A DNA stretch of 64,000 nucleotides from Streptomyces phaeochromogenes. GTDB lineage: Bacteria > Actinomycetota > Actinomycetes > Streptomycetales > Streptomycetaceae. The stretch is taken from the NCBI RefSeq assembly GCF_001418655.1, contig NZ_LIQZ01000087.1:62001-126000 (forward strand), written 5' to 3'. Below, piece by piece: positions 1-64,000 of the stretch (the first letter of the stretch is position 1; each line of letters starts with the position of its first letter). The translations under genes and the position numbers were made by a program. The notes beneath the pieces are model-generated. The model made no database searches. It saw nothing but the letters and a program-made list of their open reading frames with translations, and was not told the origin of the DNA.

Positions 1-384
1 GAAGTGGGCACCGGGCTCCCGGACTTCCTGCGCCCGACGCACTACGCGGAGGTCGACAGCATCCCGCTGACGGTGAACGGGAAGGCTGACACCAAGGCGC
101 TGCCGGAGGCCAAGCCGCTGGGCGCGCTGACCACGGCGGGGGAGCGCGGACCGGAGACCGAGACCGAGACCACGGTGTGCGAGTTCTTCGCCGAGGCACT
201 GGACCTGGACGACGACGAGGTGAGCGCTGTGAGCGACTTCGTGTCCCTCGGAGGGCACTCCATGCTGGCGGTACGGCTGATCGGGATGCTCCGCCGGGAG
301 TACGGTCCTGTGATCACCATCCGAGACCTGTTGACCCTGCGAACCCCGGAAGCGATTGCCCACCATCTCGATGACAACTCCTGA
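1..384 (+). CDS. cchH: C-terminal end of a nonribosomal peptide synthetase (coelichelin synthetase-like), cut by the window edge
   Basis: Only the last 127 codons are visible and the reading frame is open at base 1, so the gene starts upstream. The fragment holds the end of an adenylation domain (core motif A10 seen as NGKAD near base 82) followed by a peptidyl carrier protein with the phosphopantetheine site LGGHSM; the attachment serine is codon 259-261. The chain stops about 40 residues after that serine, so there is no thioesterase domain. The coelichelin synthetase CchH is known to lack one too, and release has been attributed to the esterase CchJ. The next genes (ABC exporter, Fes-type esterase, MbtH protein) match the cchI-J-K order, which is the basis of the name. 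The NRPS family is certain; the product is inferred from order only. Confidence 0.85.
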   Translation, partial: EVGTGLPDFLRPTHYAEVDSIPLTVNGKADTKALPEAKPLGALTTAGERGPETETETTVCEFFAEALDLDDDEVSAVSDFVSLGGHSMLAVRLIGMLRREYGPVITIRDLLTLRTPEAIAHHLDDNS

Positions 385-2074
385 CACGCAGCGGCCCCGA
401 CCGGGGTCCGACATCCTCCGTACCGCTCTGCGCCGCAACATCGGCGCCATGGTCTGGGGCACCGTCCTCATGGGCCTTTACCAGGCGGGTGAGACGGCCT
501 TTCCCATCGCGCTCGGCCTGATCGTCGAACACACGATGCAGGGCGACCGGACCCTGGGCGCGCTCGGCCTGTCGATCGGCGCGCTGGCCGTGATCATCAC
601 GACCGTGTCGCTGTCGTGGCGGTTCGGGATGCGCGTCCTGCAGAAGGCCAACACGACCGAGGCACACCGCTGGCGGGTGCGGGTCGCGGCCTGCGGACTC
701 CAGCCGGTGGCCAGGGACGTCGACCTCAAGTCCGGCGAGATCCTGACCATCGCCACCGAGGATGCCGACCAGACCGCCGACATCATCGAGGTGGTCCCGC
801 TGCTGATCAGCTCGCTGGTCGCGGTGGTGGTCGCGGCGGTCGCGCTGGGCCTGGCCGACATCCGGCTCGGTCTGCTGGTGATCGTGGGAACCGTCGCGAT
901 CCTGTCCGTCCTGAGCGTGATGTCCAAGCGGATCGGCGCCAGCACCCAGGAACAGCAGGCCCGGGTCGCACGGGCCGGGGCGAAGGTCGCCGACCTGATC
1001 ATCGGCCTCCGCCCGCTGCACGGCTTCGGCGGCAACCACGCGGCGTTCCGCTCCTACCGGAAGGTCAGCACGGAGGCCAAGCACCAGGCGATCACCGTCG
1101 CCAAGGTGAACGGCGTCTACGCGGGCACCGCGCTGGCCCTCAACGCGGTCCTCGCCGCCGCCGTGACCCTCACGGCCGGCTGGCTCGCGTTCGGCGGCGA
1201 GATCACCATCGGTGAACTCGTCATGGCCGTGGGCCTGGCGCAGTTCATCATGGAACCCCTCAAACTGTTCTCGGAGATGCCGAAGTACGTGATGATCGCG
1301 CGCGCGTCCGCCGAGCGGATGGCGCTGGTCCTGACCGCGCCGCCGGTGACGACGCCGGGCCCGGAGCGCCCGTCCGAGGGCGGAGCCCTGGAGATCGACT
1401 GTGTCCGGTACGGGACCCTGCGCGACGTGAAGTTCCAGGTGCCGGCCGGCGAGTTCGTGGCGATCGCCGTCTACCAGCCCCGCTCGGCGGCCGACCTCGC
1501 GTCGGTCCTGGCCGTGAACGTCCCGCCCGAGGCGTACGAGGGAGCCGTGCGGGTCGGCGGGCAGGAGCTCGCGGACCTGTCGGTCGAGGCGGTGCGCGAG
1601 CACATGCTGGTGAACCCCTACGACGGGGAGATCTTCGCGGGCACCCTCCGCACGAACATCGACCCGTCCGGCACCAGCCGGACCGTCCCCGAGGCCGTCG
1701 AGGCGTCCCTGCTGACCGATGTCGTCGCCCTACACCGCGAAGGCCTCGACCACGGCGTCCGCGACCGCGGCGCGAACCTCTCAGGAGGACAGCGCCAACG
1801 CCTGTCCCTGGCCCGCGCGTTGGCCGCCGACACCGACGTCCTCGTCCTGCACGACCCGACGACGGCCGTCGACGCGGTCACCGAACAACTCATCGCCCGC
1901 AACATCGCGAAACTCCGCCGAGGCCGCACCACCGTCGTCCTCACCAGCAGCCCGGCCCTCCTCGACGCCGCCGACCGAGTCCTGGTCCTGGACGACGGCG
2001 TAATCACAGCAGAAGACACCCACCGCAACCTCCTCGCCAAGGACGAGACCTACTGCTCGGCGGTGGCCCGGTAA
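371..2074 (+). CDS. cchI: ABC exporter half-transporter with degenerate ATPase motifs (CchI-like siderophore export)
   Basis: A fused membrane-plus-nucleotide-binding protein of about 567 residues: six hydrophobic segments in residues 15-300, then an ATP-binding domain. It should export a siderophore or its precursor, as a dimer with a second half-transporter. The ATPase half is unusual. The Walker A region reads PAGEFVAIAVYQPRSAAD and has no GxxGxGKS/T; the signature LSGGQRQR is intact; Walker B reads VLVLHDPTT, so the usual D-E pair is H-D. This half is therefore predicted not to hydrolyse ATP and would need an active partner (CchG is the partner type in coelichelin clusters). The start overlaps the NRPS stop by 14 bases, so the two are co-translated; ATG 371 was preferred over TTG 356, and neither has an ideal ribosome site. 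Confidence 0.85.
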   Translation: MTTPDTQRPRPGSDILRTALRRNIGAMVWGTVLMGLYQAGETAFPIALGLIVEHTMQGDRTLGALGLSIGALAVIITTVSLSWRFGMRVLQKANTTEAHRWRVRVAACGLQPVARDVDLKSGEILTIATEDADQTADIIEVVPLLISSLVAVVVAAVALGLADIRLGLLVIVGTVAILSVLSVMSKRIGASTQEQQARVARAGAKVADLIIGLRPLHGFGGNHAAFRSYRKVSTEAKHQAITVAKVNGVYAGTALALNAVLAAAVTLTAGWLAFGGEITIGELVMAVGLAQFIMEPLKLFSEMPKYVMIARASAERMALVLTAPPVTTPGPERPSEGGALEIDCVRYGTLRDVKFQVPAGEFVAIAVYQPRSAADLASVLAVNVPPEAYEGAVRVGGQELADLSVEAVREHMLVNPYDGEIFAGTLRTNIDPSGTSRTVPEAVEASLLTDVVALHREGLDHGVRDRGANLSGGQRQRLSLARALAADTDVLVLHDPTTAVDAVTEQLIARNIAKLRRGRTTVVLTSSPALLDAADRVLVLDDGVITAEDTHRNLLAKDETYCSAVAR

Positions 2075-2098
2075 CTTCCTGACAGGCCTGCGGCTTTC

Positions 2099-2220
2099 TA
2101 GGGGCGCGGGGAACGGCGCAGTCTTTTGCCTTTAGGGGCGCGGGGAACGGCGCGGTCTTTGAGGGACGCGGGGAACGGCGCGGTCTTTTAGGGGCGCGAG
2201 GAACTGCGCGGCCAGCCCCC
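2099..2220. repeat. Four tandem copies of the Streptomyces intergenic repeat 'ggggcgcggggaac'
   Basis: Four near-identical units begin near 2101, 2135, 2162 and 2191. Each contains ggggcgcggggaacggcgc or a close variant followed by a T-rich tail. They fill the gap between two convergent genes (exporter and esterase). Related single copies occur in this window at 25503-25534 and 46886-46920, always between genes. Such elements are common in Streptomyces intergenic DNA, and their role is not established. Confidence 0.8.
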
Positions 2221-2246
2221 GCCGACCCCGCAGAAAATCACGGCGC

Positions 2247-3371
2247 TCACCGCGGAGCGTCAAGCGCCCAGGCCACATCCCTCAACAGGGCATGTCGCCA
2301 GCCGGCCCGATCGTGCCCCGCGGGCGATCGCGAAACCCGTACGGTCGCCCCGGCTTCAGAGGCCAACGCCTCAACCACCTCACAGTGCGGCAACATCCGC
2401 CCCTCGTGCTCCCCCACATCGAACGCAACCCGCAGCCCAGTCAGTTCGGCCCCCCGGTCCCGCAACCGCGCCGCGATGGCCCCACCGAGCGGCCCGCCGA
2501 ACGGATCCGCCAGACCCATCGCGTCGGGCGTCCACCAGAACGACCCGGACTGACAGGCGACGCGCGACACCAACTCCGGGAACTCCAGCGCCGCGTACAC
2601 CGCGCTGAGCCCGCCGAGGCTCTGCCCGGCGACCACCAGCCGATCCGGGTCGGAGGGGACGTCGGACTCCGCCACCAGCGGCAGCAGTTCGTCCCGGACC
2701 GCCTCCCAGAGCTCGCGCCCGCACGCGAACTCGGCCGCCCTGTCCTTGCTCGGAAGGAAGACGAGGGTGACGGGGGGCATCTCACCACTGGCGACGGCCG
2801 AGTCGAACGCGGTCATGGCCGGGTGAAGGTAGAGCCAGTCGTCCCCGTCGAGCAGCAGGACCACCGGTCCGCCGCCGCCCACCGGATGGATCCGTACGGT
2901 ACGCCGCCCGCCGAGCCGTTCACTGGTCCAACGGAGCCGGGTGAGCGGGAGGGGCAGTACGACATCGGCGCCGATGACGGGCCAGTGCGGCTGGGCCGGG
3001 GCGTCCGGGGTCGCGGCGATGGACCGGTCACCGCCCGCACCGACCGGGTTGAACGGGTCGGCGTACGCCTCGTCGCCCGAGAGGAACCGGTAGGTCACCC
3101 GCAGCCGCGCGGGCATGGGCACCTCGGCGTACCAGCAGTCCGTGTCGCCCCACTGGCGCAGGGGTACGGGCTCCGACCAGCTCTCGAACTCGATGCTCGC
3201 CGGAGAGCCGCGCCACAGGAACAGGGTCACCCAACTGCCGTTGTCGTCAGGGACCGACGCGGGTGAACCCGCCGCCGCCCAGAACTCGTCGGAGCCGGGT
3301 TCGCCGGGCAGTCCGTACGCGACGAAGGCGCTCTCCCTGTCGGCCGCGAGGCCGGGAACGGCATCGGTCAC
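2247..3371 (-). CDS. cchJ: Fes/enterochelin-esterase-like hydrolase (CchJ-like)
   Basis: A 374-residue alpha/beta hydrolase of the enterochelin esterase (Fes) family. The first ~140 residues form the Fes-type N-terminal sandwich domain (LFLWRG near residue 50); the hydrolase domain carries the nucleophile motif GQSLGG (about residue 248) and a C-terminal GHDRAGWRH that supplies the catalytic histidine. There is no signal peptide, so it is cytoplasmic. The Fes family opens siderophore esters to free iron, while in coelichelin clusters CchJ is thought to release the peptide from the thioesterase-less synthetase. The GTG start lies inside a GTGA overlap with a tiny upstream ORF. The gene diverges from the MbtH gene across an iron box, so iron repression is expected. 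It is convergent with the exporter gene. Confidence 0.88.
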   Translation of the reverse strand: MTDAVPGLAADRESAFVAYGLPGEPGSDEFWAAAGSPASVPDDNGSWVTLFLWRGSPASIEFESWSEPVPLRQWGDTDCWYAEVPMPARLRVTYRFLSGDEAYADPFNPVGAGGDRSIAATPDAPAQPHWPVIGADVVLPLPLTRLRWTSERLGGRRTVRIHPVGGGGPVVLLLDGDDWLYLHPAMTAFDSAVASGEMPPVTLVFLPSKDRAAEFACGRELWEAVRDELLPLVAESDVPSDPDRLVVAGQSLGGLSAVYAALEFPELVSRVACQSGSFWWTPDAMGLADPFGGPLGGAIAARLRDRGAELTGLRVAFDVGEHEGRMLPHCEVVEALASEAGATVRVSRSPAGHDRAGWRHALLRDVAWALDAPR

Positions 3372-3400
3372 GGCCGGACCCCTTCGATCGCCAGGCGCAT
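3368..3400 (-). other. Possible 10-residue leader ORF coupled to the esterase gene
   Basis: On the minus strand an ATG at 3398-3400 follows a good ribosome site (GGAG at 3407-3410, six bases away) and opens a 10-codon frame, MRLAIEGVRP, whose TGA overlaps the esterase GTG as GTGA. The esterase GTG itself has no comparable ribosome site, so the short frame could deliver ribosomes by termination-reinitiation. Alternatively the esterase once began at this ATG and a one-base shift separated the parts. Confidence 0.4.
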
Positions 3401-3449
3401 GCAGGTCTCCTTGTGAGAGGGAAGGGGAGAAGGATAAGCTCGCTTCTAA

Positions 3450-3468
3450 TTAGGCGAGCCTAACCTAA
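3450..3468. promoter_or_regulatory. Iron box (DmdR/IdeR operator) in the divergent esterase-MbtH promoter
   Basis: TTAGGCGAGCCTAACCTAA matches the consensus TTAGGTTAGGCTAACCTAA at 16 of 19 positions. It lies about 50 bases upstream of the minus-strand leader ORF/esterase and 75 bases upstream of the MbtH start, so one repressor dimer pair could shut both directions when iron is plentiful. Confidence 0.85.
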
Positions 3469-3542
3469 TCATGGCATTCCTCTCCATCCCTGATTCCACC
3501 CCGGCTCCCTCCCCGATGCGCTTCCTGAAAGGGCCACCGAAC

Positions 3543-3755
3543 ATGAGCACCAACCCTTTCGACGACACCGAAGGCCGCTTCCTGGTCCTGGTGAACGACG
3601 AGGGCCAGCACTCGCTCTGGCCGTCCTTCGCCGAGGTGCCCGGGGGTTGGACGGTCGCCTTCGACGAGAACACCCGAGAGGCGTGCCTGGACTACATCGA
3701 GGCGCACTGGACCGATCTGCGCCCCCGGTCCCTCGCGACGTCCAGGGACGCGTGA
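3543..3755 (+). CDS. cchK: MbtH-like NRPS adenylation-domain partner protein
   Basis: A 70-residue MbtH-family protein with the family signature: STNPFDD at the start, then [18 protein letters not shown] and a C-terminal [10 protein letters not shown], including the conserved tryptophans. These proteins bind NRPS adenylation domains and are often needed for their activity and solubility. An upstream in-frame ATG at 3471 would add 24 unconserved residues right beside the iron box, so ATG 3543 (after gaaaggg) was chosen. It is the first gene after the iron box, and the amidohydrolase gene follows 31 bases later, so the two probably form one iron-controlled transcript. Confidence 0.93.
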
Positions 3756-3786
3756 CCCTGCCGACCACTCCGGGGGGACACCGCTG

Positions 3787-5361
3787 ATGCTCTGCGCCAG
3801 ACTGACGAACGCCCGCTTCCTCACCATGGATCCGGACCACCCCGTCGCTCATGACCTGGGCATCTGGCGGGGCCGGATCGTGGGCCTGGACGAAGCCGTG
3901 ACCTCCCTGCCGGCCCGTGAGGTGATCGACCTTCAGGGTGCCACCGTGCTGCCCGGGTTCATCGACAGTCATGTGCACCTGGCCTGGACCGGCTTCAAGG
4001 CGGGGACACCGAGCGTCGCCCCGTGCTCCTCGGTCGAGGACGTGCTCGCCGCCGTGGCGGAGGCGGTGGCTCGTACGCCGGAAGGGGGCTGGGCGGATCT
4101 CGCGGGGTACGACCAGCGTGGCCTCGGGCGCCATCTGACCGCCGCCGAGCTGGACAAGGTCAGCGCCGGGCGAAAAGTCTTCATGATGCACGACTCCGGA
4201 CACGGCTGCATGGTCAACACGGCCGTCCTGGACCTGCTGCCCGCCGAACTCCCGCATGAGGAAGGCTTCCTGGCAGAGGGTGCCATGGGAGCGGCGCGGG
4301 CGCTTCGACTGCCGTTCTCCCAGCAGGAGTTGGCCGACGCGATCGGGCTGGCCGCCCGGACCTGTCTGGCGGAAGGGGTGACGGCCTGCGCGGAGGCGGG
4401 TATCGGCGGCGTGCTGTTCGGTCACAGCCCGGTCGAGCTCGGCGCCTATCAACTCGCCCAGGAACAGGGCAAGTTGCCGCTCCGGGTGCAGCTCATGGTG
4501 TCCGCGGACCGGCTGCGCCCCGTCACCGCGCACGCCGACGACGGCATTCCCCGCGCCCTCGACCTCGGGCTGCGTACCGGGTTCGGCGACGACCGGCTCT
4601 CCGTGGGCGCGCTGAAGATCTACACCGACGGCGGCATGATGGCCCGTACGGCCGCGCTGACCGCCCCGTACCAAGGACTCGACCACACGGGCCAGTTGCA
4701 GGACGACCCCGAGACCCTCGCCGACACGATCGTCGACGGCCATCTCGCGGGCTGGCAGCTCGCCGTGCACGCCATCGGCGACCGGGCGGCCGATGTCGCC
4801 CTGGACGCCCTGGAGCGGGCACAGCGGATCCGGCCGCGACCCGGCGCCCGGCACCGCATCGAGCACGCGGGCCTGATCCGGCCCGACCAGCTGGAGCGCT
4901 TCGCGCGGCTGGGCGTGACGGCCGTGATCCAGCCGAACTTCCTGCGCTACTTCGGCGACGACTACGCGGCGATCATGGGGGAGGAGCGGGCGCCCTGGCT
5001 GTACCGGGGGAGGGGCTTCCTGGAGCACGGGATCACGCTCGTGGGCAGCTCCGACCGGCCGGTCGCGGACGGATCGCCGCTCAGGGCCGTGCAGTTCATG
5101 GTCGAGCGCGCGTCCACGTCGGGTCAGGTCATCGGTCCGGACGAGGGCATCACGGTCGACGAGGCCCTGCGCGCGTACACCGTGGCCGGCGCCTTCGCCT
5201 GCCACTGGGAGGACAGCGCGGGGAGCCTGACCCCGGGGAAACGCGCCGACCTGGTCGTCCTGGGCGACGACCCGAGGAGCGTCGACGTCTCGGGCATCGG
5301 CGACATCGAGGTGGTCGCGACGTTCGTCGACGGCCGTGACACCGAGGAGGCCGCGTCGTGA
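3787..5361 (+). CDS. YtcJ-like amidohydrolase (amidohydrolase family 3; N-substituted formamide deformylase type)
   Basis: A 524-residue metal-dependent hydrolase of the amidohydrolase superfamily, YtcJ/NfdA branch. Visible marks are the metal-binding DSHVHL (about residue 59), the HAIGDRA and HRIEHAG histidine segments, the late aspartate in SSDRP and the closing GSLTPGKRADLVVL typical of the fold. There is no signal peptide. The characterised member NfdA removes formyl groups from N-substituted formamides. Coelichelin contains N-formyl-N-hydroxyornithine residues, so a deformylase in this operon could trim or recycle the siderophore. That is inference from family and position only; substrate prediction in this family is weak. 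The stop codon overlaps the next small gene. Confidence 0.85.
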   Translation: MLCARLTNARFLTMDPDHPVAHDLGIWRGRIVGLDEAVTSLPAREVIDLQGATVLPGFIDSHVHLAWTGFKAGTPSVAPCSSVEDVLAAVAEAVARTPEGGWADLAGYDQRGLGRHLTAAELDKVSAGRKVFMMHDSGHGCMVNTAVLDLLPAELPHEEGFLAEGAMGAARALRLPFSQQELADAIGLAARTCLAEGVTACAEAGIGGVLFGHSPVELGAYQLAQEQGKLPLRVQLMVSADRLRPVTAHADDGIPRALDLGLRTGFGDDRLSVGALKIYTDGGMMARTAALTAPYQGLDHTGQLQDDPETLADTIVDGHLAGWQLAVHAIGDRAADVALDALERAQRIRPRPGARHRIEHAGLIRPDQLERFARLGVTAVIQPNFLRYFGDDYAAIMGEERAPWLYRGRGFLEHGITLVGSSDRPVADGSPLRAVQFMVERASTSGQVIGPDEGITVDEALRAYTVAGAFACHWEDSAGSLTPGKRADLVVLGDDPRSVDVSGIGDIEVVATFVDGRDTEEAAS

Positions 5362-5591
5362 GCACGCGGACGGACAACGACAACACCCGGTACGCCCACC
5401 TGTGGCAGGGGTCGCCCTACCCGCACCGGTGGGTCCTCTGGGACACCGCCGACGACATCCTGGTGTTCGACCGGGACGCCAACGGCCTGGTGGACATCGA
5501 CGACGAGCGTGTCCGGCAGGAGGTCGTACGCAGGATGCGCGAGGCGGGCGTACCGGAGAGCGACGACTACCCGGGTCGCCCCTGCTCGTGA
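5358..5591 (+). CDS. Small acidic hypothetical protein with an EF-hand/dockerin-like loop
   Basis: A 77-residue protein whose GTG start overlaps the amidohydrolase stop as GTGA, which points to translational coupling. I do not recognise a family. The middle holds DRDANGLVDIDDE (about residues 40-52), resembling a calcium-binding loop (D-x-D-x-N-G-x-hydrophobic, acidic at position 12). The rest is charged and rich in W/Y/H (HLWQGSPYPHRWVLWD). No signal peptide or membrane segment is visible. Coupling suggests it helps or modifies the amidohydrolase. Confidence 0.6.
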   Translation: MSTRTDNDNTRYAHLWQGSPYPHRWVLWDTADDILVFDRDANGLVDIDDERVRQEVVRRMREAGVPESDDYPGRPCS

Positions 5592-5665
5592 ACGACCCGC
5601 GTCGGCGAAGGTGAGGGCGAGGGCAGACGCGAGGGCTAAGGCATCACATGCTCCGTGCCGCGGCA

Positions 5666-6325
5666 TCACATGCTCTGTGCCGCCCTGCCGTGCAGGAGCT
5701 GGCGGATCAGCTGGTCGGTGGTGCACACGACGCTGGTGCGTCCGATCCACCGCAGCGCCATGGAGTGGTCCTCGGCGGAGAAGTCGGCCACCGCGTCGGC
5801 CACGACGAACGGCTGGATGTCGTTCATGAAGGCGTCCGCGGCCGTCAGCAATATGCCGAGATGTGCCCGCACCCCGCAGAGGATCAACTGGTCGCGCCCC
5901 TCGGAGCGCAGCAGCCGGCCCAGATGACTGCGGAGGAAGGCGTTGTGGCGGACGTTCACCAGCACGTGTTCTCCCACTCTGGGCGTGAGTTCCGTGACGA
6001 TCGCCGCGTCGTCGCCGGGCTCCTGACCGATGCCGGGGCCCCAGATGTCGGTCATCAGCCCTCGCTGGCCCGGGCGTTGGGCGGCCGGCTCGGCGCTGAA
6101 CACCACCGGCATGCCGAGCGTCCCCGCGAGCTCGCGCAGGGTGGCGCTGTTGTCGAGCAGCTCCACGACGGGCGAGCAGTCCGGCGGGAAGGCCTGGACG
6201 AAGTGGTTCTGCATGTCGTGGATCAACAGCGCGGCCCGTGCCGGATCGATCGTCCAGGGCGGGCCCGACGGGGGCACCGCGGAACGGTCGGGCATGGGAT
6301 AGGAGTTGATGACCGGCAAGCCCAT
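5666..6325 (-). CDS. Isochorismatase (EntB/DhbB/PhzD type, stand-alone domain)
   Basis: A 219-residue isochorismatase-fold hydrolase. It follows the EntB N-terminal domain almost throughout: the opening GLPVINSYPMP, ARAALLIHDMQNHFVQAF with the catalytic aspartate, the GVRAHLGILLTAADAF segment, and PFVVADAVADFSAEDH. EntB-type enzymes split isochorismate to 2,3-dihydro-2,3-dihydroxybenzoate and pyruvate on the way to catechol siderophores. The aryl carrier domain of EntB is absent. No isochorismate synthase or dihydroxybenzoate dehydrogenase gene lies in the window, so the partner steps are elsewhere or the enzyme has another role. A GGAGGAG ribosome site precedes the ATG, and an iron box lies 50 bases upstream of it. 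Confidence 0.88.
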   Translation of the reverse strand: MGLPVINSYPMPDRSAVPPSGPPWTIDPARAALLIHDMQNHFVQAFPPDCSPVVELLDNSATLRELAGTLGMPVVFSAEPAAQRPGQRGLMTDIWGPGIGQEPGDDAAIVTELTPRVGEHVLVNVRHNAFLRSHLGRLLRSEGRDQLILCGVRAHLGILLTAADAFMNDIQPFVVADAVADFSAEDHSMALRWIGRTSVVCTTDQLIRQLLHGRAAQSM

Positions 6326-6374
6326 GGGCGGACTCCTCCCTGATGGCGTGTGCGCCGAGTCCGATTGAGGGAAG

Positions 6375-6393
6375 TTAGCTTAGCCTAAGCTAA
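6375..6393. promoter_or_regulatory. Iron box in the divergent isochorismatase / acylase promoter
   Basis: TTAGCTTAGCCTAAGCTAA is a palindrome apart from its central base and matches the DmdR/IdeR consensus at 16 of 19 positions. It sits 50 bases from the isochorismatase start and about 70 bases from the penicillin-acylase-like start, so it probably controls both directions. Confidence 0.87.
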
Positions 6394-6461
6394 CTTGATG
6401 AGTGGTGGATCGTCAGGTGGCCGGTTCGGCCCAGTTACCAGGAGTTCGAGGAGCGAGGATC

Positions 6462-8561
6462 ATGGCGAGCAGTACGTACCGGGACGCCTGGGGCATCCCG
6501 CATCTCCGTGCCTCCGATCCGCTGCGACTGGCCTTCGCCCAGGGGAGGAACGCGGCGCGCGACAGGGCCTGGCAGATCGAGACCGAAAGGCATCGCTCGC
6601 AGGGCACCACCGCCTCCTTCCTCGGGCCGTCCGCCGTCCCCTGGGACCGTTTCGTCCGCCGGGCCCGGCTCGACGACACGGCCCGGCGCTGCTTCGAGAC
6701 GCTGGAGGAGGAGACGGCGGCCTGGGTGTCGGCGTACGTCGACGGCGTGAACGCCGGCCTTGAGCGGGGAGCCGCCGAAGCGCCGGAGTTCGCGGCCACG
6801 GGACTGACCCCGGGAACCTGGCAGAAGTGGACACCCCTCGGCGTCTGGCTCGCCCACCACATCCTCTTCGCCGGATTCCCGACCAAGCTGTGGCGCGAGG
6901 AGGTGGCACGCCGGCTCGGCGACGAGGCCCTCGAACTCTTCGCCGCGGACGGCCCCGCCACCTCGGGCTCCAACGGCTGGCTGGTCGCGGGCGACCGCAC
7001 CGCGTCCGGGGCCGCGCTCATCGCCGGCGACCCCCACCGCTTCATCCAGGACCCGGGCTTCTACCAGCAGATCCACCTCTCGTGCCCGGAGTACGACGTC
7101 GTCGGCTTCGCCGTCCCCGGAGTGCCCGGCATCGCGCACTTCGGCCACACCGGGACCGTGGCATGGGCCATCACCAACGCCATGTCCGACTACCACGACC
7201 TCTACCGGGAGCGGCTGCGCACTTCGGACGACGGCATCGAGGCGCTGGGGCCCGAAGGCTGGCGGCCGGCCGCCCATCACCGGGAGACCATCGAGGTCGC
7301 GGGCGGCGACCCGGTCGAGATCGACGTGATCGAGACGGAGCGCGGGCCGGTCATCATCGACGGACCCGCCGAGGGGGCCGAGGGCGACTCGGGACCCACC
7401 GCGCTCTCCGAAGGCATCAGTCTCCGCTACCCGCCCCGCGTCACCGAGGACCTGGGGTTCGACGTGCTCCCGGCCCTCCTCCGGGCCCGAACGGTCGCGG
7501 ACGTGGACCGGGCGCTCGACCGCTGGATCGAGCCGGTGAACGTCGTGCACGCAGCGGACACGTCCGGCGGGCTGCTGCACCGCGTTGCCGGATACGTGCC
7601 CGTACGCCATCGGGAGAACGGGCTGCGAATCGTGCCCGCCTGGCGGGGCGGGCGCGAGTGGCAGGGCCGCCACGACACACCTCGCGCCGAGGTGGACGGC
7701 ATCGCGGTGATGGCCAACGAGCGTGGCCTCGCGGCGCCGTTGGGCACGGAGTTCGCCCCGCCGTACCGCGCCGACCGTATCCAGCACCTGCTGCGCGCGT
7801 CACGGCAGTGGGAGCCCCACGACATGGCCGCCATCCACATGGACACCCAACTCGCTTCCGCCGCGCCCCTGTTGGGGCGAGTGGCACGGCTCGACGGACT
7901 CGGCCCCGAGGCGGAGCGGCTGAGGGCTCGGCTGCTGGCCTGGAACCGGCACATGGACGCCGACAGCACCGCCGCCGCGGGCTACGCCCGGCTGCGCTCC
8001 GCGGTCGTACAACGGGTAGCGGCAGCCCCCGAGTTGAAGAGTCTCGCCGTGCCGCCCCTGCCGTATCCCGTGGTGTTCGAGCCATGGCTGAACCTGACCG
8101 CGAAGGTCGCCTCCGCGCTGGAGAACCTGCTGGCCACCGAGCTGCTCCCGGGGCTGGACAGCGAGGCGGTGGTCCGGGCGGCTCTGGAGGAGACGGCGCG
8201 CCTGGAGCCCGTCACCTGGGGCGAACTGCACCGGCTCGCCCCCTCCCGGATCCTCCCCGTCGCTGAGGGCGAGGAGTGGCCCGGCCTCGGCGGGGACCAC
8301 GACTGCGTGCTGGCCACGTCGAGCACGCCAGGCCTGACGGATCTCAGCTCCCGAGGGCCGTCCGCCCGGTACGTCTGGGACCTCGCCCGCCGCGAGAACA
8401 GCCTCTGGACCGTGCCCCTGGGCGCACGCGGAATTCCCGGAGATCCGCACCGGCGGGACCAGCTTCCGCTGTGGCTGACCGGTCAACTCGCCCCTGTCGT
8501 CACCGATTTCGCGCTCCTCGTCGAAGAACCGGAGCACGGTTCCCGAAGTCTCGGAATGTGA
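6462..8561 (+). CDS. Penicillin acylase-family Ntn hydrolase, iron-box controlled
   Basis: A 699-residue protein of the penicillin amidase family (Ntn hydrolases). The family's autocatalytic serine lies in SGSNGWLV near residue 167, followed by the conserved GDPHRF and HFGHTGTVAWAITNAMSD segments; the C-terminal part gives the beta chain. Members cleave amide bonds and include beta-lactam acylases, acyl-homoserine-lactone acylases and PvdQ of pyoverdine maturation. Unlike most of these, no signal peptide is seen before residue 25, so this one looks cytoplasmic. ATG 6462 was chosen because GAGGAG lies just upstream; the longer frame from 6402 adds unconserved residues. The iron box upstream suggests it processes, releases or recycles a siderophore. 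Confidence 0.85.
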   Translation: MASSTYRDAWGIPHLRASDPLRLAFAQGRNAARDRAWQIETERHRSQGTTASFLGPSAVPWDRFVRRARLDDTARRCFETLEEETAAWVSAYVDGVNAGLERGAAEAPEFAATGLTPGTWQKWTPLGVWLAHHILFAGFPTKLWREEVARRLGDEALELFAADGPATSGSNGWLVAGDRTASGAALIAGDPHRFIQDPGFYQQIHLSCPEYDVVGFAVPGVPGIAHFGHTGTVAWAITNAMSDYHDLYRERLRTSDDGIEALGPEGWRPAAHHRETIEVAGGDPVEIDVIETERGPVIIDGPAEGAEGDSGPTALSEGISLRYPPRVTEDLGFDVLPALLRARTVADVDRALDRWIEPVNVVHAADTSGGLLHRVAGYVPVRHRENGLRIVPAWRGGREWQGRHDTPRAEVDGIAVMANERGLAAPLGTEFAPPYRADRIQHLLRASRQWEPHDMAAIHMDTQLASAAPLLGRVARLDGLGPEAERLRARLLAWNRHMDADSTAAAGYARLRSAVVQRVAAAPELKSLAVPPLPYPVVFEPWLNLTAKVASALENLLATELLPGLDSEAVVRAALEETARLEPVTWGELHRLAPSRILPVAEGEEWPGLGGDHDCVLATSSTPGLTDLSSRGPSARYVWDLARRENSLWTVPLGARGIPGDPHRRDQLPLWLTGQLAPVVTDFALLVEEPEHGSRSLGM

Positions 8562-8639
8562 TCGTCCGTTCTTCATGCGGACGAATGAAAGGCGAAGCAC
8601 CCTGGTTTTTCGCTCTCCCCGCTCGGACAGACCGGGGTC

Positions 8640-9218
8640 ATGGTTCACGGGAATTGGGCGGAGACTTCAGATGTGTCCGGGATCGGCGACCCGGAACTCC
8701 ATGAATCCCAGGAGGAGTTACAGAGGGCCTTGTCCTGGGAGGTGATCGCCGGCCACCGGGAGCGGCTGATGGGACTTGTCCGCCGGCGGCTTCCGAACAC
8801 GCAGGACGCGGAGGACTGCGTACAGGAGGCGATGCTGAGGACGGCCGCCTGTGGCGATCTGGACCGGGAGCGGATCGGTCCCTTTCTGACCTCGGTGGCT
8901 CTGCGCCTCTGTGCCGACAACCACCGCGAACAGGAGCGCAGCAGACGGCTGTTGCACCACACCGCCGATGTCCGTACGCCCGAGACCCCGGACGAGGGCG
9001 TCTGCGACCGGGACTTCGGGCGCTGGCTGCTCCGCCAGGTACACCTGCTGCGGGGCCGGGAACGGCAGGTCGTGCTCGCCCGCGCCCATGGCATCTCCAC
9101 TCTGGAATTCGCCCGCATCCACCAGATCTCGGTCAAGGCGGCCGAGGGCGCGTTCACCCGCGGTCGGGCGCGGCTCCGCCTGATCTGCGCCAGGGCCATG
9201 GACGGTGTCGTGGCGTAG
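8640..9218 (+). CDS. ECF-type RNA polymerase sigma factor
   Basis: A 192-residue sigma-70-family protein with only regions 2 and 4. Region 2 appears as LVRRRLPNTQDAEDCVQEAML (about residues 42-62), and region 4 as RERQVVLARAHGISTLEFARI plus a recognition helix near ISVKAAEGAFTRGRARLR. No anti-sigma factor is adjacent. It is followed by the XRE-cupin regulator in the same direction, with an 88-base gap. The signal and regulon cannot be read from the sequence. The start is ATG 8640, with ggggtc just before it. Confidence 0.8.
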   Translation: MVHGNWAETSDVSGIGDPELHESQEELQRALSWEVIAGHRERLMGLVRRRLPNTQDAEDCVQEAMLRTAACGDLDRERIGPFLTSVALRLCADNHREQERSRRLLHHTADVRTPETPDEGVCDRDFGRWLLRQVHLLRGRERQVVLARAHGISTLEFARIHQISVKAAEGAFTRGRARLRLICARAMDGVVA

Positions 9219-9306
9219 TCGGCGTACGCCGATTTCGAGCAACGCTCCCGATTTCTCCCGTCACGCTGTTCAATGAGCGTGAACGTATCTGTGAAAGGAG
9301 CCGTCC

Positions 9307-9957
9307 GTGTCCCCTGTGGTCGTGCCGCCCGTCGGCGCGCGCATCCGGCAGGCGCGCACGGCGCGGGGGATGAGCCTGCGCGGCCTCGCGCGGGAGATCG
9401 GGGTCTCCGCGAGCCTGATCTCCCAGATCGAGACCGGCAAGAGCCAGCCCTCGGTGAGCACCCTGTACGCGATCACCACCGCGCTCTCCATCCCGGTCGA
9501 GTCGCTCTTCGACGCGGAGGGGGAGACGGCCCGGACCCCGGCGACCGCGGCCGTGGGCACACCGCCCGACACCGTGCTGCACGCCCTCGCCGCCTTCGCC
9601 GCCGACCCCGGTCGCAGGATCGGACCGCTGGTCGGAGGTGGTGAGCGGGAGGTGCTGGAACTGGACTCGGGTGTTGTGTGGGAGCGTCTCGGCCATGTTC
9701 CGGGAGCGGACGTCGACTTCCTGCGCGTGACCTACCGGCCCGGCGGGACCTCATCCAGCGCGGGAGGCCTGATGCGGCACCCCGGGACGGAGTACGGCTA
9801 TCTGACCTCCGGCGAACTCGTCCTCACGCTCGGCTTCGAGGAGCATGTGATCCGGCCCGGCGACGCCGTCTGCTTCGAGTCGACGACCCCGCACCGCTAT
9901 CGCAACGACGGCAGCGAACCCGCTGTCGGCGTCTGGTTCGTGTTCAGTATGGGTTGA
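9307..9957 (+). CDS. XRE-family regulator with C-terminal cupin sensor domain
   Basis: A 216-residue regulator. An N-terminal Cro/CI helix-turn-helix (IRQARTARGMSLRGLAREIG, then SASLISQIETGKSQPSVSTL) occupies residues 11-65; a cupin fold with HPGTEYGYLTSGEL and PGDAVCFESTTPHRYRN fills the last ~90 residues. Proteins of this layout bind a small metabolite in the cupin barrel and control neighbouring catabolic genes. AAGGAG at 9294-9299 precedes the GTG start. The creatinase-fold gene starts 47 bases after its stop, so it most likely controls the 10005-16373 operon and may be co-transcribed with it. Confidence 0.9.
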   Translation: MSPVVVPPVGARIRQARTARGMSLRGLAREIGVSASLISQIETGKSQPSVSTLYAITTALSIPVESLFDAEGETARTPATAAVGTPPDTVLHALAAFAADPGRRIGPLVGGGEREVLELDSGVVWERLGHVPGADVDFLRVTYRPGGTSSSAGGLMRHPGTEYGYLTSGELVLTLGFEEHVIRPGDAVCFESTTPHRYRNDGSEPAVGVWFVFSMG

Positions 9958-10004
9958 CACTTTCCCCGGACGGTCGTTCACTCCGGATGAGGGTGGTGGT
10001 CGTC

Positions 10005-11345
10005 ATGGCAATCCGCACATTCGGACCGAACGCCGTCGACTGGGAACAGCGCATCGACCTCGACCGGCTGCGCGGGCAGCGGCTGGCCCGGCTCCACGAG
10101 GCACTGAACCGCTCCGAGCTGGGAGCGCTGCTCAGCTTCGACTTCGCCAACATCCGCTACATGTCGTCCACCCACATCGGCACCTGGGCGATGGACAAAC
10201 TGATCCGCTTCGCGCTGCTCGTCCGCGGCGGCGAACCGATCGTCTGGGACTTCGGCTCGGCCGCCCGCCACCACCAGCTCTACAACCCCTGGCTCGACTA
10301 CGGCGACGGCAAGGAAGGCAGCCCGCCCACCGGCGCCCGCGCCGGCATCTCCACCCTCCGCGGCGCCTTCCACCCGGACGCCGGCATCGGCGCGGACGTC
10401 GCGGCGAAGGTGGCCGCGGAACTGCGCGAACACGGCCTGGCGGGCGAGCCGTTGGGCGTCGACCTCGCCGAGATGCCCGTCCTCCACGCCCTCAAGGAAC
10501 AGGGCATCGACGTCGTCGACGGCCAGCAGGTCTTCCTGGAGGCCCGCCGCGTCAAGACGCCCGACGAGATCTCCCTCCTCACCCAGGCCTGCTCGATGGT
10601 CGACGCCGCCTACGAGGAGCTCTACGCCCACCTGCGACCTGGCATACGCGAGAACGAGTGCGTCGGACTCGTCAGCAAGGTCCTCTACGACCTCGGCAGC
10701 GAGTACGTCGAAGGCGTCAACGCCATCTCGGGCGAGCGCTGTTCACCGCATCCGCACGTCTACAGCGACCGGCTGATCCGCCCCGGCGACCCCGCCTTCT
10801 TCGACATCCTGCACAGCCACCTCGGCTACCGCACCTGCTACTACCGCACGTTCGCCGTCGGCAGCGCCTCGCCCGCCCAGCGCGACGCGTACATCCGCTG
10901 CCGCGCCTACATGGACGAGGCCATCTCCCTGGTCCGCCCCGGCGCCACGACCGCCGACATCGTCCAGGTCTGGCCGCGAGCCGAGGAGTTCGGCTTCCCG
11001 GACGAGACGGCCGCCTTCGCACTCCAGTACGGGCACGGGGTGGGCCTGTCCATCTGGGAGAAGCCGATCTTCAGCCGACTCGTCTCGCTCGACCATCCCG
11101 AAGTCCTCGAAGAGGGCATGGTGTTCGCCCTGGAGACCTACTGGCCGGCGGCGGACGGCTGGTCGGCGGCGCGCATCGAGGAGGAACTCGTCGTCACGGC
11201 CGACGGGTGCGAGGTGATCACCAAGTTCCCGGCCGAGGAACTCCTCGTCGCGGGCCGCAAGTACTGGACCGTCGGCGGCGAGCTCAACACCCGGCGCGAG
11301 TCCCAGTCCCACCTCAACACCCGCGAGGGCAGGGGGGAACGATGA
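10005..11345 (+). CDS. M24-family (creatinase/aminopeptidase P fold) hydrolase with an altered metal site
   Basis: A 446-residue 'pita-bread' protein: a creatinase-type N domain (residues 1-170) and an M24 catalytic domain. The ligand positions of M24 metalloenzymes can be followed. Asp267 (FFDILH) is present, but the second aspartate, 11 residues on, is Cys278 (TCYYRTF instead of D-x-[TS]-RTF). The histidine (YGHGVGL) and two glutamates (ALETYW, ARIEEEL) are kept. With one ligand replaced, it may act as a C-N hydrolase such as creatinase or ectoine hydrolase rather than a dinuclear peptidase. The family also includes the DMSP lyase DddP. ATG 10005 was chosen after gagggtgg; an ATG at 9987 is in frame. 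Its stop overlaps the next start (ATGA). Confidence 0.82.
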   Translation: MAIRTFGPNAVDWEQRIDLDRLRGQRLARLHEALNRSELGALLSFDFANIRYMSSTHIGTWAMDKLIRFALLVRGGEPIVWDFGSAARHHQLYNPWLDYGDGKEGSPPTGARAGISTLRGAFHPDAGIGADVAAKVAAELREHGLAGEPLGVDLAEMPVLHALKEQGIDVVDGQQVFLEARRVKTPDEISLLTQACSMVDAAYEELYAHLRPGIRENECVGLVSKVLYDLGSEYVEGVNAISGERCSPHPHVYSDRLIRPGDPAFFDILHSHLGYRTCYYRTFAVGSASPAQRDAYIRCRAYMDEAISLVRPGATTADIVQVWPRAEEFGFPDETAAFALQYGHGVGLSIWEKPIFSRLVSLDHPEVLEEGMVFALETYWPAADGWSAARIEEELVVTADGCEVITKFPAEELLVAGRKYWTVGGELNTRRESQSHLNTREGRGER

Positions 11346-12382
11346 CGCACGCCCCTCATCCGGACGCCTCCCGGCCGGAAGCCCACCAAAAGAAGGCCGG
11401 CGGCCCGGACGCCGCCCAACTCCTCTCGCTGTACGAGCAGATGGCCGTCATCCGGCGTACGGAGAAGGCCGCCCACGACCTGTTCATGTCCGGCCTCGTC
11501 AAGGGAACCACCCACCTCGCCGCCGGACACGAGGCCATTGCCGTCGGCGCGAGCGCGGCCCTGCGCGACGACGACTACGTCTTCGCCACCTACCGCGGCC
11601 ACCACCACGCACTGGCCCGCGGTGCGACCCCCGAGGAGTGCCTCGCCGAACTCATGAGCCGCGCCACCGGACTGTGCGGGGCCAAGGGCGGCTCGATGCA
11701 CCTGACCAAGGCATCGCGGAACATGCTCGGTTCGTACGCGATCGTCGGCGCCCATCTCCCGATGGCCGTCGGCGCCGCCTGGTCGGCCCGGCTGCGCGGC
11801 ACCGAACAGATCGCCGTGGCCTTCTTCGGCGACGGCGCCACCAACATCGGCGCGTTCCACGAGGCGCTCAACCTCGCCGCCGTGTGGAAGCTGCCCGTGC
11901 TGTTCGTCTGCGAGAACAACCTCTACATGGAGTACACCCCGATCGCCGACGTGACCGCGGTGGCCAACCCCGCGGCCGACCGGGCGCCCGCCTACGGCAT
12001 CCCCGGTGAGATCGTCGACGGCAACGACGTGGTCGCCGTCCAGGAGGCGGTGATCCGGCTCGCGGGTCGGGCCCGGGCAGGAGACGGGCCCAGCCTGCTG
12101 GAGGCGCAGACCTACCGGCACTTCGGCCACAGCCGCGCCGACCCGGCGACGTACCGCCCGGCGGAGGAGGTCGAGCGCTGGCTCAAGCACGACCCGCTGG
12201 ACGTGGCACGCGGCCGGCTCGCCGAACTCGGGGTGCCCGCAGGCACGGTCGCCGAGGCCGACGAGCGCGCAACCAGCCTCGTACAGGCGGCGGTTGAGGC
12301 CGCCAAGAACGCGCCCGCGCCCGATCCCCGGGAAGCGCTGACCGACGTGTGGGCCGACGGAGGTGCGGCGTGGCGGACGTGA
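11342..12382 (+). CDS. Thiamine-pyrophosphate dehydrogenase E1 component, alpha subunit
   Basis: A 346-residue E1-alpha protein of the pyruvate/acetoin/branched-chain 2-oxoacid dehydrogenase family. The TPP motif is seen as FFGDGATNIGAFHEALNLAAVWKLPVLFVCENN (positions 11822-11920). MFSGLVKGT-like and GAKGGSMHL segments of the substrate channel are present. It makes an alpha2-beta2 enzyme with the next gene, decarboxylating a 2-oxoacid or cleaving a 2-hydroxyketone such as acetoin. It begins in a 4-base overlap with the creatinase-fold gene and ends 13 bases into the beta gene. No E2 or E3 gene is present in the operon. Confidence 0.92.
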   Translation: MTHAPHPDASRPEAHQKKAGGPDAAQLLSLYEQMAVIRRTEKAAHDLFMSGLVKGTTHLAAGHEAIAVGASAALRDDDYVFATYRGHHHALARGATPEECLAELMSRATGLCGAKGGSMHLTKASRNMLGSYAIVGAHLPMAVGAAWSARLRGTEQIAVAFFGDGATNIGAFHEALNLAAVWKLPVLFVCENNLYMEYTPIADVTAVANPAADRAPAYGIPGEIVDGNDVVAVQEAVIRLAGRARAGDGPSLLEAQTYRHFGHSRADPATYRPAEEVERWLKHDPLDVARGRLAELGVPAGTVAEADERATSLVQAAVEAAKNAPAPDPREALTDVWADGGAAWRT

Positions 12383-13350
12383 TCACCTACCGGCAGGCGG
12401 TCGCCGAGGGCATCGCGCGGGAGATGCGGCGCGATCCGACGGTGGTGTGCCTGGGCGAGGACATCGGCGCGGCCGGCGGGGTGTTCAAGACGACCGCCGG
12501 ACTGCACGAGGAGTTCGGGTCCGGGCGGGTCTGGGACACGCCGATCTCCGAACAGGCCATCGTCGGGGCCGCGATGGGCGCCGCCATGACCGGCATGCGA
12601 CCCGTCGCAGAGATCATGTTCTCCGACTTCCTGGCCTGTTGCTGGGACTACCTCGCCAACGAGATACCCAAAGTGCGGTACATGACGGGTGGTCAGGTCA
12701 CCGTGCCGCTCGTGGTGCGCACGGCCAACGGCGGTGGACTCGGCTTCGGCGCACAGCACTCGCAGGCCACCGAGAACTGGGCGCTGACCGTCCCCGGGCT
12801 GAAGATCGCGGCACCCGCCACACCCGCAGACGTGACCGGCATGATGGCGGCAGCCATCCGCAGCGACGACCCCGTGGTCTTCTTCGAGCACAAGGGACTC
12901 CTCGCGACCAAGGGGGCGCCCGCGCCGCCGGACCACGTCGTCGAACTGGGGCGGGCGGCCGTCGTGCGCGAGGGCGCCGACATCACGCTCGTGGCCCTCG
13001 CCTCGATGGTGCCGGTGGCGCTCACCGCCGCCGAACGGCTGGCAGAGGAGGGCATCGACGCGGAGGTCGTCGACCTGCGCTGCCTGGTGCCGCTCGACAC
13101 CCGGACCGTACTCGGCTCCCTCGCGAAGACCTCACGGCTCGTGACCGTCGAGGAGAACCCGTACCAGGGCGGTTGGGGCGGCACGCTCGTGTCGGTCGTC
13201 GCCGACGAGGGATTCGGCCTCCTCGACGCGCCCGTGCGCCGGGTCGCCGCCGAATGCGTGCCCCTGCCCTTCGCGGACGCGCTCGAAGAGCAGGTGATCC
13301 CCACCGTCGACAAGGTCGTGACCAAGGTCCGCGACCTCACCGCGTACTGA
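12370..13350 (+). CDS. Thiamine-pyrophosphate dehydrogenase E1 component, beta subunit
   Basis: A 326-residue E1-beta subunit, with an N-terminal pyrimidine-binding domain (ITYRQAVAEGIAREM, CLGEDIGAAGGVF, ISEQAIVGAAMGAAM) and a C-terminal transketolase domain (AEVVDLRCLVPLDTRTV, TVEENPYQGGWG). The GTG start at 12370 is preceded by GGAGG at 12359-12363 within the end of the alpha gene, so the subunits are translationally coupled. It pairs with the alpha subunit; the acceptor (E2 lipoyl protein) must be encoded elsewhere, or the enzyme works without one. Confidence 0.92.
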   Translation: MADVITYRQAVAEGIAREMRRDPTVVCLGEDIGAAGGVFKTTAGLHEEFGSGRVWDTPISEQAIVGAAMGAAMTGMRPVAEIMFSDFLACCWDYLANEIPKVRYMTGGQVTVPLVVRTANGGGLGFGAQHSQATENWALTVPGLKIAAPATPADVTGMMAAAIRSDDPVVFFEHKGLLATKGAPAPPDHVVELGRAAVVREGADITLVALASMVPVALTAAERLAEEGIDAEVVDLRCLVPLDTRTVLGSLAKTSRLVTVEENPYQGGWGGTLVSVVADEGFGLLDAPVRRVAAECVPLPFADALEEQVIPTVDKVVTKVRDLTAY

Positions 13351-13379
13351 ACTCGGCAAGGAGAGAGGCGAGTAGGGCG

Positions 13380-14738
13380 ATGACGAATCGGATGCTCCTG
13401 CGCTCGGGCCACGTGATCTCGATGGACCCCGACATCGGGGACCTGCCCGGCGGTGACGTCCTCATCGAGGACGGAAAGATCGTGGCGGTCGACCGCGACA
13501 TCAGCGCGGACGCCGAGGTGCTCGACATGACGGGCCGCATCCTCGTGCCCGGCTTCGTCGACACCCACCGCCACACCTGGGAGGCGCCCATCCGCGGCTG
13601 CGCCCCCAACGCCACCCTCGACGACTACTTCGTGGAGGTCCTCGACACCTTCGCGCCCGTCTACACACCCGAGGACGTGTACGCGGGCAACCTGGCCGGT
13701 TCACTGGAGTGCCTGAACGCGGGCATCACCACGCTCGTCGACTGGTCCCACATCAACAACACCCCCGAGCATCCGGACGCCGCGGTCCAGGCACTCGGCG
13801 AGACCGGCATCCGCGCCCAGTACGCGTACGGCAGCGCCAACACCTCGCTCGCCGACTACTGGTACGAGAGCAAGATCTCGATTCCCGGGGACGACGTGCG
13901 CAGAGTGAGGGACCGTCACTTCGCCTCGGACGACGGGCTGTTGACCATGGGCCTCGCCACGCGTGGCCCCGGCTTCTGCATCAATGATGTCGTCGAGGCC
14001 GAATGGCGCCTCGCACGCGAACTGGGCATCCCCATCACCGTGCACGTCGGCATGGGACGGCTGGCGGGCCGGTTCGGAATGGTCAAGCAGCTCCACGATC
14101 TCGGGCTGCTCGGCTCCGACACCACCTATGTGCACTGCTGCTACTTCAGCGAGGAGGAGTGGCGGATGGTCGCCGACAGCGGCGGCACGGTCTCCGTCGC
14201 ACCGCAGGTGGAGCTGCAGATGGGGCACGGCTGGCCACCCGTGGCGAAGGCCATCGAACACGGGCTGCGGCCGTCCCTGAGCATCGACGTGGTCACCACC
14301 GTGCCCGGCGACATGTTCACCCAGATCCGTGCGGCCTTCGGCTCCGATCGGGCACGGGTGAACGCCGAATGCTGGCAGGCCGACATCCCCGTCCCCGAAA
14401 CGATGTTGACGGCACGTCAGTTGCTGGAGATCGCGACGGTGAACGGCGCGCATGTCGCGGGACTTGAGCACCGCACCGGTTCACTGACCCCCGGCAAGCG
14501 CGCCGACGTCGTCGCGATCGACGCGACCGCGCTCAACGTCGCGCCGCTCATCGACCCGGTGGCCGCCGTGACGCTGAGCGCGGACGTGTCCAACGTCGAG
14601 ACCGTCATCGTCGACGGCGTCGTCCGCAAGCGCGACGGCAGGCTGCTCGCCGACGTCGGGCGGGCCCGACGCCTGGTCGAGGAGTCCCGCGACCGCCTCG
14701 CGACAGCCGTCGAGGCACGCGGGAAGCAGCAGGCATGA
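13380..14738 (+). CDS. Amidohydrolase of the deaminase/AtzB-like branch
   Basis: A 452-residue amidohydrolase-superfamily protein: PGFVDTHRHTWE gives the HxH metal pair (about residue 60-62), TVHVGMG the third histidine, and VHCCYFSEEEW the fourth. SLSIDVVTT carries the aspartate, and SLTPGKRADVVAID closes the barrel. This branch covers aminohydrolases acting on cytosine, guanine, hydroxyatrazine and similar rings. It follows E1-beta by 29 bases with an aaggagag ribosome site, and its TGA overlaps the bicupin ATG. The substrate is unknown; the operon context suggests opening or deamination of a nitrogen compound. Confidence 0.87.
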   Translation: MTNRMLLRSGHVISMDPDIGDLPGGDVLIEDGKIVAVDRDISADAEVLDMTGRILVPGFVDTHRHTWEAPIRGCAPNATLDDYFVEVLDTFAPVYTPEDVYAGNLAGSLECLNAGITTLVDWSHINNTPEHPDAAVQALGETGIRAQYAYGSANTSLADYWYESKISIPGDDVRRVRDRHFASDDGLLTMGLATRGPGFCINDVVEAEWRLARELGIPITVHVGMGRLAGRFGMVKQLHDLGLLGSDTTYVHCCYFSEEEWRMVADSGGTVSVAPQVELQMGHGWPPVAKAIEHGLRPSLSIDVVTTVPGDMFTQIRAAFGSDRARVNAECWQADIPVPETMLTARQLLEIATVNGAHVAGLEHRTGSLTPGKRADVVAIDATALNVAPLIDPVAAVTLSADVSNVETVIVDGVVRKRDGRLLADVGRARRLVEESRDRLATAVEARGKQQA

Positions 14739-15658
14739 CGCACCACGTGATCCGGCGGGCGGCGGACGTCACGTTCGCCGCCCCGCCCCAACTGCCCTAC
14801 AGGAGCACGGGATTCACACGGCGGACCGTGGTCGGCGAGGAGGACGGCTCCGTGCACACGGGCTTCGGCGTCTGCGAACTGACGCCGGACGGGGCGATCG
14901 GGGCCCACGTCCACTCGTACGAGGAGTCCTTCCATCTGCTCGCCGGGACGGTGATCCTCGATACGCCCGAGGGCTCGTACCTCCTCGAAGAAGGCGACTA
15001 CGGGCTGCTGCCGACGGGCGTGCCGCACGCCTGGCGCGGAGCCGGGGACACCGCCGCACGCTGGGCGGACATGCTCGCACCGGTGCCGAGGGCGCGCTAC
15101 GGACACGACACCCGGGCGGTGCCCGCGCTGCCGGACCGCGAGTCGTTCCGCGAGCCGGTCCGGATCGACGTCCGGGACCCCCGCACCCGCTCGTTCGGCC
15201 ACTTCGAGGCCGCCCAGATGGACCCCGGCAAGCAGTCCCAGGACCTCCTCGCCGTGTCGGCCAGCATGCGCACCGCGCTGCTCGTCTACAGCGGGATCAC
15301 CGTGAAGATGATGGTGGACGCGGACCTGGGCGCGGTGGCCTCGACGATGTTCATGGTGCAGTACGCGGCCGACGGCGTCGCGGGCGCGCACGACCACCCC
15401 TTCGAGGAGACGTATCTGATCGTCGAGGGAACCGTGGACGCCGCCTTCGACGGCGAGCGGTACCGGCTGGGCGTGGGCGACGCCGCCTGGGCGGGCGCCG
15501 GTTGCGTCCACAGTTTCACCAACGCCGGTACGGGACCGGTGCGTTGGCTGGAGACCCAGGCGCCGCAGCCACCGTCGCGCCACTCCTACCGGTTCGCCCG
15601 CGACTGGGACCATCTGCGCGACGCACTGGGGGCAGAAGAAGGGGAGAAGAAGCCGTGA
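14735..15658 (+). CDS. Two-domain cupin (bicupin), ureidoglycine aminohydrolase-like
   Basis: A 307-residue protein with two cupin barrels. The first has HVHSYEESFHLLAGT (about residues 59-73) and GDYGLLPTGVPHAWR; the second has HDHPFEETYLIVEGT (about residues 218-232) and a later GDAAWAGAGCVHSF. Each barrel shows an H-x-H...E...H metal set. The layout is that of (S)-ureidoglycine aminohydrolase of allantoin degradation, but no other allantoin genes are here, so it may act on another amine or simply be a related cupin. It starts in an ATGA overlap with the amidohydrolase gene. Confidence 0.82.
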   Translation: MTHHVIRRAADVTFAAPPQLPYRSTGFTRRTVVGEEDGSVHTGFGVCELTPDGAIGAHVHSYEESFHLLAGTVILDTPEGSYLLEEGDYGLLPTGVPHAWRGAGDTAARWADMLAPVPRARYGHDTRAVPALPDRESFREPVRIDVRDPRTRSFGHFEAAQMDPGKQSQDLLAVSASMRTALLVYSGITVKMMVDADLGAVASTMFMVQYAADGVAGAHDHPFEETYLIVEGTVDAAFDGERYRLGVGDAAWAGAGCVHSFTNAGTGPVRWLETQAPQPPSRHSYRFARDWDHLRDALGAEEGEKKP

Positions 15659-15683
15659 GCCGTGACGTGCCGGGGGAGAGGCC

Positions 15684-16373
15684 ATGAGCAGTGTTGTCGT
15701 CATCGGCGGTACGGCCGGCATCGGCCGCGAGTTCGCCCGCACCCGCGCGGAACGCGGCGACGAGGTCGTACTCACCGGCCGCGACGCCCACCGCGCCGAC
15801 ACGGCCGCCAAGGAGATCGGCGCGCACGGGCTGGCCCTGGACCTGTCCCGGCCGCGCGAGATCGCGGGCGCCCTGGCGGGCGTCGAGCGCGTCGACCACC
15901 TCGTCCTCGCGGGCATCTCCCGCGACCAGAACACCGTCACCGACTACGACATCGACGCCGCGCTGCACCTGGTCACCCTCAAGCTCGTGGGCTACACCGA
16001 GGCCGTTCACACACTGCTGCCCAGGATGACCGAGGAGAGCGCCGTCGTGATCTTCGGCGGGCAGGCCAAGGAACGGCCCTACCCCGGCGCCACGACCGTC
16101 GCCACGGTGAACGCGGGCGTCACGGGCCTGGTACGCACTCTCGCGAGCGAACTCGCCCCGATCCGCGTCAACGCCCTCCACCCGGGCATCGTCGGCGACA
16201 GCCCCTTCTGGGCGGGCAAGCCCCCGGAAGTGCTGGAGAACTACCGCGCCCAGACGCCCACGGGACGGCTCGCCCGCATGCGGGACGTCGTGGACGCGGT
16301 GGACTTCCTGCTGCGCAACGAGGCGGTCAACGGCGTCAACCTGAGCGTGGATGGAGGGTGGCTGCTGCGATGA
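15684..16373 (+). CDS. Short-chain dehydrogenase/reductase lacking the catalytic YxxxK lysine
   Basis: A 229-residue Rossmann-fold protein, with the nucleotide motif GGTAGIG near residue 8 and an NAGVTGLVRTLASELAPIRVNALHPG segment of the SDR core (bases 16110-16190). At the active site the sequence reads YPGATT, so the lysine of YxxxK is threonine, and the upstream catalytic serine position is GGQ. Atypical SDRs of this kind exist in actinobacteria and their chemistry is unclear. It is the last gene of the operon that starts at 10005; GGGGGAGAGG precedes the ATG. Confidence 0.85.
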   Translation: MSSVVVIGGTAGIGREFARTRAERGDEVVLTGRDAHRADTAAKEIGAHGLALDLSRPREIAGALAGVERVDHLVLAGISRDQNTVTDYDIDAALHLVTLKLVGYTEAVHTLLPRMTEESAVVIFGGQAKERPYPGATTVATVNAGVTGLVRTLASELAPIRVNALHPGIVGDSPFWAGKPPEVLENYRAQTPTGRLARMRDVVDAVDFLLRNEAVNGVNLSVDGGWLLR

Positions 16374-16403
16374 GCAAGCGTTGCTCCAGCACGGGGGAGT
16401 TCC

Positions 16404-17219
16404 TCAGGAGGTCTTGAACCCCACACCCGCGTACAGCGGCACCGGCGCCTCGCCCTTGAGCCGCTCGCCCGCCGCGAGTTCCGGATGCCATTCCGGCAGC
16501 GGGACGACCCCCGGCTCGACCAGCTCAAGTCCCGTGAAGAAACGGGTCACTTCGGCGTGCGAACGGGCCACGAGCGTGACGCCGCCCGCCGCGTACGACC
16601 GCACCGCCCGGTCCATGTTCTCCGGATCGTAGTCCCCGGTGATCATCGACAGTACGAGGCAACTGCCGGTCGGCAGCGCCTCGACCAGGGCGCTCACCAG
16701 GTCGTACGCCCCGTCCTCGTCGGCGACGAAGTGCAGCAGCGCGACCAGCGACAGCGCGATGGGCCGGTCGAAGTCGAGGACGGCCCTTGCCTGTTCCAGG
16801 ATCTTGTCCGTGTCGCGCACATCCGCCTGGATGTACTCCGTCACCCCCTCGCGAGTGCCGTGCAGCAGCGCCGCGGCATGGGCCAGCACGATGGGGTCGT
16901 TGTCGACGTACACGACCCGCGCGTCGGGCGCCGCGGCCTGCGCTAACTGGTGGAGGTTGGGCTCCGTCGGGATACCCGCACCGATGTCCAGGAACTGACG
17001 GATGCCCGCCTGCTGGACCAGCCACCGCGTCGCGCGGTGCATGAACCAGCGGTTGTTGAGCGCGGAGTGCCTGGCATGCGGTTCCAACGCAAGCATCTGA
17101 AGGCCCAGTTGCTCGTCGACCGGGTAGTTGTCCTTGCCGCCGATGAGCCAGTCGTACACCCGCGCGGGATGCGGTCTGCTGGTGTCGATCCGGTGCGCGG
17201 AAGGCTCTGTCCCCGGCAT
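16404..17219 (-). CDS. SAM-dependent methyltransferase of the Methyltransf_19 (DUF574) family
   Basis: A 271-residue protein typical of the large Streptomyces DUF574 family. It begins with TSRPHPARVYDWLIGGKDNY, has a SAM-binding FLDIGAGIPTEPN (about residue 78) and VVYVDNDPIVLAHA, and ends in the family's hydrophobic PLYAGVGFK. These proteins look like class I methyltransferases, but their substrates are mostly unknown. The gene converges on the SDR gene with a 30-base gap and is probably monocistronic. Confidence 0.9.
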   Translation of the reverse strand: MPGTEPSAHRIDTSRPHPARVYDWLIGGKDNYPVDEQLGLQMLALEPHARHSALNNRWFMHRATRWLVQQAGIRQFLDIGAGIPTEPNLHQLAQAAAPDARVVYVDNDPIVLAHAAALLHGTREGVTEYIQADVRDTDKILEQARAVLDFDRPIALSLVALLHFVADEDGAYDLVSALVEALPTGSCLVLSMITGDYDPENMDRAVRSYAAGGVTLVARSHAEVTRFFTGLELVEPGVVPLPEWHPELAAGERLKGEAPVPLYAGVGFKTS

Positions 17220-17296
17220 GCGGTGCTCCTCTGCTCATCGATGTGTGCGAGCAGTGTGCCACCGGTCACCGGATCTTCGAATGCCTTTTCCGGGCT

Positions 17297-17647
17297 CTAC
17301 AAGGGCGGTTTGAGGGGGTCGTGGCCCAACGCCATCAGCCGATGCCGGCGCTGTGTGTCCTCGGCGCCGGGACCGGCCAACGGTTCGCCCTCCGGGTCCG
17401 TCTCGGCGGTGACGGTGTCCACGACCTCGTACATCACGTCGAGGTCGTCGTCGGTGAGGTCGGTGCGGCGCTTCTGGAGGATGGCCAGCACATGCTCACC
17501 GGTGGGCGAACCCGCGTGCTCCGGCAGCGGTTCCGTCTCCTCGGAGGCGTCGCTCACCCGCAGCCACGCGGCCAGCTCCTGCGAGGTCATGTTCACCGCG
17601 CGGTGGAACTCGTCCCACAGCGCGTCGAGTTCGAGGGCGTCGGTCAT
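17297..17647 (-). CDS. DUF3140-family small protein
   Basis: A 116-residue acidic protein matching the DUF3140 pattern: LWDEFHRAVNMTSQELAAWL near the start, GEHVLAILQKRRTDLTDDDLDVMYEVVDTV in the middle, and a closing RRHRLMALGHDPL. No function is established for the family. There is no signal peptide or membrane segment. It lies downstream of the dps gene on the same strand, separated by the 9-base repeat at 17684-17718. Confidence 0.8.
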   Translation of the reverse strand: MTDALELDALWDEFHRAVNMTSQELAAWLRVSDASEETEPLPEHAGSPTGEHVLAILQKRRTDLTDDDLDVMYEVVDTVTAETDPEGEPLAGPGAEDTQRRHRLMALGHDPLKPPL

Positions 17648-17683
17648 GACGTACCCCTTTCGGTCGTGCGCTTGTCGCTCTCC

Positions 17684-17718
17684 ACGAGGCCTACGAGGCC
17701 TACGAGGCCTACGAGGCT
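17684..17718. repeat. Four tandem 9-base repeats between dps and the DUF3140 gene
   Basis: The unit ctacgaggc or acgaggcct occurs four times in a row, the last copy with one change (gaggctt). It lies about 40 bases upstream of the DUF3140 start. The count is a natural candidate for slippage variation between strains. Confidence 0.75.
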
Positions 17719-17759
17719 TGCGTGGCCTGCGCGCTTCCTGCCACGCCCGCCCGCGGGCC

Positions 17760-18242
17760 TCAGGCGCGCCGCGGCCAGTCCTCGGCCTGGAACATCCAGC
17801 GGTGCTTCTCCAGCTCCGCGGTGAGACCGATCAGCAGGTCCTGGGTGACGGGGTCGGGCTCGGCGGTCGCGGTGATCCGCTCCCGCAGCAGTCCGATGGT
17901 CGTCTCCAGCGCCTCGACGAGCACGCCGACGACCTCGGTGTCCTGGACCCAGCCCTCCTTCGGGCCCTGCGGGGCGGCCGTCGTCGCGACCGTCTCGGGC
18001 CGGCCGTCGGGCGGCACACCGAGCGTCGCCGCGCGCTCGGCCACGGTGTCGGCGTACGTACGGGCCGTGTCGACGACCTCGTCGAGCTGCAGATGGATCG
18101 AGCGGAACCGCGGGCCCACGATGTTCCAGTGGGCCTGCTTGCCGATGAGCGAGAGCCCGAGCAGATCCACCAGAGTGCCCTGCAGGGCCTCCCCGACGAC
18201 CTGACGAGCAGACTCGGACAGGGTGCTCTTCACCACGGTCAT
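17760..18242 (-). CDS. dps: Dps-family ferroxidase / DNA-protection protein
   Basis: A 160-residue Dps protein: a four-helix ferritin-like fold that makes a dodecamer, oxidises Fe(II) with peroxide and stores iron. The intersubunit ferroxidase residues are all present with canonical spacing: His38, His50, Asp65 and Glu69 (KQAHWNIVG, SIHLQLDE, YADTVAE). The N-terminus is short and lysine-poor, and the C-terminus ends in EDWPRRA with little tail, so DNA binding is not obvious. AAGGAG lies before the ATG. The start codon overlaps the whiB stop (ATGA), so the two are translationally coupled. Confidence 0.93.
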   Translation of the reverse strand: MTVVKSTLSESARQVVGEALQGTLVDLLGLSLIGKQAHWNIVGPRFRSIHLQLDEVVDTARTYADTVAERAATLGVPPDGRPETVATTAAPQGPKEGWVQDTEVVGVLVEALETTIGLLRERITATAEPDPVTQDLLIGLTAELEKHRWMFQAEDWPRRA

Positions 18243-18517
18243 AGTGCACTTCTCCTTGACGTTTGCGATGTTCGCGACGTTTGCCGACGGCGGGCCGTGC
18301 GGAGCAGTGCGGCGCGCTCCTCCTCGCCCGTGCCGCCCCACACACCGGAGGTCTGTCCGGTGGAGAGCGCCCACGCGAGGCACTGGCCGGACACCGGGCA
18401 ACGGGCGCAGACGCGCTTGGCGGCGGCGATGTCGTGCCGTGCGGGGCCGACCGTACCCACGGGGAAGAACAGTTCTGGGTCCTCCTCCGCGCAGGCCGCT
18501 CGCCGCAACCACTCCAT
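18239..18517 (-). CDS. WhiB-like iron-sulfur transcription factor
   Basis: A 92-residue Wbl protein. The four cluster-binding cysteines are Cys9, Cys37, Cys40 and Cys46 (C-x27-C-x2-C-x5-C), followed by the family turn GVWGGTGEEER at residues 58-68 and a basic tail (RTARRRQTSRTSQTSRR) that would contact DNA. Wbl proteins hold a 4Fe-4S cluster sensitive to oxygen or NO and act with the principal sigma factor. The stop overlaps the dps start by 4 bases, an arrangement that ties a redox-sensing regulator to an oxidative-stress iron-storage protein. The serine/arginine tail lies in locally repetitive DNA (near 18260-18295). Confidence 0.9.
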   Translation of the reverse strand: MEWLRRAACAEEDPELFFPVGTVGPARHDIAAAKRVCARCPVSGQCLAWALSTGQTSGVWGGTGEEERAALLRTARRRQTSRTSQTSRRSAL

Positions 18518-18580
18518 GTGGGGGCGGGTGCCCAGGGCGGATCAGCGAAAACACCCGATTCCGAGGCCGCGGGGCCCGTC

Positions 18581-18664
18581 GCCCTCAGCCGGCGAGAACG
18601 CGGTCTCCGCCCTCGGCCGGCGACGACCCGGTCTCTGCCCTCAGTCCGCGAGGACCCGGTCCAC
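18581..18664. repeat. Three tandem 28-base repeats at the 3' end of the hydrolase gene
   Basis: Units start at 18581, 18609 and 18637, each beginning gccctc and ending cggtctc or a variant. The third unit contains the last codons of the alpha/beta hydrolase, so the tract looks like duplication of the gene's end into the downstream spacer. Copies differ at several bases, so it is not very recent. Confidence 0.75.
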
Positions 18665-19450
18665 GAAGGCGGTCACGTGCGCGAGGACCGTGTCCCTGTT
18701 CGTCTCGTTGAACACCTCGTGCTGAGCGCCCGCGTACACACGCTCGGTCCAGTCGGCCCCGCGCAGCTCCTCGATGCCCGCGCGGCTGGCGGGCAGCGGC
18801 ACGATCCGGTCGTCGTCCCCGTGCAGCCAGAGCAACGGCAGCGCACCCACGTCACCGCTCTTGGCGATGGTCTCCAGGGTGCGTACGAAGGCTTCCAGGG
18901 TGGGGCGCTTGAACGGCCCGTGCCAGACCAGCGGATCCGCCGCGTACGCCGCACCGACCGACGGGTCGCGCGAGAGCGTCGTCGGGTCGATGGGGATGTC
19001 GGGCAGCGGATCGAGTGCCAGCAGCTGGGGCAGCAGGTCCCAGCTGCCGATGACCGGCCCGGAGAGGACGAGCGCGGCCAGGCCGGCCCCGTACCGCTGG
19101 GCGTATCGCGCGGCGATGAGGCCGCCCATGGAGTGGCCGATGAGCACGACCGGTACGTCCGGATGGGCGGCCCGGGCCAGCCGCTCCACGGCGTGGACGT
19201 CGCTCACCACGTCCTCGAAGTCCTCGACCAGCACACGCTCGCCCGCCGACCTCCCGTGCCCCATGTGGTCGGGGCCGAACACGGCCGCGCCATGGCCGTG
19301 CAGTACGTCGGCCACGTACTCGTACCGGCCGATGTGCTCCCCGTAGCCGTGCACCAGCAGCACCACGTACCGTGGCCGCTCCCGTGGCCACTCGCGTGCG
19401 GTGATCGTGCCCCGGGTGCCCGTGAGGGTGTGCTCGCGGGAGTCGGCCAT
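18641..19450 (-). CDS. Alpha/beta hydrolase, monoacylglycerol lipase-like
   Basis: A 269-residue serine hydrolase. The oxyanion region is VVLLVHGYGEHIGRYEYVADVL (bases 19310-19380), the nucleophile elbow GHSMGG, the acid in LLWLHGDDDRIVP, and the histidine in AQHEVFNE. The HGYGEHIGRYE pattern is that of the monoacylglycerol lipase/lysophospholipase family, which releases fatty acids from monoglycerides. No signal peptide is seen. ATG 19450 follows GGAGG. It stands alone, divergent from the TauE-type permease. Confidence 0.88.
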   Translation of the reverse strand: MADSREHTLTGTRGTITAREWPRERPRYVVLLVHGYGEHIGRYEYVADVLHGHGAAVFGPDHMGHGRSAGERVLVEDFEDVVSDVHAVERLARAAHPDVPVVLIGHSMGGLIAARYAQRYGAGLAALVLSGPVIGSWDLLPQLLALDPLPDIPIDPTTLSRDPSVGAAYAADPLVWHGPFKRPTLEAFVRTLETIAKSGDVGALPLLWLHGDDDRIVPLPASRAGIEELRGADWTERVYAGAQHEVFNETNRDTVLAHVTAFVDRVLAD

Positions 19451-19602
19451 GGGTCCTCCATCGGCGTCGGCGAAGGGTCGGGGGCGATCTTTCCAGGGGG
19501 CGGGGGAGCGGTCCATAGCGCGCGGCCGGTGTCGGCGGCAGGGGCCACCTGTCGAGACGGTCCTGACGCGACCGGATACGTGGGCATAGCATCGGTCCCC
19601 GC

Positions 19603-20376
19603 ATGAACACGATGACGCTCTGGCACATATCCCTGTGGGAGTTCGCCGCACTCGCCGCCGCGGCCCTGCTCGTCGGCTTCTCCAAGACAGCCGTCAGCGG
19701 AGCCAACACCGTCAGTCTCGCCATCTTCGCGGCCGTCCTGCCCGCGCGGGCGTCGACCGGAGTCCTGCTGCCGATCCTCATCGTCGGCGACGTGCTCGCC
19801 GTGCTCACCTACCGGCGGCACGCGCACTGGCCGACGCTGTGGAAACTGTTCCCGGCGGTCGCCGCGGGAGTGATCGTCGGCACGGTGTTCCTGATGTGGG
19901 CCGACGACCAGGTCGTACGGACGTCGATCGGCGCGATCCTGCTGCTGATGGCCGGGGTCACCATCTGGCGCCGCCGCAAGGCCGAGGCGGAGGAGGAACC
20001 CGACTCGCTGGCCACGCGGACCGGCCGCGTCAAGGCCCGTTCGTACGGCGTGCTGGGCGGCTTCACCACGATGGTCGCCAATGCGGGCGGCCCGGTGATG
20101 TCGATGTACCTGCTCTCCGCGGGCTTCCGGAAGCTCGGCTTCCTGGGGACCTCCGCCTTCTTCTTCCTGATCGTCAACGTCTCCAAGGTCCCCTTCAGCG
20201 TCGGCCTCGGCCTGATCGACGGCAACTCGCTGCTGCTGGACGCGGCCCTCGCCGCCTTCGTCGTACCGGGGGCGTTCATCGGGAAATGGGCCGTGAACCG
20301 GATCAATCAGCGGCTCTTCGAGCAGCTGGTGATCGCGGCGACGGTGGTGGGCGGAGCGCAGCTGCTCCTGCGCTGA
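19603..20376 (+). CDS. TauE/SafE-family membrane permease
   Basis: A 257-residue membrane protein with seven to eight hydrophobic segments and the two internal repeats of the TauE/SafE (DUF81) family. The first repeat begins LLVGFSKTAVSGANTVS, the second GVLGGFTTMVANAGGPVMSMYLL. Members are linked to export of sulfite, sulfoacetate or other organic anions. Nothing nearby points to the substrate. A charged cytoplasmic loop (RRRKAEAEEEPDS) separates the halves. The gene diverges from the lipase-like gene, with 152 bases between them. Confidence 0.87.
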   Translation: MNTMTLWHISLWEFAALAAAALLVGFSKTAVSGANTVSLAIFAAVLPARASTGVLLPILIVGDVLAVLTYRRHAHWPTLWKLFPAVAAGVIVGTVFLMWADDQVVRTSIGAILLLMAGVTIWRRRKAEAEEEPDSLATRTGRVKARSYGVLGGFTTMVANAGGPVMSMYLLSAGFRKLGFLGTSAFFFLIVNVSKVPFSVGLGLIDGNSLLLDAALAAFVVPGAFIGKWAVNRINQRLFEQLVIAATVVGGAQLLLR

Positions 20377-20499
20377 GCCCCGTCGCCCGTCGCCCGGCGC
20401 GCGCGGTCGCCTAGTACGCCGATTCCGTGGCGTCCCCGTCCGGCCGGACCTAGGCTGGAGGCGTCAACAGTGTGTTCCCGGGGCAGGGAGGCTGCGGCC

Positions 20500-22335
20500 A
20501 TGTCCGAGGCGTCCGGTCACGAGGATCCACCGGCATCCGCCCGCTATCTGCCGATCGCCGAGCACGGTCTGATCGGTGATCTGCGCAGCGTGGCCCTGGT
20601 GGGCACGAACGGCACGATCGACTGGTACTGCTGTCCGTCCTTCGACGCCCCCAGCGTCTTCGCCTCGATCCTCGACGCCGACCGGGGCGGCTCCTTCGAG
20701 CTGGCCGCCGCCGTGCCCGCCCGGACCAAGCAGTTCTACTTCCCCGACACCAACGTCCTGGTCACCCGGTTCTTCACCGAGGACGGCGTGGGTGAGATTC
20801 AGGACTTCATGCCGGTGGACGGCGACGAGACCGAGGCGGACCGGCACCGGCTCATCCGCCGCGTGCTGTGCGTACGCGGCTCGATCCCCTTCCGCGCGCG
20901 CGTGGCCCCCCGGTTCGAGTACGGAGCCCAGCCGCACACCGCACGGCTGCACGACGACATGGTGATCTTCGAGTCCGAGAACCTGGCTCTCGCGCTGACC
21001 GCCACGGAGCCGCTCGAATGCGACGGGCTCGACGCGCGAGTGGACTTCAAGCTCCAGGAGGGCGAGTCCGCGGTGTTCGCCCTCGACCAGGTCAGCGGCG
21101 CCATCCAGCCCCGCCGCTGCCCGCGCGCCGAGGCCGAGGCGCTGTTCAACTCCACGGTGGCCTTCTGGCGGCACTGGCTGACCGCCTCCCAGTACCGCGG
21201 CCGGTGGCGGGAGATGGTGCACCGCTCCGCGCTCACCCTCAAACTGCTCACCTACGCGCCGACCGGCGCGATCGTGGCCGCGGCCACGACCAGCCTGCCC
21301 GAACAGCTCGGCGGCGAGCGCAACTGGGACTACCGGTACGTGTGGGTGCGCGACGCCGCCTTCTGCGTGTACGCGCTGCTGAGGCTGGGCTTCACCAGCG
21401 AGGCCGAGTCCTTCATGGCCTTCGCGGCCAGGCACATCACCCCGGGCGACGGCCACCCCGGGGGCCCACTGCAGATCATGTACGGCATCGACGGCCGCAC
21501 CGACCTGCCCGAGCGGGAACTGTCCCACCTGGAGGGATACCAGGGCTCCGCCCCCGTCCGGGTCGGCAACGCGGCGTCCGACCAGCTCCAGCTCGACATC
21601 TACGGGGCGCTCATCGACTCGGTCTACCTCTACGACAAGTGGGCCCAGCCGATCTCCAGCGACCAGTGGGACAACATCTGCGGACTGGTCGACTGGGTCT
21701 GCGAACACTGGGACCAGCCCGACGAGGGCGTCTGGGAGACCCGCGGCGGCCGTAAGAACTTCCTCTACTCCCGGCTCATGTGCTGGGTGGCGATCGAGCG
21801 GGCCATACGGCTGGCCACCCGCCGGGGCCTGCCCGCGGACATCGTGCGCTGGCGCGACGCCCGCGACACGATCTACCGGCGGATCATGAAACGCTGCTGG
21901 TCACCGGCGCGCCAGGCGTTCGTCCAGCACGAGGACGACGACGTCCTGGACGCCGCGGTGCTGATGATGCCCCTGGCCAAGTTCATCTCGCCGACCGACC
22001 CGAAGTGGCTCTCCACCCTCGACGCGCTCACCGAGGACCTGGTCTCCGACTCGCTGGTCTACCGCTACGACCCGAACGCGAGCCCCGACGGCCTGCGCGG
22101 CGAGGAGGGCACCTTCTCGATCTGCTCCTTCTGGTACGTCGAGGCCCTGACCCGGGCCGGACGGCTCGACGAGGCACGGCTGGCCTTCGAGAAGATGCTC
22201 ACCTACGCCAACCACCTCGGCCTGTACGCCGAGGAGATCAGCCACACCGGCGAACAGCAGGGCAACTTCCCGCAGGCCTTCACCCATCTCTCCCTGATCA
22301 GCGCGGCGTTCAACCTGGACCGGGCCCTGGGCTGA
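20500..22335 (+). CDS. GH15-family glucoamylase/trehalase-like enzyme
   Basis: A 611-residue cytoplasmic glycoside hydrolase family 15 protein. It has the N-terminal beta domain ([26 protein letters not shown]) and the alpha6/alpha6 barrel marks [24 protein letters not shown] and [24 protein letters not shown], with a final [17 protein letters not shown]. Related actinobacterial proteins hydrolyse trehalose or maltosyl bonds. ATG 20500 was chosen because GGGAGG lies eight bases before it; a longer frame from 20470 has no ribosome site. It appears monocistronic. Confidence 0.9.
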
Positions 22336-22421
22336 CAGCGGCCGGGCCGGAGGACGGACGGGCGAGCCGGAGGACGGACGGGTGGATCGGCGAAAAAGTG
22401 CGGCCCCGTACGCTCGGTGCC

Positions 22422-23180
22422 ATGTCCCCGCATGTCCTGGTCCTCGGCGGGACCACCGAGGCGCGTGAACTGGCCGCGTCGCTCGCGGCCCGCCCCGGCA
22501 CGCGCGTGACCACGTCGCTCGCGGGCCGCGTGTCCCGGCCCGGGGCCCTGGACGGGGACGTACGCGTCGGGGGGTTCGGCGGGGCGGAGGGCCTGGCCCA
22601 GTGGCTGCGCGCCGAGCACGTGGACGCCGTCGTCGACGCCACGCACCCCTTCGCGACGGGCATCACCGAGAACGCGGCACGGGCCGCGGCGGCCACCGGA
22701 GTCCTGGCCGTCGTCCTGCGCCGCCCGGGCTGGACCCCCGTCCCCGGCGACCGCTGGCACCCGGCGGCCTCCCTCGCCGAAGCCGCCGCCCTGCTCCCGC
22801 CCCTGGGCCGGCGCGTCTTCCTCACGACGGGCCGCCTGGGCCTGGCGGCCTTCGCCCGGGAGCCCGAACTGCACTACCTCGTACGCTCGGTGGAACCCCC
22901 CGAGCCGCCGATGCCGCGCCACACGGACGTCCTGCTGGCGCGCGGCCCGTTCACGGTGGAGTCCGAGACGGCCCTCCTGCGCGACCATCGCATCGACGTC
23001 CTGGTCACCAAGGACAGCGGCGGCTCGGCCACCTCGGCCAAACTGACGGCCGCCCGGGAACTGGGGCTGCCGGTCGTGGTCGTACACCGCCCGCCCCTCC
23101 CGGAGGGGGTACGAGCCGAACCGGACGTGGCGTCGGTGCTGGCCCGGCTGGGCTTCGGGGCGGGGCGGGAAGCCGGGTAG
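22422..23180 (+). CDS. cobK: Precorrin-6A reductase
   Basis: A 252-residue CobK/CbiJ protein that reduces precorrin-6A to dihydro-precorrin-6 with NADPH in cobalamin ring synthesis. Family marks are the opening VLVLGGTTEARELA, VDATHPFA near residue 73, RVFLTTGRLGL, and VTKDSGGSATSAKL near the end. It is followed by the convergent exporter gene; the gene making its substrate, cobF, lies 2.4 kb further on and on the other strand, so the two cob genes are split by an unrelated gene. Confidence 0.93.
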   Translation: MSPHVLVLGGTTEARELAASLAARPGTRVTTSLAGRVSRPGALDGDVRVGGFGGAEGLAQWLRAEHVDAVVDATHPFATGITENAARAAAATGVLAVVLRRPGWTPVPGDRWHPAASLAEAAALLPPLGRRVFLTTGRLGLAAFAREPELHYLVRSVEPPEPPMPRHTDVLLARGPFTVESETALLRDHRIDVLVTKDSGGSATSAKLTAARELGLPVVVVHRPPLPEGVRAEPDVASVLARLGFGAGREAG

Positions 23181-23214
23181 GAGGCGGGACCGGACGGCTC
23201 GCGGGGCGTGCTCG

Positions 23215-25353
23215 TCAGGTCTCCTTCGTGGCCGCCGCCAGGGACTTGGGGCGGTTCTCCGTGAGGATGTCGTGGGTCAGGTCCTCTACCAGGAGGCGCT
23301 TGGCGATGGTGTCGACGGCGGCGCGGAGGTCCGAGCCGGAGGGGCGGCCGATGTCCTGTTCGACGCGTGCGGCGAGCGCCGTGGACAAGGCCTCGCCGAT
23401 GACGTGGGCCTCGCGGTCACCCGCCTCGGTGTGGGTGAAGAGGGTGCCGTGGCGCGTCAGGTAGCCCTCATCGACCATGCGCTGGAAGACCGGGACCAGG
23501 ACCTCCGGAGGCATGCGGCGGCGGGCGGCGATCAGGCCGAGGCTCGCGTGGCCGACCATCCGGTTGAACAGCTCGACCTGCATCACGGCCCAGGCGCCCG
23601 CGATGTCGAGACGGGTGTCGGACTCGGTGACGAGCCGGCGCATGGCGTCGGGACTCGTACCGCCGATGATCTTTCCGACGGCGGTCTCCAGGCGCCGCTG
23701 GTTGTCGGCCGGGGAAGGGGTGCCGAAGCCCTCGCCCAGGTCCGTGGACCCCATCCGGGCGCTGTCGCGCAGCTCCACCTGCTTGAGGAACAGCGCGACC
23801 ACGAAACCGATCAGCGTCACCGGCACGGTCCACAGGAAGACGGACTGGAGCGTGTCGGCGTACGCCTCCACGATGGGCGCGGCGGTCGCCGACGGCAGTT
23901 CGTGCAGCCCCTCGGGGCTGGTCGCGGCCTTCATGAGGGTCGCGGGGTCGGTCCCGCTCGTCCGGGCCGCCTCCGCGACACCGTCCGTGAGCTGGGGCGC
24001 CAGCGTGTTCGTGTAGATCGTGCCGAACACCGCGGTGCCGAACGAGCTGCCCAGCGTACGGAAGAAGGTCACGCCGGACGTCGCGGTGCCCAGGTCGGTG
24101 TACTCGACGGTGTTCTGTACGGCGATGGTGAGCACCTGCATGCACAGGCCGATCCCGGTGCCCAGGACGAACATGTAGAACGACGCGAGCCAGGCGCTGG
24201 TGCCGGGGCCCATCAGGGAGAGCAGATACAGGCCGACGCCCATGACCAGGGACCCGACGATCGGGAAGACGCGGTAGTGGCCGGTCTTGCTGACGACGTT
24301 GCCGCTGAACACCGACGCGATGAGCAGCCCGATGACCATGGGCAGGGTGCGCACGCCGGAGACCGTGGCCGAGTCGCCGTCCACGTACTGCAGGAACGTC
24401 GGCAGGAACGTCAGCGCGCCGAGCATCGCGAAGCCCACGATGAAGCTGAGGATCGAGCAGACCGTGAAGACGGGGTTGCCGAAGAGCCGCATCGGCAGCA
24501 TGGGCTGGTCCGCGCGGGTCTCCACCCAGCAGAACACCGCGAGGGCGAGGACGCCGCCCGCGAAGAGGCCGATGATGACCGGCGAGCTCCAGGCGTACTC
24601 GTTGCCGCCCCAGCTGGTCGCCAGGATCAGGGCGCTGGCGCCGACGGCCACGAATGCGATGCCCAGGTAGTCGATGACCGGGCGGGAGGGCGACTTCACC
24701 ACCGGGATCGTGCGGGCCGCGGCCACGACGACGAGGATCGCGATGGGGACGTTGACGTAGAAGCACCAGCGCCAGGTGAGGTGGTCGGTGAAGAGGCCGC
24801 CGAGCAGCGGGCCGATGACGGTGGCGACACCGAAGACGGCACCGATGGCGCCCTGGTACTTGCCGCGTTCGCGCAGCGGGATCACATCGGCGATCAGGGC
24901 CATCGCGGTGACCATCAGACCGCCCGCGCCGATGCCCTGCACGCCCCGCCAGACGATCAGCAGCATCATGTTCGAGGCGAGGCCGCAGAGGAACGAGCCG
25001 GTGATGAAGATGATCGCCGACGCCTGGAAGACCACCTTGCGGCCGAACAGGTCACCGAACTTGCCGACCAGCACCGTCGCGACGGTCTCCGCCAGCAGAT
25101 AAGCAGTGACCACCCACGACATGTGCTCCGCACCGCCGAGGTCCGACACGATCGTCGGCAGGGCCGTGCCCACGATCGTCTGGTCCAGCGCGGCCAGCAG
25201 CATGCCGAGCATGATCGTCACGAAGACGACATTGCGGCGGCGCTTGTCCAGCACGGGCGGCTGCGCGGGGCCCGCCTGAGCCCCGGACGGCGGCTCGGCG
25301 GTGTCGGTGGTCGTCACATCCGTCAGCTTCACACCGGGGGGTGGCGCGTGCAT
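23215..25353 (-). CDS. DHA2-family MFS multidrug exporter with a C-terminal winged-helix-like extension
   Basis: A 712-residue protein. Residues 40-530 give 14 hydrophobic segments with DHA2 marks: [19 protein letters not shown], the loop [10 protein letters not shown], and GxGG in [18 protein letters not shown]. It should be a proton-driven drug or dye exporter like EmrB/QacA. About 170 residues follow the last membrane segment. Their centre ([19 protein letters not shown], then [19 protein letters not shown]) has the helix-then-wing pattern of a MarR-like winged helix. DHA2 exporters are normally about 500 residues, so this tail is an addition. It may regulate transport or bind a partner; DNA binding is unproven. 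Confidence 0.88.
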
Positions 25354-25502
25354 GCGGGGCCGTCCGCACGGGTGCGGGCCCGCTGCCGCGGTGGTTCGGG
25401 GCGGAGGTGGGGTGCTTGGGGCAGGGGTGGGGTGTTCGGCGTCCCCTGAACGCTCGCCGCTGGAAGGCGGGTGCGTCGGCTGCGGGTCCGCCGTGGCTGG
25501 GC

Positions 25503-25534
25503 GCGCAGTTCCCCGCGCCCCTTTGGGGCGCGCG
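25503..25534. repeat. Intergenic repeat copy with an 8-base-pair hairpin
   Basis: A reverse-oriented copy of the element at 2099-2220 (gcgcagttccccgcgcccc). It carries cgcgcccc-ttt-ggggcgcg (25514-25532), a perfect stem with a three-base loop, just after the cobF stop, and could end or attenuate transcription from cobF towards the exporter gene. There is no T-run. Confidence 0.6.
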
Positions 25535-25548
25535 TCTGCCGGACGCGT

Positions 25549-26319
25549 CTAGTCCCGGGGGCGTCTGCGCAGCAGGTACGTGTCCATGATCCAGCCCTTG
25601 CGGTCGCGGGCCCGTTCGCGCAGTTCGGCGATGCGTGGGGCCGTTTCCGCGAGGGGGCCGGAGGCCAGGATCTCGTCGGGTGTGCCGATGTAGGCGCCCC
25701 AGTAGATGTCGATGTCCTGGTCGGCGTACCGCTGGAAGGCCTGGTGGGCGTCGAGCATGACCACCACGTCGTCGACGTCCTCCGGGAAGCCCTGGGCGAG
25801 CCGGCGGCCCGTGGTGATTTGGACGGGACGGGCCACGCGGTTGAGCCCGGTGCGGTGGCGGGCGACCAGCGCCGAGACGCTGCTGATGCCCGGCACGACG
25901 TCGTGTTCGAAGGAGACCGCGCCCCGGTCGAGGATCTCCTCCAGAATCCCCAGCGTGCTGTCGTACAAGGAGGGGTCGCCCCAGACGAGGAACGCCCCGC
26001 TCTCGTCCTCGCCCAGCTCCTCGGTGATCAGCCGCTCGTAGATGTCGGCCCGCGCACTGCGCCAGTCGCCGACGGCGGGGGAGTAGCCCGCGCCCCCGGC
26101 GGCCCGGTCCCGCTCCGGGTCGCGCGCCTCCACCAGTCGGTACGTCCCCTCCGGCAGATGCGCGTCGAGAATGTCACGGCGCAGCTGGACGAGATCCGAC
26201 TTGGCCTCGCCCTTGTCGAGGATGAAGAACACGTCCGTGCTCCTCAGCGCCTTGACCGCCTGCAGGGTCAGTTGGTCGGGATCGCCCGCCCCGATGCCGA
26301 TGACATGAATCTTTCGCAC
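25549..26319 (-). CDS. cobF: Precorrin-6A synthase (deacetylating)
   Basis: A 256-residue tetrapyrrole methylase. CobF methylates precorrin-5 at C-1 and expels the acetyl group to give precorrin-6A in the aerobic cobalamin route, which is then the substrate of CobK (encoded at 22422-23180). Visible marks are the N-terminal IHVIGIGAGDPDQLTLQA, the SAM-site LVWGDPSLYDSTLGILEEIL, FEHDVVPGISSVSALVARHR, and VMLDAHQAFQRYADQDIDIYWGAYIGTPDEIL. The GTG start at 26319 fits the family length. It is separated from cobK by the MFS gene. Confidence 0.93.
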   Translation of the reverse strand: MRKIHVIGIGAGDPDQLTLQAVKALRSTDVFFILDKGEAKSDLVQLRRDILDAHLPEGTYRLVEARDPERDRAAGGAGYSPAVGDWRSARADIYERLITEELGEDESGAFLVWGDPSLYDSTLGILEEILDRGAVSFEHDVVPGISSVSALVARHRTGLNRVARPVQITTGRRLAQGFPEDVDDVVVMLDAHQAFQRYADQDIDIYWGAYIGTPDEILASGPLAETAPRIAELRERARDRKGWIMDTYLLRRRPRD

Positions 26320-26399
26320 GCCCCGAGTCTGCCCCACGCCACCGACAGTCCCGTCACCGCATCCGACGGAGGCGGGCCGGCTCCGGCCCCGAGCCGCCG

Positions 26400-26912
26400 T
26401 CAGCCCTCGTCGCCCCGCAGTCGCGGCGCCCACACCTCCGCGTCCACGGCCGCCCCGTCCTTCTCCACCGTGTCCGCCAACTCCCGTGCCCACGCGGCCA
26501 GTTGGGCCAGCTCCAGCCCGTACGGCCGCGACCGCCCGGCCTCCGCACCCCACTCCTCGACCGCCCCGGCGCCCCGCCGCAGCAGCCGCGCCCCGCCCGT
26601 CACGTTTCCCCGGGCCGCGTGCGTGAGCCCCACCGCGAGCTGGGCGAGCCCGCGCCACAGTGCCCGCTCCTCGTCGGGACCCGACTTCCACGCGTCCTCG
26701 AAGACCTCGTGCGCGTGGAACGGTTTGCCCGCCGCCAGCAGCGCCTGCGCCTCGGTGACCGAGTCCTCGGGCGCGCGCACCACCCCTTCGGGCTGCCGCT
26801 CCACCCCGTCGGTCCCGTACGGCAGGGGCCGCCCGAGCCCGTCCCGGGGCCGCGCGTTGCGCGCCCGCCCCTCCGCGTCCCGGTCCCGCCTGTCGTCAGA
26901 AGCACTGCTCAT
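26400..26912 (-). CDS. DUF309-family protein
   Basis: A 170-residue protein with the DUF309 core: ALLAAGKPFHAHEVFEDAWKSG, then ERALWRGLAQLAVGLTHAARGNVTGGARLLRRGA. The conserved FHAHEVFE and W-R-G residues may form a metal or ligand site; no function is established. The first ~60 residues are arginine-rich and unconserved, so the true start could be later than ATG 26912. It lies upstream of cobF on the same strand with an 80-base gap. Confidence 0.82.
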   Translation of the reverse strand: MSSASDDRRDRDAEGRARNARPRDGLGRPLPYGTDGVERQPEGVVRAPEDSVTEAQALLAAGKPFHAHEVFEDAWKSGPDEERALWRGLAQLAVGLTHAARGNVTGGARLLRRGAGAVEEWGAEAGRSRPYGLELAQLAAWARELADTVEKDGAAVDAEVWAPRLRGDEG

Positions 26913-27013
26913 GCAGCGATTGTCCCTCCCCTCACGCCACCTTCGAAGCAGCACCGGGGGTGGGGTAGTGTTCTGTCTGCGCGATCACGTGGTTCTGCCG
27001 CAATGAAGCGCAT

Positions 27014-27087
<74 letters not shown>

Positions 27088-27104
27088 CTCGTACGAGTCG
27101 TAGG

Positions 27105-27899
27105 TCAGGGCAGGATCGAGTCGATGTAGCCCCCGTCGACGCGCAGGGCTCCGCCCGTCGTGGCCGAAGCCTGGTCGGAGCTGAGATAGACGACCATGTG
27201 GGCGATCTCCTCGGGCTCGATCAGCCGATGCAGCAGGGACTGCGGCCGGTGCTTCCGCATGAACTCGCGCTGGGCCTCGTCCCAGGGCAGATCGCGGTCG
27301 ACGAGCTCGTAGACGAAGTCCTCGACGCCGCCGGTGTGGGTGGGCCCTGCGATGACCGAGTTGACCGTCACCCCCGTGCCCGCAGCCTGCTTCGCGAAGC
27401 CGCGGCCGACCGCGAGGAGCGCCGTCTTGGACATGCCGTAGTGGATCATCTCGGCCGGGATGACGACCGCCGAGTCGCTGGCGATGTTCTGGATCCGGCC
27501 CCAGCCGCGCTCCGTCATGCCCGGCAGGTACATACGGATCAGCCGTACCGCGGCCAGCACGTTCACCTCGAAATAGCGCCGCCACTCCTCGTCGCTGATC
27601 TCCAGCGGGTCGGCGGAGCCGAAGATGCCGAGGTTGTTGACGAGGATGTCCACCTCCGGCAGCGTCTCCAGGACGCGCTGCGCGCCCTCCTCGTTCGACA
27701 CATCGGCGGCCACCGGGACGAAGTCCGCACCAGGCACCTCCGCCGCCAGCCGCTCCACGCCCTCCGCGACCCGCTTCTCGTTCCGGCCGTTCACCCCCAC
27801 CCGGGCGCCGGAGCGCGCGAGTCCGGCGGCGATCGCCGCGCCGATGCCCTGCGTCGAGCCCGTCACCAGGGCGGTGCGACCCGTCAGATCGATCTGCAT
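27105..27899 (-). CDS. Classical short-chain dehydrogenase/reductase (3-oxoacyl-ACP reductase-like)
   Basis: A 264-residue SDR with a complete active site: nucleotide motif TGSTQGIG, NNLGIFG (NNAG variant), catalytic serine in NIASDSAVV, and Y-x-x-x-K in YGMSKTAL. The C-terminal TTGGALRVDGGYIDS closes the fold. It reduces or oxidises an unknown alcohol or ketone with NAD(P)H. It ends head-on 18 bases from the tRNA and diverges from the chimeric regulator gene, with 224 bases between the starts. Confidence 0.9.
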   Translation of the reverse strand: MQIDLTGRTALVTGSTQGIGAAIAAGLARSGARVGVNGRNEKRVAEGVERLAAEVPGADFVPVAADVSNEEGAQRVLETLPEVDILVNNLGIFGSADPLEISDEEWRRYFEVNVLAAVRLIRMYLPGMTERGWGRIQNIASDSAVVIPAEMIHYGMSKTALLAVGRGFAKQAAGTGVTVNSVIAGPTHTGGVEDFVYELVDRDLPWDEAQREFMRKHRPQSLLHRLIEPEEIAHMVVYLSSDQASATTGGALRVDGGYIDSILP

Positions 27900-28123
27900 G
27901 TGGAACCAGTCCCCTTGTGCGTCTGTCCGTCCTGCGTGCCGGTACGTCTGCCGTCAGCCTGGTGGCAGGGCGATCGCCCCGCCACTCCGGTCGACGCCGG
28001 CGGACACGGCCTCGGCTGCGTATGCCCGCTCGGCGACGGGTGACACTCGGGCCGGGCTCGCGTCCCCGCGACGCGCCGACAGGCCCTTCGGGGCATTCGG
28101 CCGGCCACGGCAGGATGGCGGTC

Positions 28124-30955
28124 ATGCGATTTCGACTGCTCGGCCGCCTGGAGCTGGTGAATGCCAACGGCGCGGTCGTCCCTCCCGGCGCCGTGTCCCG
28201 GGCGATCGTGGGACGGCTGCTGCTCGCCCACGGGGCGGTCGTGCAGCGCGACACCCTCGTCGACGAGTTGTGGGCGGAGCGCGAGACCAAGAACCCGGTC
28301 GGCGCGCTTCAGGTCCAGATGGCCAAGCTGCGCGCCGCCTTCGCGGCGCGGGGCGAGGACGCCCGCCTGCTGTTCGGCCACGGCGGCTATCGGCTCGTCC
28401 TGGGACCGGAGGACGAGGTCGATGTGCCCGTCTTCGAGGCCGCGGTCCGGCAAGGCCGTGAGCACCTGGCGGCCGAGGAGTACGAGAAGGCCGAGAGCAA
28501 CCTGCGGCTGGGGCTGTCGATGTGGCGTGGCCGCGCCCTGGACGGCCTGGAGGGACGGGTCTTCGAAACCGAGCGGACCCGCCTCGAGGATCTGCGGCTG
28601 GGCGCTCTGGAGGACGTCGCCACCGCGGGCCTCGAAGTCGGCCGCGCGGAGGACCTGGTCCCCGAACTGAAGGCCCTGGTGTCCCTCGCACCGCTCCGCG
28701 AGCGGTCCCGGACCCGCCTCATGCTCGCGCTCTACCGCTGCGGGCGGTTCACGGAAGCCCTGGAGGTCTACGAAACGGGCCGACGGTTGCTGAAGTCCGA
28801 GCTCGGTGTTGTTCCCTCGCTGGAGCTGCGCTCGCTGCACGCCGCGATCATCCGCCACGATCCGTCCCTGCAAGGGCCGGCCTCCACGTCGTACCGCCTG
28901 ACGTCGACGCGCACGGATGTCCGGCCGGCACCCGGCGAGGGCAATCCGATCCGGCCGCTCGGCCCGTTCGTCGGCAGGCGCAGAGATCTCGGCGCGCTGC
29001 GTGCGGTCGTCGACCGCGAGCGGCTGGTGACCGTGCTGGGCCCGGGAGGCGTCGGCAAGACACGCCTGGCGCGGGAGGTGTGCGCACTGGTCCAGCCGTC
29101 CCGCGGCAACGTCTGGTGGGTGGATCTGGCGCCGGCCGACGACGCGAACGTGCTGGCGGTGGTCGCCTCCGTGCTCGGACTGTCCGACACCTCCGTCCGG
29201 CCGGACCAGCCGCCGTACGACCATCTCCACCGGCTCACCTCGTTCCTGGCCGGACGCCGGGCGGTCCTCGTGCTCGACAACTGCGAGCACCTGCTCGACG
29301 CGGTCGCCCCGCTCGTGGCGACGCTGCTGGGCCGGTGTCCCTCGCTGACCGTCCTGACCACCAGCAGAGCACCGCTGGAGGCCCCCGCCGAGGTGCTGTA
29401 CCCCTTGGCGCCGATGCCGGACGAGGAGGCCGCGGACCTGTTCGGTATGCGCGCTGCCATGATCGATCCGTCCTTCGCCCCGGACGAGGCGGCGCTGCAC
29501 GACATCCGCCGCCTCTGCCGCAGGCTCGACGGACTCCCGCTGGCGGTGGAACTCGCCGCCGCACACGTACGGCTCCTGACCGTTCGTGAGATCGAGGCCC
29601 GTCTCGACAACCGCTTCACCCTGCTGACCAAGGGGGAGCGCACCGCGCCGGCCCGACACCGCACCCTGCGTGCCGTCCTCGACTGGAGCTACGCCCTCCT
29701 CGACTCCACCGAGCAGACGCTGCTGACGGAGCTGGCCCTGTACGTGGGCGGCTGCTCCGTCGACCTCATGGAAACGGTCATGCCGCTGCCCGGGGCGGAC
29801 AGTTCCGAACTGCTGCACGTGCTGGGGCAGTTGGTCGACAAGTCCCTTCTCGTACCGGTCTCCACGCCCGACGGGAACCGGCTGCGGATGCTGGAGACGG
29901 TCCGCGAGTACGCGCTCACCCGGCTCCGGGAGGAGGGCCGGGCGCCCGAAGCCGAGGAACGCCTCATGACATGGGCCGCACGCCTCGTCCGTGAAGGCAG
30001 CGAGGGAATCTCGTCCCGCGACCAGAAGGAGTGGGCCAGGCGCCTCACCGAGGAGTCCGCCAACATCAGGGCGGCCTCGGACCTGATGGCGGCCAGGTCA
30101 AGGGGGGCCGAGGCGCTGCTCCTTGAGGCGCGGCTCGGCTACTTCTGGTTCATCAGCGGCCGCGAGGAAGAGGGGATCGACCGACTCCAACGCACTCTGC
30201 AGGCATACGACTTGACGGTAGGACAGCGGCATGCGGAGCCCAGCGAGGAGGACGAATGGGCGCTCTTCTACACGATCGCCTGGCTCACCTGGCTCAACCA
30301 TGTCGCCGGACATCACGCGGAAGCCGGCTCCACGACCACGGCCCTGGCCGGACCTCAGGGCTCGCGACCACCGCAACTGGACGCACTGGGCGCGGACACG
30401 GACGTGGTCACCCTGACCATGGGCGGCAACGACATCGGCTTCTCCAGGAACCTGTCCACCTGCGCCGGACTGACGTCCCAGGACCCGACTGGCAGCCCGT
30501 GCAAGACCTTCTTCACGAGCGGCGGCACCGACCAGCTTGAGCAGCGCGTCAACGACACCGCTCCCAAGATCGCAGCGGCGCTGGACGCCGTCCGGCAGCG
30601 GGCTCCTCACGCCAAGGTCCTGGTGGTCGGCTATCCCGGCCTGTTCCCGGACGACGGGGTCGGCTGCACCAGCTCCGCCGTACCGCTCGCGGCCGGTGAC
30701 TTCGCCTATCTGCGGGACACCGAGAAGAAGCTCAACGCGATGCTCGCGAGCCAGGCGTCGGCGAAGGGCGTGGGCTACGTCGACACCTACACCTCGTCGG
30801 TAGGACACGACATGTGCAAGCCGGCCGGAGAGCGCTGGATCGAACCCCTGGTCGCGGCGGCTCCGGCCGCGCCCGCCCACCCCAACGCCCGGGGCCAGCA
30901 GGCCATGGCCGCCGCGGTGGAGCGTGCCGTCCACTGCCGCGCGAACCGCCGATGA
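28124..30955 (+). CDS. Chimeric ORF: SARP/NB-ARC regulator fused in frame to the C-terminal half of an SGNH esterase
   Basis: A 943-residue frame that joins two unrelated families. Residues 1-90 are an OmpR/PhoB-type DNA-binding domain, 95-240 a bacterial activator (BTAD) domain, and about 280-700 an NB-ARC ATPase (P-loop GPGGVGKT at 306-313; VLVLDNCEHLLD; SRAPLEAP). After residue ~740 the expected TPR region is missing. Instead the chain reads PQLDALGADTDVVTLTMGGNDIGFS, the block III region of secreted SGNH/GDSL esterases, and runs to their terminal HPNARGQQAM block V. The esterase's signal peptide and nucleophile block (GDS) are absent, so no esterase activity is expected. The start is ATG 28124. 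It may be a deletion fusion whose regulator part still binds DNA, or a decayed gene. Confidence 0.8.
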   Translation: MRFRLLGRLELVNANGAVVPPGAVSRAIVGRLLLAHGAVVQRDTLVDELWAERETKNPVGALQVQMAKLRAAFAARGEDARLLFGHGGYRLVLGPEDEVDVPVFEAAVRQGREHLAAEEYEKAESNLRLGLSMWRGRALDGLEGRVFETERTRLEDLRLGALEDVATAGLEVGRAEDLVPELKALVSLAPLRERSRTRLMLALYRCGRFTEALEVYETGRRLLKSELGVVPSLELRSLHAAIIRHDPSLQGPASTSYRLTSTRTDVRPAPGEGNPIRPLGPFVGRRRDLGALRAVVDRERLVTVLGPGGVGKTRLAREVCALVQPSRGNVWWVDLAPADDANVLAVVASVLGLSDTSVRPDQPPYDHLHRLTSFLAGRRAVLVLDNCEHLLDAVAPLVATLLGRCPSLTVLTTSRAPLEAPAEVLYPLAPMPDEEAADLFGMRAAMIDPSFAPDEAALHDIRRLCRRLDGLPLAVELAAAHVRLLTVREIEARLDNRFTLLTKGERTAPARHRTLRAVLDWSYALLDSTEQTLLTELALYVGGCSVDLMETVMPLPGADSSELLHVLGQLVDKSLLVPVSTPDGNRLRMLETVREYALTRLREEGRAPEAEERLMTWAARLVREGSEGISSRDQKEWARRLTEESANIRAASDLMAARSRGAEALLLEARLGYFWFISGREEEGIDRLQRTLQAYDLTVGQRHAEPSEEDEWALFYTIAWLTWLNHVAGHHAEAGSTTTALAGPQGSRPPQLDALGADTDVVTLTMGGNDIGFSRNLSTCAGLTSQDPTGSPCKTFFTSGGTDQLEQRVNDTAPKIAAALDAVRQRAPHAKVLVVGYPGLFPDDGVGCTSSAVPLAAGDFAYLRDTEKKLNAMLASQASAKGVGYVDTYTSSVGHDMCKPAGERWIEPLVAAAPAAPAHPNARGQQAMAAAVERAVHCRANRR
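30351..30955 (+). pseudogene. C-terminal remnant of an SGNH/GDSL esterase within the chimeric ORF
   Basis: About 200 codons encode the back half of a Streptomyces SGNH esterase: block III GGNDIGF, a cysteine-bounded insert (STCAGL...SPCKTFF), VLVVGYPGLFP, CKPAGERWIEP and the catalytic HPNARGQQAM block. The upstream half with the GDS nucleophile is not in the window. It is continuous with the regulator frame, with the junction between about 30335 and 30375. Confidence 0.75.
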
Positions 30956-31247
30956 CGTGAGAGGGAGGGGACACCGGCTGTCCTGGGGAGGGTCGGTGCC
31001 CCCGTCCCTCGAGCGGCCCGGAAAGAACGCTTGGTCGGCCGGGGCCCATGTCTTCGCCCTCTTGTCGGAGGAGTGGCGAACCGTGAGAAGTCGCCGAAGT
31101 CCGGCGATGTCTCGACCCGATACGACGAAGGTCACAGTTATATATCGGACACTTCGCACTTCAATCTTCACACGAGGTGCACATGTTGGCTAAGTTGACG
31201 GACAGGACGCACGACTCCCTCCGGTGAACCTCGCCGGGTCGCGCGGC

Positions 31248-31400
31248 CTCCGCCGAATTCGGTGGCCCTCGTGGCGACCGGAACCGGGGACCCAACCGAA
31301 CTTTGGGGTGAATCGGCCCAACCGCCCGACAGGGCAAGGGCCGTAGGGCATACCTTCCGGATTCCTCGCCCGAACCCGACAGCTAACTCGGTAGGCGGAG
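31248..31400 (+). promoter_or_regulatory. Cyclic-di-AMP (ydaO/yuaA) riboswitch upstream of the NlpC/P60 gene
   Basis: The leader RNA shows the ydaO-class conserved blocks: ctccgccgaattc at the 5' end, ggggacccaaccgaactttggggtgaatc in the middle (crossing 31287-31314), gtagggcataccttccgg, cccgaacccgacagctaactcggtaggcggag at the 3' end. The closing helix pairs ctccgcc (31248-31254) with ggcggag (31394-31400). The class binds c-di-AMP and usually switches cell-wall hydrolase or osmolyte-transport genes off. The ribosome site aaggag begins six bases after the closing helix, so folding could affect translation as well as transcription. Confidence 0.9.
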
Positions 31401-31508
31401 CACGGAAGGAGTACGGCTCCCATCGCGCCGGAACGAACCCCGCGCCCCGGAGGCAGCAACCTCCCGGGTATACCCCGGCCCGCCCTCGCGACGGCGGCCG
31501 CCACCTCA

Positions 31509-33041
31509 GTGGACCTCTACTCCTCGGCCGGCGGTTCCTCGCCGGCGAGAGAGGACGACAAGCCGAGTCGCGAAGAGGTCCAGCAGCGGATCAGCAGCCT
31601 CTACGACCAAGCAGAGACCGTCAGCGGGAACTACAACGCGACCCGGGCGATGAGTTCGGGGCGCACGCGCGAGCGTGTGATGCCCGGATCCGACACCGGG
31701 CGTGGGCGCGCCGACACGGTTGCCGCCCCTGCTCCCGCTCTGAACGACCGCGCCAAGCAGTGGTTCGACGTGGGGCGTTCGCAACTGGGGCCCCTCATCC
31801 CCGCCGTGCTGCCGCCCGACAGGATGCCGGACCGCGACCAGGCCGCGACGCGGCCCAAGAGCCCCGGTGGCCGTTCGGGAGAACGGTCGCCCGACCGCTC
31901 GGGCGACCGCGCGCTGGAAGCGCCGAGCAAACCGCTCCTGGAGCTGACCGCCGGACCCGGCGCCGCGTCAACCGCCCGACCGGTGGCGGAGTTGACCGCA
32001 GGGCCCATCGCCGCGCTGCCCGCCGTGCCGCAGGCGCGCCAGGAGGCCACCGCGATCCTGCCCGCGATCGCCGCCGATCCGCGGCAGTCGCTGAAGACCT
32101 CCAAGCAGCGGAACCAGAGCAAGCTCGCGAAGGCCCGTGAACTGCTCTCCGCACACACTGCCCGGCGGAGCGCGCCGGTGGCGGCGATCGAGCCCCCGCC
32201 GGCGGAGACCGTCTGGGCCACCACCGAGGGGCAGGGCTACCGCCAGGCCGAGGCCGAATGGTGGCAGCCGCAGCAACAGTTCGAGCCGCAGCAGCAGTTG
32301 CAGCCACTGCAGCAGTCGCAGTCGGCCGGTTATTACGGCACACAAATGTCCGTCGACGCCCTGGGCGGCCCGGACCTGACGCTCGGCATGGGGCTGCCCG
32401 CTGCCCCGGCTCCGATTCCGACTCCGTCAATCGCTCCGGCTCCGGTACCGGCTCCTGCTCCTGTTCCGTCGATCGGCATGGACCTGCCCATGGGCCCGGA
32501 CCTCACGTTCGGTATGGCTCCGGCCATCGACGTCCGTACGCCGATGGGCACGGGCCTGCCCATCGGTTCGGACGGTGCCGCGAACCCGGGATACGGCGCA
32601 TCGAACCCCGGCTACGGCGCCGCGACCCCGGCATACAGCGGGGTGTCGACCCCGGGATACGCCGGATCGGCCCCCGGATACGGCGGAAAGGCGGCGACAG
32701 CCGTCGACTTCGCCCGTGGGCAGATCGGCAAGCCCTGTGTGTGGGGAGCGATGGGGCCGGGGTCGTACGACTGCTCCAGCCTCACGCAGGCGGCGTGGAA
32801 GGCGGCGGGGGTCGCACTCCCGCGTACCGTGAACGATCAGGCGGTCGCCGGCATGGCGGTCCCCCTCTCCGACATCCGTCTCGGCGACCTGGTCCTCTTC
32901 CACGGGCACGTCGGCCATGTCGGCATCTACAGCGGCAACGGCATGATGGTCCACGCGCCGAGCCCGGGGGCGGCCATCCGCGAGGAGTCGATCCACTGGG
33001 CCGGCGAGTCGGCGATCCACAGCGTGATCCGGCCTGCCTGA
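31509..33041 (+). CDS. NlpC/P60 cell-wall endopeptidase with long low-complexity linker (riboswitch controlled)
   Basis: A secreted-type peptidoglycan hydrolase, 510 residues from GTG 31509. An N-terminal helical region (KPSREEVQQRISSLYDQAETVSGNYN) precedes a long Ala/Pro/Gln-rich linker with a PQQQ tract and GY-rich repeats (NPGYGASNPGYGAATP). The C-terminal NlpC/P60 domain has the catalytic cysteine Cys422 in YDCSSLTQ and a histidine near 470 in GHVGIYSGNG. It should cut D-Glu-diaminopimelate-type stem bonds. The start is a problem: family N-termini and the ribosome site (31406-31411) point to 31422, where the codon is ATC, and the frame upstream of 31509 has no ATG, GTG, TTG or CTG. From 31509 there is no full signal peptide. 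A strong hairpin follows. Confidence 0.85.
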   Translation: MDLYSSAGGSSPAREDDKPSREEVQQRISSLYDQAETVSGNYNATRAMSSGRTRERVMPGSDTGRGRADTVAAPAPALNDRAKQWFDVGRSQLGPLIPAVLPPDRMPDRDQAATRPKSPGGRSGERSPDRSGDRALEAPSKPLLELTAGPGAASTARPVAELTAGPIAALPAVPQARQEATAILPAIAADPRQSLKTSKQRNQSKLAKARELLSAHTARRSAPVAAIEPPPAETVWATTEGQGYRQAEAEWWQPQQQFEPQQQLQPLQQSQSAGYYGTQMSVDALGGPDLTLGMGLPAAPAPIPTPSIAPAPVPAPAPVPSIGMDLPMGPDLTFGMAPAIDVRTPMGTGLPIGSDGAANPGYGASNPGYGAATPAYSGVSTPGYAGSAPGYGGKAATAVDFARGQIGKPCVWGAMGPGSYDCSSLTQAAWKAAGVALPRTVNDQAVAGMAVPLSDIRLGDLVLFHGHVGHVGIYSGNGMMVHAPSPGAAIREESIHWAGESAIHSVIRPA

Positions 33042-33049
33042 CCCTGACC

Positions 33050-33098
33050 CGGAGGCCGTATCGGTGGGCGCGCGAGGCGCCGCCCGATACGGCCTCCG
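33050..33098. terminator. Bidirectional hairpin terminator between convergent genes
   Basis: cggaggccgtatcgg (33050-33064) pairs perfectly over 15 bases with ccgatacggcctccg (33084-33098), with a 19-base loop. It lies 9 bases after the NlpC/P60 stop and 38 bases from the end of the opposite DUF4394 gene, so it can serve both. There is no T-run, as is usual in Streptomyces. Confidence 0.85.
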
Positions 33099-33135
33099 AT
33101 CGTCTCGTTCCGGAGACGGCAGGTCTGCGAAAGTG

Positions 33136-33996
33136 TCAGCTCATGTCGAGCGAGACGGCGACGTCGGTGATGGCTATGGGGAACTGGTCCACACTGGTCG
33201 TGGCTCCGGTGAGCACGTCGACGGTGTAGAACGTCGACGTCGAGGCACCGGCCGGGGTCAGGGTGGCGAAGGCCGTGTTCGAGATCGTCTTGCCGGCGCT
33301 CAGATCGCTGAAGATGTCGAAGCCCGCGTTGACACCGGCGTCGAAGCCCAGTGAGCCGGTCGGCACCAGCAGGCCGTTGGCGGGCGGCGACTGGATGACG
33401 ACCTGGTCCGAAGTCGTGTTGATGTCGAACAGCGTCGTCGCGGTGGCCGAGTTCAGGTCGTTGTTGGTGTAGGCGGCTCCCGTGACGCCGTGGGTCGTCG
33501 CCCCGTCCGTGGTCAGGGGGGTGTTCGTGGCGGTGCTGCTGTTGGCGAGGTTGTGCGCCAGGTTCTGACCGGTGTCACTGATGATCCGCAACCGGTCGGC
33601 CGCGGGGTTGAAGTCGACACCGAAGTTCGTGCCCTGCAGCGGAACACTGAGCTGCGAGACCTTGGTGACAAGCGGGTTCGGGACGGCGGGCGGGATCTGG
33701 ACCGTGTAGATGCCGCCCTTGTTGCCGACCAGGTACAACAGTCCGTTCTGTACGCGGAAGTCGAGCCCGACGACGGCGGTGTCGCCGACGAGCCCGTCGA
33801 TGCGCTTGAACCAGTTGAGCGTGCCGGGGTCGTCGGTGTTGAACGCGGCCATCAGCGTACCGTCGGCCGAGATGCCGAACGCCAGCAGACGGGGCGGCGC
33901 CGCGTGGCTGGTGCCCGGCGTCGCCACGACGAGTGCCGCCATGGCGGACGCGGCCGCGACCGCCGCGGCCATTCTCTTCTTGAGCCCTGCTTTCAT
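33136..33996 (-). CDS. Secreted DUF4394-family protein
   Basis: A 286-residue exported protein. A Sec signal peptide (MKAGLKKRMAAAVAAASAMAALVVATPGTSHA) ends near residue 32, and the mature part follows the DUF4394 pattern: repeated blade-like segments such as LLAFGISADGTLMAAFN, VVGLDFRVQNGLLYLVG, GVDFNPAADRLRIISDTGQN and GFDIFSDLSAGK. This suggests a beta-propeller-like extracellular protein of unknown role. It is convergent with the NlpC/P60 gene. Confidence 0.88.
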   Translation of the reverse strand: MKAGLKKRMAAAVAAASAMAALVVATPGTSHAAPPRLLAFGISADGTLMAAFNTDDPGTLNWFKRIDGLVGDTAVVGLDFRVQNGLLYLVGNKGGIYTVQIPPAVPNPLVTKVSQLSVPLQGTNFGVDFNPAADRLRIISDTGQNLAHNLANSSTATNTPLTTDGATTHGVTGAAYTNNDLNSATATTLFDINTTSDQVVIQSPPANGLLVPTGSLGFDAGVNAGFDIFSDLSAGKTISNTAFATLTPAGASTSTFYTVDVLTGATTSVDQFPIAITDVAVSLDMS

Positions 33997-34187
33997 CGCT
34001 ACTTCCCTCTCGGTCGGCGTGAGCTTGAGCGTGGATGTGAGCGCGAGCGTGTGCTGTGTCAGAGGTGTTGCCGCCTGGTCCGTCAGGCCGGATCGACAGG
34101 CGGCGACGGCAAGCTATGGGGCAGGACTGGACATCCACTGGACGGTGGTTGAACGGCGGATCGGCCGCTCGGCGGGGCTCCGCGGGC

Positions 34188-37100
34188 TCACGGCCCCGAA
34201 GTGGTCGACGACGCGGTGGCTGGCACCCACGGCCCCAGGGCCCGGCGGGCGCGCTCGACGCCTGCATGCGCTCGTGCCAGCTGGTCGTGTTCACCGGTGA
34301 CGGACGCGACCGTCGCCGCGGTGGAGTGGTGGTCGAGCGCCTCGTCGTGACGGCCGCTGCCGTACAGCGCCTCGGCGAGGCCGTTGAGCGCCGACGCCTC
34401 GCCGTAGCCCTCACCGTTCTCACGGAACAGTTCGAGGGCCCGCCGCTGACAGGCGACGGCGGCCACGAACTCGCCCTGCCCCAGCCGGATTTCGCCGAGC
34501 CCGGACAGCGCGTACGCCTCTCCGCCGTGGTGCCCCAACTGCCGGAAGAGCGTGAGGGCTTGCTCCTGGCACTCGGCCGCGGACTCCGAACGGCCCAGCC
34601 TCAGAAGGGCGTTGCCGAGGTGGGAGAGGGTGCGGGCGCGGCCGATCCGGTCACCGGTCAGATCGTGCAGGGCGAGGGCGTGCCGTTGGTGGTCGGCCGC
34701 CTGCCCGTACTCGCCCAGCCGCAGACAGACATTGCCGAGGTTCGTGAGGGTGCGCGCCTGGCCCACCTGGTCGCCGGTCTCCCGGTAGAGGGCGAGGGCC
34801 TGTTGATGGTCGTGCGCGGCGTCGCGGAGGCTGCCCAGCCGCCAGTGGACGTTGCCGAGGTTGGACAGGGTTCTGGCGCGCCCCGCCCGGTCGCCCGTCC
34901 GGCGGTGCAGTTCGAGGGCCCGTACGAGATGGTCCTCGGCCGATCCCGCGTCGGCGAGCCGCCAGTGGACGACCCCGAGGTTGGTCAGCGCGTGGGCCTG
35001 TCCGCCCAGGTCGCCGATCGTCTCGGCGGCCCGCAGGGCGTGGCGGTGGATCTCCAGCGCCTCGGTGTGGTGACCGGAGTCGAGGTGGCGGAACAGGAGG
35101 GCCGCCAGGCGGACGGCGTGCCGGGGGCTGCCGCGGTCCGCGGCCACCGCGCAGACGGCGGCCAGTGTCGGCCGCTCGGCGTCCAGCCAGGCCCGTGCCA
35201 CGTCCGCGTCGCCGAGGGCCGGCGAGACATGGACGGTGGCCGCGACCGCGGGCCTGTGGTGCCGCTCGGCCGGGTAGAGCGTGTCCATGGCCGCCGCGGC
35301 CGTGCCGAGGTAGTGGTCGAAGAGACGGACCAGCGCGGCCTGCCGTTCGGCCTCGGAGTCATGCGTACGGGTCAGGCGGTACGCGTAGGCACGCAGCAGG
35401 TCGTGCGTGCCGAACCGGCCCGGCCGGGCGGGCTGAAGGAGGTGGGCACGGGCCAGCAACGCCAGGGTCCCGGCGGCGTGGACCGGACCCTCACCGGGGC
35501 CCGCGGGCTCATCGCCTGGTACGGCGTCTGGCATGTGGGCCAGCACGTGCTCTGGTGTGTGGGCCGACGTCCGACCCGGCATGTGCTCTGGTGTGTGGGC
35601 CGGTGTCCGTCCCGGCCCGCGCTCCGGCATGTGAGCCGGTGTCCGGCCCGGCACCTGTACCCGCTCCGGCGTGTGGCGTGGCACGCTGCCCGGCACCTGG
35701 CCCGACGAGGCGCCAGGCACGTGCCCGGGTCTCTCGTCCCGCGCGGCGTCCGGCGCACGGGGCGGCCCTTCGCCCGGCGCATGGGTTGGCCCTTCGCTCG
35801 GCGCAGGGGTCGGCACATGGGTCGGCCCCTCGCCCGGCACCCGGACCGTCGCTTCGTCCGGCGTTTCGCCGATCAGCGCCGCGACCGCATGGGCGTCCGC
35901 CTCCGGTCCGGGGTGCAGGCTCAGCAGGCGGAAGGTGCGGGCGGCCGGGGCGGGGAGGCGCTCGTACGACCAGGAGAACACCGCCTCCACCGCCGCGCGC
36001 CGGTCGCCGCCCGCGTCCAGGAGATCGAGCCGCCGATGCTGGTCGGCCAGTTCCGCCACCAGGTCCGCCAGTCGCGACGACGGGTGGGCGACGGCGAGTT
36101 CGGCCGCGACCCGGAGCGCCAGCGGGAGACGCGCGCACTGTTCGGCCAGGGCGGCGGCAGGACCCGGCTCGGTGTCGACGCGCGTACCGACGAGTGCGCG
36201 CAGCAGGGCGACCGCGTCGGGCGGCGGGAGGGGGCCCAGACCGATACGGCGGGCGCCGTGCAGGGCCACCAGTCCCGCGAGGCTGTCCCGGCTGGTGACC
36301 ACGACCGAACAGGCCGGCGAGCCGGGAAGCAGCGGGCGGACCTGCTCCTCGGACAGGGCGTTGTCCAGGACCAACAGCATGCGCCGGTCGGCCAGTTCGG
36401 TCCGGAACCGGCTCGCGCGGTCGTCCACGTCGAGCGGGACCGCGTCACCGGGGACCCCGAGCACGGTGAGGAACCGAGTCAGGGCGTCGCCGGGAGGCAT
36501 GGGGCGGTCCGGGTCGTAGCCGCGCAGGTTGACGTAGAGCTGGCCGTCGGGGAACCGGTGCCGTGTGCGGTGCGCCCAGTGCACGGCCAGCGCGGTCTTC
36601 CCCACCCCGGCAGTGCCGGAGACGACCGACACGGCCCCGGCCGTCGGGCTGTCCGCCGCCGCGGCCAGCAGCCGGTCCAGTGCGGACAGTTCGGGGTCAC
36701 GGCCCGCGAAGTCGGGTACGTCCGCGGGGAGTTGCGCGGGTAATCGGTGCGCCGAAGGCGGGTACGGGGGTACGTGGGCGGGCACCTGCGCGGGCAACTC
36801 GCCAGGACCCTCGGCCGTGTTGCCGGCGGGAGCGTGCCCGGTCCCGCGAGCGGAGAGCCGGGTGCGGCGGCGCAGCAGGGCGGCATACGCCTCGGCCAGC
36901 GCGGGGCCGGGGTCGACGCCGAGTTCGTCGGCCAGCCGACGGCGGCTCCGCCGGTAGACGGCGACCGCCTGGTCGCGTCGACCGACGGCCTCGTACGCCC
37001 GGACGAGCCGGGCCTGGGCGTCCTCGTCCAGCGGCTGCGCGACCGCGGCCTCCTCCAGGACGGGCAGCGCGTCGGCGCTCCTGCCCGCCGCGATCATGGC

Positions 37101-37619
37101 CTCGCCGTACTGGGCGACCGCCCCGCGACGTTCCTCCGCCAGCGCGACGACCACCGGATGCGCGGAGAGGAAGGGCAGGTCCGCGAGGGGCGGTTGCTGC
37201 CACAGCCCGAGCGCGTCGGCGAGCAGTGCGGCGGCCCGCTCCTGGCCGCCGCCCCGCCCGTCCCGTCGTACGGTCACCGCCCCGGCGACCAGGTCCCTGA
37301 AGCGCAGCAGGTCGATGGCGTCGTACGGGACGCGCAGCGCGTAGCCGTCGCCGAGCCGGGGGAGCAGCGCACTTCGGGCGCGTGGTGGCCGGTCGGGCTC
37401 CAGCAGGTGGCGCAGGTGCTTGATGTGGGTCTGGACGACGTTCGACGCGGTCGCCGGCGGGTGCTCGCCCCACAGCGCGTCCGCGAGTCCGAAGAACGGC
37501 AGTTGCTGTCCACGGGACACGGCGAGCAGGGCGAGTACCGCGCGGCGCTGGGGCGAACCGAGGTCGAGGCGGGTGCCGTTCCGCCAGGCGCAGACCGGCC
37601 CGAGTACCTGAATGCGCAT
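34188..37619 (-). CDS. AfsR-type SARP regulator (DNA-binding, BTAD, NB-ARC, TPR) with a repetitive Pro/His-rich insert
   Basis: A 1143-residue AfsR-like regulator. Order: OmpR-type winged helix (1-95), BTAD (100-260), a Pro-rich linker, NB-ARC ATPase (P-loop GTAGVGKTA near 340; LLVLDNA; winged helix near 560), then six or more TPRs of the type ALTNLGVVHWRLADAGSAEDHLVRAL (840-1080). AfsR-type proteins activate secondary-metabolism genes in response to ATP/ADP state and phosphorylation. Between NB-ARC and TPR (about residues 590-712) sits a 120-residue insert rich in Pro, His, Gly and Glu, with 12-residue repeats such as PGRTPAHTPEHM, absent from typical members. ATG 37619 fits the family start (MRIQVLGPV). 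No clear target cluster is adjacent. Confidence 0.9.
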   Translation of the reverse strand: MRIQVLGPVCAWRNGTRLDLGSPQRRAVLALLAVSRGQQLPFFGLADALWGEHPPATASNVVQTHIKHLRHLLEPDRPPRARSALLPRLGDGYALRVPYDAIDLLRFRDLVAGAVTVRRDGRGGGQERAAALLADALGLWQQPPLADLPFLSAHPVVVALAEERRGAVAQYGEAMIAAGRSADALPVLEEAAVAQPLDEDAQARLVRAYEAVGRRDQAVAVYRRSRRRLADELGVDPGPALAEAYAALLRRRTRLSARGTGHAPAGNTAEGPGELPAQVPAHVPPYPPSAHRLPAQLPADVPDFAGRDPELSALDRLLAAAADSPTAGAVSVVSGTAGVGKTALAVHWAHRTRHRFPDGQLYVNLRGYDPDRPMPPGDALTRFLTVLGVPGDAVPLDVDDRASRFRTELADRRMLLVLDNALSEEQVRPLLPGSPACSVVVTSRDSLAGLVALHGARRIGLGPLPPPDAVALLRALVGTRVDTEPGPAAALAEQCARLPLALRVAAELAVAHPSSRLADLVAELADQHRRLDLLDAGGDRRAAVEAVFSWSYERLPAPAARTFRLLSLHPGPEADAHAVAALIGETPDEATVRVPGEGPTHVPTPAPSEGPTHAPGEGPPRAPDAARDERPGHVPGASSGQVPGSVPRHTPERVQVPGRTPAHMPERGPGRTPAHTPEHMPGRTSAHTPEHVLAHMPDAVPGDEPAGPGEGPVHAAGTLALLARAHLLQPARPGRFGTHDLLRAYAYRLTRTHDSEAERQAALVRLFDHYLGTAAAAMDTLYPAERHHRPAVAATVHVSPALGDADVARAWLDAERPTLAAVCAVAADRGSPRHAVRLAALLFRHLDSGHHTEALEIHRHALRAAETIGDLGGQAHALTNLGVVHWRLADAGSAEDHLVRALELHRRTGDRAGRARTLSNLGNVHWRLGSLRDAAHDHQQALALYRETGDQVGQARTLTNLGNVCLRLGEYGQAADHQRHALALHDLTGDRIGRARTLSHLGNALLRLGRSESAAECQEQALTLFRQLGHHGGEAYALSGLGEIRLGQGEFVAAVACQRRALELFRENGEGYGEASALNGLAEALYGSGRHDEALDHHSTAATVASVTGEHDQLARAHAGVERARRALGPWVPATASSTTSGP
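35525..35670. repeat. 36-base in-frame minisatellite inside the AfsR-like gene
   Basis: Three or four imperfect 36-base units encode PGRTPAHMPERG, PGRTPAHTPEHM, PGRTSAHTPEHV and a decayed neighbour. Because the unit is a multiple of three, copy number can change without breaking the frame. Related but looser Pro-rich repeats continue to about 35850 (EGPTHVP, EGPTHAP). Confidence 0.8.
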
Positions 37620-37760
37620 GCGTCCCCCGCCCGCCGTTTTACAACTCCCTCACCATTCCCTTTCTCTATCCTCGTTTTCGGCATATCCGGAAGGCGTATT
37701 CAGGCCCACTGCCGCGCAGTTGTCACACCGGACCGTGGGCCGGCGCTCAGGGTTCCGCGC

Positions 37761-38486
37761 TCAACGCTCGTCGACGGAGAGGTCCGGGTGATCGCCGAGG
37801 CGTCGTACGTACTCCTCGATGTGGCGGTACGCGGCGAGCGTTCCGGCCGCGTCGAAGTGGTCGAGGTGGGTGAGTGTCACCCAGAGGTCCTTGTCCGCGG
37901 TGCTGAGCTCAGCGCCCAACACGTAGGGGTGTAGGGCGAGTTGACGGTCGAGCCGGTCCAGTGTGGACTCGCATGCCCCGTCGGCGAGCAGTCCGGCGAG
38001 GTCGCGGAGGATGTCGGGCGCGTGGTTGCTGACGACGCGTCCGCTCCAACGGTCGCACAGCGCGGGCGCGGTGAGCGGGCCGTCGTAGTGGTGCCAGGTC
38101 GCCTCGTAGGCGCCGCGCAGCGATGCGAAGGCCTCCGGCGTCTCGGCGGGGAGCTTCAGGACCGTGGTGGTGAGCGAACCCGTGAGGCCGAGCAGGTCGA
38201 GGACGACCGCTACGCGCCCCGAGTAGGGACAGGCCTCGGACAGGTACAGCTGATAGCGGTGCGGCGCAGGGTAGAAGCCGCCCGCGAGACCGACGCCGAT
38301 ACGGCCGCGGAAGCGCTGCGGACGGGCCGCCGGAGCGGGGACGGACGCGCCACCGGTGGTCGTGCCGCGGCCGGACGAGTGGGGGGAGGATGCGTGGGGG
38401 CCGGACGAGTGGGAGGCGGTCGCGCGGGAGGCCGTCGTGGTGAAGGTGTCAGTGCTGCTGGAACCGCGGGAAACTGTCTCGGGCAT
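37761..38486 (-). CDS. Glutathionyl-hydroquinone-reductase-like (Xi-class GST) thioredoxin-fold protein
   Basis: A 241-residue protein resembling the ECM4/YqjG branch of GST-fold enzymes. YQLYLSEACPYSGRVAVVLDLLGL gives the CPxx redox motif (CPYS) after a beta strand; NHAPDILRDL and LGAELSTADKDLWVTLTHLDHF match the C-terminal helical domain. The protein is shorter than YqjG (about 320), with a serine/threonine/histidine-rich first ~45 residues (SHSSGPHASSPHSSGRG). Actinobacteria use mycothiol, so the thiol partner may differ. ATG 38486 follows ctggag. A leader-peptide-like ORF of the HIDL..RV type ends 108 bases upstream on the same strand. Confidence 0.75.
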   Translation of the reverse strand: MPETVSRGSSSTDTFTTTASRATASHSSGPHASSPHSSGRGTTTGGASVPAPAARPQRFRGRIGVGLAGGFYPAPHRYQLYLSEACPYSGRVAVVLDLLGLTGSLTTTVLKLPAETPEAFASLRGAYEATWHHYDGPLTAPALCDRWSGRVVSNHAPDILRDLAGLLADGACESTLDRLDRQLALHPYVLGAELSTADKDLWVTLTHLDHFDAAGTLAAYRHIEEYVRRLGDHPDLSVDER

Positions 38487-38593
38487 GACTCTCCAGGGGG
38501 AACGCGGAGGCCCTGGCCGCCTCGTGGGCGCCAGTGGCGGAACGGAGTGACTGCGCTGCCGTACAGGTCCGGATCGGTCGGACGCGTAGCGGA

Positions 38594-38644
38594 TCAGTAA
38601 GCGCTGGAGACACGCGACAAATCGATGTGCAGGCGCCTCGTCAA
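38594..38644 (-). CDS. Putative leader peptide (HIDLSRVSSA type) upstream of the GST-like gene
   Basis: A 16-residue frame, MTRRLHIDLSRVSSAY, reads from TTG 38644 to TGA 38594 with AGGA just upstream. It matches the short actinomycete leader peptides that carry RRHIDL-x-RV-x-SA-C and precede sulfur-related genes. The usual terminal cysteine is tyrosine here (TAC for TGC, one base). The GST-like gene starts 108 bases downstream. The frame is too short to prove coding statistically; the motif match is the evidence. Confidence 0.6.
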   Translation of the reverse strand: MTRRLHIDLSRVSSAY

Positions 38645-39094
38645 GCCGTTCCTGGACAATTCCCACCGGTCCTGCCGTCGGGGCTCGCGAGACGCGAGAC
38701 CACGCTTGCCCCGCCGCTCCGGCGGAACCCGGTCGTCACCCGGGGCACCCCGTCGCGGTGGAAGGGTTGCCTGCCAGCGGGCCGGGGCCGATGACCGCAC
38801 GAACGGGGAATCCCCCGCACGACGGGCGCTGGCAATCGTGACCGTCTCCGTCAGTGTTGATGCGCTCAGCGTGACCGTCAAGACGGCGTCTCAACAACTG
38901 GGCATCCGGCCGCCGGACCGGGTTCGCACCTCGTGATGGGAAGCCTCCCGACAAGAACTCCCGATGGCAGGAAGAAAAGGCACAGCCGTACTGTTGTGGT
39001 CGTTGACGACGAGGCGGTGCCCGATCGAGGGCCCGCGAACGCGAGGTCGGCCGGACCCCTGGTCCGCCGAGCCGGAAGGGCGGAGGTGACGCAC
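38645..39094. other. Intergenic stretch between two divergent leader peptides
   Basis: About 450 bases with no convincing gene. It must hold the divergent promoters for the two leader-peptide units. I see no operator palindrome that stands out, and no Streptomyces ORF here has family-like content. Codon-position GC looks irregular compared with the neighbouring genes. Confidence 0.5.
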
Positions 39095-39217
39095 GTGCCA
39101 GCGCGAACCGTGTCCCGCCGCAGCGTCCCGAAGGCCGCCCCGCTCCATCGCGTACGCCTCTACTCCCGGCCGCACATCGACCTGCTGCGCGTTGCCGGCG
39201 CGCTCTGTTGCTCCTGA
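39095..39217 (+). CDS. Putative cysteine-type leader peptide (HIDLLRVAGALCCS) upstream of the flavin monooxygenases
   Basis: A 40-residue frame from GTG 39095, with GGAGG at 39082-39086, ends SRPHIDLLRVAGALCCS then TGA. The HIDL-x-RV-x-x-A-L-C ending is the signature of actinomycete leader peptides found before sulfate, sulfonate and cysteine genes; the paired cysteine codons just before the stop are suited to sensing cysteinyl-tRNA. A GTG at 39110 would give 35 residues. Downstream, gccctc-cgat-gagggc (39238-39253) can fold just before the first monooxygenase gene, a possible attenuator stem. Confidence 0.7.
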   Translation: MPARTVSRRSVPKAAPLHRVRLYSRPHIDLLRVAGALCCS

Positions 39218-39292
39218 CCTGTATCCCACGCGGTCGCGCCCTCCGATGAGGGCCGGCCTTCTCGTACGGTCGATCAGGAAGGCACACCTCTC

Positions 39293-40558
39293 GTGTCCTC
39301 AGTACCTTCTGCCCTGCCCTCTTCCGCGCAGCTGCACCTAGCCGTGGCGCTCGACGGCGCCGGCTGGCACCCCGCCGCCTGGCGCGAACCGGTGGCCAGG
39401 CCCCGCGAACTGTTCACGGCCCAGTACTGGGCCGACCTCGTCGCCGAGGCCGAGCGCGGTCTCCTCGACTTCGTGACCTTCGAGGACGGACTCGGACTGC
39501 AGTCCTCGCACTTCATCGAGCCGGACGGGCGGACCGACCAGGTCCGCGGCCGGCTCGACGCCGTTCTCGTCGCCGCGCGCATCGCACCGCTGACCAGCCA
39601 CATAGGTCTGGTGCCGACGGTGGTGTCCACGCACACGGAGCCGTTCCACATCTCCAAGGCCATCGCCACTCTCGACTATGTGAGTTCCGGACGGGCGGGC
39701 CTGCGCGTGCAGTTGACGGCACGACAGAACGAGGCGGCGCACTTCGGCCGCCGTACGCTGCCCCGCCTGGACGCCTACGACAGCCCGGCCACCCAGGACG
39801 TGGTGACCGAACTCTTCGACGAGACGGCCGACTACGTCGAGGTCGTACGCAGACTCTGGGACAGCTGGGAGGACGACGCCGAGATCCGGGACGTGGCCAC
39901 CGGCCGCTTCGTCGACCGCGACAAGCTCCACTACATCGACTTCGAGGGCCCGCACTTCAGCGTCAAGGGCCCCTCCATCACCCCGCGTCCGCCCCAGGGC
40001 CAGCCCGTCGTCAGCGCCCTCGCACACCAGAGCGTCCCGTATCGGCTGGTGGCCCGCGCCGCCGACATCGGCTACGTCACCCCGCACGACACCGAGCAGG
40101 CCCGCGCGATCGTCGCCGAGATCCGCGCCGAACAGGCCCTCGCGGGCCGCGCCTACCAACCCCTGCACGTCTTCGGCGACCTGGTGGTCCTTCTCGACGA
40201 CGATCCGGCCGCCGCGTCCGCCCGCAAGGACCGCCTCGACGCCCTCGCGGGAGAGGCGTTCACCAGTGACGCCCGCGTCTTCACCGGCACCCCCGCCCAA
40301 CTTGCCGACCTGCTCCAAGAGTTGGCGTCGGCCGGGCTGAGCGGCTTCCGGCTGCGCCCCGCAGTCCTCGGCCACGACCTGCCGGCCATCACCCGGGGCC
40401 TGGTCCCCGAACTCCAGCGCCGGGGTGTCTTCCGCCGCGCCTACGAGGCCGACACCCTGCGCGGACTGCTCGGGCTCGCCCGCCCGGCCAACCGCTACGC
40501 CGCCAGCACCACCGGCGCTGCTGCCGCCGCCGACACCGCTGCCAACGCCACCGCCTGA
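39293..40558 (+). CDS. LLM-class flavin-dependent monooxygenase (NtaA/SnaA/DszA family), first of two
   Basis: A 421-residue bacterial-luciferase-fold protein of the NtaA/SnaA/SoxA group. Marks are FVTFEDGLGLQ, IGLVPTVVSTHTEPFHISKAIATLDYVSSGRAGL, and GPSITPRPPQGQPVVSALAH. Members use FMNH2 and oxygen to oxidise nitrilotriacetate, sulfones or sulfonates, with a separate flavin reductase. No reductase is adjacent. GTG 39293 is preceded by aggaagg. The leader peptide 76 bases upstream, and the paired monooxygenase 22 bases downstream, argue for organosulfur scavenging under sulfur limitation. The Ala/Thr-rich C-terminal tail is unconserved. Confidence 0.88.
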   Translation: MSSVPSALPSSAQLHLAVALDGAGWHPAAWREPVARPRELFTAQYWADLVAEAERGLLDFVTFEDGLGLQSSHFIEPDGRTDQVRGRLDAVLVAARIAPLTSHIGLVPTVVSTHTEPFHISKAIATLDYVSSGRAGLRVQLTARQNEAAHFGRRTLPRLDAYDSPATQDVVTELFDETADYVEVVRRLWDSWEDDAEIRDVATGRFVDRDKLHYIDFEGPHFSVKGPSITPRPPQGQPVVSALAHQSVPYRLVARAADIGYVTPHDTEQARAIVAEIRAEQALAGRAYQPLHVFGDLVVLLDDDPAAASARKDRLDALAGEAFTSDARVFTGTPAQLADLLQELASAGLSGFRLRPAVLGHDLPAITRGLVPELQRRGVFRRAYEADTLRGLLGLARPANRYAASTTGAAAAADTAANATA

Positions 40559-40580
40559 GCCGGACGGAGACCGCACGACC

Positions 40581-41990
40581 ATGAGCAAGCCGCTGAAGCA
40601 GATCCACCTGGCCGCCCATTTCCCCGGCGTCAACAACACCACCGTCTGGAGCGACCCGGAGGCCGGCAGCCACATCGAGTTCAGCTCCTTCGCGCACTTC
40701 GCGCGGACCGCCGAACGCGCCAAGTTCGACTTCCTGTTCCTCGCCGAAGGGCTGCGGCTGCGCGAACAGGGCGGAAAGATCTACGACTTGGACGTCGTCG
40801 GCCGACCCGACACCTTCACCGTCCTCACCGCGCTCGCCGCCGTCACCCAGCACCTCGGCCTGACCGGCACCATCAACTCCACCTTCAACGAGCCCTATGA
40901 AGTGGCCCGCCAGTTCGCCAGCCTCGACCACCTCTCGGACGGGCGCGCCGCCTGGAACGTCGTCACCTCCTGGGACGCCTTCACCGGCGAGAACTTCCGC
41001 CGCGGCGGCTTCCTCCCACAGGACGAGCGCTACTCCCGGGCCAAGGAGTTCCTGGCCACCGCGAACGAACTCTTCGATTCCTGGCAGGGCGACGAGATCG
41101 TCGCCGACCAGGACACCGGCACCTTCCTGCGCGACGCGAAGGCCGGCGCCTTCGTCCACCAGGGTCAACACTTCGACATCGAGGGGCAGTTCAACGTCCC
41201 GCGCTCCCCGCAGGGCCGCCCGGTGATCTTCCAGGCCGGCGACTCCGAGGAGGGCCGCGAGTTCGCCGCCGCCGGCGCCGACGCGATCTTCAGCCGCTAC
41301 GCCACCCTCAAGGACGGCCAGGAGTTCTACACGGACGTCAAGGGACGCCTGGCCCGCTACGGCCGTACGCCCGACCAGCTGCTGATCCTGCCCGCCGCGA
41401 CGTTCGTCCTCGGCGACACCGACGCCGAGGCGGAGGAACTGGCCCGCGAGGTGCGGCGCCAGCAGGTCAGCGGGGCGACCGCCATCAAGCACCTTGAGTT
41501 CGTCTGGAACCGCGACCTGTCCGCGTACGACCCCGAAGGGCCGCTGCCCGACATCGACCCCGACCTCGGCGAGCACACCATCGCGCGCGGCCGGGCCCAG
41601 GTCCGTATGTACCGCGACCCGCTGGCCACCGCCCGCGAGTGGCGGGAGCGGGCCTCCGCCAACAACTGGTCCATCCGCGACCTGGTCATCGAGACCGGCA
41701 ACCGCCAGGCCTTCGTCGGCTCCCCGGCCACGATCGCGGCCACCATCGACGACTTCGTCCAGGCCGACGCCAGCGACGGTTTCATCCTCGTCCCGCACAT
41801 CACCCCCGGCGGCCTCGACGCCTTCGCCGACACGGTGGTCCCGCTGCTCCAGGAGCGCGGTGTGTTCCGTACGGAGTACGAGGGCACGACCCTGCGCGAC
41901 CACCTGGGCCTGGCCCATCCCGATGCCCGTACGAATGCCGATGCCGGTGGCGCCGACCTCGGTAAGCGGGGTGAGCGGGTGGCCTCGTGA
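40581..41990 (+). CDS. LLM-class flavin-dependent monooxygenase (NtaA/SnaA/DszA family), second of two
   Basis: A 469-residue member of the same family as its neighbour but closer to NtaA/DszA. Marks: LAAHFPGVNNTTVW, AKFDFLFLAEGLRLRE, ITGTINSTFNEPYEVARQFASLDHLSDGRAAWNVVTSW near residue 100-140, RSPQGRPVIFQAGDSEEGREFAAAGADAIF, and the late GFILVPHITPGGLDAF. It should be an FMNH2-dependent oxygenase acting on a sulfone, sulfonate or aminocarboxylate. It starts 22 bases after the first gene, so both are one transcript behind the leader peptide. Confidence 0.9.
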   Translation: MSKPLKQIHLAAHFPGVNNTTVWSDPEAGSHIEFSSFAHFARTAERAKFDFLFLAEGLRLREQGGKIYDLDVVGRPDTFTVLTALAAVTQHLGLTGTINSTFNEPYEVARQFASLDHLSDGRAAWNVVTSWDAFTGENFRRGGFLPQDERYSRAKEFLATANELFDSWQGDEIVADQDTGTFLRDAKAGAFVHQGQHFDIEGQFNVPRSPQGRPVIFQAGDSEEGREFAAAGADAIFSRYATLKDGQEFYTDVKGRLARYGRTPDQLLILPAATFVLGDTDAEAEELAREVRRQQVSGATAIKHLEFVWNRDLSAYDPEGPLPDIDPDLGEHTIARGRAQVRMYRDPLATAREWRERASANNWSIRDLVIETGNRQAFVGSPATIAATIDDFVQADASDGFILVPHITPGGLDAFADTVVPLLQERGVFRTEYEGTTLRDHLGLAHPDARTNADAGGADLGKRGERVAS

Positions 41991-42076
41991 ACGTACGGGA
42001 GGTCACCCCGATCGGGTAAGCACGAGACCACGGCACGAGACCGCGGAGTGGGGGTCGAAACCGGTCATCTGGCTTG

Positions 42077-44512
42077 ATGCGGATGCCGAAAGGGACCATT
42101 CTTGTACATATGGTGACATTGCCGCGCGACGGAGGACCGGCGGCCACGGCCGGTGACGCCATGGCGGTGGTCGACGCGAGCGGCGATGTCACGGGCTGGA
42201 GCGAGGGCGCGCGGCTGCTGACGGGGCACACGGCCGAGGACGTGACCGGGCGGCCGGCGTCGGAGCTGGTGGCGGGGGACCCCGCGGCGGCCCGGCGGGC
42301 TCTGCTGACACACGGCGACGCGGTCGTTGCCGTACGCCACAAGGACGGGCGGCGGCTGGAGCTGGCGCTGCGGATGTGCTCGCTGCAGGGCGGGAAGGAG
42401 CGGCGGCCGGGGTTCGTCGTCACCGCGACCCCGGACGCGGGCCAGGGAATCCCCGGCGAGCGGACCCTGGGCGAGCTGGCCTTCACGCAGGCGTCGATGT
42501 CCATGTCGATCTTCGACACCGGGCAGCACTACCTGCGGATGAACGACTTCGCGTGCCGGGTCATGGGGCAGCCCGAGACGGCGTTCCGGCACCGCTACTT
42601 CCCCGACACCGTGGAGAACGCCGAGCACAGCCGGGGTTTCCTGCGCCATCTGGAGATCGTCGCCGAGACCGGGCAGCCGGTCCACTACGAGAGCTGGACC
42701 CGCTCACCGTCGGGCCGTCGCATGCACGCCTGGAGCTTCGAGATGTGGCCGGTGCGGGACCGGGCCGGAGAGCTGCTCGGCACCGCGCTGGCCGGGTTCG
42801 ACAGCAGTGAGCAGTACTGGGCGAGACAGCGGCTGGCCCTGCTGAACGAGGCCGCCGGGTCCATCGGCACCAAGCTCGACGTGATCCAGACCGCCCGTGA
42901 ACTCGCCGAACTGGCCGTGCCCCGGCTCGCCGACTTCGCCAGCGTCGACCTGCTGGACTCGGTGCTCCAGGGCGAGGAACCCGTGAAGGGGCCGGTGGAG
43001 GGCGGTGTGGAGCTGCGCCGGGTCGCCCACCACTCCGGCACCCCCGGTGTGCCGGAGGCGGCCATCGACCTGGGTGCCGCCGACATCTACCCGGCTTTCT
43101 CCCCGCCCGCCCGCGCCCTTGCCACCGGCGAGCCGGTGCTCACCCGGAGCGGCGACAGCGGCCTCGACACCTGGTTCGCCCAGCACGGCGCCCGCTCCGC
43201 CAAGCTGCGCGAGAGCGAGGACCACGAGCTGTCGCTGATGGCCGTACCGCTGGTGGCACGCGGCACGACACTGGGCGTGGCCGTCTTCGTACGGATCCTC
43301 ACGCCCGAGCATCCCGACGCCTTCGACCTGGACGACGTGTCGCTGGCCGAGGAACTGGCCAGCCGGGCGGCCGTCTGCGTCGACAACGCCCGCCGCTACA
43401 CCCGGGAGCGCACCACCGCGCTCGCCCTGCAGCGCAGCCTGCTGCCCCAGGTGATGGCGGTGCAGGCGGCCGTCGAGTTCGCCTCCCGCTACCTTCCGGC
43501 GCTGTCGCAGGCGGGCGTGGGCGGCGACTGGTTCGACGTGATCCCGCTGTCCGGGACCAGGGTGGCGCTGGTCGTCGGGGACGTCGTCGGACACGGCCTC
43601 CACGCCTCCGTGACCATGGGCCGACTCCGTACGGCGGTCTGGACCCTCGCCGATGTCGACCTGCCGCCGGACGAGCTGCTCACACACCTGGACGACCTGG
43701 TCGGACACCTCGCGGCCGACGAGAGCGCGATGATCGGCGAGATCGGCGCCACCTGCCTGTACGCGGTGTACGACCCGGTGTCCCGCCGCTGCACCGTCGC
43801 CTCCGCAGGCCACCCGCCGCCCGTCGTGCTGCTCCCGGACGGGACGGTGAAAGTCGTCGAAGTCACCGCGGGACCGATGCTCGGCGTCGGCGGGCTCCCG
43901 TTCGAGGCCACCGAGCTGGACGTGCCCGAAGGCGCCGTACTCGCCCTCTACACGGACGGTCTCGTCGAGGCCCGCGATGTCGACGTGGACGTGGGCACCG
44001 CCGCCCTCTGCACCGCTCTGGCCGCCCCGGCCCGGAATCTGGAGGACGCCTGCGACAACGTCCTCAAGGCCCTGCTCCCGCAGCGCCCCGCCGACGACGT
44101 GGCGCTGCTCCTGGCCCGTACCCGCGCCCTGGACGCCGACCAGGTGGCCGTCTGGGACCTGGAGTCCGATCCGGCGCTGGTCGGCACGGCCCGGCAGTAC
44201 GCCACCGAGCAGCTGACCCGCTGGGGGCTCGACGAGGCCGCCTTCGTCACCGAACTCGTCGTGAGCGAACTGGTCACCAACGCCATCCGCTACGGCGGCT
44301 CCCCGATCCAGCTCAGACTCATCCGCGACCGTACGCTCATCTGCGAGGTCTCCGACGCCAGCAGCACCTCGCCCCATCTGCGCCGGGCCCGCACCTTCGA
44401 CGAGGGCGGCCGGGGCCTGCTGCTCGTGGCACAGCTCACCGACCGCTGGGGCACGCGTCCGAGCGGCACCGGAAAGACGATCTGGGCGGAACAGGCGCTG
44501 CCGGTCCAGTGA
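42077..44512 (+). CDS. PAS-GAF-PP2C (RsbU/SpoIIE-type) phosphatase with C-terminal anti-sigma-type kinase domain
   Basis: A roughly 811-residue signalling protein. Two PAS-like regions (about 15-120 and 130-235) and a GAF domain (about 245-435) precede a PP2C phosphatase (TALALQRSLLPQ, GGDWFDVIPL, GDVVGHGL, ASAGHPPPVVLL, YTDGLVEARD; 440-670). It ends in a HATPase domain (ELVVSELVTNAIRYGG, EGGRGLLLVAQL; 690-810) like RsbW. Such proteins control partner-switching of sigma factors: the phosphatase frees an antagonist and the kinase re-phosphorylates it. The start is uncertain: ATG 42077, 42083 and 42110 are all in frame and none has a convincing ribosome site. The group 2 sigma gene lies next door, head-on. 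Confidence 0.87.
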   Translation: MRMPKGTILVHMVTLPRDGGPAATAGDAMAVVDASGDVTGWSEGARLLTGHTAEDVTGRPASELVAGDPAAARRALLTHGDAVVAVRHKDGRRLELALRMCSLQGGKERRPGFVVTATPDAGQGIPGERTLGELAFTQASMSMSIFDTGQHYLRMNDFACRVMGQPETAFRHRYFPDTVENAEHSRGFLRHLEIVAETGQPVHYESWTRSPSGRRMHAWSFEMWPVRDRAGELLGTALAGFDSSEQYWARQRLALLNEAAGSIGTKLDVIQTARELAELAVPRLADFASVDLLDSVLQGEEPVKGPVEGGVELRRVAHHSGTPGVPEAAIDLGAADIYPAFSPPARALATGEPVLTRSGDSGLDTWFAQHGARSAKLRESEDHELSLMAVPLVARGTTLGVAVFVRILTPEHPDAFDLDDVSLAEELASRAAVCVDNARRYTRERTTALALQRSLLPQVMAVQAAVEFASRYLPALSQAGVGGDWFDVIPLSGTRVALVVGDVVGHGLHASVTMGRLRTAVWTLADVDLPPDELLTHLDDLVGHLAADESAMIGEIGATCLYAVYDPVSRRCTVASAGHPPPVVLLPDGTVKVVEVTAGPMLGVGGLPFEATELDVPEGAVLALYTDGLVEARDVDVDVGTAALCTALAAPARNLEDACDNVLKALLPQRPADDVALLLARTRALDADQVAVWDLESDPALVGTARQYATEQLTRWGLDEAAFVTELVVSELVTNAIRYGGSPIQLRLIRDRTLICEVSDASSTSPHLRRARTFDEGGRGLLLVAQLTDRWGTRPSGTGKTIWAEQALPVQ

Positions 44513-44647
44513 GCACCGGTCCATTTGAGTACGGGGGCAGTGAGCCCCGGGCCAGTCAGCCCCGGGCCGGACTCAAGAACCGGCCGGCCTCAAGAACCAG
44601 GTCCTACTCAAGAACCAGGCCCTACCGAAGAATTCGGGCGGCTCGGC

Positions 44648-45670
44648 TCAGTCGAGGCCCACGTAGTCGCGCAGGGCCTGGGAGCGGGACGGGTGGCGCA
44701 GCTTCGACATCGTCTTGGACTCGATCTGGCGGATGCGCTCGCGGGTGACGCCGTAGACCTGGCCGATCTCCTCCAGGGTCTTCGCCTGCCCGTCCAGCAG
44801 CCCGTAGCGCAGAGTGATGATGCCTGCCTCGCGCGGGGTCATATGGGCGAGGATCTCCTGAATGGTGTCCTTGAGCAGGAGGAACGTCACCGCGTCGAAG
44901 GGGGAGATGCTCTCGCTGTCCTCGATGACGTCGCCCAGTTCGCTGCCGCCGTCCTCGCCGAGCGGCAGGTGCAGGGAGACGGGGTCCTTGGTGTAGCTGT
45001 CGAGCTCGATGACCTTGGAGACGGGCAGCTCCATCCGCTCCGCCACCTGCCCCACCGTGGGCTCGACGCCCAGTTCCTGAAGCATCTCCCGGCGGAGCCT
45101 GGCCATTCTGTTGATGACCTCCACCGCGTGGACCGGAATGCGGATCGTGCGGCTCTGGTCGGCCAGGGCCCGTGTCAGTGCCTGCCTGATCCACCAGGTG
45201 GCGTAGGTCGAGAACTTGAAACCCTTGACGTAGTCGAACTTTTCAACGGCCCGAATCAGACCTGTGTTGCCCTCCTGGATCAGGTCCAGAAAAGTGAGAC
45301 CCCGTCTCGTATAACGCTTGGCGATGGAGACGACCAGGCGGAGGTTGGCCTCGATGAGGTGGGATTTCGCCCGGTGGCCATCCTCGACGAGGATTTCCAG
45401 CTCGTGCCGGAACGCCGGATCGAGATCGGGTTCTCCGTCGAGCCTGTGCTCGGCGAACAGGCCGGCCTCGATCCGCTTGGCGAGGTCGACCTCCTGTGCG
45501 GCGCTGAGGAGGCGGACCCGGCCGATCACCTTCAGGTAGTCCCGGACCGGATCGACGGAGGCACCGTCGGAGCCGAGCCGGGGCTCGGGAGCGTCGGCGT
45601 CGTAGTCCGGAGACACCAGAAGAGTCTCCTGCCCTTGTTCTGGGGTATCCGTCTCCATTGCGGTCAACAT
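44648..45670 (-). CDS. Group 2 (RpoD-like, Hrd family) sigma factor
   Basis: A 340-residue sigma-70 protein without the long region 1.1 of principal sigma factors. Region 1.2 ([35 protein letters not shown]), region 2 ([52 protein letters not shown]), region 3 and region 4 ([33 protein letters not shown]) are complete. It recognises promoters close to those of HrdB and is probably used in stress or stationary phase. I chose ATG 45670; ATG 45658 and TTG 45718 are alternatives, and the ribosome site is weak for all. It is convergent with the RsbU-like gene. Confidence 0.92.
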
Positions 45671-45963
45671 CTCTTCCCGTGCCTCAGTTCTTTGTGCAAA
45701 CTCAACAATGTCGAGCAAGACCTTCGGTCTTCAGGAATCCTGAATTCTTGTCGTCCACGGTGCTGATTGCTCGGCGTGGGAAATCTTCATCAGGCTCGCC
45801 CCATTACGGTACACCCGCCGGAGCCCCGGTCGGCGGCCCCGCATTGCCTCGAAATGTGGGTGACATGAATCACGTCGTCCGCGCTGTTGATTTTCCCGAC
45901 GGATTCTGAACGCCCAATATTCCGTGGCCCGCAGGGGCGGCGTGAGGTCATACTCCGACACCG

Positions 45964-46845
45964 ATGAGCACACAGACTTCCGGGGAGATCCCCGAAAAGT
46001 TCGCCGCCGGGCACTTCCTGGACCGCTGGTCACTGACGCCGGACGGCCCGACGGCACGCGGTATGGCCTCCGTCGTCCTGCCGGTGACCCGCGCGGACGG
46101 CACGCCCGCGGTCCTGAAGTTCCAGGAACCGAGCGAGGACAACGCGGGCGCCACACTGGGACTGCGGGTGTGGAACGGCGAGGGCGCGGTGCGTCTGCTC
46201 GACCACGACCCGCACACCGGCACCATGCTGCTGGAGCGACTGGACGCGGCGCGGCCACTGTCGTCGCTGACCGACGACGACGCCGCACTGCGGATCCTCG
46301 CCGACCTGTTGGCGCGCCTGGTCGCGGTGCCCGCGCCGGACGGCCTGCGACGGCTCTCCGACATCGCCGCCGCCATGCTCGACCAGGTACCGCACGCGCT
46401 GCCTGCCCTCCGCGACCCCGCCGATCGGAGTCTGCTGCGCACCTGCGCGTCCGCCGTGGCCGAACTCGTCGGCGAGCCGGGCGACCGGCTGCTGCACTGG
46501 GACCTGCACTACGACAACGTCCTCGCCGGACAGCGGGAACCCTGGCTCGCCATCGATCCCGAATCCCTCGCCGGAGACCCGGGGTTCGACCTGTGGCCCG
46601 CGTTGGACAGCAACTGGGACGCGGTGACGGCGACCGGCGACGAGGCCCGCGCGGTGCTCCGCCGCTTCGACGTGCTGACCGAGACGGTTGGCCTGGACCG
46701 GCAGCGGGCGGGTGGCTGGACGCTGGGGCGCATCCTGCAGAACACCCTGTGGGACATCGAGGACGGGAAGACGGCGATCGACGGCCCCCAACTGGTCATC
46801 GCCTCGGTGGCGTTGGGCCGCTGGGCCGGAAGGGGTAGGGGATGA
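45964..46845 (+). CDS. APH(6)-like aminoglycoside/hydroxyurea phosphotransferase
   Basis: A 293-residue kinase of the APH(6)/hydroxyurea-phosphotransferase family (PF04655), the group of streptomycin 6-kinases. The catalytic loop is LLHWDLHYDNVLAG (about residues 177-190) and the metal-binding segment WLAIDPESLAGDPGFDLWP. An N-lobe lysine in AVLKFQEP would hold ATP. It probably phosphorylates a hydroxyl of an aminoglycoside or related compound. No antibiotic gene cluster is nearby, so resistance is an inference from the family. It diverges from the sigma-factor gene. Confidence 0.88.
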   Translation: MSTQTSGEIPEKFAAGHFLDRWSLTPDGPTARGMASVVLPVTRADGTPAVLKFQEPSEDNAGATLGLRVWNGEGAVRLLDHDPHTGTMLLERLDAARPLSSLTDDDAALRILADLLARLVAVPAPDGLRRLSDIAAAMLDQVPHALPALRDPADRSLLRTCASAVAELVGEPGDRLLHWDLHYDNVLAGQREPWLAIDPESLAGDPGFDLWPALDSNWDAVTATGDEARAVLRRFDVLTETVGLDRQRAGGWTLGRILQNTLWDIEDGKTAIDGPQLVIASVALGRWAGRGRG

Positions 46846-46885
46846 CTCCGGGACGTATGGCGCGTGCGGGCTGTACGTGGCCGGT

Positions 46886-46920
46886 CGCGCAGTTCCCGGC
46901 GCCCTTGGCTGGGCGCGCCC
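46886..46920. repeat. Single copy of the intergenic 'gcgcagttccc' repeat
   Basis: gcgcagttcccggcgcccttggctgggcgcgccc resembles the copy at 25503-25534 and the reverse of the 2099-2220 tract. It is placed just after the kinase gene and can form a G/C-rich hairpin (ggcgccc with gggcgcg). Confidence 0.6.
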
Positions 46921-46994
46921 AAGTGCTCAGCGTGCCCAACGTGCCCAGCGAAAGTTTCGAATAGCACCGCTTTCACGATGGGAGCGTTGACCCC

Positions 46995-47009
46995 GTGGCA
47001 ACCGGTTCC
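46995..47009. promoter_or_regulatory. LacI-type operator upstream of the GH43 gene
   Basis: gtggcaaccggttcc, centred on the palindrome AACCGGTT (47000-47007), lies about 60 bases before the GH43 start. The same 15 bases occur upstream of the lacI-type gene (53418-53432), and the core recurs in the perfect palindrome at 48768-48783. Confidence 0.75.
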
Positions 47010-47063
47010 TACATTGAGCGCGCCTCAGCGAGGCGTCGCGGACTCCGTGTGAAGGGAACCTGG

Positions 47064-48662
47064 ATGACCGTGGGCCACATCAGCAACCCGGTGCTGCCGG
47101 GATTCCACCCGGATCCGAGCATCCTGCGGGTCGGCGCGGAGTACTTCCTCGCCACCTCCACCTTCGAATGGTTCCCGGGCGTGCCCGTGCACCGCTCGAC
47201 CGATCTCGTCCACTGGGAGCGGGCCGGCCACATCCTGGACCGGCCCGAGCTGCTCGACCTGCGCGGAGTCGCCGACTCGGCGGGTGTGTGGGCACCCTCG
47301 CTCTCGTACCACGAGGGCCGCTTCTGGCTCGTGTACAGCATCGTGCGGACCATCGGGCACCCGTACAAGGACGTCGACAACTACCTGATCACGGCCCCGT
47401 CGATCGACGGCCCGTGGTCCGATCCGGTGTTCCTCAACTCCTCCGGCTTCGACCCGTCGTTCTTCCACGACGAGGACGGCCGCAGCTGGCTGCTCAACAT
47501 CCAGTGGGACCCGCGCGACGGCCGCCCGTCCTTCGCCGGGATCCTGCTCCAGGAGTACGACGTCGACAAGCGTGCCCTGATCGGCCGGCCGCGCACGATC
47601 CTCACCCACGAGGAGCTGATCGAGGGGCCCAACGTCTACCGGCGCGACGGCTGGTACTACCTGATGCTCGCCGAGGGCGGCACCGGCTGGAACCACGGCA
47701 TCCTGATGGCCCGCTCGCGCGAGCTGACCGGACCGTACGAACTCGACCCGGACGGCTCGCTGTTGACGACCCGCGACACCCCGGAGTGGCCGCTGCAGAA
47801 GGCAGGTCACGGTGAGCTGGTCGAGACGCCGGAGGGGGAGTGGTACCTCGCCCACCTGGCCTCCAGACCCGTACGGACACCTGACGGGCCGCGCTGCGTC
47901 CTCGGCCGGGAGACCTGTCTGCAACGCGTGACCTGGACGGACGACGGCTGGCTGCGACTGGCGGACGGAGGGCGGCGGCCGAGTCCGGAGGTCCCGGCGC
48001 CCACGGGGGTGGAGCCGAGCCCGGTCGCCCAGCCTGCTGCCAGGGACGACTTCGACTCGCCGTCCCTGGAGGGGAGTTGGAGCACACTCCGCGTACCCGC
48101 CACCCCCGACTGGCTGACCCTCCGTGAACGTCCCGGGCATCTGCGGCTGCGTGGCAGGCAGAGCCCGCACTCGCGGTTCGACCAGAGCCTGGTCGCGCGG
48201 AGGCTCACCTCGGTGCGCTGCGAGGCGACGACGGTCGTCGACTTCCGCCCCTCGCACTTCAGCCAACTCGCGGGCCTCATCTGCTGGTACGACACGTCGA
48301 CGCACTTCTATCTCCGCCTCACCCATGTCGAGGGCCGGGGTCGCGTCCTGGGCGTGGTCCTCACCGACGACGGCGCGTACAGAGAGCTTCCGGGCAGCGA
48401 ACTCGCCACGGACGACTGGCCGTTGGTGCATCTGCGGGCCCGATTCGACGGCGCGGAACTCCGCTTCTTTGCATCGCCCGACGGCACGGACTGGCATGCC
48501 GTGGGCCCCGTCATGGACGCGAGCAAGCTCTCCGACGACTACGGCGACCGGCTGCGGTTCACCGGCGCCTTCGTCGGCATCTGCGCGCAGGACCTGGGCG
48601 GGACCCGCACCCCGGCGGACTTCGACTGGTTCGAGATGCGGGAGCTCGACGGCCGGGAGTAG
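47064..48662 (+). CDS. GH43-family glycosidase (beta-xylosidase / arabinofuranosidase-like)
   Basis: A 532-residue family 43 enzyme without a signal peptide, so intracellular. The five-bladed propeller (1-310) holds the general base Asp17 (HPDPSI), the pKa-tuning aspartate in SSGFDPSFFHDEDG, and the acid glutamate in EGPNVYRRDGWYYL. A beta-sandwich C-terminal domain (330-525; FRPSHFSQLAGLICWYDTSTHFYLRLTH) is that of beta-xylosidases and related exo-enzymes. It should act on short oligosaccharides taken up by the cell. ATG 47064 follows gaaggga. The AACCGGTT operator upstream links it to the LacI regulator at 52266. Confidence 0.9.
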   Translation: MTVGHISNPVLPGFHPDPSILRVGAEYFLATSTFEWFPGVPVHRSTDLVHWERAGHILDRPELLDLRGVADSAGVWAPSLSYHEGRFWLVYSIVRTIGHPYKDVDNYLITAPSIDGPWSDPVFLNSSGFDPSFFHDEDGRSWLLNIQWDPRDGRPSFAGILLQEYDVDKRALIGRPRTILTHEELIEGPNVYRRDGWYYLMLAEGGTGWNHGILMARSRELTGPYELDPDGSLLTTRDTPEWPLQKAGHGELVETPEGEWYLAHLASRPVRTPDGPRCVLGRETCLQRVTWTDDGWLRLADGGRRPSPEVPAPTGVEPSPVAQPAARDDFDSPSLEGSWSTLRVPATPDWLTLRERPGHLRLRGRQSPHSRFDQSLVARRLTSVRCEATTVVDFRPSHFSQLAGLICWYDTSTHFYLRLTHVEGRGRVLGVVLTDDGAYRELPGSELATDDWPLVHLRARFDGAELRFFASPDGTDWHAVGPVMDASKLSDDYGDRLRFTGAFVGICAQDLGGTRTPADFDWFEMRELDGRE

Positions 48663-48767
48663 GAGATCCACCGACCTGCCGACCCCCTGCTCACCGGTTC
48701 CTTTCGAAAGTCGGCGAAGACCCTTGACGCCGTTTCCGGACGGGCAGAAGCTCTGCGCATCCACTCA

Positions 48768-48783
48768 TGACAACCGGTTGTCA
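48768..48783. promoter_or_regulatory. Perfect 16-base LacI-type operator upstream of the GH28-like gene
   Basis: TGACAACCGGTTGTCA is a perfect palindrome containing the AACCGGTT core shared with the sites at 46995 and 53418. It lies 44 bases before the GH28-like start, a position suited to repression. Confidence 0.85.
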
Positions 48784-48826
48784 AAATCGCCACCGCACAC
48801 AACCCGAAGCAGGAGATGACCAGTTG

Positions 48827-50605
48827 ATGCGCTCACCCGCCGTCGCTCCCCTCGGCCGAGGCCCCTTCCTCACCCGCTCGGCGGTCGGCACCGCCGGAGC
48901 GGAGGACACAGCCGAGGGCGCAGCAGAGGACGGAGCGGAGGACGGGCCAGGGGCAGCCGACCGGCTCGTGGTGCATCCCGTCCCGACCGGGTTGCCGCTC
49001 AACACCAGCTTCTCCGTCAAGGCCCGCAAGCCCGGCGGCGGGTGGCGGACGGTGCCGGTTCTGCGCGCCCGGACGAGGACCGTCGACGAGACGACCGGCG
49101 CTGGCATCGTCAGGAACACCTCGGTCGCCAACCTGGACTTCACCGGCACGGTCGAGGTCGAGGTCACCGCCGCCAAGGGCGCCATCGGCTCCGTAAGAAT
49201 CCGCCCCTTGTCGTACGCCGTCGAGCACGAGGTGAGTGGCGACACCGTCCGCTTCAGCCTCACCCGACCGCGCAACCTCTCCATCGAGATGGACGGCGAC
49301 CTCTACGACAACCTCCACCTGCACGCCAACCCGATCGAGCGGCAGCGGCCCGACGCCGACGACCCGGACGTCCTCTACTTCGGCCCCGGTATCCACACCG
49401 TCGCGGGCAACGTGCTGCAGGTGCCCAGCGGGAGGACGGTCTACCTGGCCGGCGGCGCGGTGCTCAAGGCCCGGGTGGACTTCACCAACGTGGAGAACGC
49501 CCGGCTGATCGGCCGGGGCATCCTGTACGACGCGGACGGCGGCACCACGGTGGCGTTCTCCAGGAACATCGAGATAGACGGCATCCTCGTCCTCGACCCG
49601 AGGACCGGCTACTCCTGCGCCATCGGCCAGTCCCAGCAGGTCACCGTCCGCAACCTGCACTCGTACAGCTGTGGGCAGTGGGGCGACGGCATCGATGTGT
49701 TCAGCAGCGAGGATGTCCTGATCGAGGGCGTCTTCATGCGGAACAGCGACGACTGTGTCGCCGTCTACGCCCACCGCTGGGACTACTACGGGGACTGCCG
49801 CAACATCACCGTCCGCGATTCCACTCTGTGGGCCGATGTCGCGCACCCGGTGAACATCGGCACGCACGGCGATCCGGAGAAGCCCGAGGTCATCGAGAAC
49901 ATCGTGCTGAGCGACATCGACGTCCTCCAGCACCGCGAGCCGCAGGTGCTCTACCAGGGCTGCTTCGCCCTCAATCCCGGTGACGGCACCCTCATCCGGA
50001 ACGTCCGTATCCAGGATGTCCGGGTCGAGGACTTCACCCGTGGCCAGCTGATCAACCTGCGGGTCATGGCCAACCGGTACAACGCCTCACCCGGCCGGGG
50101 CATCGAGGACGTGTACGTGCGGAATCTGACGTACGACGGCACGCACGCGGACACGGCGATCCTGGCCGGCTACGACGCCGACCGGCCCGTCAAGAACGTC
50201 ACCTTCCAGAACCTGACGGTCAACGGCACGGTCGTCCACGACCGGATGGAGAAGCCGGGCTGGTTCCTGACCACCGACATGGTGCCGATGTTCGCCAACG
50301 AGCACGTGCGGAGCCTCCGCTTCCTCGACGAGTCGACGGCCGCCTCCACGGTGGCCCCGGAGATCACCGGCGCGGGCGAGGCGACGGCCACCACGAACCG
50401 CGCCTTCAACCACCTCGTCACCGCGACCGCCCTGCCGACGTCGTTCGACGCCGAGGGGCTGCCCGAGGGCCTGGTGATCGACAAGGACACGGGACTCGTC
50501 TCCGGGACCCCTGAGGCGCCCGGCACCAGCACGGTCACCGTCTCGGCCACGAACGCGGCGGGCACGGCGACCAAGTCCCTCAGGCTCACCGTCCGGAACG
50601 TGTGA
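48827..50605 (+). CDS. GH28-like right-handed beta-helix glycosidase with C-terminal Ig-like domain
   Basis: A 592-residue polygalacturonase-superfamily protein. The parallel beta-helix spans about 150-500; the catalytic aspartates are in GDGIDVFSSEDVLIEGVFMRNSDDCVAVY (about 285-313). The last ~80 residues form a putative Ig domain (LVIDKDTGLVSGTPEAPGTSTVTVSATNAAGTATKSL). The family cleaves pectic or related polysaccharides. The N-terminus lacks a clear signal peptide and is acidic and alanine-rich (AEDTAEGAAEDGAEDG), which is odd for an enzyme expected to be secreted. ATG 48827 follows AGGAG; the frame also opens at 48767, inside the operator. It is preceded by the perfect operator palindrome. 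Confidence 0.82.
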   Translation: MRSPAVAPLGRGPFLTRSAVGTAGAEDTAEGAAEDGAEDGPGAADRLVVHPVPTGLPLNTSFSVKARKPGGGWRTVPVLRARTRTVDETTGAGIVRNTSVANLDFTGTVEVEVTAAKGAIGSVRIRPLSYAVEHEVSGDTVRFSLTRPRNLSIEMDGDLYDNLHLHANPIERQRPDADDPDVLYFGPGIHTVAGNVLQVPSGRTVYLAGGAVLKARVDFTNVENARLIGRGILYDADGGTTVAFSRNIEIDGILVLDPRTGYSCAIGQSQQVTVRNLHSYSCGQWGDGIDVFSSEDVLIEGVFMRNSDDCVAVYAHRWDYYGDCRNITVRDSTLWADVAHPVNIGTHGDPEKPEVIENIVLSDIDVLQHREPQVLYQGCFALNPGDGTLIRNVRIQDVRVEDFTRGQLINLRVMANRYNASPGRGIEDVYVRNLTYDGTHADTAILAGYDADRPVKNVTFQNLTVNGTVVHDRMEKPGWFLTTDMVPMFANEHVRSLRFLDESTAASTVAPEITGAGEATATTNRAFNHLVTATALPTSFDAEGLPEGLVIDKDTGLVSGTPEAPGTSTVTVSATNAAGTATKSLRLTVRNV

Positions 50606-50659
50606 GGGGGAGTCGCTCGTGTCGGGATCGGAAACGCCTTCTGTGCGAACCGAGCAGTA

Positions 50660-50756
50660 CGGGCGGGCCGTACGTACTACTGCACGGTCTCCGCCACCAA
50701 CCCGCAGGAGGCAAGCGGCAGCAGCTCGGGGTGGGTGGCGGCGACCGTCAGCCTCC
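50660..50756 (+). pseudogene. Remnant of an extracellular Ig-like domain C-terminus
   Basis: One frame reads RAGRTYYCTVSATNPQEASG then SSSGWVAATVSL, the closing strands of the Ig-like modules common in Streptomyces secreted enzymes. There is no gene body in front of it; the preceding GH28-like gene ends at 50605 in another frame. It looks like the tail of a deleted or truncated gene. Confidence 0.45.
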
Positions 50757-50960
50757 CCGCTGTGCCGCGATCGTGCCGCGACCGACGTGCACCGGGACTG
50801 CCTCCGGCGCGGCCGTTTCCCCCGATGACGGCGTCGCCCGGACCCCCCTCGCCGAGGGAGAGATCCCCGGCTTCGGCGACGCCCCCACCTGAGCGGTCCC
50901 CCGCAGTGCGGGTGTGCTCCCGTGCTGCCTCCGGGCCACTGATCCTTCCCAGGGTTGGAG

Positions 50961-52217
50961 ATGCACAGAATGAGCCGCACATCCCCCCACCAGCACCTCC
51001 CCAGCACGGAGTTGAGCCGCCGCGGTCTGCTGAGGACCGCCGGTGGCCTCACCGCCGCCCTCGCCGTCGGCGCCTCCGCCACGGCCCTCACCGGCAGTAC
51101 CGCGGCGGCGGCCCCGGCCACCTTCACCCACCCGGGCATGCTGCACGCGTACGGCGAACTCAACCGGGCCAAGGTGCGCGTCGCCGCGGGGAACGAACCC
51201 TGGCTGTCCGGCTGGAACCGGCTGACCGCCAACTCGCACTCGGCCGCGACCTGGACGGCGCGTCCGCAGGCCACGATCATCCGCGGCGGCACCGGCGAGA
51301 ACTACGGCATCCTCTACAACGACATCCACGCCGCCTACCAGAACGCCCTGCGCTGGAGGATCGCCGGCACCACGGCCCACGGCGACAAGGCCCGCGACAT
51401 CCTCAACGCCTGGTCGGCCACGCTCACCACGGTCACCGGCAACGCCGACCGTTTCCTGGCCGCCGGGATCTACGGCTACCAGTTCGCCAACGTCGCCGAA
51501 CTCATGCGCGGCTACAGCGGGTTCGACCTCGACCGGTTCAGGACGATGATGCTCAACGTCTTCTACCCGCTCAACAACCAGTTCCTCAACAACCACAACG
51601 ACGCCTGCATCACCAACTACTGGGCCAACTGGGACCTGTGCAACATGAACTCGGTCCTCGCCATCGGCATCCTCTGCGACGACGCCGCCAAGTACGACCA
51701 GGCCGTGAACTACTTCAAGAACGGCGCGGGCAACGGCTCCATCACCCACGCCGTCCCGTTCGTGTACGACTCGCAGGGTCTCGCCCAGTGGCAGGAGAGC
51801 GGGCGCGACCAGGGCCACACCATGATGGGCATGGGCCAGATGGGCGCCTTCTGCGAGATGGCCTGGTCGCAGGGCGAGGACCTGTACGGCTACGGCGACA
51901 ACCGGTTCATGAAGGCCGCCCAGTACGTCGCCAAGTACAACCTCGGACAGGACGTGCCCTTCACGACGTACACCTGGGGCACCGGGCAGAACTGTGCCCA
52001 GCAGTCGCACACTGTGATCTCCGCGGCGAGTCGGGGGCAGGCCAGGCCGGTCTGGGACCTCCTCCACTACCACTACGCCCGTCGGCGCGGGCTGTCCGTC
52101 CCCTACATCACCGCCATGGCCGAGAGCGTGCGGCCCGAGGGCGGCGGGGGTGACTACGGCGCCAACAGCGGGGGCTTCGACCAGCTCGGCTTCGGGACGC
52201 TGATGTACGCCAAGTAG
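50961..52217 (+). CDS. Secreted alginate-lyase-family (PF05426) polysaccharide lyase
   Basis: A 418-residue protein exported by the Tat route: the signal peptide has SRRGLLRTAGG (near residue 19) followed by a hydrophobic stretch ending at AAAA. The rest is an alpha/alpha toroid as in the alginate-lyase family: the GILYNDIHAAYQNAL, NNHNDACITNYWANWDLCNM (catalytic asparagine/histidine region) and GRDQGHTMMGMGQMGAF segments are visible. The family splits uronate-containing polysaccharides by beta-elimination; plant-wall uronates fit the context better than alginate. ATG 50970 (GGAG nine bases before) is an alternative start. I see no clear AACCGGTT site directly upstream. Confidence 0.85.
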   Translation: MHRMSRTSPHQHLPSTELSRRGLLRTAGGLTAALAVGASATALTGSTAAAAPATFTHPGMLHAYGELNRAKVRVAAGNEPWLSGWNRLTANSHSAATWTARPQATIIRGGTGENYGILYNDIHAAYQNALRWRIAGTTAHGDKARDILNAWSATLTTVTGNADRFLAAGIYGYQFANVAELMRGYSGFDLDRFRTMMLNVFYPLNNQFLNNHNDACITNYWANWDLCNMNSVLAIGILCDDAAKYDQAVNYFKNGAGNGSITHAVPFVYDSQGLAQWQESGRDQGHTMMGMGQMGAFCEMAWSQGEDLYGYGDNRFMKAAQYVAKYNLGQDVPFTTYTWGTGQNCAQQSHTVISAASRGQARPVWDLLHYHYARRRGLSVPYITAMAESVRPEGGGGDYGANSGGFDQLGFGTLMYAK

Positions 52218-52265
52218 CCGCTGCCGACTGGCACTTGAGAGTGACCGGCGGGTGCCGGCTGCCGG

Positions 52266-53336
52266 TCACTCACGTGTCTCCGACGGCGGCGCCACCGAAG
52301 CTCGTACGACCACGTGCGTGCCCAGGAGCAGGTGTTCGTCGGGGGCGTCCGGGGTGCGGGTCAGGGCCGTGCGGACCGCGAGCCGGCCCAGGTCCTCGTA
52401 GGGGACGTGGACGGTGGTCAGCGGCGGGTTGAGGTCCCGGGCGAAGGGGATGTCGTCGTAGCCGACCAGGGAGACGTCCTCCGGGACGGAGAGCCCTGCC
52501 TCGTGGAGGGCGGTCAGAGCGCCGGAGGCGACCATGTCGGTGGACGCCATGACCGCGGTGAAGTCGAGGCCCTGGGCGAGGGCCTGACGGATGAGGCGGT
52601 GGCCCGAGTCGCGGGTGAAGTCCCCGAAGAGGCGGAGAGTCGGGTCCGCGGTGACGCCGCGGGCCCGGTGGGCCGCCAGGTAGCCCTGCTCGCGGCCCTG
52701 GGCCGTGGTGTTGGACGGTTTGCCGCCCAGGAAGAGGACACGGCGGTGGCCCTGGGCGAGGAGATGGGCGCAGAGTGCGTACGCCCCGCTCTCGTTGTCG
52801 TACTCGATGACGGTCACCGGAGTGCCCGGGTCCAGGGGCGGACGGCCGCAGAGGACCAGGCGGGAGCCCGCGGAGGCCAGGGAGTCCGCGATACGGGCCA
52901 TGCGTTCGCGGTACTCGGCGGTGTCCGCGGTGCCGCCGACCAGGATCACCGCGGCGGCACGCTGGGCGCGCATCATCTCGATGAACTCCAGCTGGCGTTC
53001 GGCGTCGCCGTCGGTGCTGCACACGAGGGACAGATGGCCGAGCCGGGTCGCCTCGCGCTCCACGCCGTGTGCCATGTGCGCGAAGGACGGGCCCGTGATG
53101 TCGTCCAGGACGAACGCGAGCGTGGGAGTGCCCGCCCCCGCGATGGCCTTGGCGCGGGCGTCCGCCACGTAGTCGAGGTCGCGGACCGCCCGCATCACGC
53201 GGGTACGGGTCGAGGTGCTGACCGGGTACTCGCCGCCGAGGACACGCGACACCGTGGACGCCGATACACCGGCTCGTGCCGCCACGTCCCGGATGGTGCG
53301 TCGGCCCCCGACGTCGCCGGTGGTCTTCCTGGTCAT
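52266..53336 (-). CDS. LacI-family transcriptional repressor of the polysaccharide genes
   Basis: A 356-residue LacI/GalR protein. The helix-turn-helix TIRDVAARAGVSASTVSRVLGG with hinge helix TRTRVMRAVRDLDYVADARAKAIAG occupies residues 14-68, and the periplasmic-binding-like effector domain follows (LAFVLDDITGPSFAHMAHGVEREA; VMASTDMVASGALTALHEAGLSVPEDVSLVGYDDIPFA). It should bind AACCGGTT operators and let go on binding a sugar from plant polysaccharide. An operator copy lies 82 bases upstream of its own start, so it is probably autoregulated. It is convergent with the lyase gene. Confidence 0.92.
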   Translation of the reverse strand: MTRKTTGDVGGRRTIRDVAARAGVSASTVSRVLGGEYPVSTSTRTRVMRAVRDLDYVADARAKAIAGAGTPTLAFVLDDITGPSFAHMAHGVEREATRLGHLSLVCSTDGDAERQLEFIEMMRAQRAAAVILVGGTADTAEYRERMARIADSLASAGSRLVLCGRPPLDPGTPVTVIEYDNESGAYALCAHLLAQGHRRVLFLGGKPSNTTAQGREQGYLAAHRARGVTADPTLRLFGDFTRDSGHRLIRQALAQGLDFTAVMASTDMVASGALTALHEAGLSVPEDVSLVGYDDIPFARDLNPPLTTVHVPYEDLGRLAVRTALTRTPDAPDEHLLLGTHVVVRASVAPPSETRE

Positions 53337-53417
53337 GACCCGCCCCTCTGCTCCGCCCCGGAACCGACTCGTCCGCCGCCCGGGTGCGCCCCACCCCTGG
53401 GAAGTGCGGTAACGCTC

Positions 53418-53432
53418 GTGGCAACCGGTTCC
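53418..53432. promoter_or_regulatory. LacI-type operator upstream of the lacI-family gene
   Basis: gtggcaaccggttcc, identical over 15 bases to the GH43 site at 46995-47009, is located upstream of the LacI-family start on the minus strand. This supports autoregulation and defines the operator of this regulator. Confidence 0.8.
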
Positions 53433-53506
53433 CGGGCCGGAGGCTAGCAGGGGGAACGGCGGACGGGGAGGGGGCGGAATTCCGCTGTCACAGGGAAGAG
53501 CCCCTG

Positions 53507-55375
53507 TCACAGGGAATAGCCCCGCAGCTTTCGGTACAGCGTCGCGCGGGCGATGCCCAACGCCGCCGCGGCACGTGCCTTGTTGCCGCCGTGGCTGCGC
53601 AGCGACTCCAGGATGGCGGTGCGTTCGGCGAGTTCCATCGGGCTCAACTGCCTTGTCGCGGGGCCCTCCCGGACGAGGTCCGGGAGTTCGGTGCGCCGCA
53701 CCGGGCCTGCCACCTGGCGGTGCTCGGCCAACGCCCTGACGAGATGGGCGAGTTCCGTGATGTTCCCGGGCCACGGATGGCGTTCCAGGGCCCGTAGTGC
53801 GTCCAGTGTCCAGGTGAGCGGCGGCCGTCCCGGTACCGGCTTCGGTGCCAGTTCGGGGAGCAACTCCCGTATGTCGTCCGGGCGTTCGCGCAGCGCCGGG
53901 AGAGTCACCGAGCGGGCGGCCAGGGTGTCGAGCAGCCGCTGGAGACAGGGACCCGGGGGAGTGCCGGGTGTGAACGTGAGGAGCAGAGGTGCGTCCGGGC
54001 GTTCGTCCAAGAGGGAGTTGAGAGCGGCGACGTCGGCCTGGGCGAGGCGCTCGGCGTGCCGGAGCAGCAGCGCGTGGTCGCTCGCCAACGCCGTTGCCCA
54101 GATGCCGGGTTCATCGACCGGGCCCTCCGCCGCGTCCACGACCACCGGATCCAGGTCCCCGCGCGCCCTCAGCAACTCCCTTGCCAGGGCGGTCTTTCCG
54201 GTCCCGCGTTCCCCGGTCAGGAGCAGGGGCTCCCGGGAACGGGCCAGTTCAGCGGCCTTCGCCGTCGCGTGACGCCAGGGCACCGAGCGCCCGGCGAGCG
54301 CGACACGGGGATGCTGCGCGTGCGGTCGCACGGCTTCGTCGGCGGGCGGCTCGACCACGGCGACCACACCGATGACCGCGCCCTCGTGGCGTACGGGGGT
54401 GACATGGGCCGTGCCCGTGCCGTCGGGGAGTTCGAGGTCGAAGGCGACGGAACTGTTCCTGTGCCGCGCCGAGTCGTACGGCTCGGACGGACGGGCCGGC
54501 TCAGAGAGGCCGTACGGCTCAGAAGTGCCCGTCGGCTCAGAAGCGCCGGCCGGTTCACAGGGGTCGTACGCCTCGGAGGGGTCGGTGTCGTCCCGCCCCG
54601 AGCCGTTCGCCGCCGCGGTCCGCTCCAGGACCGCCACCGCGCCCGGCGACAGCATTCCCGCCGCCGCGTCGCTCAGCAGCCGGTTCTTGCCGTCGAGCGC
54701 CACGACCGCGGCCCCGGGTCGTGCGGCGGCCCGCTGGAAGGCGTCGAGCAGCACGCGCTCCGTCGTGCGGGACCGGGCCAGCAGCTCCGCCTCGACGGCC
54801 GTCGCCGTGGCCTCGGCGAGGGCGGCGCCGGGATGCGGCGTACACCCGGTGCACAGGCCGCACGCGACGGTCACCGTGCCCAGGACCTGGCCGTTCTCCG
54901 GGGCCAGCACCGGCACACTGACGGCGGACACGTCCTGCCACAGGTCGAGGAAGTGCTCGGGGCCGTGCACCTCCGCGCGACGCCGGGTGCGCAGGGCGAG
55001 GGCCGCGCTGTTGTGCCCGACCTCCTGCTCGGACAGGTCGTGGCACTTCTCGTCGCCGGGCCCGCTCCCGGCCGACCAGAGCACGCGCAGCCGCTCGTCG
55101 GTGAGGACGAGGGACGACTGCCCCGAGGCGAGGGCGGGGGCGAGCCGTTCGAGCACGGGCCGCGCGGCGGTCAGCAGGGCCGACCGTGCGGGAGGCAGGG
55201 GCTCGGAGGGTTCCGTCAGGTCGTGCCGTACGCCGAAGAAACGGGCGCGCCGCCAGGCGGCGACGATCTCGTCAGGTACTCCGTCGGGCAGCGGGCGTCC
55301 CGTCAGGAACCGCTCTCGCGCCTGGCGCAGCGGCATGAGAGCGGGTCGGGCTGGGGACTCTTCGGTGGTCGTCAC
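53507..55375 (-). CDS. AcoR-like GAF/AAA/Fis-type activator lacking the sigma-54 motif
   Basis: A 622-residue regulator. A GAF-type sensor (about 60-260), a second PAS-like region, an AAA domain (P-loop GERGTGKTAL near 410; LDALRALERHPWPGNITEL) and a C-terminal Fis helix-turn-helix (ILESLRSHGGNKARAAAALG then IARATLYRKL) follow the AcoR/NtrC pattern. The GAFTGA loop that contacts sigma-54 is absent, as expected in Streptomyces, which has no sigma-54. A repetitive insert around residues 268-310 holds several SEP units (PTGTSEPYGLSEPARPSEPY). It diverges from the aromatic operon and should activate it through the half-sites at 55451-55533. GTG 55375 follows GGGAGG. Confidence 0.87.
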   Translation of the reverse strand: MTTTEESPARPALMPLRQARERFLTGRPLPDGVPDEIVAAWRRARFFGVRHDLTEPSEPLPPARSALLTAARPVLERLAPALASGQSSLVLTDERLRVLWSAGSGPGDEKCHDLSEQEVGHNSAALALRTRRRAEVHGPEHFLDLWQDVSAVSVPVLAPENGQVLGTVTVACGLCTGCTPHPGAALAEATATAVEAELLARSRTTERVLLDAFQRAAARPGAAVVALDGKNRLLSDAAAGMLSPGAVAVLERTAAANGSGRDDTDPSEAYDPCEPAGASEPTGTSEPYGLSEPARPSEPYDSARHRNSSVAFDLELPDGTGTAHVTPVRHEGAVIGVVAVVEPPADEAVRPHAQHPRVALAGRSVPWRHATAKAAELARSREPLLLTGERGTGKTALARELLRARGDLDPVVVDAAEGPVDEPGIWATALASDHALLLRHAERLAQADVAALNSLLDERPDAPLLLTFTPGTPPGPCLQRLLDTLAARSVTLPALRERPDDIRELLPELAPKPVPGRPPLTWTLDALRALERHPWPGNITELAHLVRALAEHRQVAGPVRRTELPDLVREGPATRQLSPMELAERTAILESLRSHGGNKARAAAALGIARATLYRKLRGYSL

Positions 55376-55450
55376 GGCGCCTCCCACCGTACCGGGCATG
55401 GTTGAAGAGGTAACAAAGGGGCGCACTCGCTGTGTTCCGCGCCCGCGCCG

Positions 55451-55533
55451 GTGTCCCCTTGAACCCGCGCCGGTGTCCCGCAAACCAGCACCTGTGTCCC
55501 GCAAACCAGCACCGGTGTCTCGTAATGAGACAC
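55451..55533. promoter_or_regulatory. Array of phased activator half-sites in the hydroxyquinol operon promoter
   Basis: The half-site GTGTCYC begins at 55451, 55473, 55494 and 55515, i.e. every 21-22 bases, or two helical turns. The last copy is completed to a palindrome, GTGTCTCGTAATGAGACAC (55515-55533). Two units share a longer repeat, gtgtcccgcaaaccagcacc. The array lies between the AcoR-like gene and the monooxygenase gene. Confidence 0.75.
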
Positions 55534-55601
55534 CCGCGTTCCCGCGTATCGCACCATGATCATGAATGGTTGGTGCTGTTCTCATCCTCTGGAGCGTGCC
55601 C

Positions 55602-57350
55602 GTGCACAACGTCGAGCCCGTAGTCGAGACCGACGTACTCATCGTGGGCAGCGGCCCCGCGGGCGCGTCGGCCGCCCTGGCCCTGAGCACCTACGGCGTG
55701 CCCAACATCGTGGTCACCCGCTACGCGAGTCTCGCCGACACACCCCGCGCCCACATCACCAACCAGCGCACGATGGAGGTCCTGCGCGACCTCGGTGTCG
55801 AGCAGGAGGTCGTCGCGCAGGCCACGCCCCAGCACCTGATGGGCAACACCACCTTCTGCACCAGCCTGGCCGGCGAGGAACTCGGCCGCGTCCGCTCCTG
55901 GGGCAACGACCCCCTCGTACAGGCCGCGCACGACCTCGCCAGCCCGACCCGTATGTGCGACATGCCCCAGCACCTCATGGAGCCGGTGCTCGTCGAAGCC
56001 GCCGTCGCCCGCGGCACCCACCTCCGCTTCAGCACGGTCTACAAGTCCTTCGTCCAGGACGCCGACGGAGTCACGGTCACCGTCGAGGACCGGCTGCGCG
56101 GCGACGAGTACACCATCCGCGCCAAGTACCTGATCGGCGCCGACGGGGGCCGCTCGAAGGTCGCCGAGGACGCCGGGCTGCCGATGGGCGGCCAGATGGG
56201 CGTGGCCGGCAGCATCAACATCGTCTTCGACGCGGACCTGAGCAAGTACACCGCGCACCGGCCGTCCACGCTCTACTGGGTGCTCGCCCCGGGCGCCACC
56301 GTCGGCGGCATCGGCGCGGGCCTCGTCCGCAACGTCCGCCCCTGGAACGAGTGGATGATCGTCTGGGGCTACGACGTGACCGCGGGCGCCCCGGACCTCA
56401 CCACCGAGTACGCGGAGTCCATCGTCCGCAGACTCGTCGGCGACGACGAGATCCCCGTGACCATCAAGTCCTCCTCGGCGTGGACGGTCAACGAGATGTA
56501 CGCCGAGACGTACTCGAACGGCCGCGTCTTCTGCGCGGGCGACGCCACGCACCGCCATCCGCCGTCCAACGGCCTCGGCTCCAACACCTCCGTCCAGGAC
56601 GCGTACAACCTGGCGTGGAAACTCAAGCTCGTCCTCGACGGCTCCGCCTCGCCGAAGCTCCTCGACACGTACACCGCCGAGCGCGCCCCGGTCGGCAGGC
56701 AGATCGTCACCCGCGCCAACAAGTCGATCGGCGAGACCGCGCCGATCTTCGAGGCGCTCGACGGTCTCTCCCCGCAGAGCCCCGAGCAGCTGTGGGCCAA
56801 CATCGCCGCCCGCAAGGACGCCACCGAGGCCGCCGAGAAGCAGCGCGCCCGCCTCCGTGAGGCGATCGCCTTCAAGGTGTACGAGTTCAACGCGCACGGC
56901 GTCGATCTCAACCAGCGGTACGCGTCGGACGCGGTCGTTCCCGACGGTACGGAGGATCCCGGGTTCGAGCGGGACCCCGAGCTGTACCACCAGCCGTCCT
57001 CGCGGCCCGGTGCCAAGCTGCCGCACGCGTGGATCACGGCCGGGGACCGGACCCTGTCCACGCTCGACGCGGCCGGGCAGGGGCGCTTCACCCTGTTCAC
57101 CGGTATCGGTGGGGACTGCTGGGTGCGGGCCGCCGAGGCCATCGGCCTCGATATCGCCACCGCCGTTGTCGGGCCCGGGCAGCAGTACGAGGATCCGTAC
57201 GGTGACTGGGCGCGGCTGAGCGAGGTCTCCGACTCGGGTGCGCTGCTCGTGCGGCCCGACGGGTACGTGGCGTTTCGGTACGCGACGGCCGCCGGGGACG
57301 CGGAGGAGCTGCTGGGGGCCGCGGTGCGACGGATTCTCGGTCACGGGTAG
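55602..57350 (+). CDS. FAD-dependent aromatic monooxygenase (PheA/TfdB type), probable resorcinol/phenol hydroxylase
   Basis: A 582-residue group A flavoprotein hydroxylase. VLIVGSGPAGASAALAL binds FAD, DGGRSKVAE follows the NAD(P)H-region DG motif, and GDATHRHPPSNGLGSNTSVQDAYNLAWKL is the second FAD motif of the phenol/2,4-dichlorophenol hydroxylase branch. The C-terminal thioredoxin-like domain (FTGIGGDCW) is present. With the downstream hydroxyquinol dioxygenase and maleylacetate reductase, it probably hydroxylates resorcinol or a similar diol to hydroxyquinol. GTG 55602 was chosen because GGAG lies seven bases upstream; the frame extends to ATG 55566. Confidence 0.88.
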   Translation: MHNVEPVVETDVLIVGSGPAGASAALALSTYGVPNIVVTRYASLADTPRAHITNQRTMEVLRDLGVEQEVVAQATPQHLMGNTTFCTSLAGEELGRVRSWGNDPLVQAAHDLASPTRMCDMPQHLMEPVLVEAAVARGTHLRFSTVYKSFVQDADGVTVTVEDRLRGDEYTIRAKYLIGADGGRSKVAEDAGLPMGGQMGVAGSINIVFDADLSKYTAHRPSTLYWVLAPGATVGGIGAGLVRNVRPWNEWMIVWGYDVTAGAPDLTTEYAESIVRRLVGDDEIPVTIKSSSAWTVNEMYAETYSNGRVFCAGDATHRHPPSNGLGSNTSVQDAYNLAWKLKLVLDGSASPKLLDTYTAERAPVGRQIVTRANKSIGETAPIFEALDGLSPQSPEQLWANIAARKDATEAAEKQRARLREAIAFKVYEFNAHGVDLNQRYASDAVVPDGTEDPGFERDPELYHQPSSRPGAKLPHAWITAGDRTLSTLDAAGQGRFTLFTGIGGDCWVRAAEAIGLDIATAVVGPGQQYEDPYGDWARLSEVSDSGALLVRPDGYVAFRYATAAGDAEELLGAAVRRILGHG

Positions 57351-57457
57351 CTCCGCGGGTCGTGCCGCTGAAGGGGCTCCCCGTACGGGCGGAGTAGGAC
57401 AATGATCGTCGGGAAGCGGGACACGGCGAATCGGGACACAGCGGATCAGGAGTCGTC

Positions 57458-58333
57458 ATGACCATCGATGCCAGCGAGACCGCGGTCACCGAGGAGGCCG
57501 TCGGGAGCCTCGGTGCGGGTACCGATCCGCGGTTGCGGGAGCTGCTCACCGGGCTGATCCGGCACCTTCACGACTTCGCGCGGGAGACGCGGCTCACCCA
57601 GGAGGAGTGGGAGCGGGCGATCGGGTTCCTGACGGCGACCGGGCAGATGTGCACCGACACCCGGCAGGAGTTCATTCTCCTGTCGGACGTGCTCGGCCTT
57701 TCGATGCTGGTCGAGACCCTGAACGCAGACCGAGGCCCCGGCGCCACCGAGTCGACCGTCCTCGGCCCCTTCCACATGACCGAGTCCCCGGTCCGTGAAC
57801 TCGGCGCGGACATCGACCTGGTGGGCAGCGGCGAACCGTGCGTGGTCAGCGGCCGGGTGCTCTCCCAGGACGGCACCCCGCTGCCCGGCGCGGTCCTCGA
57901 CGTCTGGCAGGCCGACACCGACGGCTTCTACGACGTGCAGCAGCCGGACCTCCAGCCACCGGGCAACGGCCGCGGCCTGTTCACGGCGGACGCGGCGGGC
58001 CGCTTCTGGTTCCGCACCTGTGTACCGAGCCCGTACCCCATCCCCACCGACGGCCCGGTCGGCGGCCTGCTCCGCGCCACCGGCCGGCACCCTTACCGCC
58101 CCGCCCACATCCACTTCATCGCCACCGCCGAGGGCCACGCGCCCGTCACCACGCACATCTTCGTGGCGGGCAGCGACTACCTCGACTCTGACGCGGTCTT
58201 CGCGGTGAAGAGCAGTCTGGTCGAGGACTTCGCGCAGACCGACGATCCTTCCCTGGCACGGGAGTTCGGCATCCCGAACCCCTTCCGGCACGCCCGGTTC
58301 GATCTCGTGCTGACTCCTGGGGCGAAAGCGTGA
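57458..58333 (+). CDS. Intradiol ring-cleavage dioxygenase, hydroxyquinol 1,2-dioxygenase type
   Basis: A 291-residue non-haem Fe(III) dioxygenase. The N-terminal helical domain of catechol/hydroxyquinol 1,2-dioxygenases is present (IGFLTATGQMCTDTRQEFILLSDVLGLSMLVE). The four iron ligands are visible as tyrosine in TDGFYDVQQ, tyrosine in PSPYPIPTDGP, and two histidines in YRPAHIHFIATA. It splits hydroxyquinol between C1 and C2 to maleylacetate. Caggag precedes the ATG. The stop overlaps the reductase start (GTGA). Confidence 0.92.
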   Translation: MTIDASETAVTEEAVGSLGAGTDPRLRELLTGLIRHLHDFARETRLTQEEWERAIGFLTATGQMCTDTRQEFILLSDVLGLSMLVETLNADRGPGATESTVLGPFHMTESPVRELGADIDLVGSGEPCVVSGRVLSQDGTPLPGAVLDVWQADTDGFYDVQQPDLQPPGNGRGLFTADAAGRFWFRTCVPSPYPIPTDGPVGGLLRATGRHPYRPAHIHFIATAEGHAPVTTHIFVAGSDYLDSDAVFAVKSSLVEDFAQTDDPSLAREFGIPNPFRHARFDLVLTPGAKA

Positions 58334-59391
58334 ACTTCTCGTACGAGGCCCAGCCCATGCGGGTCGTCTTCCGGCCCGGCGCCTCGGTGAGCGCGACGGC
58401 CGGGGAGGTCCAACGCCTGGGTCTGCGGCGGGTGTTGGTGGTGTCCGGCGCGCGCGGCGAGGACACCGCGCGGGCGGTCGCCGACTCGCTGGGCGAGCTG
58501 TGCGCGGGACTGCACGCCGAAGCCCGGATGCACGTCCCGGTGGAGGTCGCCGACCGGGCCGTCGAGGTGGTTCGTAAGACCGGTGCCGACGGCTGCGTCG
58601 CCGTGGGCGGCGGTTCGTCGATCGGCCTGGGCAAGGCGATCGCGCTGCGGACGGGCCTGCCCCTGATCGCCGTGCCCTCCACGTACTCGGGCTCCGAGAT
58701 GACCCCCGTGTGGGGCCTCACCGAGCACGGCGCGAAGCGCACGGGGCGCGACCCGTCGGTCCTCCCGCGCAGCGTGGTGTACGACCCCGAGCTCACCCTC
58801 TCCATGCCCGTGCCCCTCTCCGTCACGAGCGGTGTCAACGCCGTCGCGCACGCGGTCGAGGCGCTGTACGCCCCCGACACCTCGCCCCTCGTCTCCCTGA
58901 TGGCCGAGGAGGGCGTACGGGCGATGACCTCGGCCCTTCCGGAGATCGCCGCCGAGCCCTCGTCCCTGGAGGCCCGCGGGCGCGCCCTCTACGGGGCCTG
59001 GCTCTGCGGTTCCTGTCTGGGCGCGACCACCATGGGGCTGCACCACAAGCTCTGCCATGTGCTGGGCGGCACGTTCGGCCTGCCGCACGCCGAGACGCAC
59101 ACGGTCGTCCTCCCGTACGCCCTCGCGTACAACGCGCCGGCCGCTCCCGAGGCGATCGGCGCCCTCGAACGCGCCCTCGGCACCGACAACGCCCCGCTCG
59201 CGCTGTGGACCCTGTCCGGACAGCTCGGCGCACCTCGCTCCCTCGCTCAACTGGGCCTCACCGAGGCCGACTTGACGGTCGCGGCCGAGCAGGTCGCGGG
59301 CCAGGCGTACGCCAATCCGCGCGAGGTCACGCACGAGGGTGCGCTCGCCGTGCTGAGGGCGGCGTTCGCGGGGGACGCCCCTCGCGTCTAG
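58330..59391 (+). CDS. Maleylacetate reductase
   Basis: A 353-residue iron-alcohol-dehydrogenase-fold enzyme that reduces maleylacetate to 3-oxoadipate with NAD(P)H, feeding the beta-ketoadipate pathway. Seen: VAVGGGSSIGLGKAIAL (nucleotide binding, about residue 95-111), STYSGSEMTPVWG, and the metal-site region GLHHKLCHVLGGTFGLPHAETHTVVLP. It starts in a GTGA overlap with the dioxygenase, completing a three-gene operon. No transporter or 3-oxoadipate genes follow. Confidence 0.93.
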   Translation: MNFSYEAQPMRVVFRPGASVSATAGEVQRLGLRRVLVVSGARGEDTARAVADSLGELCAGLHAEARMHVPVEVADRAVEVVRKTGADGCVAVGGGSSIGLGKAIALRTGLPLIAVPSTYSGSEMTPVWGLTEHGAKRTGRDPSVLPRSVVYDPELTLSMPVPLSVTSGVNAVAHAVEALYAPDTSPLVSLMAEEGVRAMTSALPEIAAEPSSLEARGRALYGAWLCGSCLGATTMGLHHKLCHVLGGTFGLPHAETHTVVLPYALAYNAPAAPEAIGALERALGTDNAPLALWTLSGQLGAPRSLAQLGLTEADLTVAAEQVAGQAYANPREVTHEGALAVLRAAFAGDAPRV

Positions 59392-59402
59392 GTCTCCATG
59401 TC

Positions 59403-59477
59403 TTGACATACGCCTGAAACGATTCTTAGCTGGCTGCGCGCCATCTAGATTCATGAAGCAGGTTCATGGATGTGAAT
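59403..59477 (+). promoter_or_regulatory. Candidate promoter and repeat operator upstream of glucarate dehydratase
   Basis: TTGACA at 59403-59408 and ttagct at 59426-59431 are 17 bases apart, a housekeeping-type promoter. Just downstream, TTCATG occurs twice 13 bases apart (near 59451 and 59464), the second as ttcatggatgtgaa, an inverted repeat that could bind a GntR or similar repressor. Confidence 0.4.
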
Positions 59478-59523
59478 GGATGTGTGTCAAGCTCATCGAC
59501 CACGGCCTGGAGGCAGTCCGCGC

Positions 59524-60780
59524 ATGACCACCCCCGACAGTCGGATCCGTGAACTGATCGTCACGCCGATCGCCTTCCGCGACCCGCCGCTCCTCAACTC
59601 CAGCGGTGTGCACGAGCCGCTCGCCCTGCGGCTCATCCTCCAACTCGTCCTGGAGGACGGCACGGTGGGCCTCGGCGAGTCGACCGGCGGCGACCTCCGT
59701 ATCGAACGGCTGCGGGCCGCGGCGCAGGCGGTCGTCGGCATGGACGTCTTCGACACGACCGCCGTCGCCGCCGCGATCGACACCGTCCTGCTTCCCACCG
59801 TGCCCAGCTCCCACGAGCGCGGCTGGACCACCTCCGCCGTGGAGGTCGCCTGCCTGGACGCCCAGGGCAAGCTCCTCGGACGCTCGGTCAGCGATCTGCT
59901 GGGCGGCGCGGTCCGCGACGCCGTGCCCTTCGCCGCGTACCTCTTCTACAAGTGGGCCGAACATCCGGCGCTCGACGGACGCCCGGCCGTCGGTGACGAG
60001 TGGGGCGAGGCCCTCGACCCGGCGGGCATCGTCGAGCAGGCCCGGCTGATGCAACAGCGGTACGGATTCAGCTCGTTCAAGCTCAAGGGCGGTGTCTTCC
60101 CGCCCGACGAGGAGATCGCCGCGATGAAGGCGCTCGCCGAGGCATTCCCGGGGCAGCCGCTGCGGCTGGACCCCAACACGGCCTGGACGGTGGAGACTTC
60201 GCAGTACGTGGCGCGGGAGCTGGACGGCTGCCTGGAGTACCTGGAGGACCCCACCCCCACGATTCCCGGTATGGCGGAGGTCGCGAAGACCTCTCCCATG
60301 CCGCTGGCCACCAACATGTGTGTGGTCGCCTGGGAGCACCTGAAGCCGGCCGTCGAGCAGGACGCCATCCAGGTCCTTCTCACCGATCACCACTACTGGG
60401 GCGGTCTGCGCCGCACCCGTGAACTCGCAGCCGTCTGTGAGGCGTTCGGGATCGGTCTGTCCATGCACTCCAACTCCCACCTCGGCATCAGCCTCGCCGC
60501 CATGACCCATGTGGCCGCCGCGATCCCGAACCTCGACACCTCCTGCGACACCCACTACCCGTGGAACTTCGCGGACGACGTCGTCGTCCCCGGTGTGCTG
60601 GAACTGCGGGACGGCGCGGTCAAGGTCCCCACGGGTCCAGGTCTCGGCGTCGAACTCGACCACGACGCGCTGGAACGGCTCCACCGGGTCTATCTCGACT
60701 CGGGCATGAAGGGCCGCGACGACACCGGTTACATGCGGCGCGTCCACCCGGAGTACGGGCTCAAGCTCCCTCGTTGGTGA
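59524..60780 (+). CDS. gudD: Glucarate dehydratase (enolase superfamily)
   Basis: A 418-residue enolase-superfamily protein of the glucarate dehydratase group. The catalytic lysine pair is in FSSFKLKGG, the metal ligands in LRLDPNTAW and YLEDPTP, ATNMCVV follows, and the His base is in MHSNSHLGISLAAM. It removes water from D-glucarate to 5-keto-4-deoxyglucarate, on the path from uronic acids to central metabolism. ATG 59524 was chosen as the start matching the family. It sits between the aromatic operon and the GH30 gene and fits with uronate release by the lyase and GH28-like enzymes. Confidence 0.9.
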   Translation: MTTPDSRIRELIVTPIAFRDPPLLNSSGVHEPLALRLILQLVLEDGTVGLGESTGGDLRIERLRAAAQAVVGMDVFDTTAVAAAIDTVLLPTVPSSHERGWTTSAVEVACLDAQGKLLGRSVSDLLGGAVRDAVPFAAYLFYKWAEHPALDGRPAVGDEWGEALDPAGIVEQARLMQQRYGFSSFKLKGGVFPPDEEIAAMKALAEAFPGQPLRLDPNTAWTVETSQYVARELDGCLEYLEDPTPTIPGMAEVAKTSPMPLATNMCVVAWEHLKPAVEQDAIQVLLTDHHYWGGLRRTRELAAVCEAFGIGLSMHSNSHLGISLAAMTHVAAAIPNLDTSCDTHYPWNFADDVVVPGVLELRDGAVKVPTGPGLGVELDHDALERLHRVYLDSGMKGRDDTGYMRRVHPEYGLKLPRW

Positions 60781-60828
60781 ACCGGCGACCGTAGAAACTA
60801 TCGAAACAGAAAGCGCTGTCACGCGTCT

Positions 60829-60868
60829 CGACAACCGTTTGCCCCCGCCTCATTCTTCAACCAGGTTG
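60829..60868. promoter_or_regulatory. Candidate LacI-type operators upstream of the GH30 gene
   Basis: cgacaaccgtttgc (60829-60842) carries AACCGTTT, one base off the AACCGGTT core. CAACCAGGTTG (60858-60868) is an inverted repeat with an odd centre base. Both lie just before the GH30 ribosome site. They are weaker than the three sites listed at 46995, 48768 and 53418. Confidence 0.45.
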
Positions 60869-60894
60869 TGGCATGAGCGCGACAGGAGACCTCC

Positions 60895-62367
60895 ATGATG
60901 AAGCGCAGATCCCTGCTGGCGGCGGCCGGGGGCACGCTGCTGGGCAGTGCGCTGGCGACGGGCACCGCCCGCGCCGACGCGACCATCAGTGTCAACCCCG
61001 GTACCAGCTACGGGAGTTGGGAAGGCTGGGGAACCTCGCTCGCGTGGTGGGCCAACGTGTTCGGCGCGCGGGACGACTTCGCCGACATCTTCTTCACCAC
61101 CAAGTCCGTGGCGTACGGCGGCAGGACGCTGCCGGGCCTCGGCATGAACATCGCCCGCTACAACCTGGGCGCGTGCAGCCCGAACAGTGTGGGCGGCCAG
61201 TCCATGGTCGCCTCGCCCAACATCCCGGCCTTCAAGCAGATCGAGGGCTTCTGGCAGGACTGGAACAACGAGGACCCCACCTCCTCCGCCTGGGACTGGA
61301 CGGCGGACGCCAACCAGCGCGCCGCCCTCGTGAAGGCCGTCCAACGCGGCGCCGTCACCGAGCTGTTCGCCAACTCGCCCATGTGGTGGATGTGCCTCAA
61401 CCACAACCCGTCGGGCGCGTCAGGGGGCGGCAACAACCTCCAGTCCTGGAACTACCGGCAGCACGCCTCCCACCTGGCGGCTGTCGCCCTGCGCGCCAAG
61501 AACAACTGGGGCGTGAACTTCGCGACCGTCGACCCCTTCAACGAACCCTCGTCCTCCTGGTGGACCGCCACCGGCACCCAGGAGGGCTGCCACATGGACG
61601 CCGCCGTCCAGGCCGCCGTCCTCCCGTACATGCGCAGCGAACTCGACACACGGGGCCTGTCCGGCATCAGGATCTCGGCATCCGACGAGACGAGCTACGA
61701 CCTGGCCCGTACGACCTGGAACTCCTTCGGGGCGTCGACGAAGGCCCTGGTCAACCAGGTCAACGTGCATGGCTACCAGGGCTCGGGCGGACGCCGAGAC
61801 CTCCTCCACACGGACGTCGTGACGACCGCCGGCAAGAAGCTCTGGAACTCCGAGACCGGTGACAGCGACGGCACCGGCCTGACCCTGGCGAGCAACCTGT
61901 GCCTGGACTTCCGCTGGCTGCACCCGACCGCCTGGGTCTACTGGCAGGTGATGGACCCCTCCACCGGCTGGGCGATGATCGCGTACAATGCCAGCACCCT
62001 GCAGCCGACCACCGTGCAGACCAAGTACTACGTGATGGCCCAGTTCAGCCGCCACATCCGGCCGGGGATGACCATCCTCGACACCGGCGTCGGCTACGCG
62101 GTCGCCGCCCACGACGCCACGCAGAAGCGCCTGGTCGTCGTGGCCGTCAACTCCGGTGCCGCGCAGACGCTCACCTTCGACCTGTCCCGCTTCACCACGG
62201 TCACGGGCGGCAGCGGCGGGCTCGTACGGCGCTGGAACACCCTCACCTCGGGCAGCGGCGACCTCTACACGGCACGCTCGGACACCTACCTCAACGGCAA
62301 GAGCCTGAGCGTGCCGTTCGCCGCCGCCTCGGTGCAGACCTTCGAGATCGACGGTGTCACCGTGTGA
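60895..62367 (+). CDS. Secreted GH30-family glycosidase (endo-beta-1,6-galactanase-like)
   Basis: A 490-residue exported enzyme; KRRSLLAAAGGTLLGSALATGTARADA is a signal peptide, possibly Tat. The TIM barrel of family 30 follows: GSWEGWGTSLAWWANVFG at the mature start, acid/base glutamate in VDPFNEPSSSWW, nucleophile glutamate in WNSETGDSDG, and a C-terminal beta-sandwich (RLVVVAVNSGAAQTLTFDLSRF). The GWGTSLAWWA opening is that of the subfamily acting on beta-1,6-galactan side chains of arabinogalactan. Aggag precedes ATG 60895; ATG 60898 is equally possible. The gene end overlaps the end of the opposite gene by 11 bases. Confidence 0.87.
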   Translation: MMKRRSLLAAAGGTLLGSALATGTARADATISVNPGTSYGSWEGWGTSLAWWANVFGARDDFADIFFTTKSVAYGGRTLPGLGMNIARYNLGACSPNSVGGQSMVASPNIPAFKQIEGFWQDWNNEDPTSSAWDWTADANQRAALVKAVQRGAVTELFANSPMWWMCLNHNPSGASGGGNNLQSWNYRQHASHLAAVALRAKNNWGVNFATVDPFNEPSSSWWTATGTQEGCHMDAAVQAAVLPYMRSELDTRGLSGIRISASDETSYDLARTTWNSFGASTKALVNQVNVHGYQGSGGRRDLLHTDVVTTAGKKLWNSETGDSDGTGLTLASNLCLDFRWLHPTAWVYWQVMDPSTGWAMIAYNASTLQPTTVQTKYYVMAQFSRHIRPGMTILDTGVGYAVAAHDATQKRLVVVAVNSGAAQTLTFDLSRFTTVTGGSGGLVRRWNTLTSGSGDLYTARSDTYLNGKSLSVPFAAASVQTFEIDGVTV

Positions 62368-64000
62368 GGGCAGCCCCGCCCGCACCGGTGACCTTCAGGT
62401 CGCGCATCCGTCCGATGTTGTCGAACGAGCCGAAGCCCACCCGGCCGGAGGAGAGCGTGGTGTCGACGGCCGTCATCAAGGGCTGTTTCGACCCGTCGAG
62501 GTAGACCGCGATCTCACCGGTGCCGGGGCAGTGCACCACCCGCACCTTGTGCCAGGCCGAATCGGTGACGGCCGGTGGCGCACCGGTGGTGCCGTTCCAC
62601 TGGTCCTCCAGGCGCAGCCGGTCGGCGTCGTTCACGACGAAGATCCCGTTGTGCGGATAGATGGTGTTGTCGGTCGACAGGTGCGCGTAATAGAACTTCG
62701 TGTCCGACTGGTGGCCGAACACGATGATCACGTCCCGGTTGGTGACCTCGACGGGTGTGTCGAGACGGACCTGCGCGTCGATCCGTACGGAGCCGAAGGC
62801 CGGGGGACCCGCGGTCAGTACGGCGTACTCGAAGGGGCGGCGCGGGCCGGGGCGAGCCACTCCCGCCTCGGCGAGGATCGCCTCACGGCCCGGGAACTGC
62901 CACTTGGACGGGGTGACCGGGGCCCAGTTCCGTCCGGCCATGACGTTGGTGACCTTCGTGCCGTCGGTGTCGCAGGAGGCGAACTTCCGGGTGCCGGTCA
63001 CCTTCCAGATCCTGCCGTTGGCCTTGGAGAGGAGATAGAGCCCGCCGTCGGCGTCCTGCCCGAAGCGCAGGTCGACCCGGCTGTCCCCGGCGAGGTCCTG
63101 CAGGGTCACCCGGGTGCCGCTCTCGTCGTACAGCATCAGGTCGTACAGCTTGGCCAGGTCCGTGCCGCCCCGGCGCATGTCCTTGGTGTCGGCGTAGAGG
63201 AGCCGGCCGTCGACGAGGTCGCCGAAGACGTACTTGCCGTACAGCTCGGGCAGGTCGCGGTCGCGCAGGACGAAGCCGCCGACGATGGCCCTTCCGACGT
63301 CGGAGGTGCAGTTCCAGTTGGCGGGCGGGTCGTGGTCGTAGGCGGCGACGGGATACGTGTAGCCGTACTTCTCGTCGTCGGCGGGCAGCGGCTGGATCTT
63401 GGCGCACGGATCGGTGGCGGCCTTGTCGAAGACGAAGGCGCCCTCACGTTCGCTCCAGCCGAGGTTGTCGCCCGCCCTCACCTCGTAGACGGCCTCGATG
63501 GCGTGCTCACCGATGTGGCCGAGGTACATACGGTTGCGGCCGCCGGAGTCCCAGCTGAACCGGTGCGGGTCGCGCATGCCGTACGCGTAGATCTCGCCGA
63601 GGGCGCCAGGGGTGCCGACGAAGGGGTTGCGGGACGGGATGCCGTACTTGCCGTTGGCGCTGTCGCTGCCCCGCGGGTCGATGCGCAGGATCTTGCCGTG
63701 CGGCACGGACAGGCTCTGCGGCTCGCCGCTCCTGGCGCCCTGGCCGCCGTCGCCGACGGCGAGGTAGAGCAGCCCGTAGTCCTTGTCGTGGGGCCGGGCG
63801 GTGGGGTTGAAGTCGATCTGCTGGATGCCGTGGACGCGGCCCGTGAAGCCGATCCGGAGCACCTCGCGACGCGTGCCCTTGAAGGTGTCGGCCGAGGGGT
63901 CGTCGGCCGTCCACTCGGTGACGATGCCGTGGTACACCGTGTTCGACGCCTGCCGCATGTCGGGCACGGCGGTGGTGGCGGAGGCCAGTTCGGTGTGGAC
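62357..64000 (-). CDS. PQQ-type glucose/sorbosone dehydrogenase-like protein with C-terminal LamG/DUF1080-like domain (5' end outside window)
   Basis: At least 547 codons; the frame runs off the window edge, so the N-terminus and any signal peptide are unseen. The visible part begins inside a six-bladed glucose/sorbosone dehydrogenase propeller (QQIDFNPTARPHDKDYGLLYLAVGDGG, HGKILRIDPRGS, YAYGMRDPHRFSWD, GHIGEHAIEAVYEV, GDLVDGRLLYAD). After about residue 360 from the visible ATG comes a concanavalin-like domain (FEYAVLTAGPPAFGSVRIDAQV, WHKVRVVHCPGTGEIAVYLDG) that may bind carbohydrate. It should oxidise sugars with PQQ outside the cell. It ends head-on with the GH30 gene, overlapping 11 bases. 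Confidence 0.85.
   Translation of the reverse strand, partial: VHTELASATTAVPDMRQASNTVYHGIVTEWTADDPSADTFKGTRREVLRIGFTGRVHGIQQIDFNPTARPHDKDYGLLYLAVGDGGQGARSGEPQSLSVPHGKILRIDPRGSDSANGKYGIPSRNPFVGTPGALGEIYAYGMRDPHRFSWDSGGRNRMYLGHIGEHAIEAVYEVRAGDNLGWSEREGAFVFDKAATDPCAKIQPLPADDEKYGYTYPVAAYDHDPPANWNCTSDVGRAIVGGFVLRDRDLPELYGKYVFGDLVDGRLLYADTKDMRRGGTDLAKLYDLMLYDESGTRVTLQDLAGDSRVDLRFGQDADGGLYLLSKANGRIWKVTGTRKFASCDTDGTKVTNVMAGRNWAPVTPSKWQFPGREAILAEAGVARPGPRRPFEYAVLTAGPPAFGSVRIDAQVRLDTPVEVTNRDVIIVFGHQSDTKFYYAHLSTDNTIYPHNGIFVVNDADRLRLEDQWNGTTGAPPAVTDSAWHKVRVVHCPGTGEIAVYLDGSKQPLMTAVDTTLSSGRVGFGSFDNIGRMRDLKVTGAGGAALTR

Follow-up and report, generated by a model that had tools for sequence, protein, structure and literature searches.

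In this region of Streptomyces phaeochromogenes we somewhat favour the reading of a divergent sulfur control region, in which two different sensors work on one family of leader peptides. The window (the whole 64 000-nt stretch analysed, positions 62 001 to 126 000 of contig NZ_LIQZ01000087.1) contains two divergent gene units, each headed by a short ORF with an HxDLxRV peptide at its end (Table 1); the gap from leader stop to gene is 107 nt for the GST-like gene and 75 nt for LLM1. The best reading of the plus unit is probably Cys-responsive translational attenuation, and the likely input of the minus unit is SAM, through a SAM-IV riboswitch that the first-pass annotation missed. That annotation had proposed a sulfur-responsive unit, which is very likely right, given the genome-wide context of the leaders and the presence of a cystine-type transporter and of SAM-IV in the corresponding cluster of relatives. 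A single Cys-tRNA mechanism shared by both arms is, however, unsupported, because the minus leader has no Cys codon and lies downstream of SAM-IV.

Both leaders score above the curated cut-off (27 bits) of the NCBIfam model NF042934 (putative leader peptide), so that the divergent pair described earlier stands; the minus leader reaches 27.2 bits in the genome search, with neighbouring sequence included. Whole-genome E-values of 6.2e-8 for the plus leader and 9.5e-5 for the minus leader show that these matches are not due to chance. Eleven places in the window's own genome pass the cut-off, and 8 of the 9 that lie beyond the window sit upstream of sulfur genes, namely those for a sulfatase, a cysteine dioxygenase, an SsuA-type binding protein, a MoaD-like protein with cysteine synthase, an SsuC-like permease, SfnG, a sulfite dehydrogenase-like enzyme and a rhodanese/3-mercaptopyruvate sulfurtransferase-like enzyme. 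Behind the ninth (L012) lies a nitrite/sulfite reductase gene whose best model is a nitrite reductase, below its cut-off, so that it could be either. These downstream genes were called by a simple script and assigned to families by profile, several of them under the equivalog cut-offs. The top site below the NF042934 cut-off (L016, 20.9 bits) is upstream of a sugar-type binding protein gene. The earlier assignment to a sulfur-leader family of actinomycetes is thus borne out by the model matches and by the genes behind the further leaders of the genome and, as judged from sequence, both leader peptides are real.

Table 1. Features of the two divergent units, in window coordinates
Feature	Position	Strand	Basis
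GST-C-like gene, 241 aa	37761..38486	-	PF13410 at its cut-off, 24.9 bits; homologues score higher
Minus leader peptide (TTG start, 21 codons, Cys-less, SSAY end)	38594..38659	-	NF042934 29.0 bits
Candidate ribosome-binding site GGUGGG of minus leader	38662..38667	-	position in alignment
Hairpin directly 3' of aptamer, candidate switching helix	38682..38701	-	105/105 cells paired in 15 sequences
SAM-IV aptamer, 5' part of GST-gene leader	38697..38843	-	RF00634 70.8 bits (gathering 38), whole model 1-116
SigR-like promoter candidate GGAAG-N18-GTTG	38970..38996	+	motif and relatives
Plus leader peptide, 40 codons, ends RPHIDLLRVAGALCCS	39095..39217	+	NF042934 36.3 bits; found in relatives
Cys codons UGU UGC	39206..39211	+	first is UGU in 28/28 loci
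Anti-SD UCCUGA (last Ser codon and stop), pairs with 39274-39279	39212..39217	+	conservation; minimum-energy fold
Hairpin between leader stop and ribosome-binding site	39232..39258	+	inside longer anti-SD:SD stem
LLM1 ribosome-binding site UCAGGAAGG (contains UCAGGA)	39274..39282	+	alignment, sequence
LLM1, NtaA/DmoA-like flavin monooxygenase	39293..40558	+	TIGR03860 263.8 bits (below cut-off 279.7); PF00296
LLM2, NtaA/DmoA-family monooxygenase	40581..41990	+	TIGR03860 426 bits (cut-off 279.7), scored on a frame scanned from 40425, gene start then set at 40581

The minus leader reads LSRNGLTRRLHIDLSRVSSAY, with the first codon taken as Met. We have moved its start from the TTG of the first-pass annotation to a probable position five codons further upstream, at 38659, because among 15 aligned SSAY sequences a start codon occupies that place in every one (ATG in 10, TTG in 4 including the window, CTG in L151), and the originally chosen TTG is CTG or CTC in four. 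A CCC adjacent to the candidate ribosome-binding site could mask it, the pairs being kept in 12–14 of the 15 sequences depending on register, which comes easily in G+C-rich sequence. The earlier remark that Tyr here replaces the usual Cys holds in substance, since GST leaders are mostly of the CSA type; ending in SSAY, the minus leader offers no Cys codon, and so cannot sense Cys-tRNA.

The minus leader starts 37 nt behind the SAM-IV aptamer. We find SAM-IV in all 16 distinct SSAY loci (the window, L028–L033, L036, L065, L069, L138, L140, L142, L148, L151 and L152), and the distance from aptamer to leader start is 35–37 nt in 15 of these and 45 nt in L151; the SSAH locus L165 has SAM-IV too. 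Since these loci are related, the association may be close to one evolutionary event rather than 16. The hairpin directly behind the aptamer has only one pair with changes on both sides and is no more stable than shuffles, and we do not claim it as a proven switch. Downstream of the aptamer, the conserved predicted ORF offers the first start site, as would be expected of a riboswitch-controlled uORF. SAM bound to SAM-IV would lower translation of the SSAY leader, in a translational OFF switch acting on the uORF, and translation of the GST-like gene would fall too, by coupling or re-initiation. Folding energy of the minus arm is ordinary (z −0.74), and across 60 loci we find no part of the leader in consistent pairing with the ribosome-binding site of GST, so that the pairing of a translational attenuator is not seen on this arm. 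An anti-SD pairing in the GST leader (UCUCCAG:CUGGAGA) picked out by eye was dropped, being the best window in 1 of 8 scanned SSAY loci (L032) with no common site across the 60 loci.

The plus leader (VPARTVSRRSVPKAAPLHRVRLYSRPHIDLLRVAGALCCS) runs from GTG 39095 to TGA 39217; GGAGGTGA stands before its start, and in relatives the start codon here is ATG or GTG. The 40-residue peptide with two terminal Cys codons described by the first-pass annotation is present, and the codons stand near the C-terminus, where a Cys-responsive attenuator would have them. By a single regular expression, 16 of the 19 nearest Streptomyces loci (L057–L075) and 4 of 61 more distant ones (L076–L136) have the leader upstream of the LLM gene. 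For 28 distinct loci, a script could place both an LLM1 start and an AGGA-type ribosome-binding site. All 28 have UGU as the conserved Cys codon and UGA as the stop, and in 27 the stop follows CC; the search pattern had required LC, not the codon. At the ALC position, UGU is also the Cys codon in 16 of 16 leaders of an ABC-transporter unit described below, and the six Cys-bearing GST-type leaders compared have UGC. In L060 a degenerate leader, perhaps a decaying copy, lies directly upstream of LLM1 (...HSRPHRDLQRLACALRCS in one frame).

The end of the plus leader is complementary to the LLM1 ribosome-binding site, and in the window's minimum-energy fold the stem 39212–39217:39274–39279 encloses the hairpin that had been noted after the leader, which does exist. 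The duplex of leader end and SD has an energy of −12.36 kcal/mol with its own partner as compared to −11.80 kcal/mol with swapped partners (162 of 5000 permutations reach the former value), and shuffled arms give a mean of −8.9 and a lowest value, in 50, of −10.45 kcal/mol. RNAalifold recovers the pairs as nearly invariant, so that covariation gives little support, and the sequences are related; folding energy of the arm is ordinary (z 0.04). A conserved pairing over the LLM1 ribosome-binding site that overlaps the leader is the arrangement of a translational attenuator, for which these mostly invariant pairs and the ordinary energy give moderate support, and a Cys-codon attenuator on the plus arm is plausible. 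Transcription would start at the SigR-like promoter, and ribosomes would translate the 40-codon leader. With Cys-tRNA scarce, a ribosome would stall on UGU and cover UCCUGA (a footprint of ribosomal size, with UGU in the A site, would extend over it), which would free the LLM1 ribosome-binding site and allow the monooxygenases to be made. With ample Cys, the leader would be completed and UCCUGA would re-pair with UCAGGA.

We had considered a decayed SAM-IV upstream of the plus leader, and rejected it when an Rfam search at E-values up to 5 returned none on the plus strand between 38400 and 39400; the alignment of this region revealed instead a conserved GGAA...GTTG block, our promoter candidate. 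The pattern GGAAN-N18-GTT occurs within 350 nt upstream in 25 of 34 LLM leaders, as compared to 0/34 for the reversed motif, 0/31 inside LLM genes, 0/34 antisense, and a mean of 0.17 (maximum 2) in mononucleotide shuffles; it is absent from the 500 nt upstream of 60 GST leaders. The SigR motif is given as GGAAT-N18-GTT in the accessible parts of two papers (PMC2375139; also PMC5005934), and the window site agrees with it in spacing and in GTT, the fifth −35 base being G, not T. A SigR-like or other ECF promoter ahead of the plus leader is therefore likely on motif evidence and, if SigR-like, would add thiol stress as a third input.

Among 150 genomes, 71 have a GST homologue; we tabulated a single locus for each of 70 of them, G084 having been read only as L206. 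A regular expression finds a leader upstream of the GST-like gene in 60 of the 70 loci, with SAM-IV upstream on the same strand in 12 of the 60. Eight of these 12 end in SSAY and four keep Cys (L034, L035, L037 and L040). In seven of the 48 leaders that lack SAM-IV, no Cys follows the motif (L038, L209, L213, L219, L231, L234 and L237; that of L219 has a Cys before it), and L149 has a Cys-less SSSY leader and no SAM-IV. We therefore reject strict coupling of Cys loss to SAM-IV, given these Cys-less leaders and the four SAM-IV leaders with Cys. The majority of GST leaders are thus of the Cys type, and that of the window falls in the group with SAM-IV and no Cys.

Besides an amino-acid ABC transporter, the cluster in relatives comprises up to four LLM monooxygenases and a GNAT acetyltransferase; cystine-type models, below cut-off, are among the best matches of the transporter's ATPase and binding protein. 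As seen in L201, L206 and L197 (cystine-type ABC transporter, GNAT and LLM monooxygenases), this cluster resembles the operons of Bacillus for salvage of S-substituted cysteine; of its genes the window has only LLM1 and LLM2, beside GST. The ABC transporter has its own SAM-IV, followed 26–33 nt on by an ORF with the HxDL-like sequence DLLRVxSALC (16/16 loci, with UGU at ALC in each); L050, outside this set of 16, also has such a leader. Five of these ABC-unit leaders were compared to NF042934: three score below its cut-off (18.8, 15.6 and 17.9 bits) and two have no match. An apparent sensor swap at L030/G040, with SAM-IV replacing the LLM leader, was discarded, that SAM-IV belonging to the ABC-transporter gene and the LLM leader lying further on (L197, 11808). 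In L069, a SAM-IV of 105.5 bits stands 45 nt before the LLM1 Cys leader, and L143, seemingly the same locus, also has SAM-IV before this leader. A rough regular-expression census of the fetched loci, which missed the L069 core, found 78 SAM-IV-like cores. An HxDL-like leader comes behind 41 of them, a mini-ORF behind 32, and neither behind 5; these last are L216, where a leader is in fact present, L063, which is truncated at the locus end, L061, which is not SAM-IV by Rfam, L077 and L135.

We tentatively propose, with somewhat less than even confidence, that SAM-IV in Streptomyces acts by gating a uORF and is employed by sulfur genes in series with a Cys-sensing leader, SAM deciding whether the leader is translated and Cys-tRNA how its translation ends. 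The full two-signal form would then be represented by the ABC unit, by the four Cys-bearing GST leaders behind SAM-IV, and by the LLM1 leader of L069, and the window would hold its two halves pulled apart on two strands, one SAM-only and the other Cys-only. If true, this would be a natural RNA device that reads two sulfur metabolites in one transcript, and the natural variants without either half would be ready-made controls.

A second frequent SAM-IV site of Streptomyces (G000:C184:13478-13498, L167–L196) has behind it a G-rich SD-like stretch and then a six-codon ORF, GTGAGCAAGCGAATGCGNTAG (MSKRMR). This ORF is exact in 24 of 30 loci and is found somewhere in 101 of the 150 genomes; five of six variants keep RMR and the stop, and one has RMC. 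It is possibly another SAM-IV-gated uORF.

The plus arm could alternatively be a classical transcription attenuator, with the hairpin after the leader as its terminator. The hairpin is there, but the sequence has no U-run behind it, so that it is not a recognisable intrinsic terminator. Moreover, among relatives the complementarity of leader end and SD persists whereas the hairpin segment varies and is largely missing in L231 and L240, and we consider a terminator here quite unlikely. On the minus arm, SAM-IV might act directly on the GST gene (or by Rho), the SSAY leader being a remnant. Such an action would agree with the loss of Cys from the leader, with our finding no anti-SD for GST, and with the normal action of riboswitches on the next gene; yet 12 of the 12 loci with SAM-IV upstream of GST in the 70-locus table keep an intact leader, and the start site that comes first after the aptamer is that of the leader, not of GST, an order shared with the ABC unit. 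We thus regard direct action as improbable, and prefer a SAM-gated leader for the minus arm as we prefer a Cys-responsive translational attenuator for the plus arm.

Two further alternatives give the peptide itself a function, and bear on selection in the leaders. Within the motifs, pN/pS is 0.18 (26 plus sequences) and 0.07 (15 minus sequences), values that are biased low since the sequences were picked by motif. In the five pattern-free codons before the motif, pN/pS is 0.35 for 59 GST leaders, compared to 1.05 for a control stretch 30 nt further upstream, and 1.08 for 16 LLM leaders, indicating no protein-level selection on these codons in the latter. All 59 GST leaders have the Ile and Leu of HIDL, with synonymous change, although the first pattern allowed other residues. 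Constraints on the RNA exist too, since some codons do not vary even synonymously (plus leader, CTC TGT; minus leader, TCC AGC and CAC ATC). HxDLxRV might be a nascent-chain arrest peptide that pauses the ribosome on a sulfur signal, with Cys as one of several final residues. The constraint before the motif in GST leaders and the invariant Ile and Leu go beyond the needs of a Cys-codon counter, and the minus leader and the seven Cys-less GST leaders without SAM-IV keep the motif with no Cys after it. LLM leaders speak against arrest, however, in having an invariant Cys (28/28, though the pattern asked for LC) and no constraint just before the motif, and overall we find arrest rather unlikely. 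That the leaders encode small proteins acting in trans would also fit the protein-level constraint in GST leaders, and trans-acting leader peptides are known (peTrpL, in the accessible part of its description); but the leaders examined precede sulfur-related genes at short distance, and the C-terminus varies from one gene family to another, which makes this highly improbable. Why HxDLxRV is conserved may be approached directly through the lineage that has no Cys codon at all and still keeps the peptide.

Polycysteine leader peptides of mycobacteria were reportedly described by Canestrari in 2020. In the accessible text of the papers on such systems, Cys-rich leaders ahead of mycobacterial sulfur genes are proposed (PMC4633059), and Cys-directed attenuation of mycobacterial cysteine genes is called translational (PMC13236596), a case that the translational attenuation proposed for the plus arm would fit. 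So far as these texts describe them, the mycobacterial leaders resemble ours in being short, in carrying Cys codons at the C-terminus, in preceding sulfur genes, and in the Cys-directed attenuation that we propose for the plus arm; unlike them, the plus leader has an SD instead of being leaderless and carries 1–2 Cys codons after HxDLxRV, and the minus leader is Cys-less and behind SAM-IV. Riboswitches acting on uORFs are likewise described, again in the accessible portions, for Mycobacterium tuberculosis. The B12 riboswitch of ppe2 has a uORF start site as its first target, and the downstream gene requires the uORF (PMC11260477); the order of riboswitch and then short uORF as first start site is as here, whereas ligand, genus and peptide are different and the ppe2 uORF overlaps the gene start in place of a gap like that before the GST-like gene. 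The Mbox riboswitch of pe20 controls a conserved small uORF via a translational platform (PMC12810186), but it is a Mg2+ sensor, and its uORF is not a sulfur leader in the text available. Eight leader peptides are tabulated for S. lividans in the accessible part of another paper, none of these eight of the HxDL type (PMC8079986).

Our literature search, which took in few subscription papers and no bioRxiv preprints, returned no publication on SAM-IV with an HxDL leader or on Streptomyces Cys leaders. The full-length RF00634 match of the window is thus followed by a kind of leader unreported behind this aptamer in the literature found; riboswitch-gated uORFs and Cys leaders are already known from mycobacteria.

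Two other features of the window lie on the far side of the GST gene. A gene for a large BTAD/NB-ARC/TPR regulator (34188-37619) adjoins it, and is present in L198 too. Further along, a c-di-AMP riboswitch (RF00379, 71.5 bits, 31241-31413) stands upstream of a large ORF (31509-33041); according to the accessible part of PMC8079986, c-di-AMP riboswitches are already known from Streptomyces.
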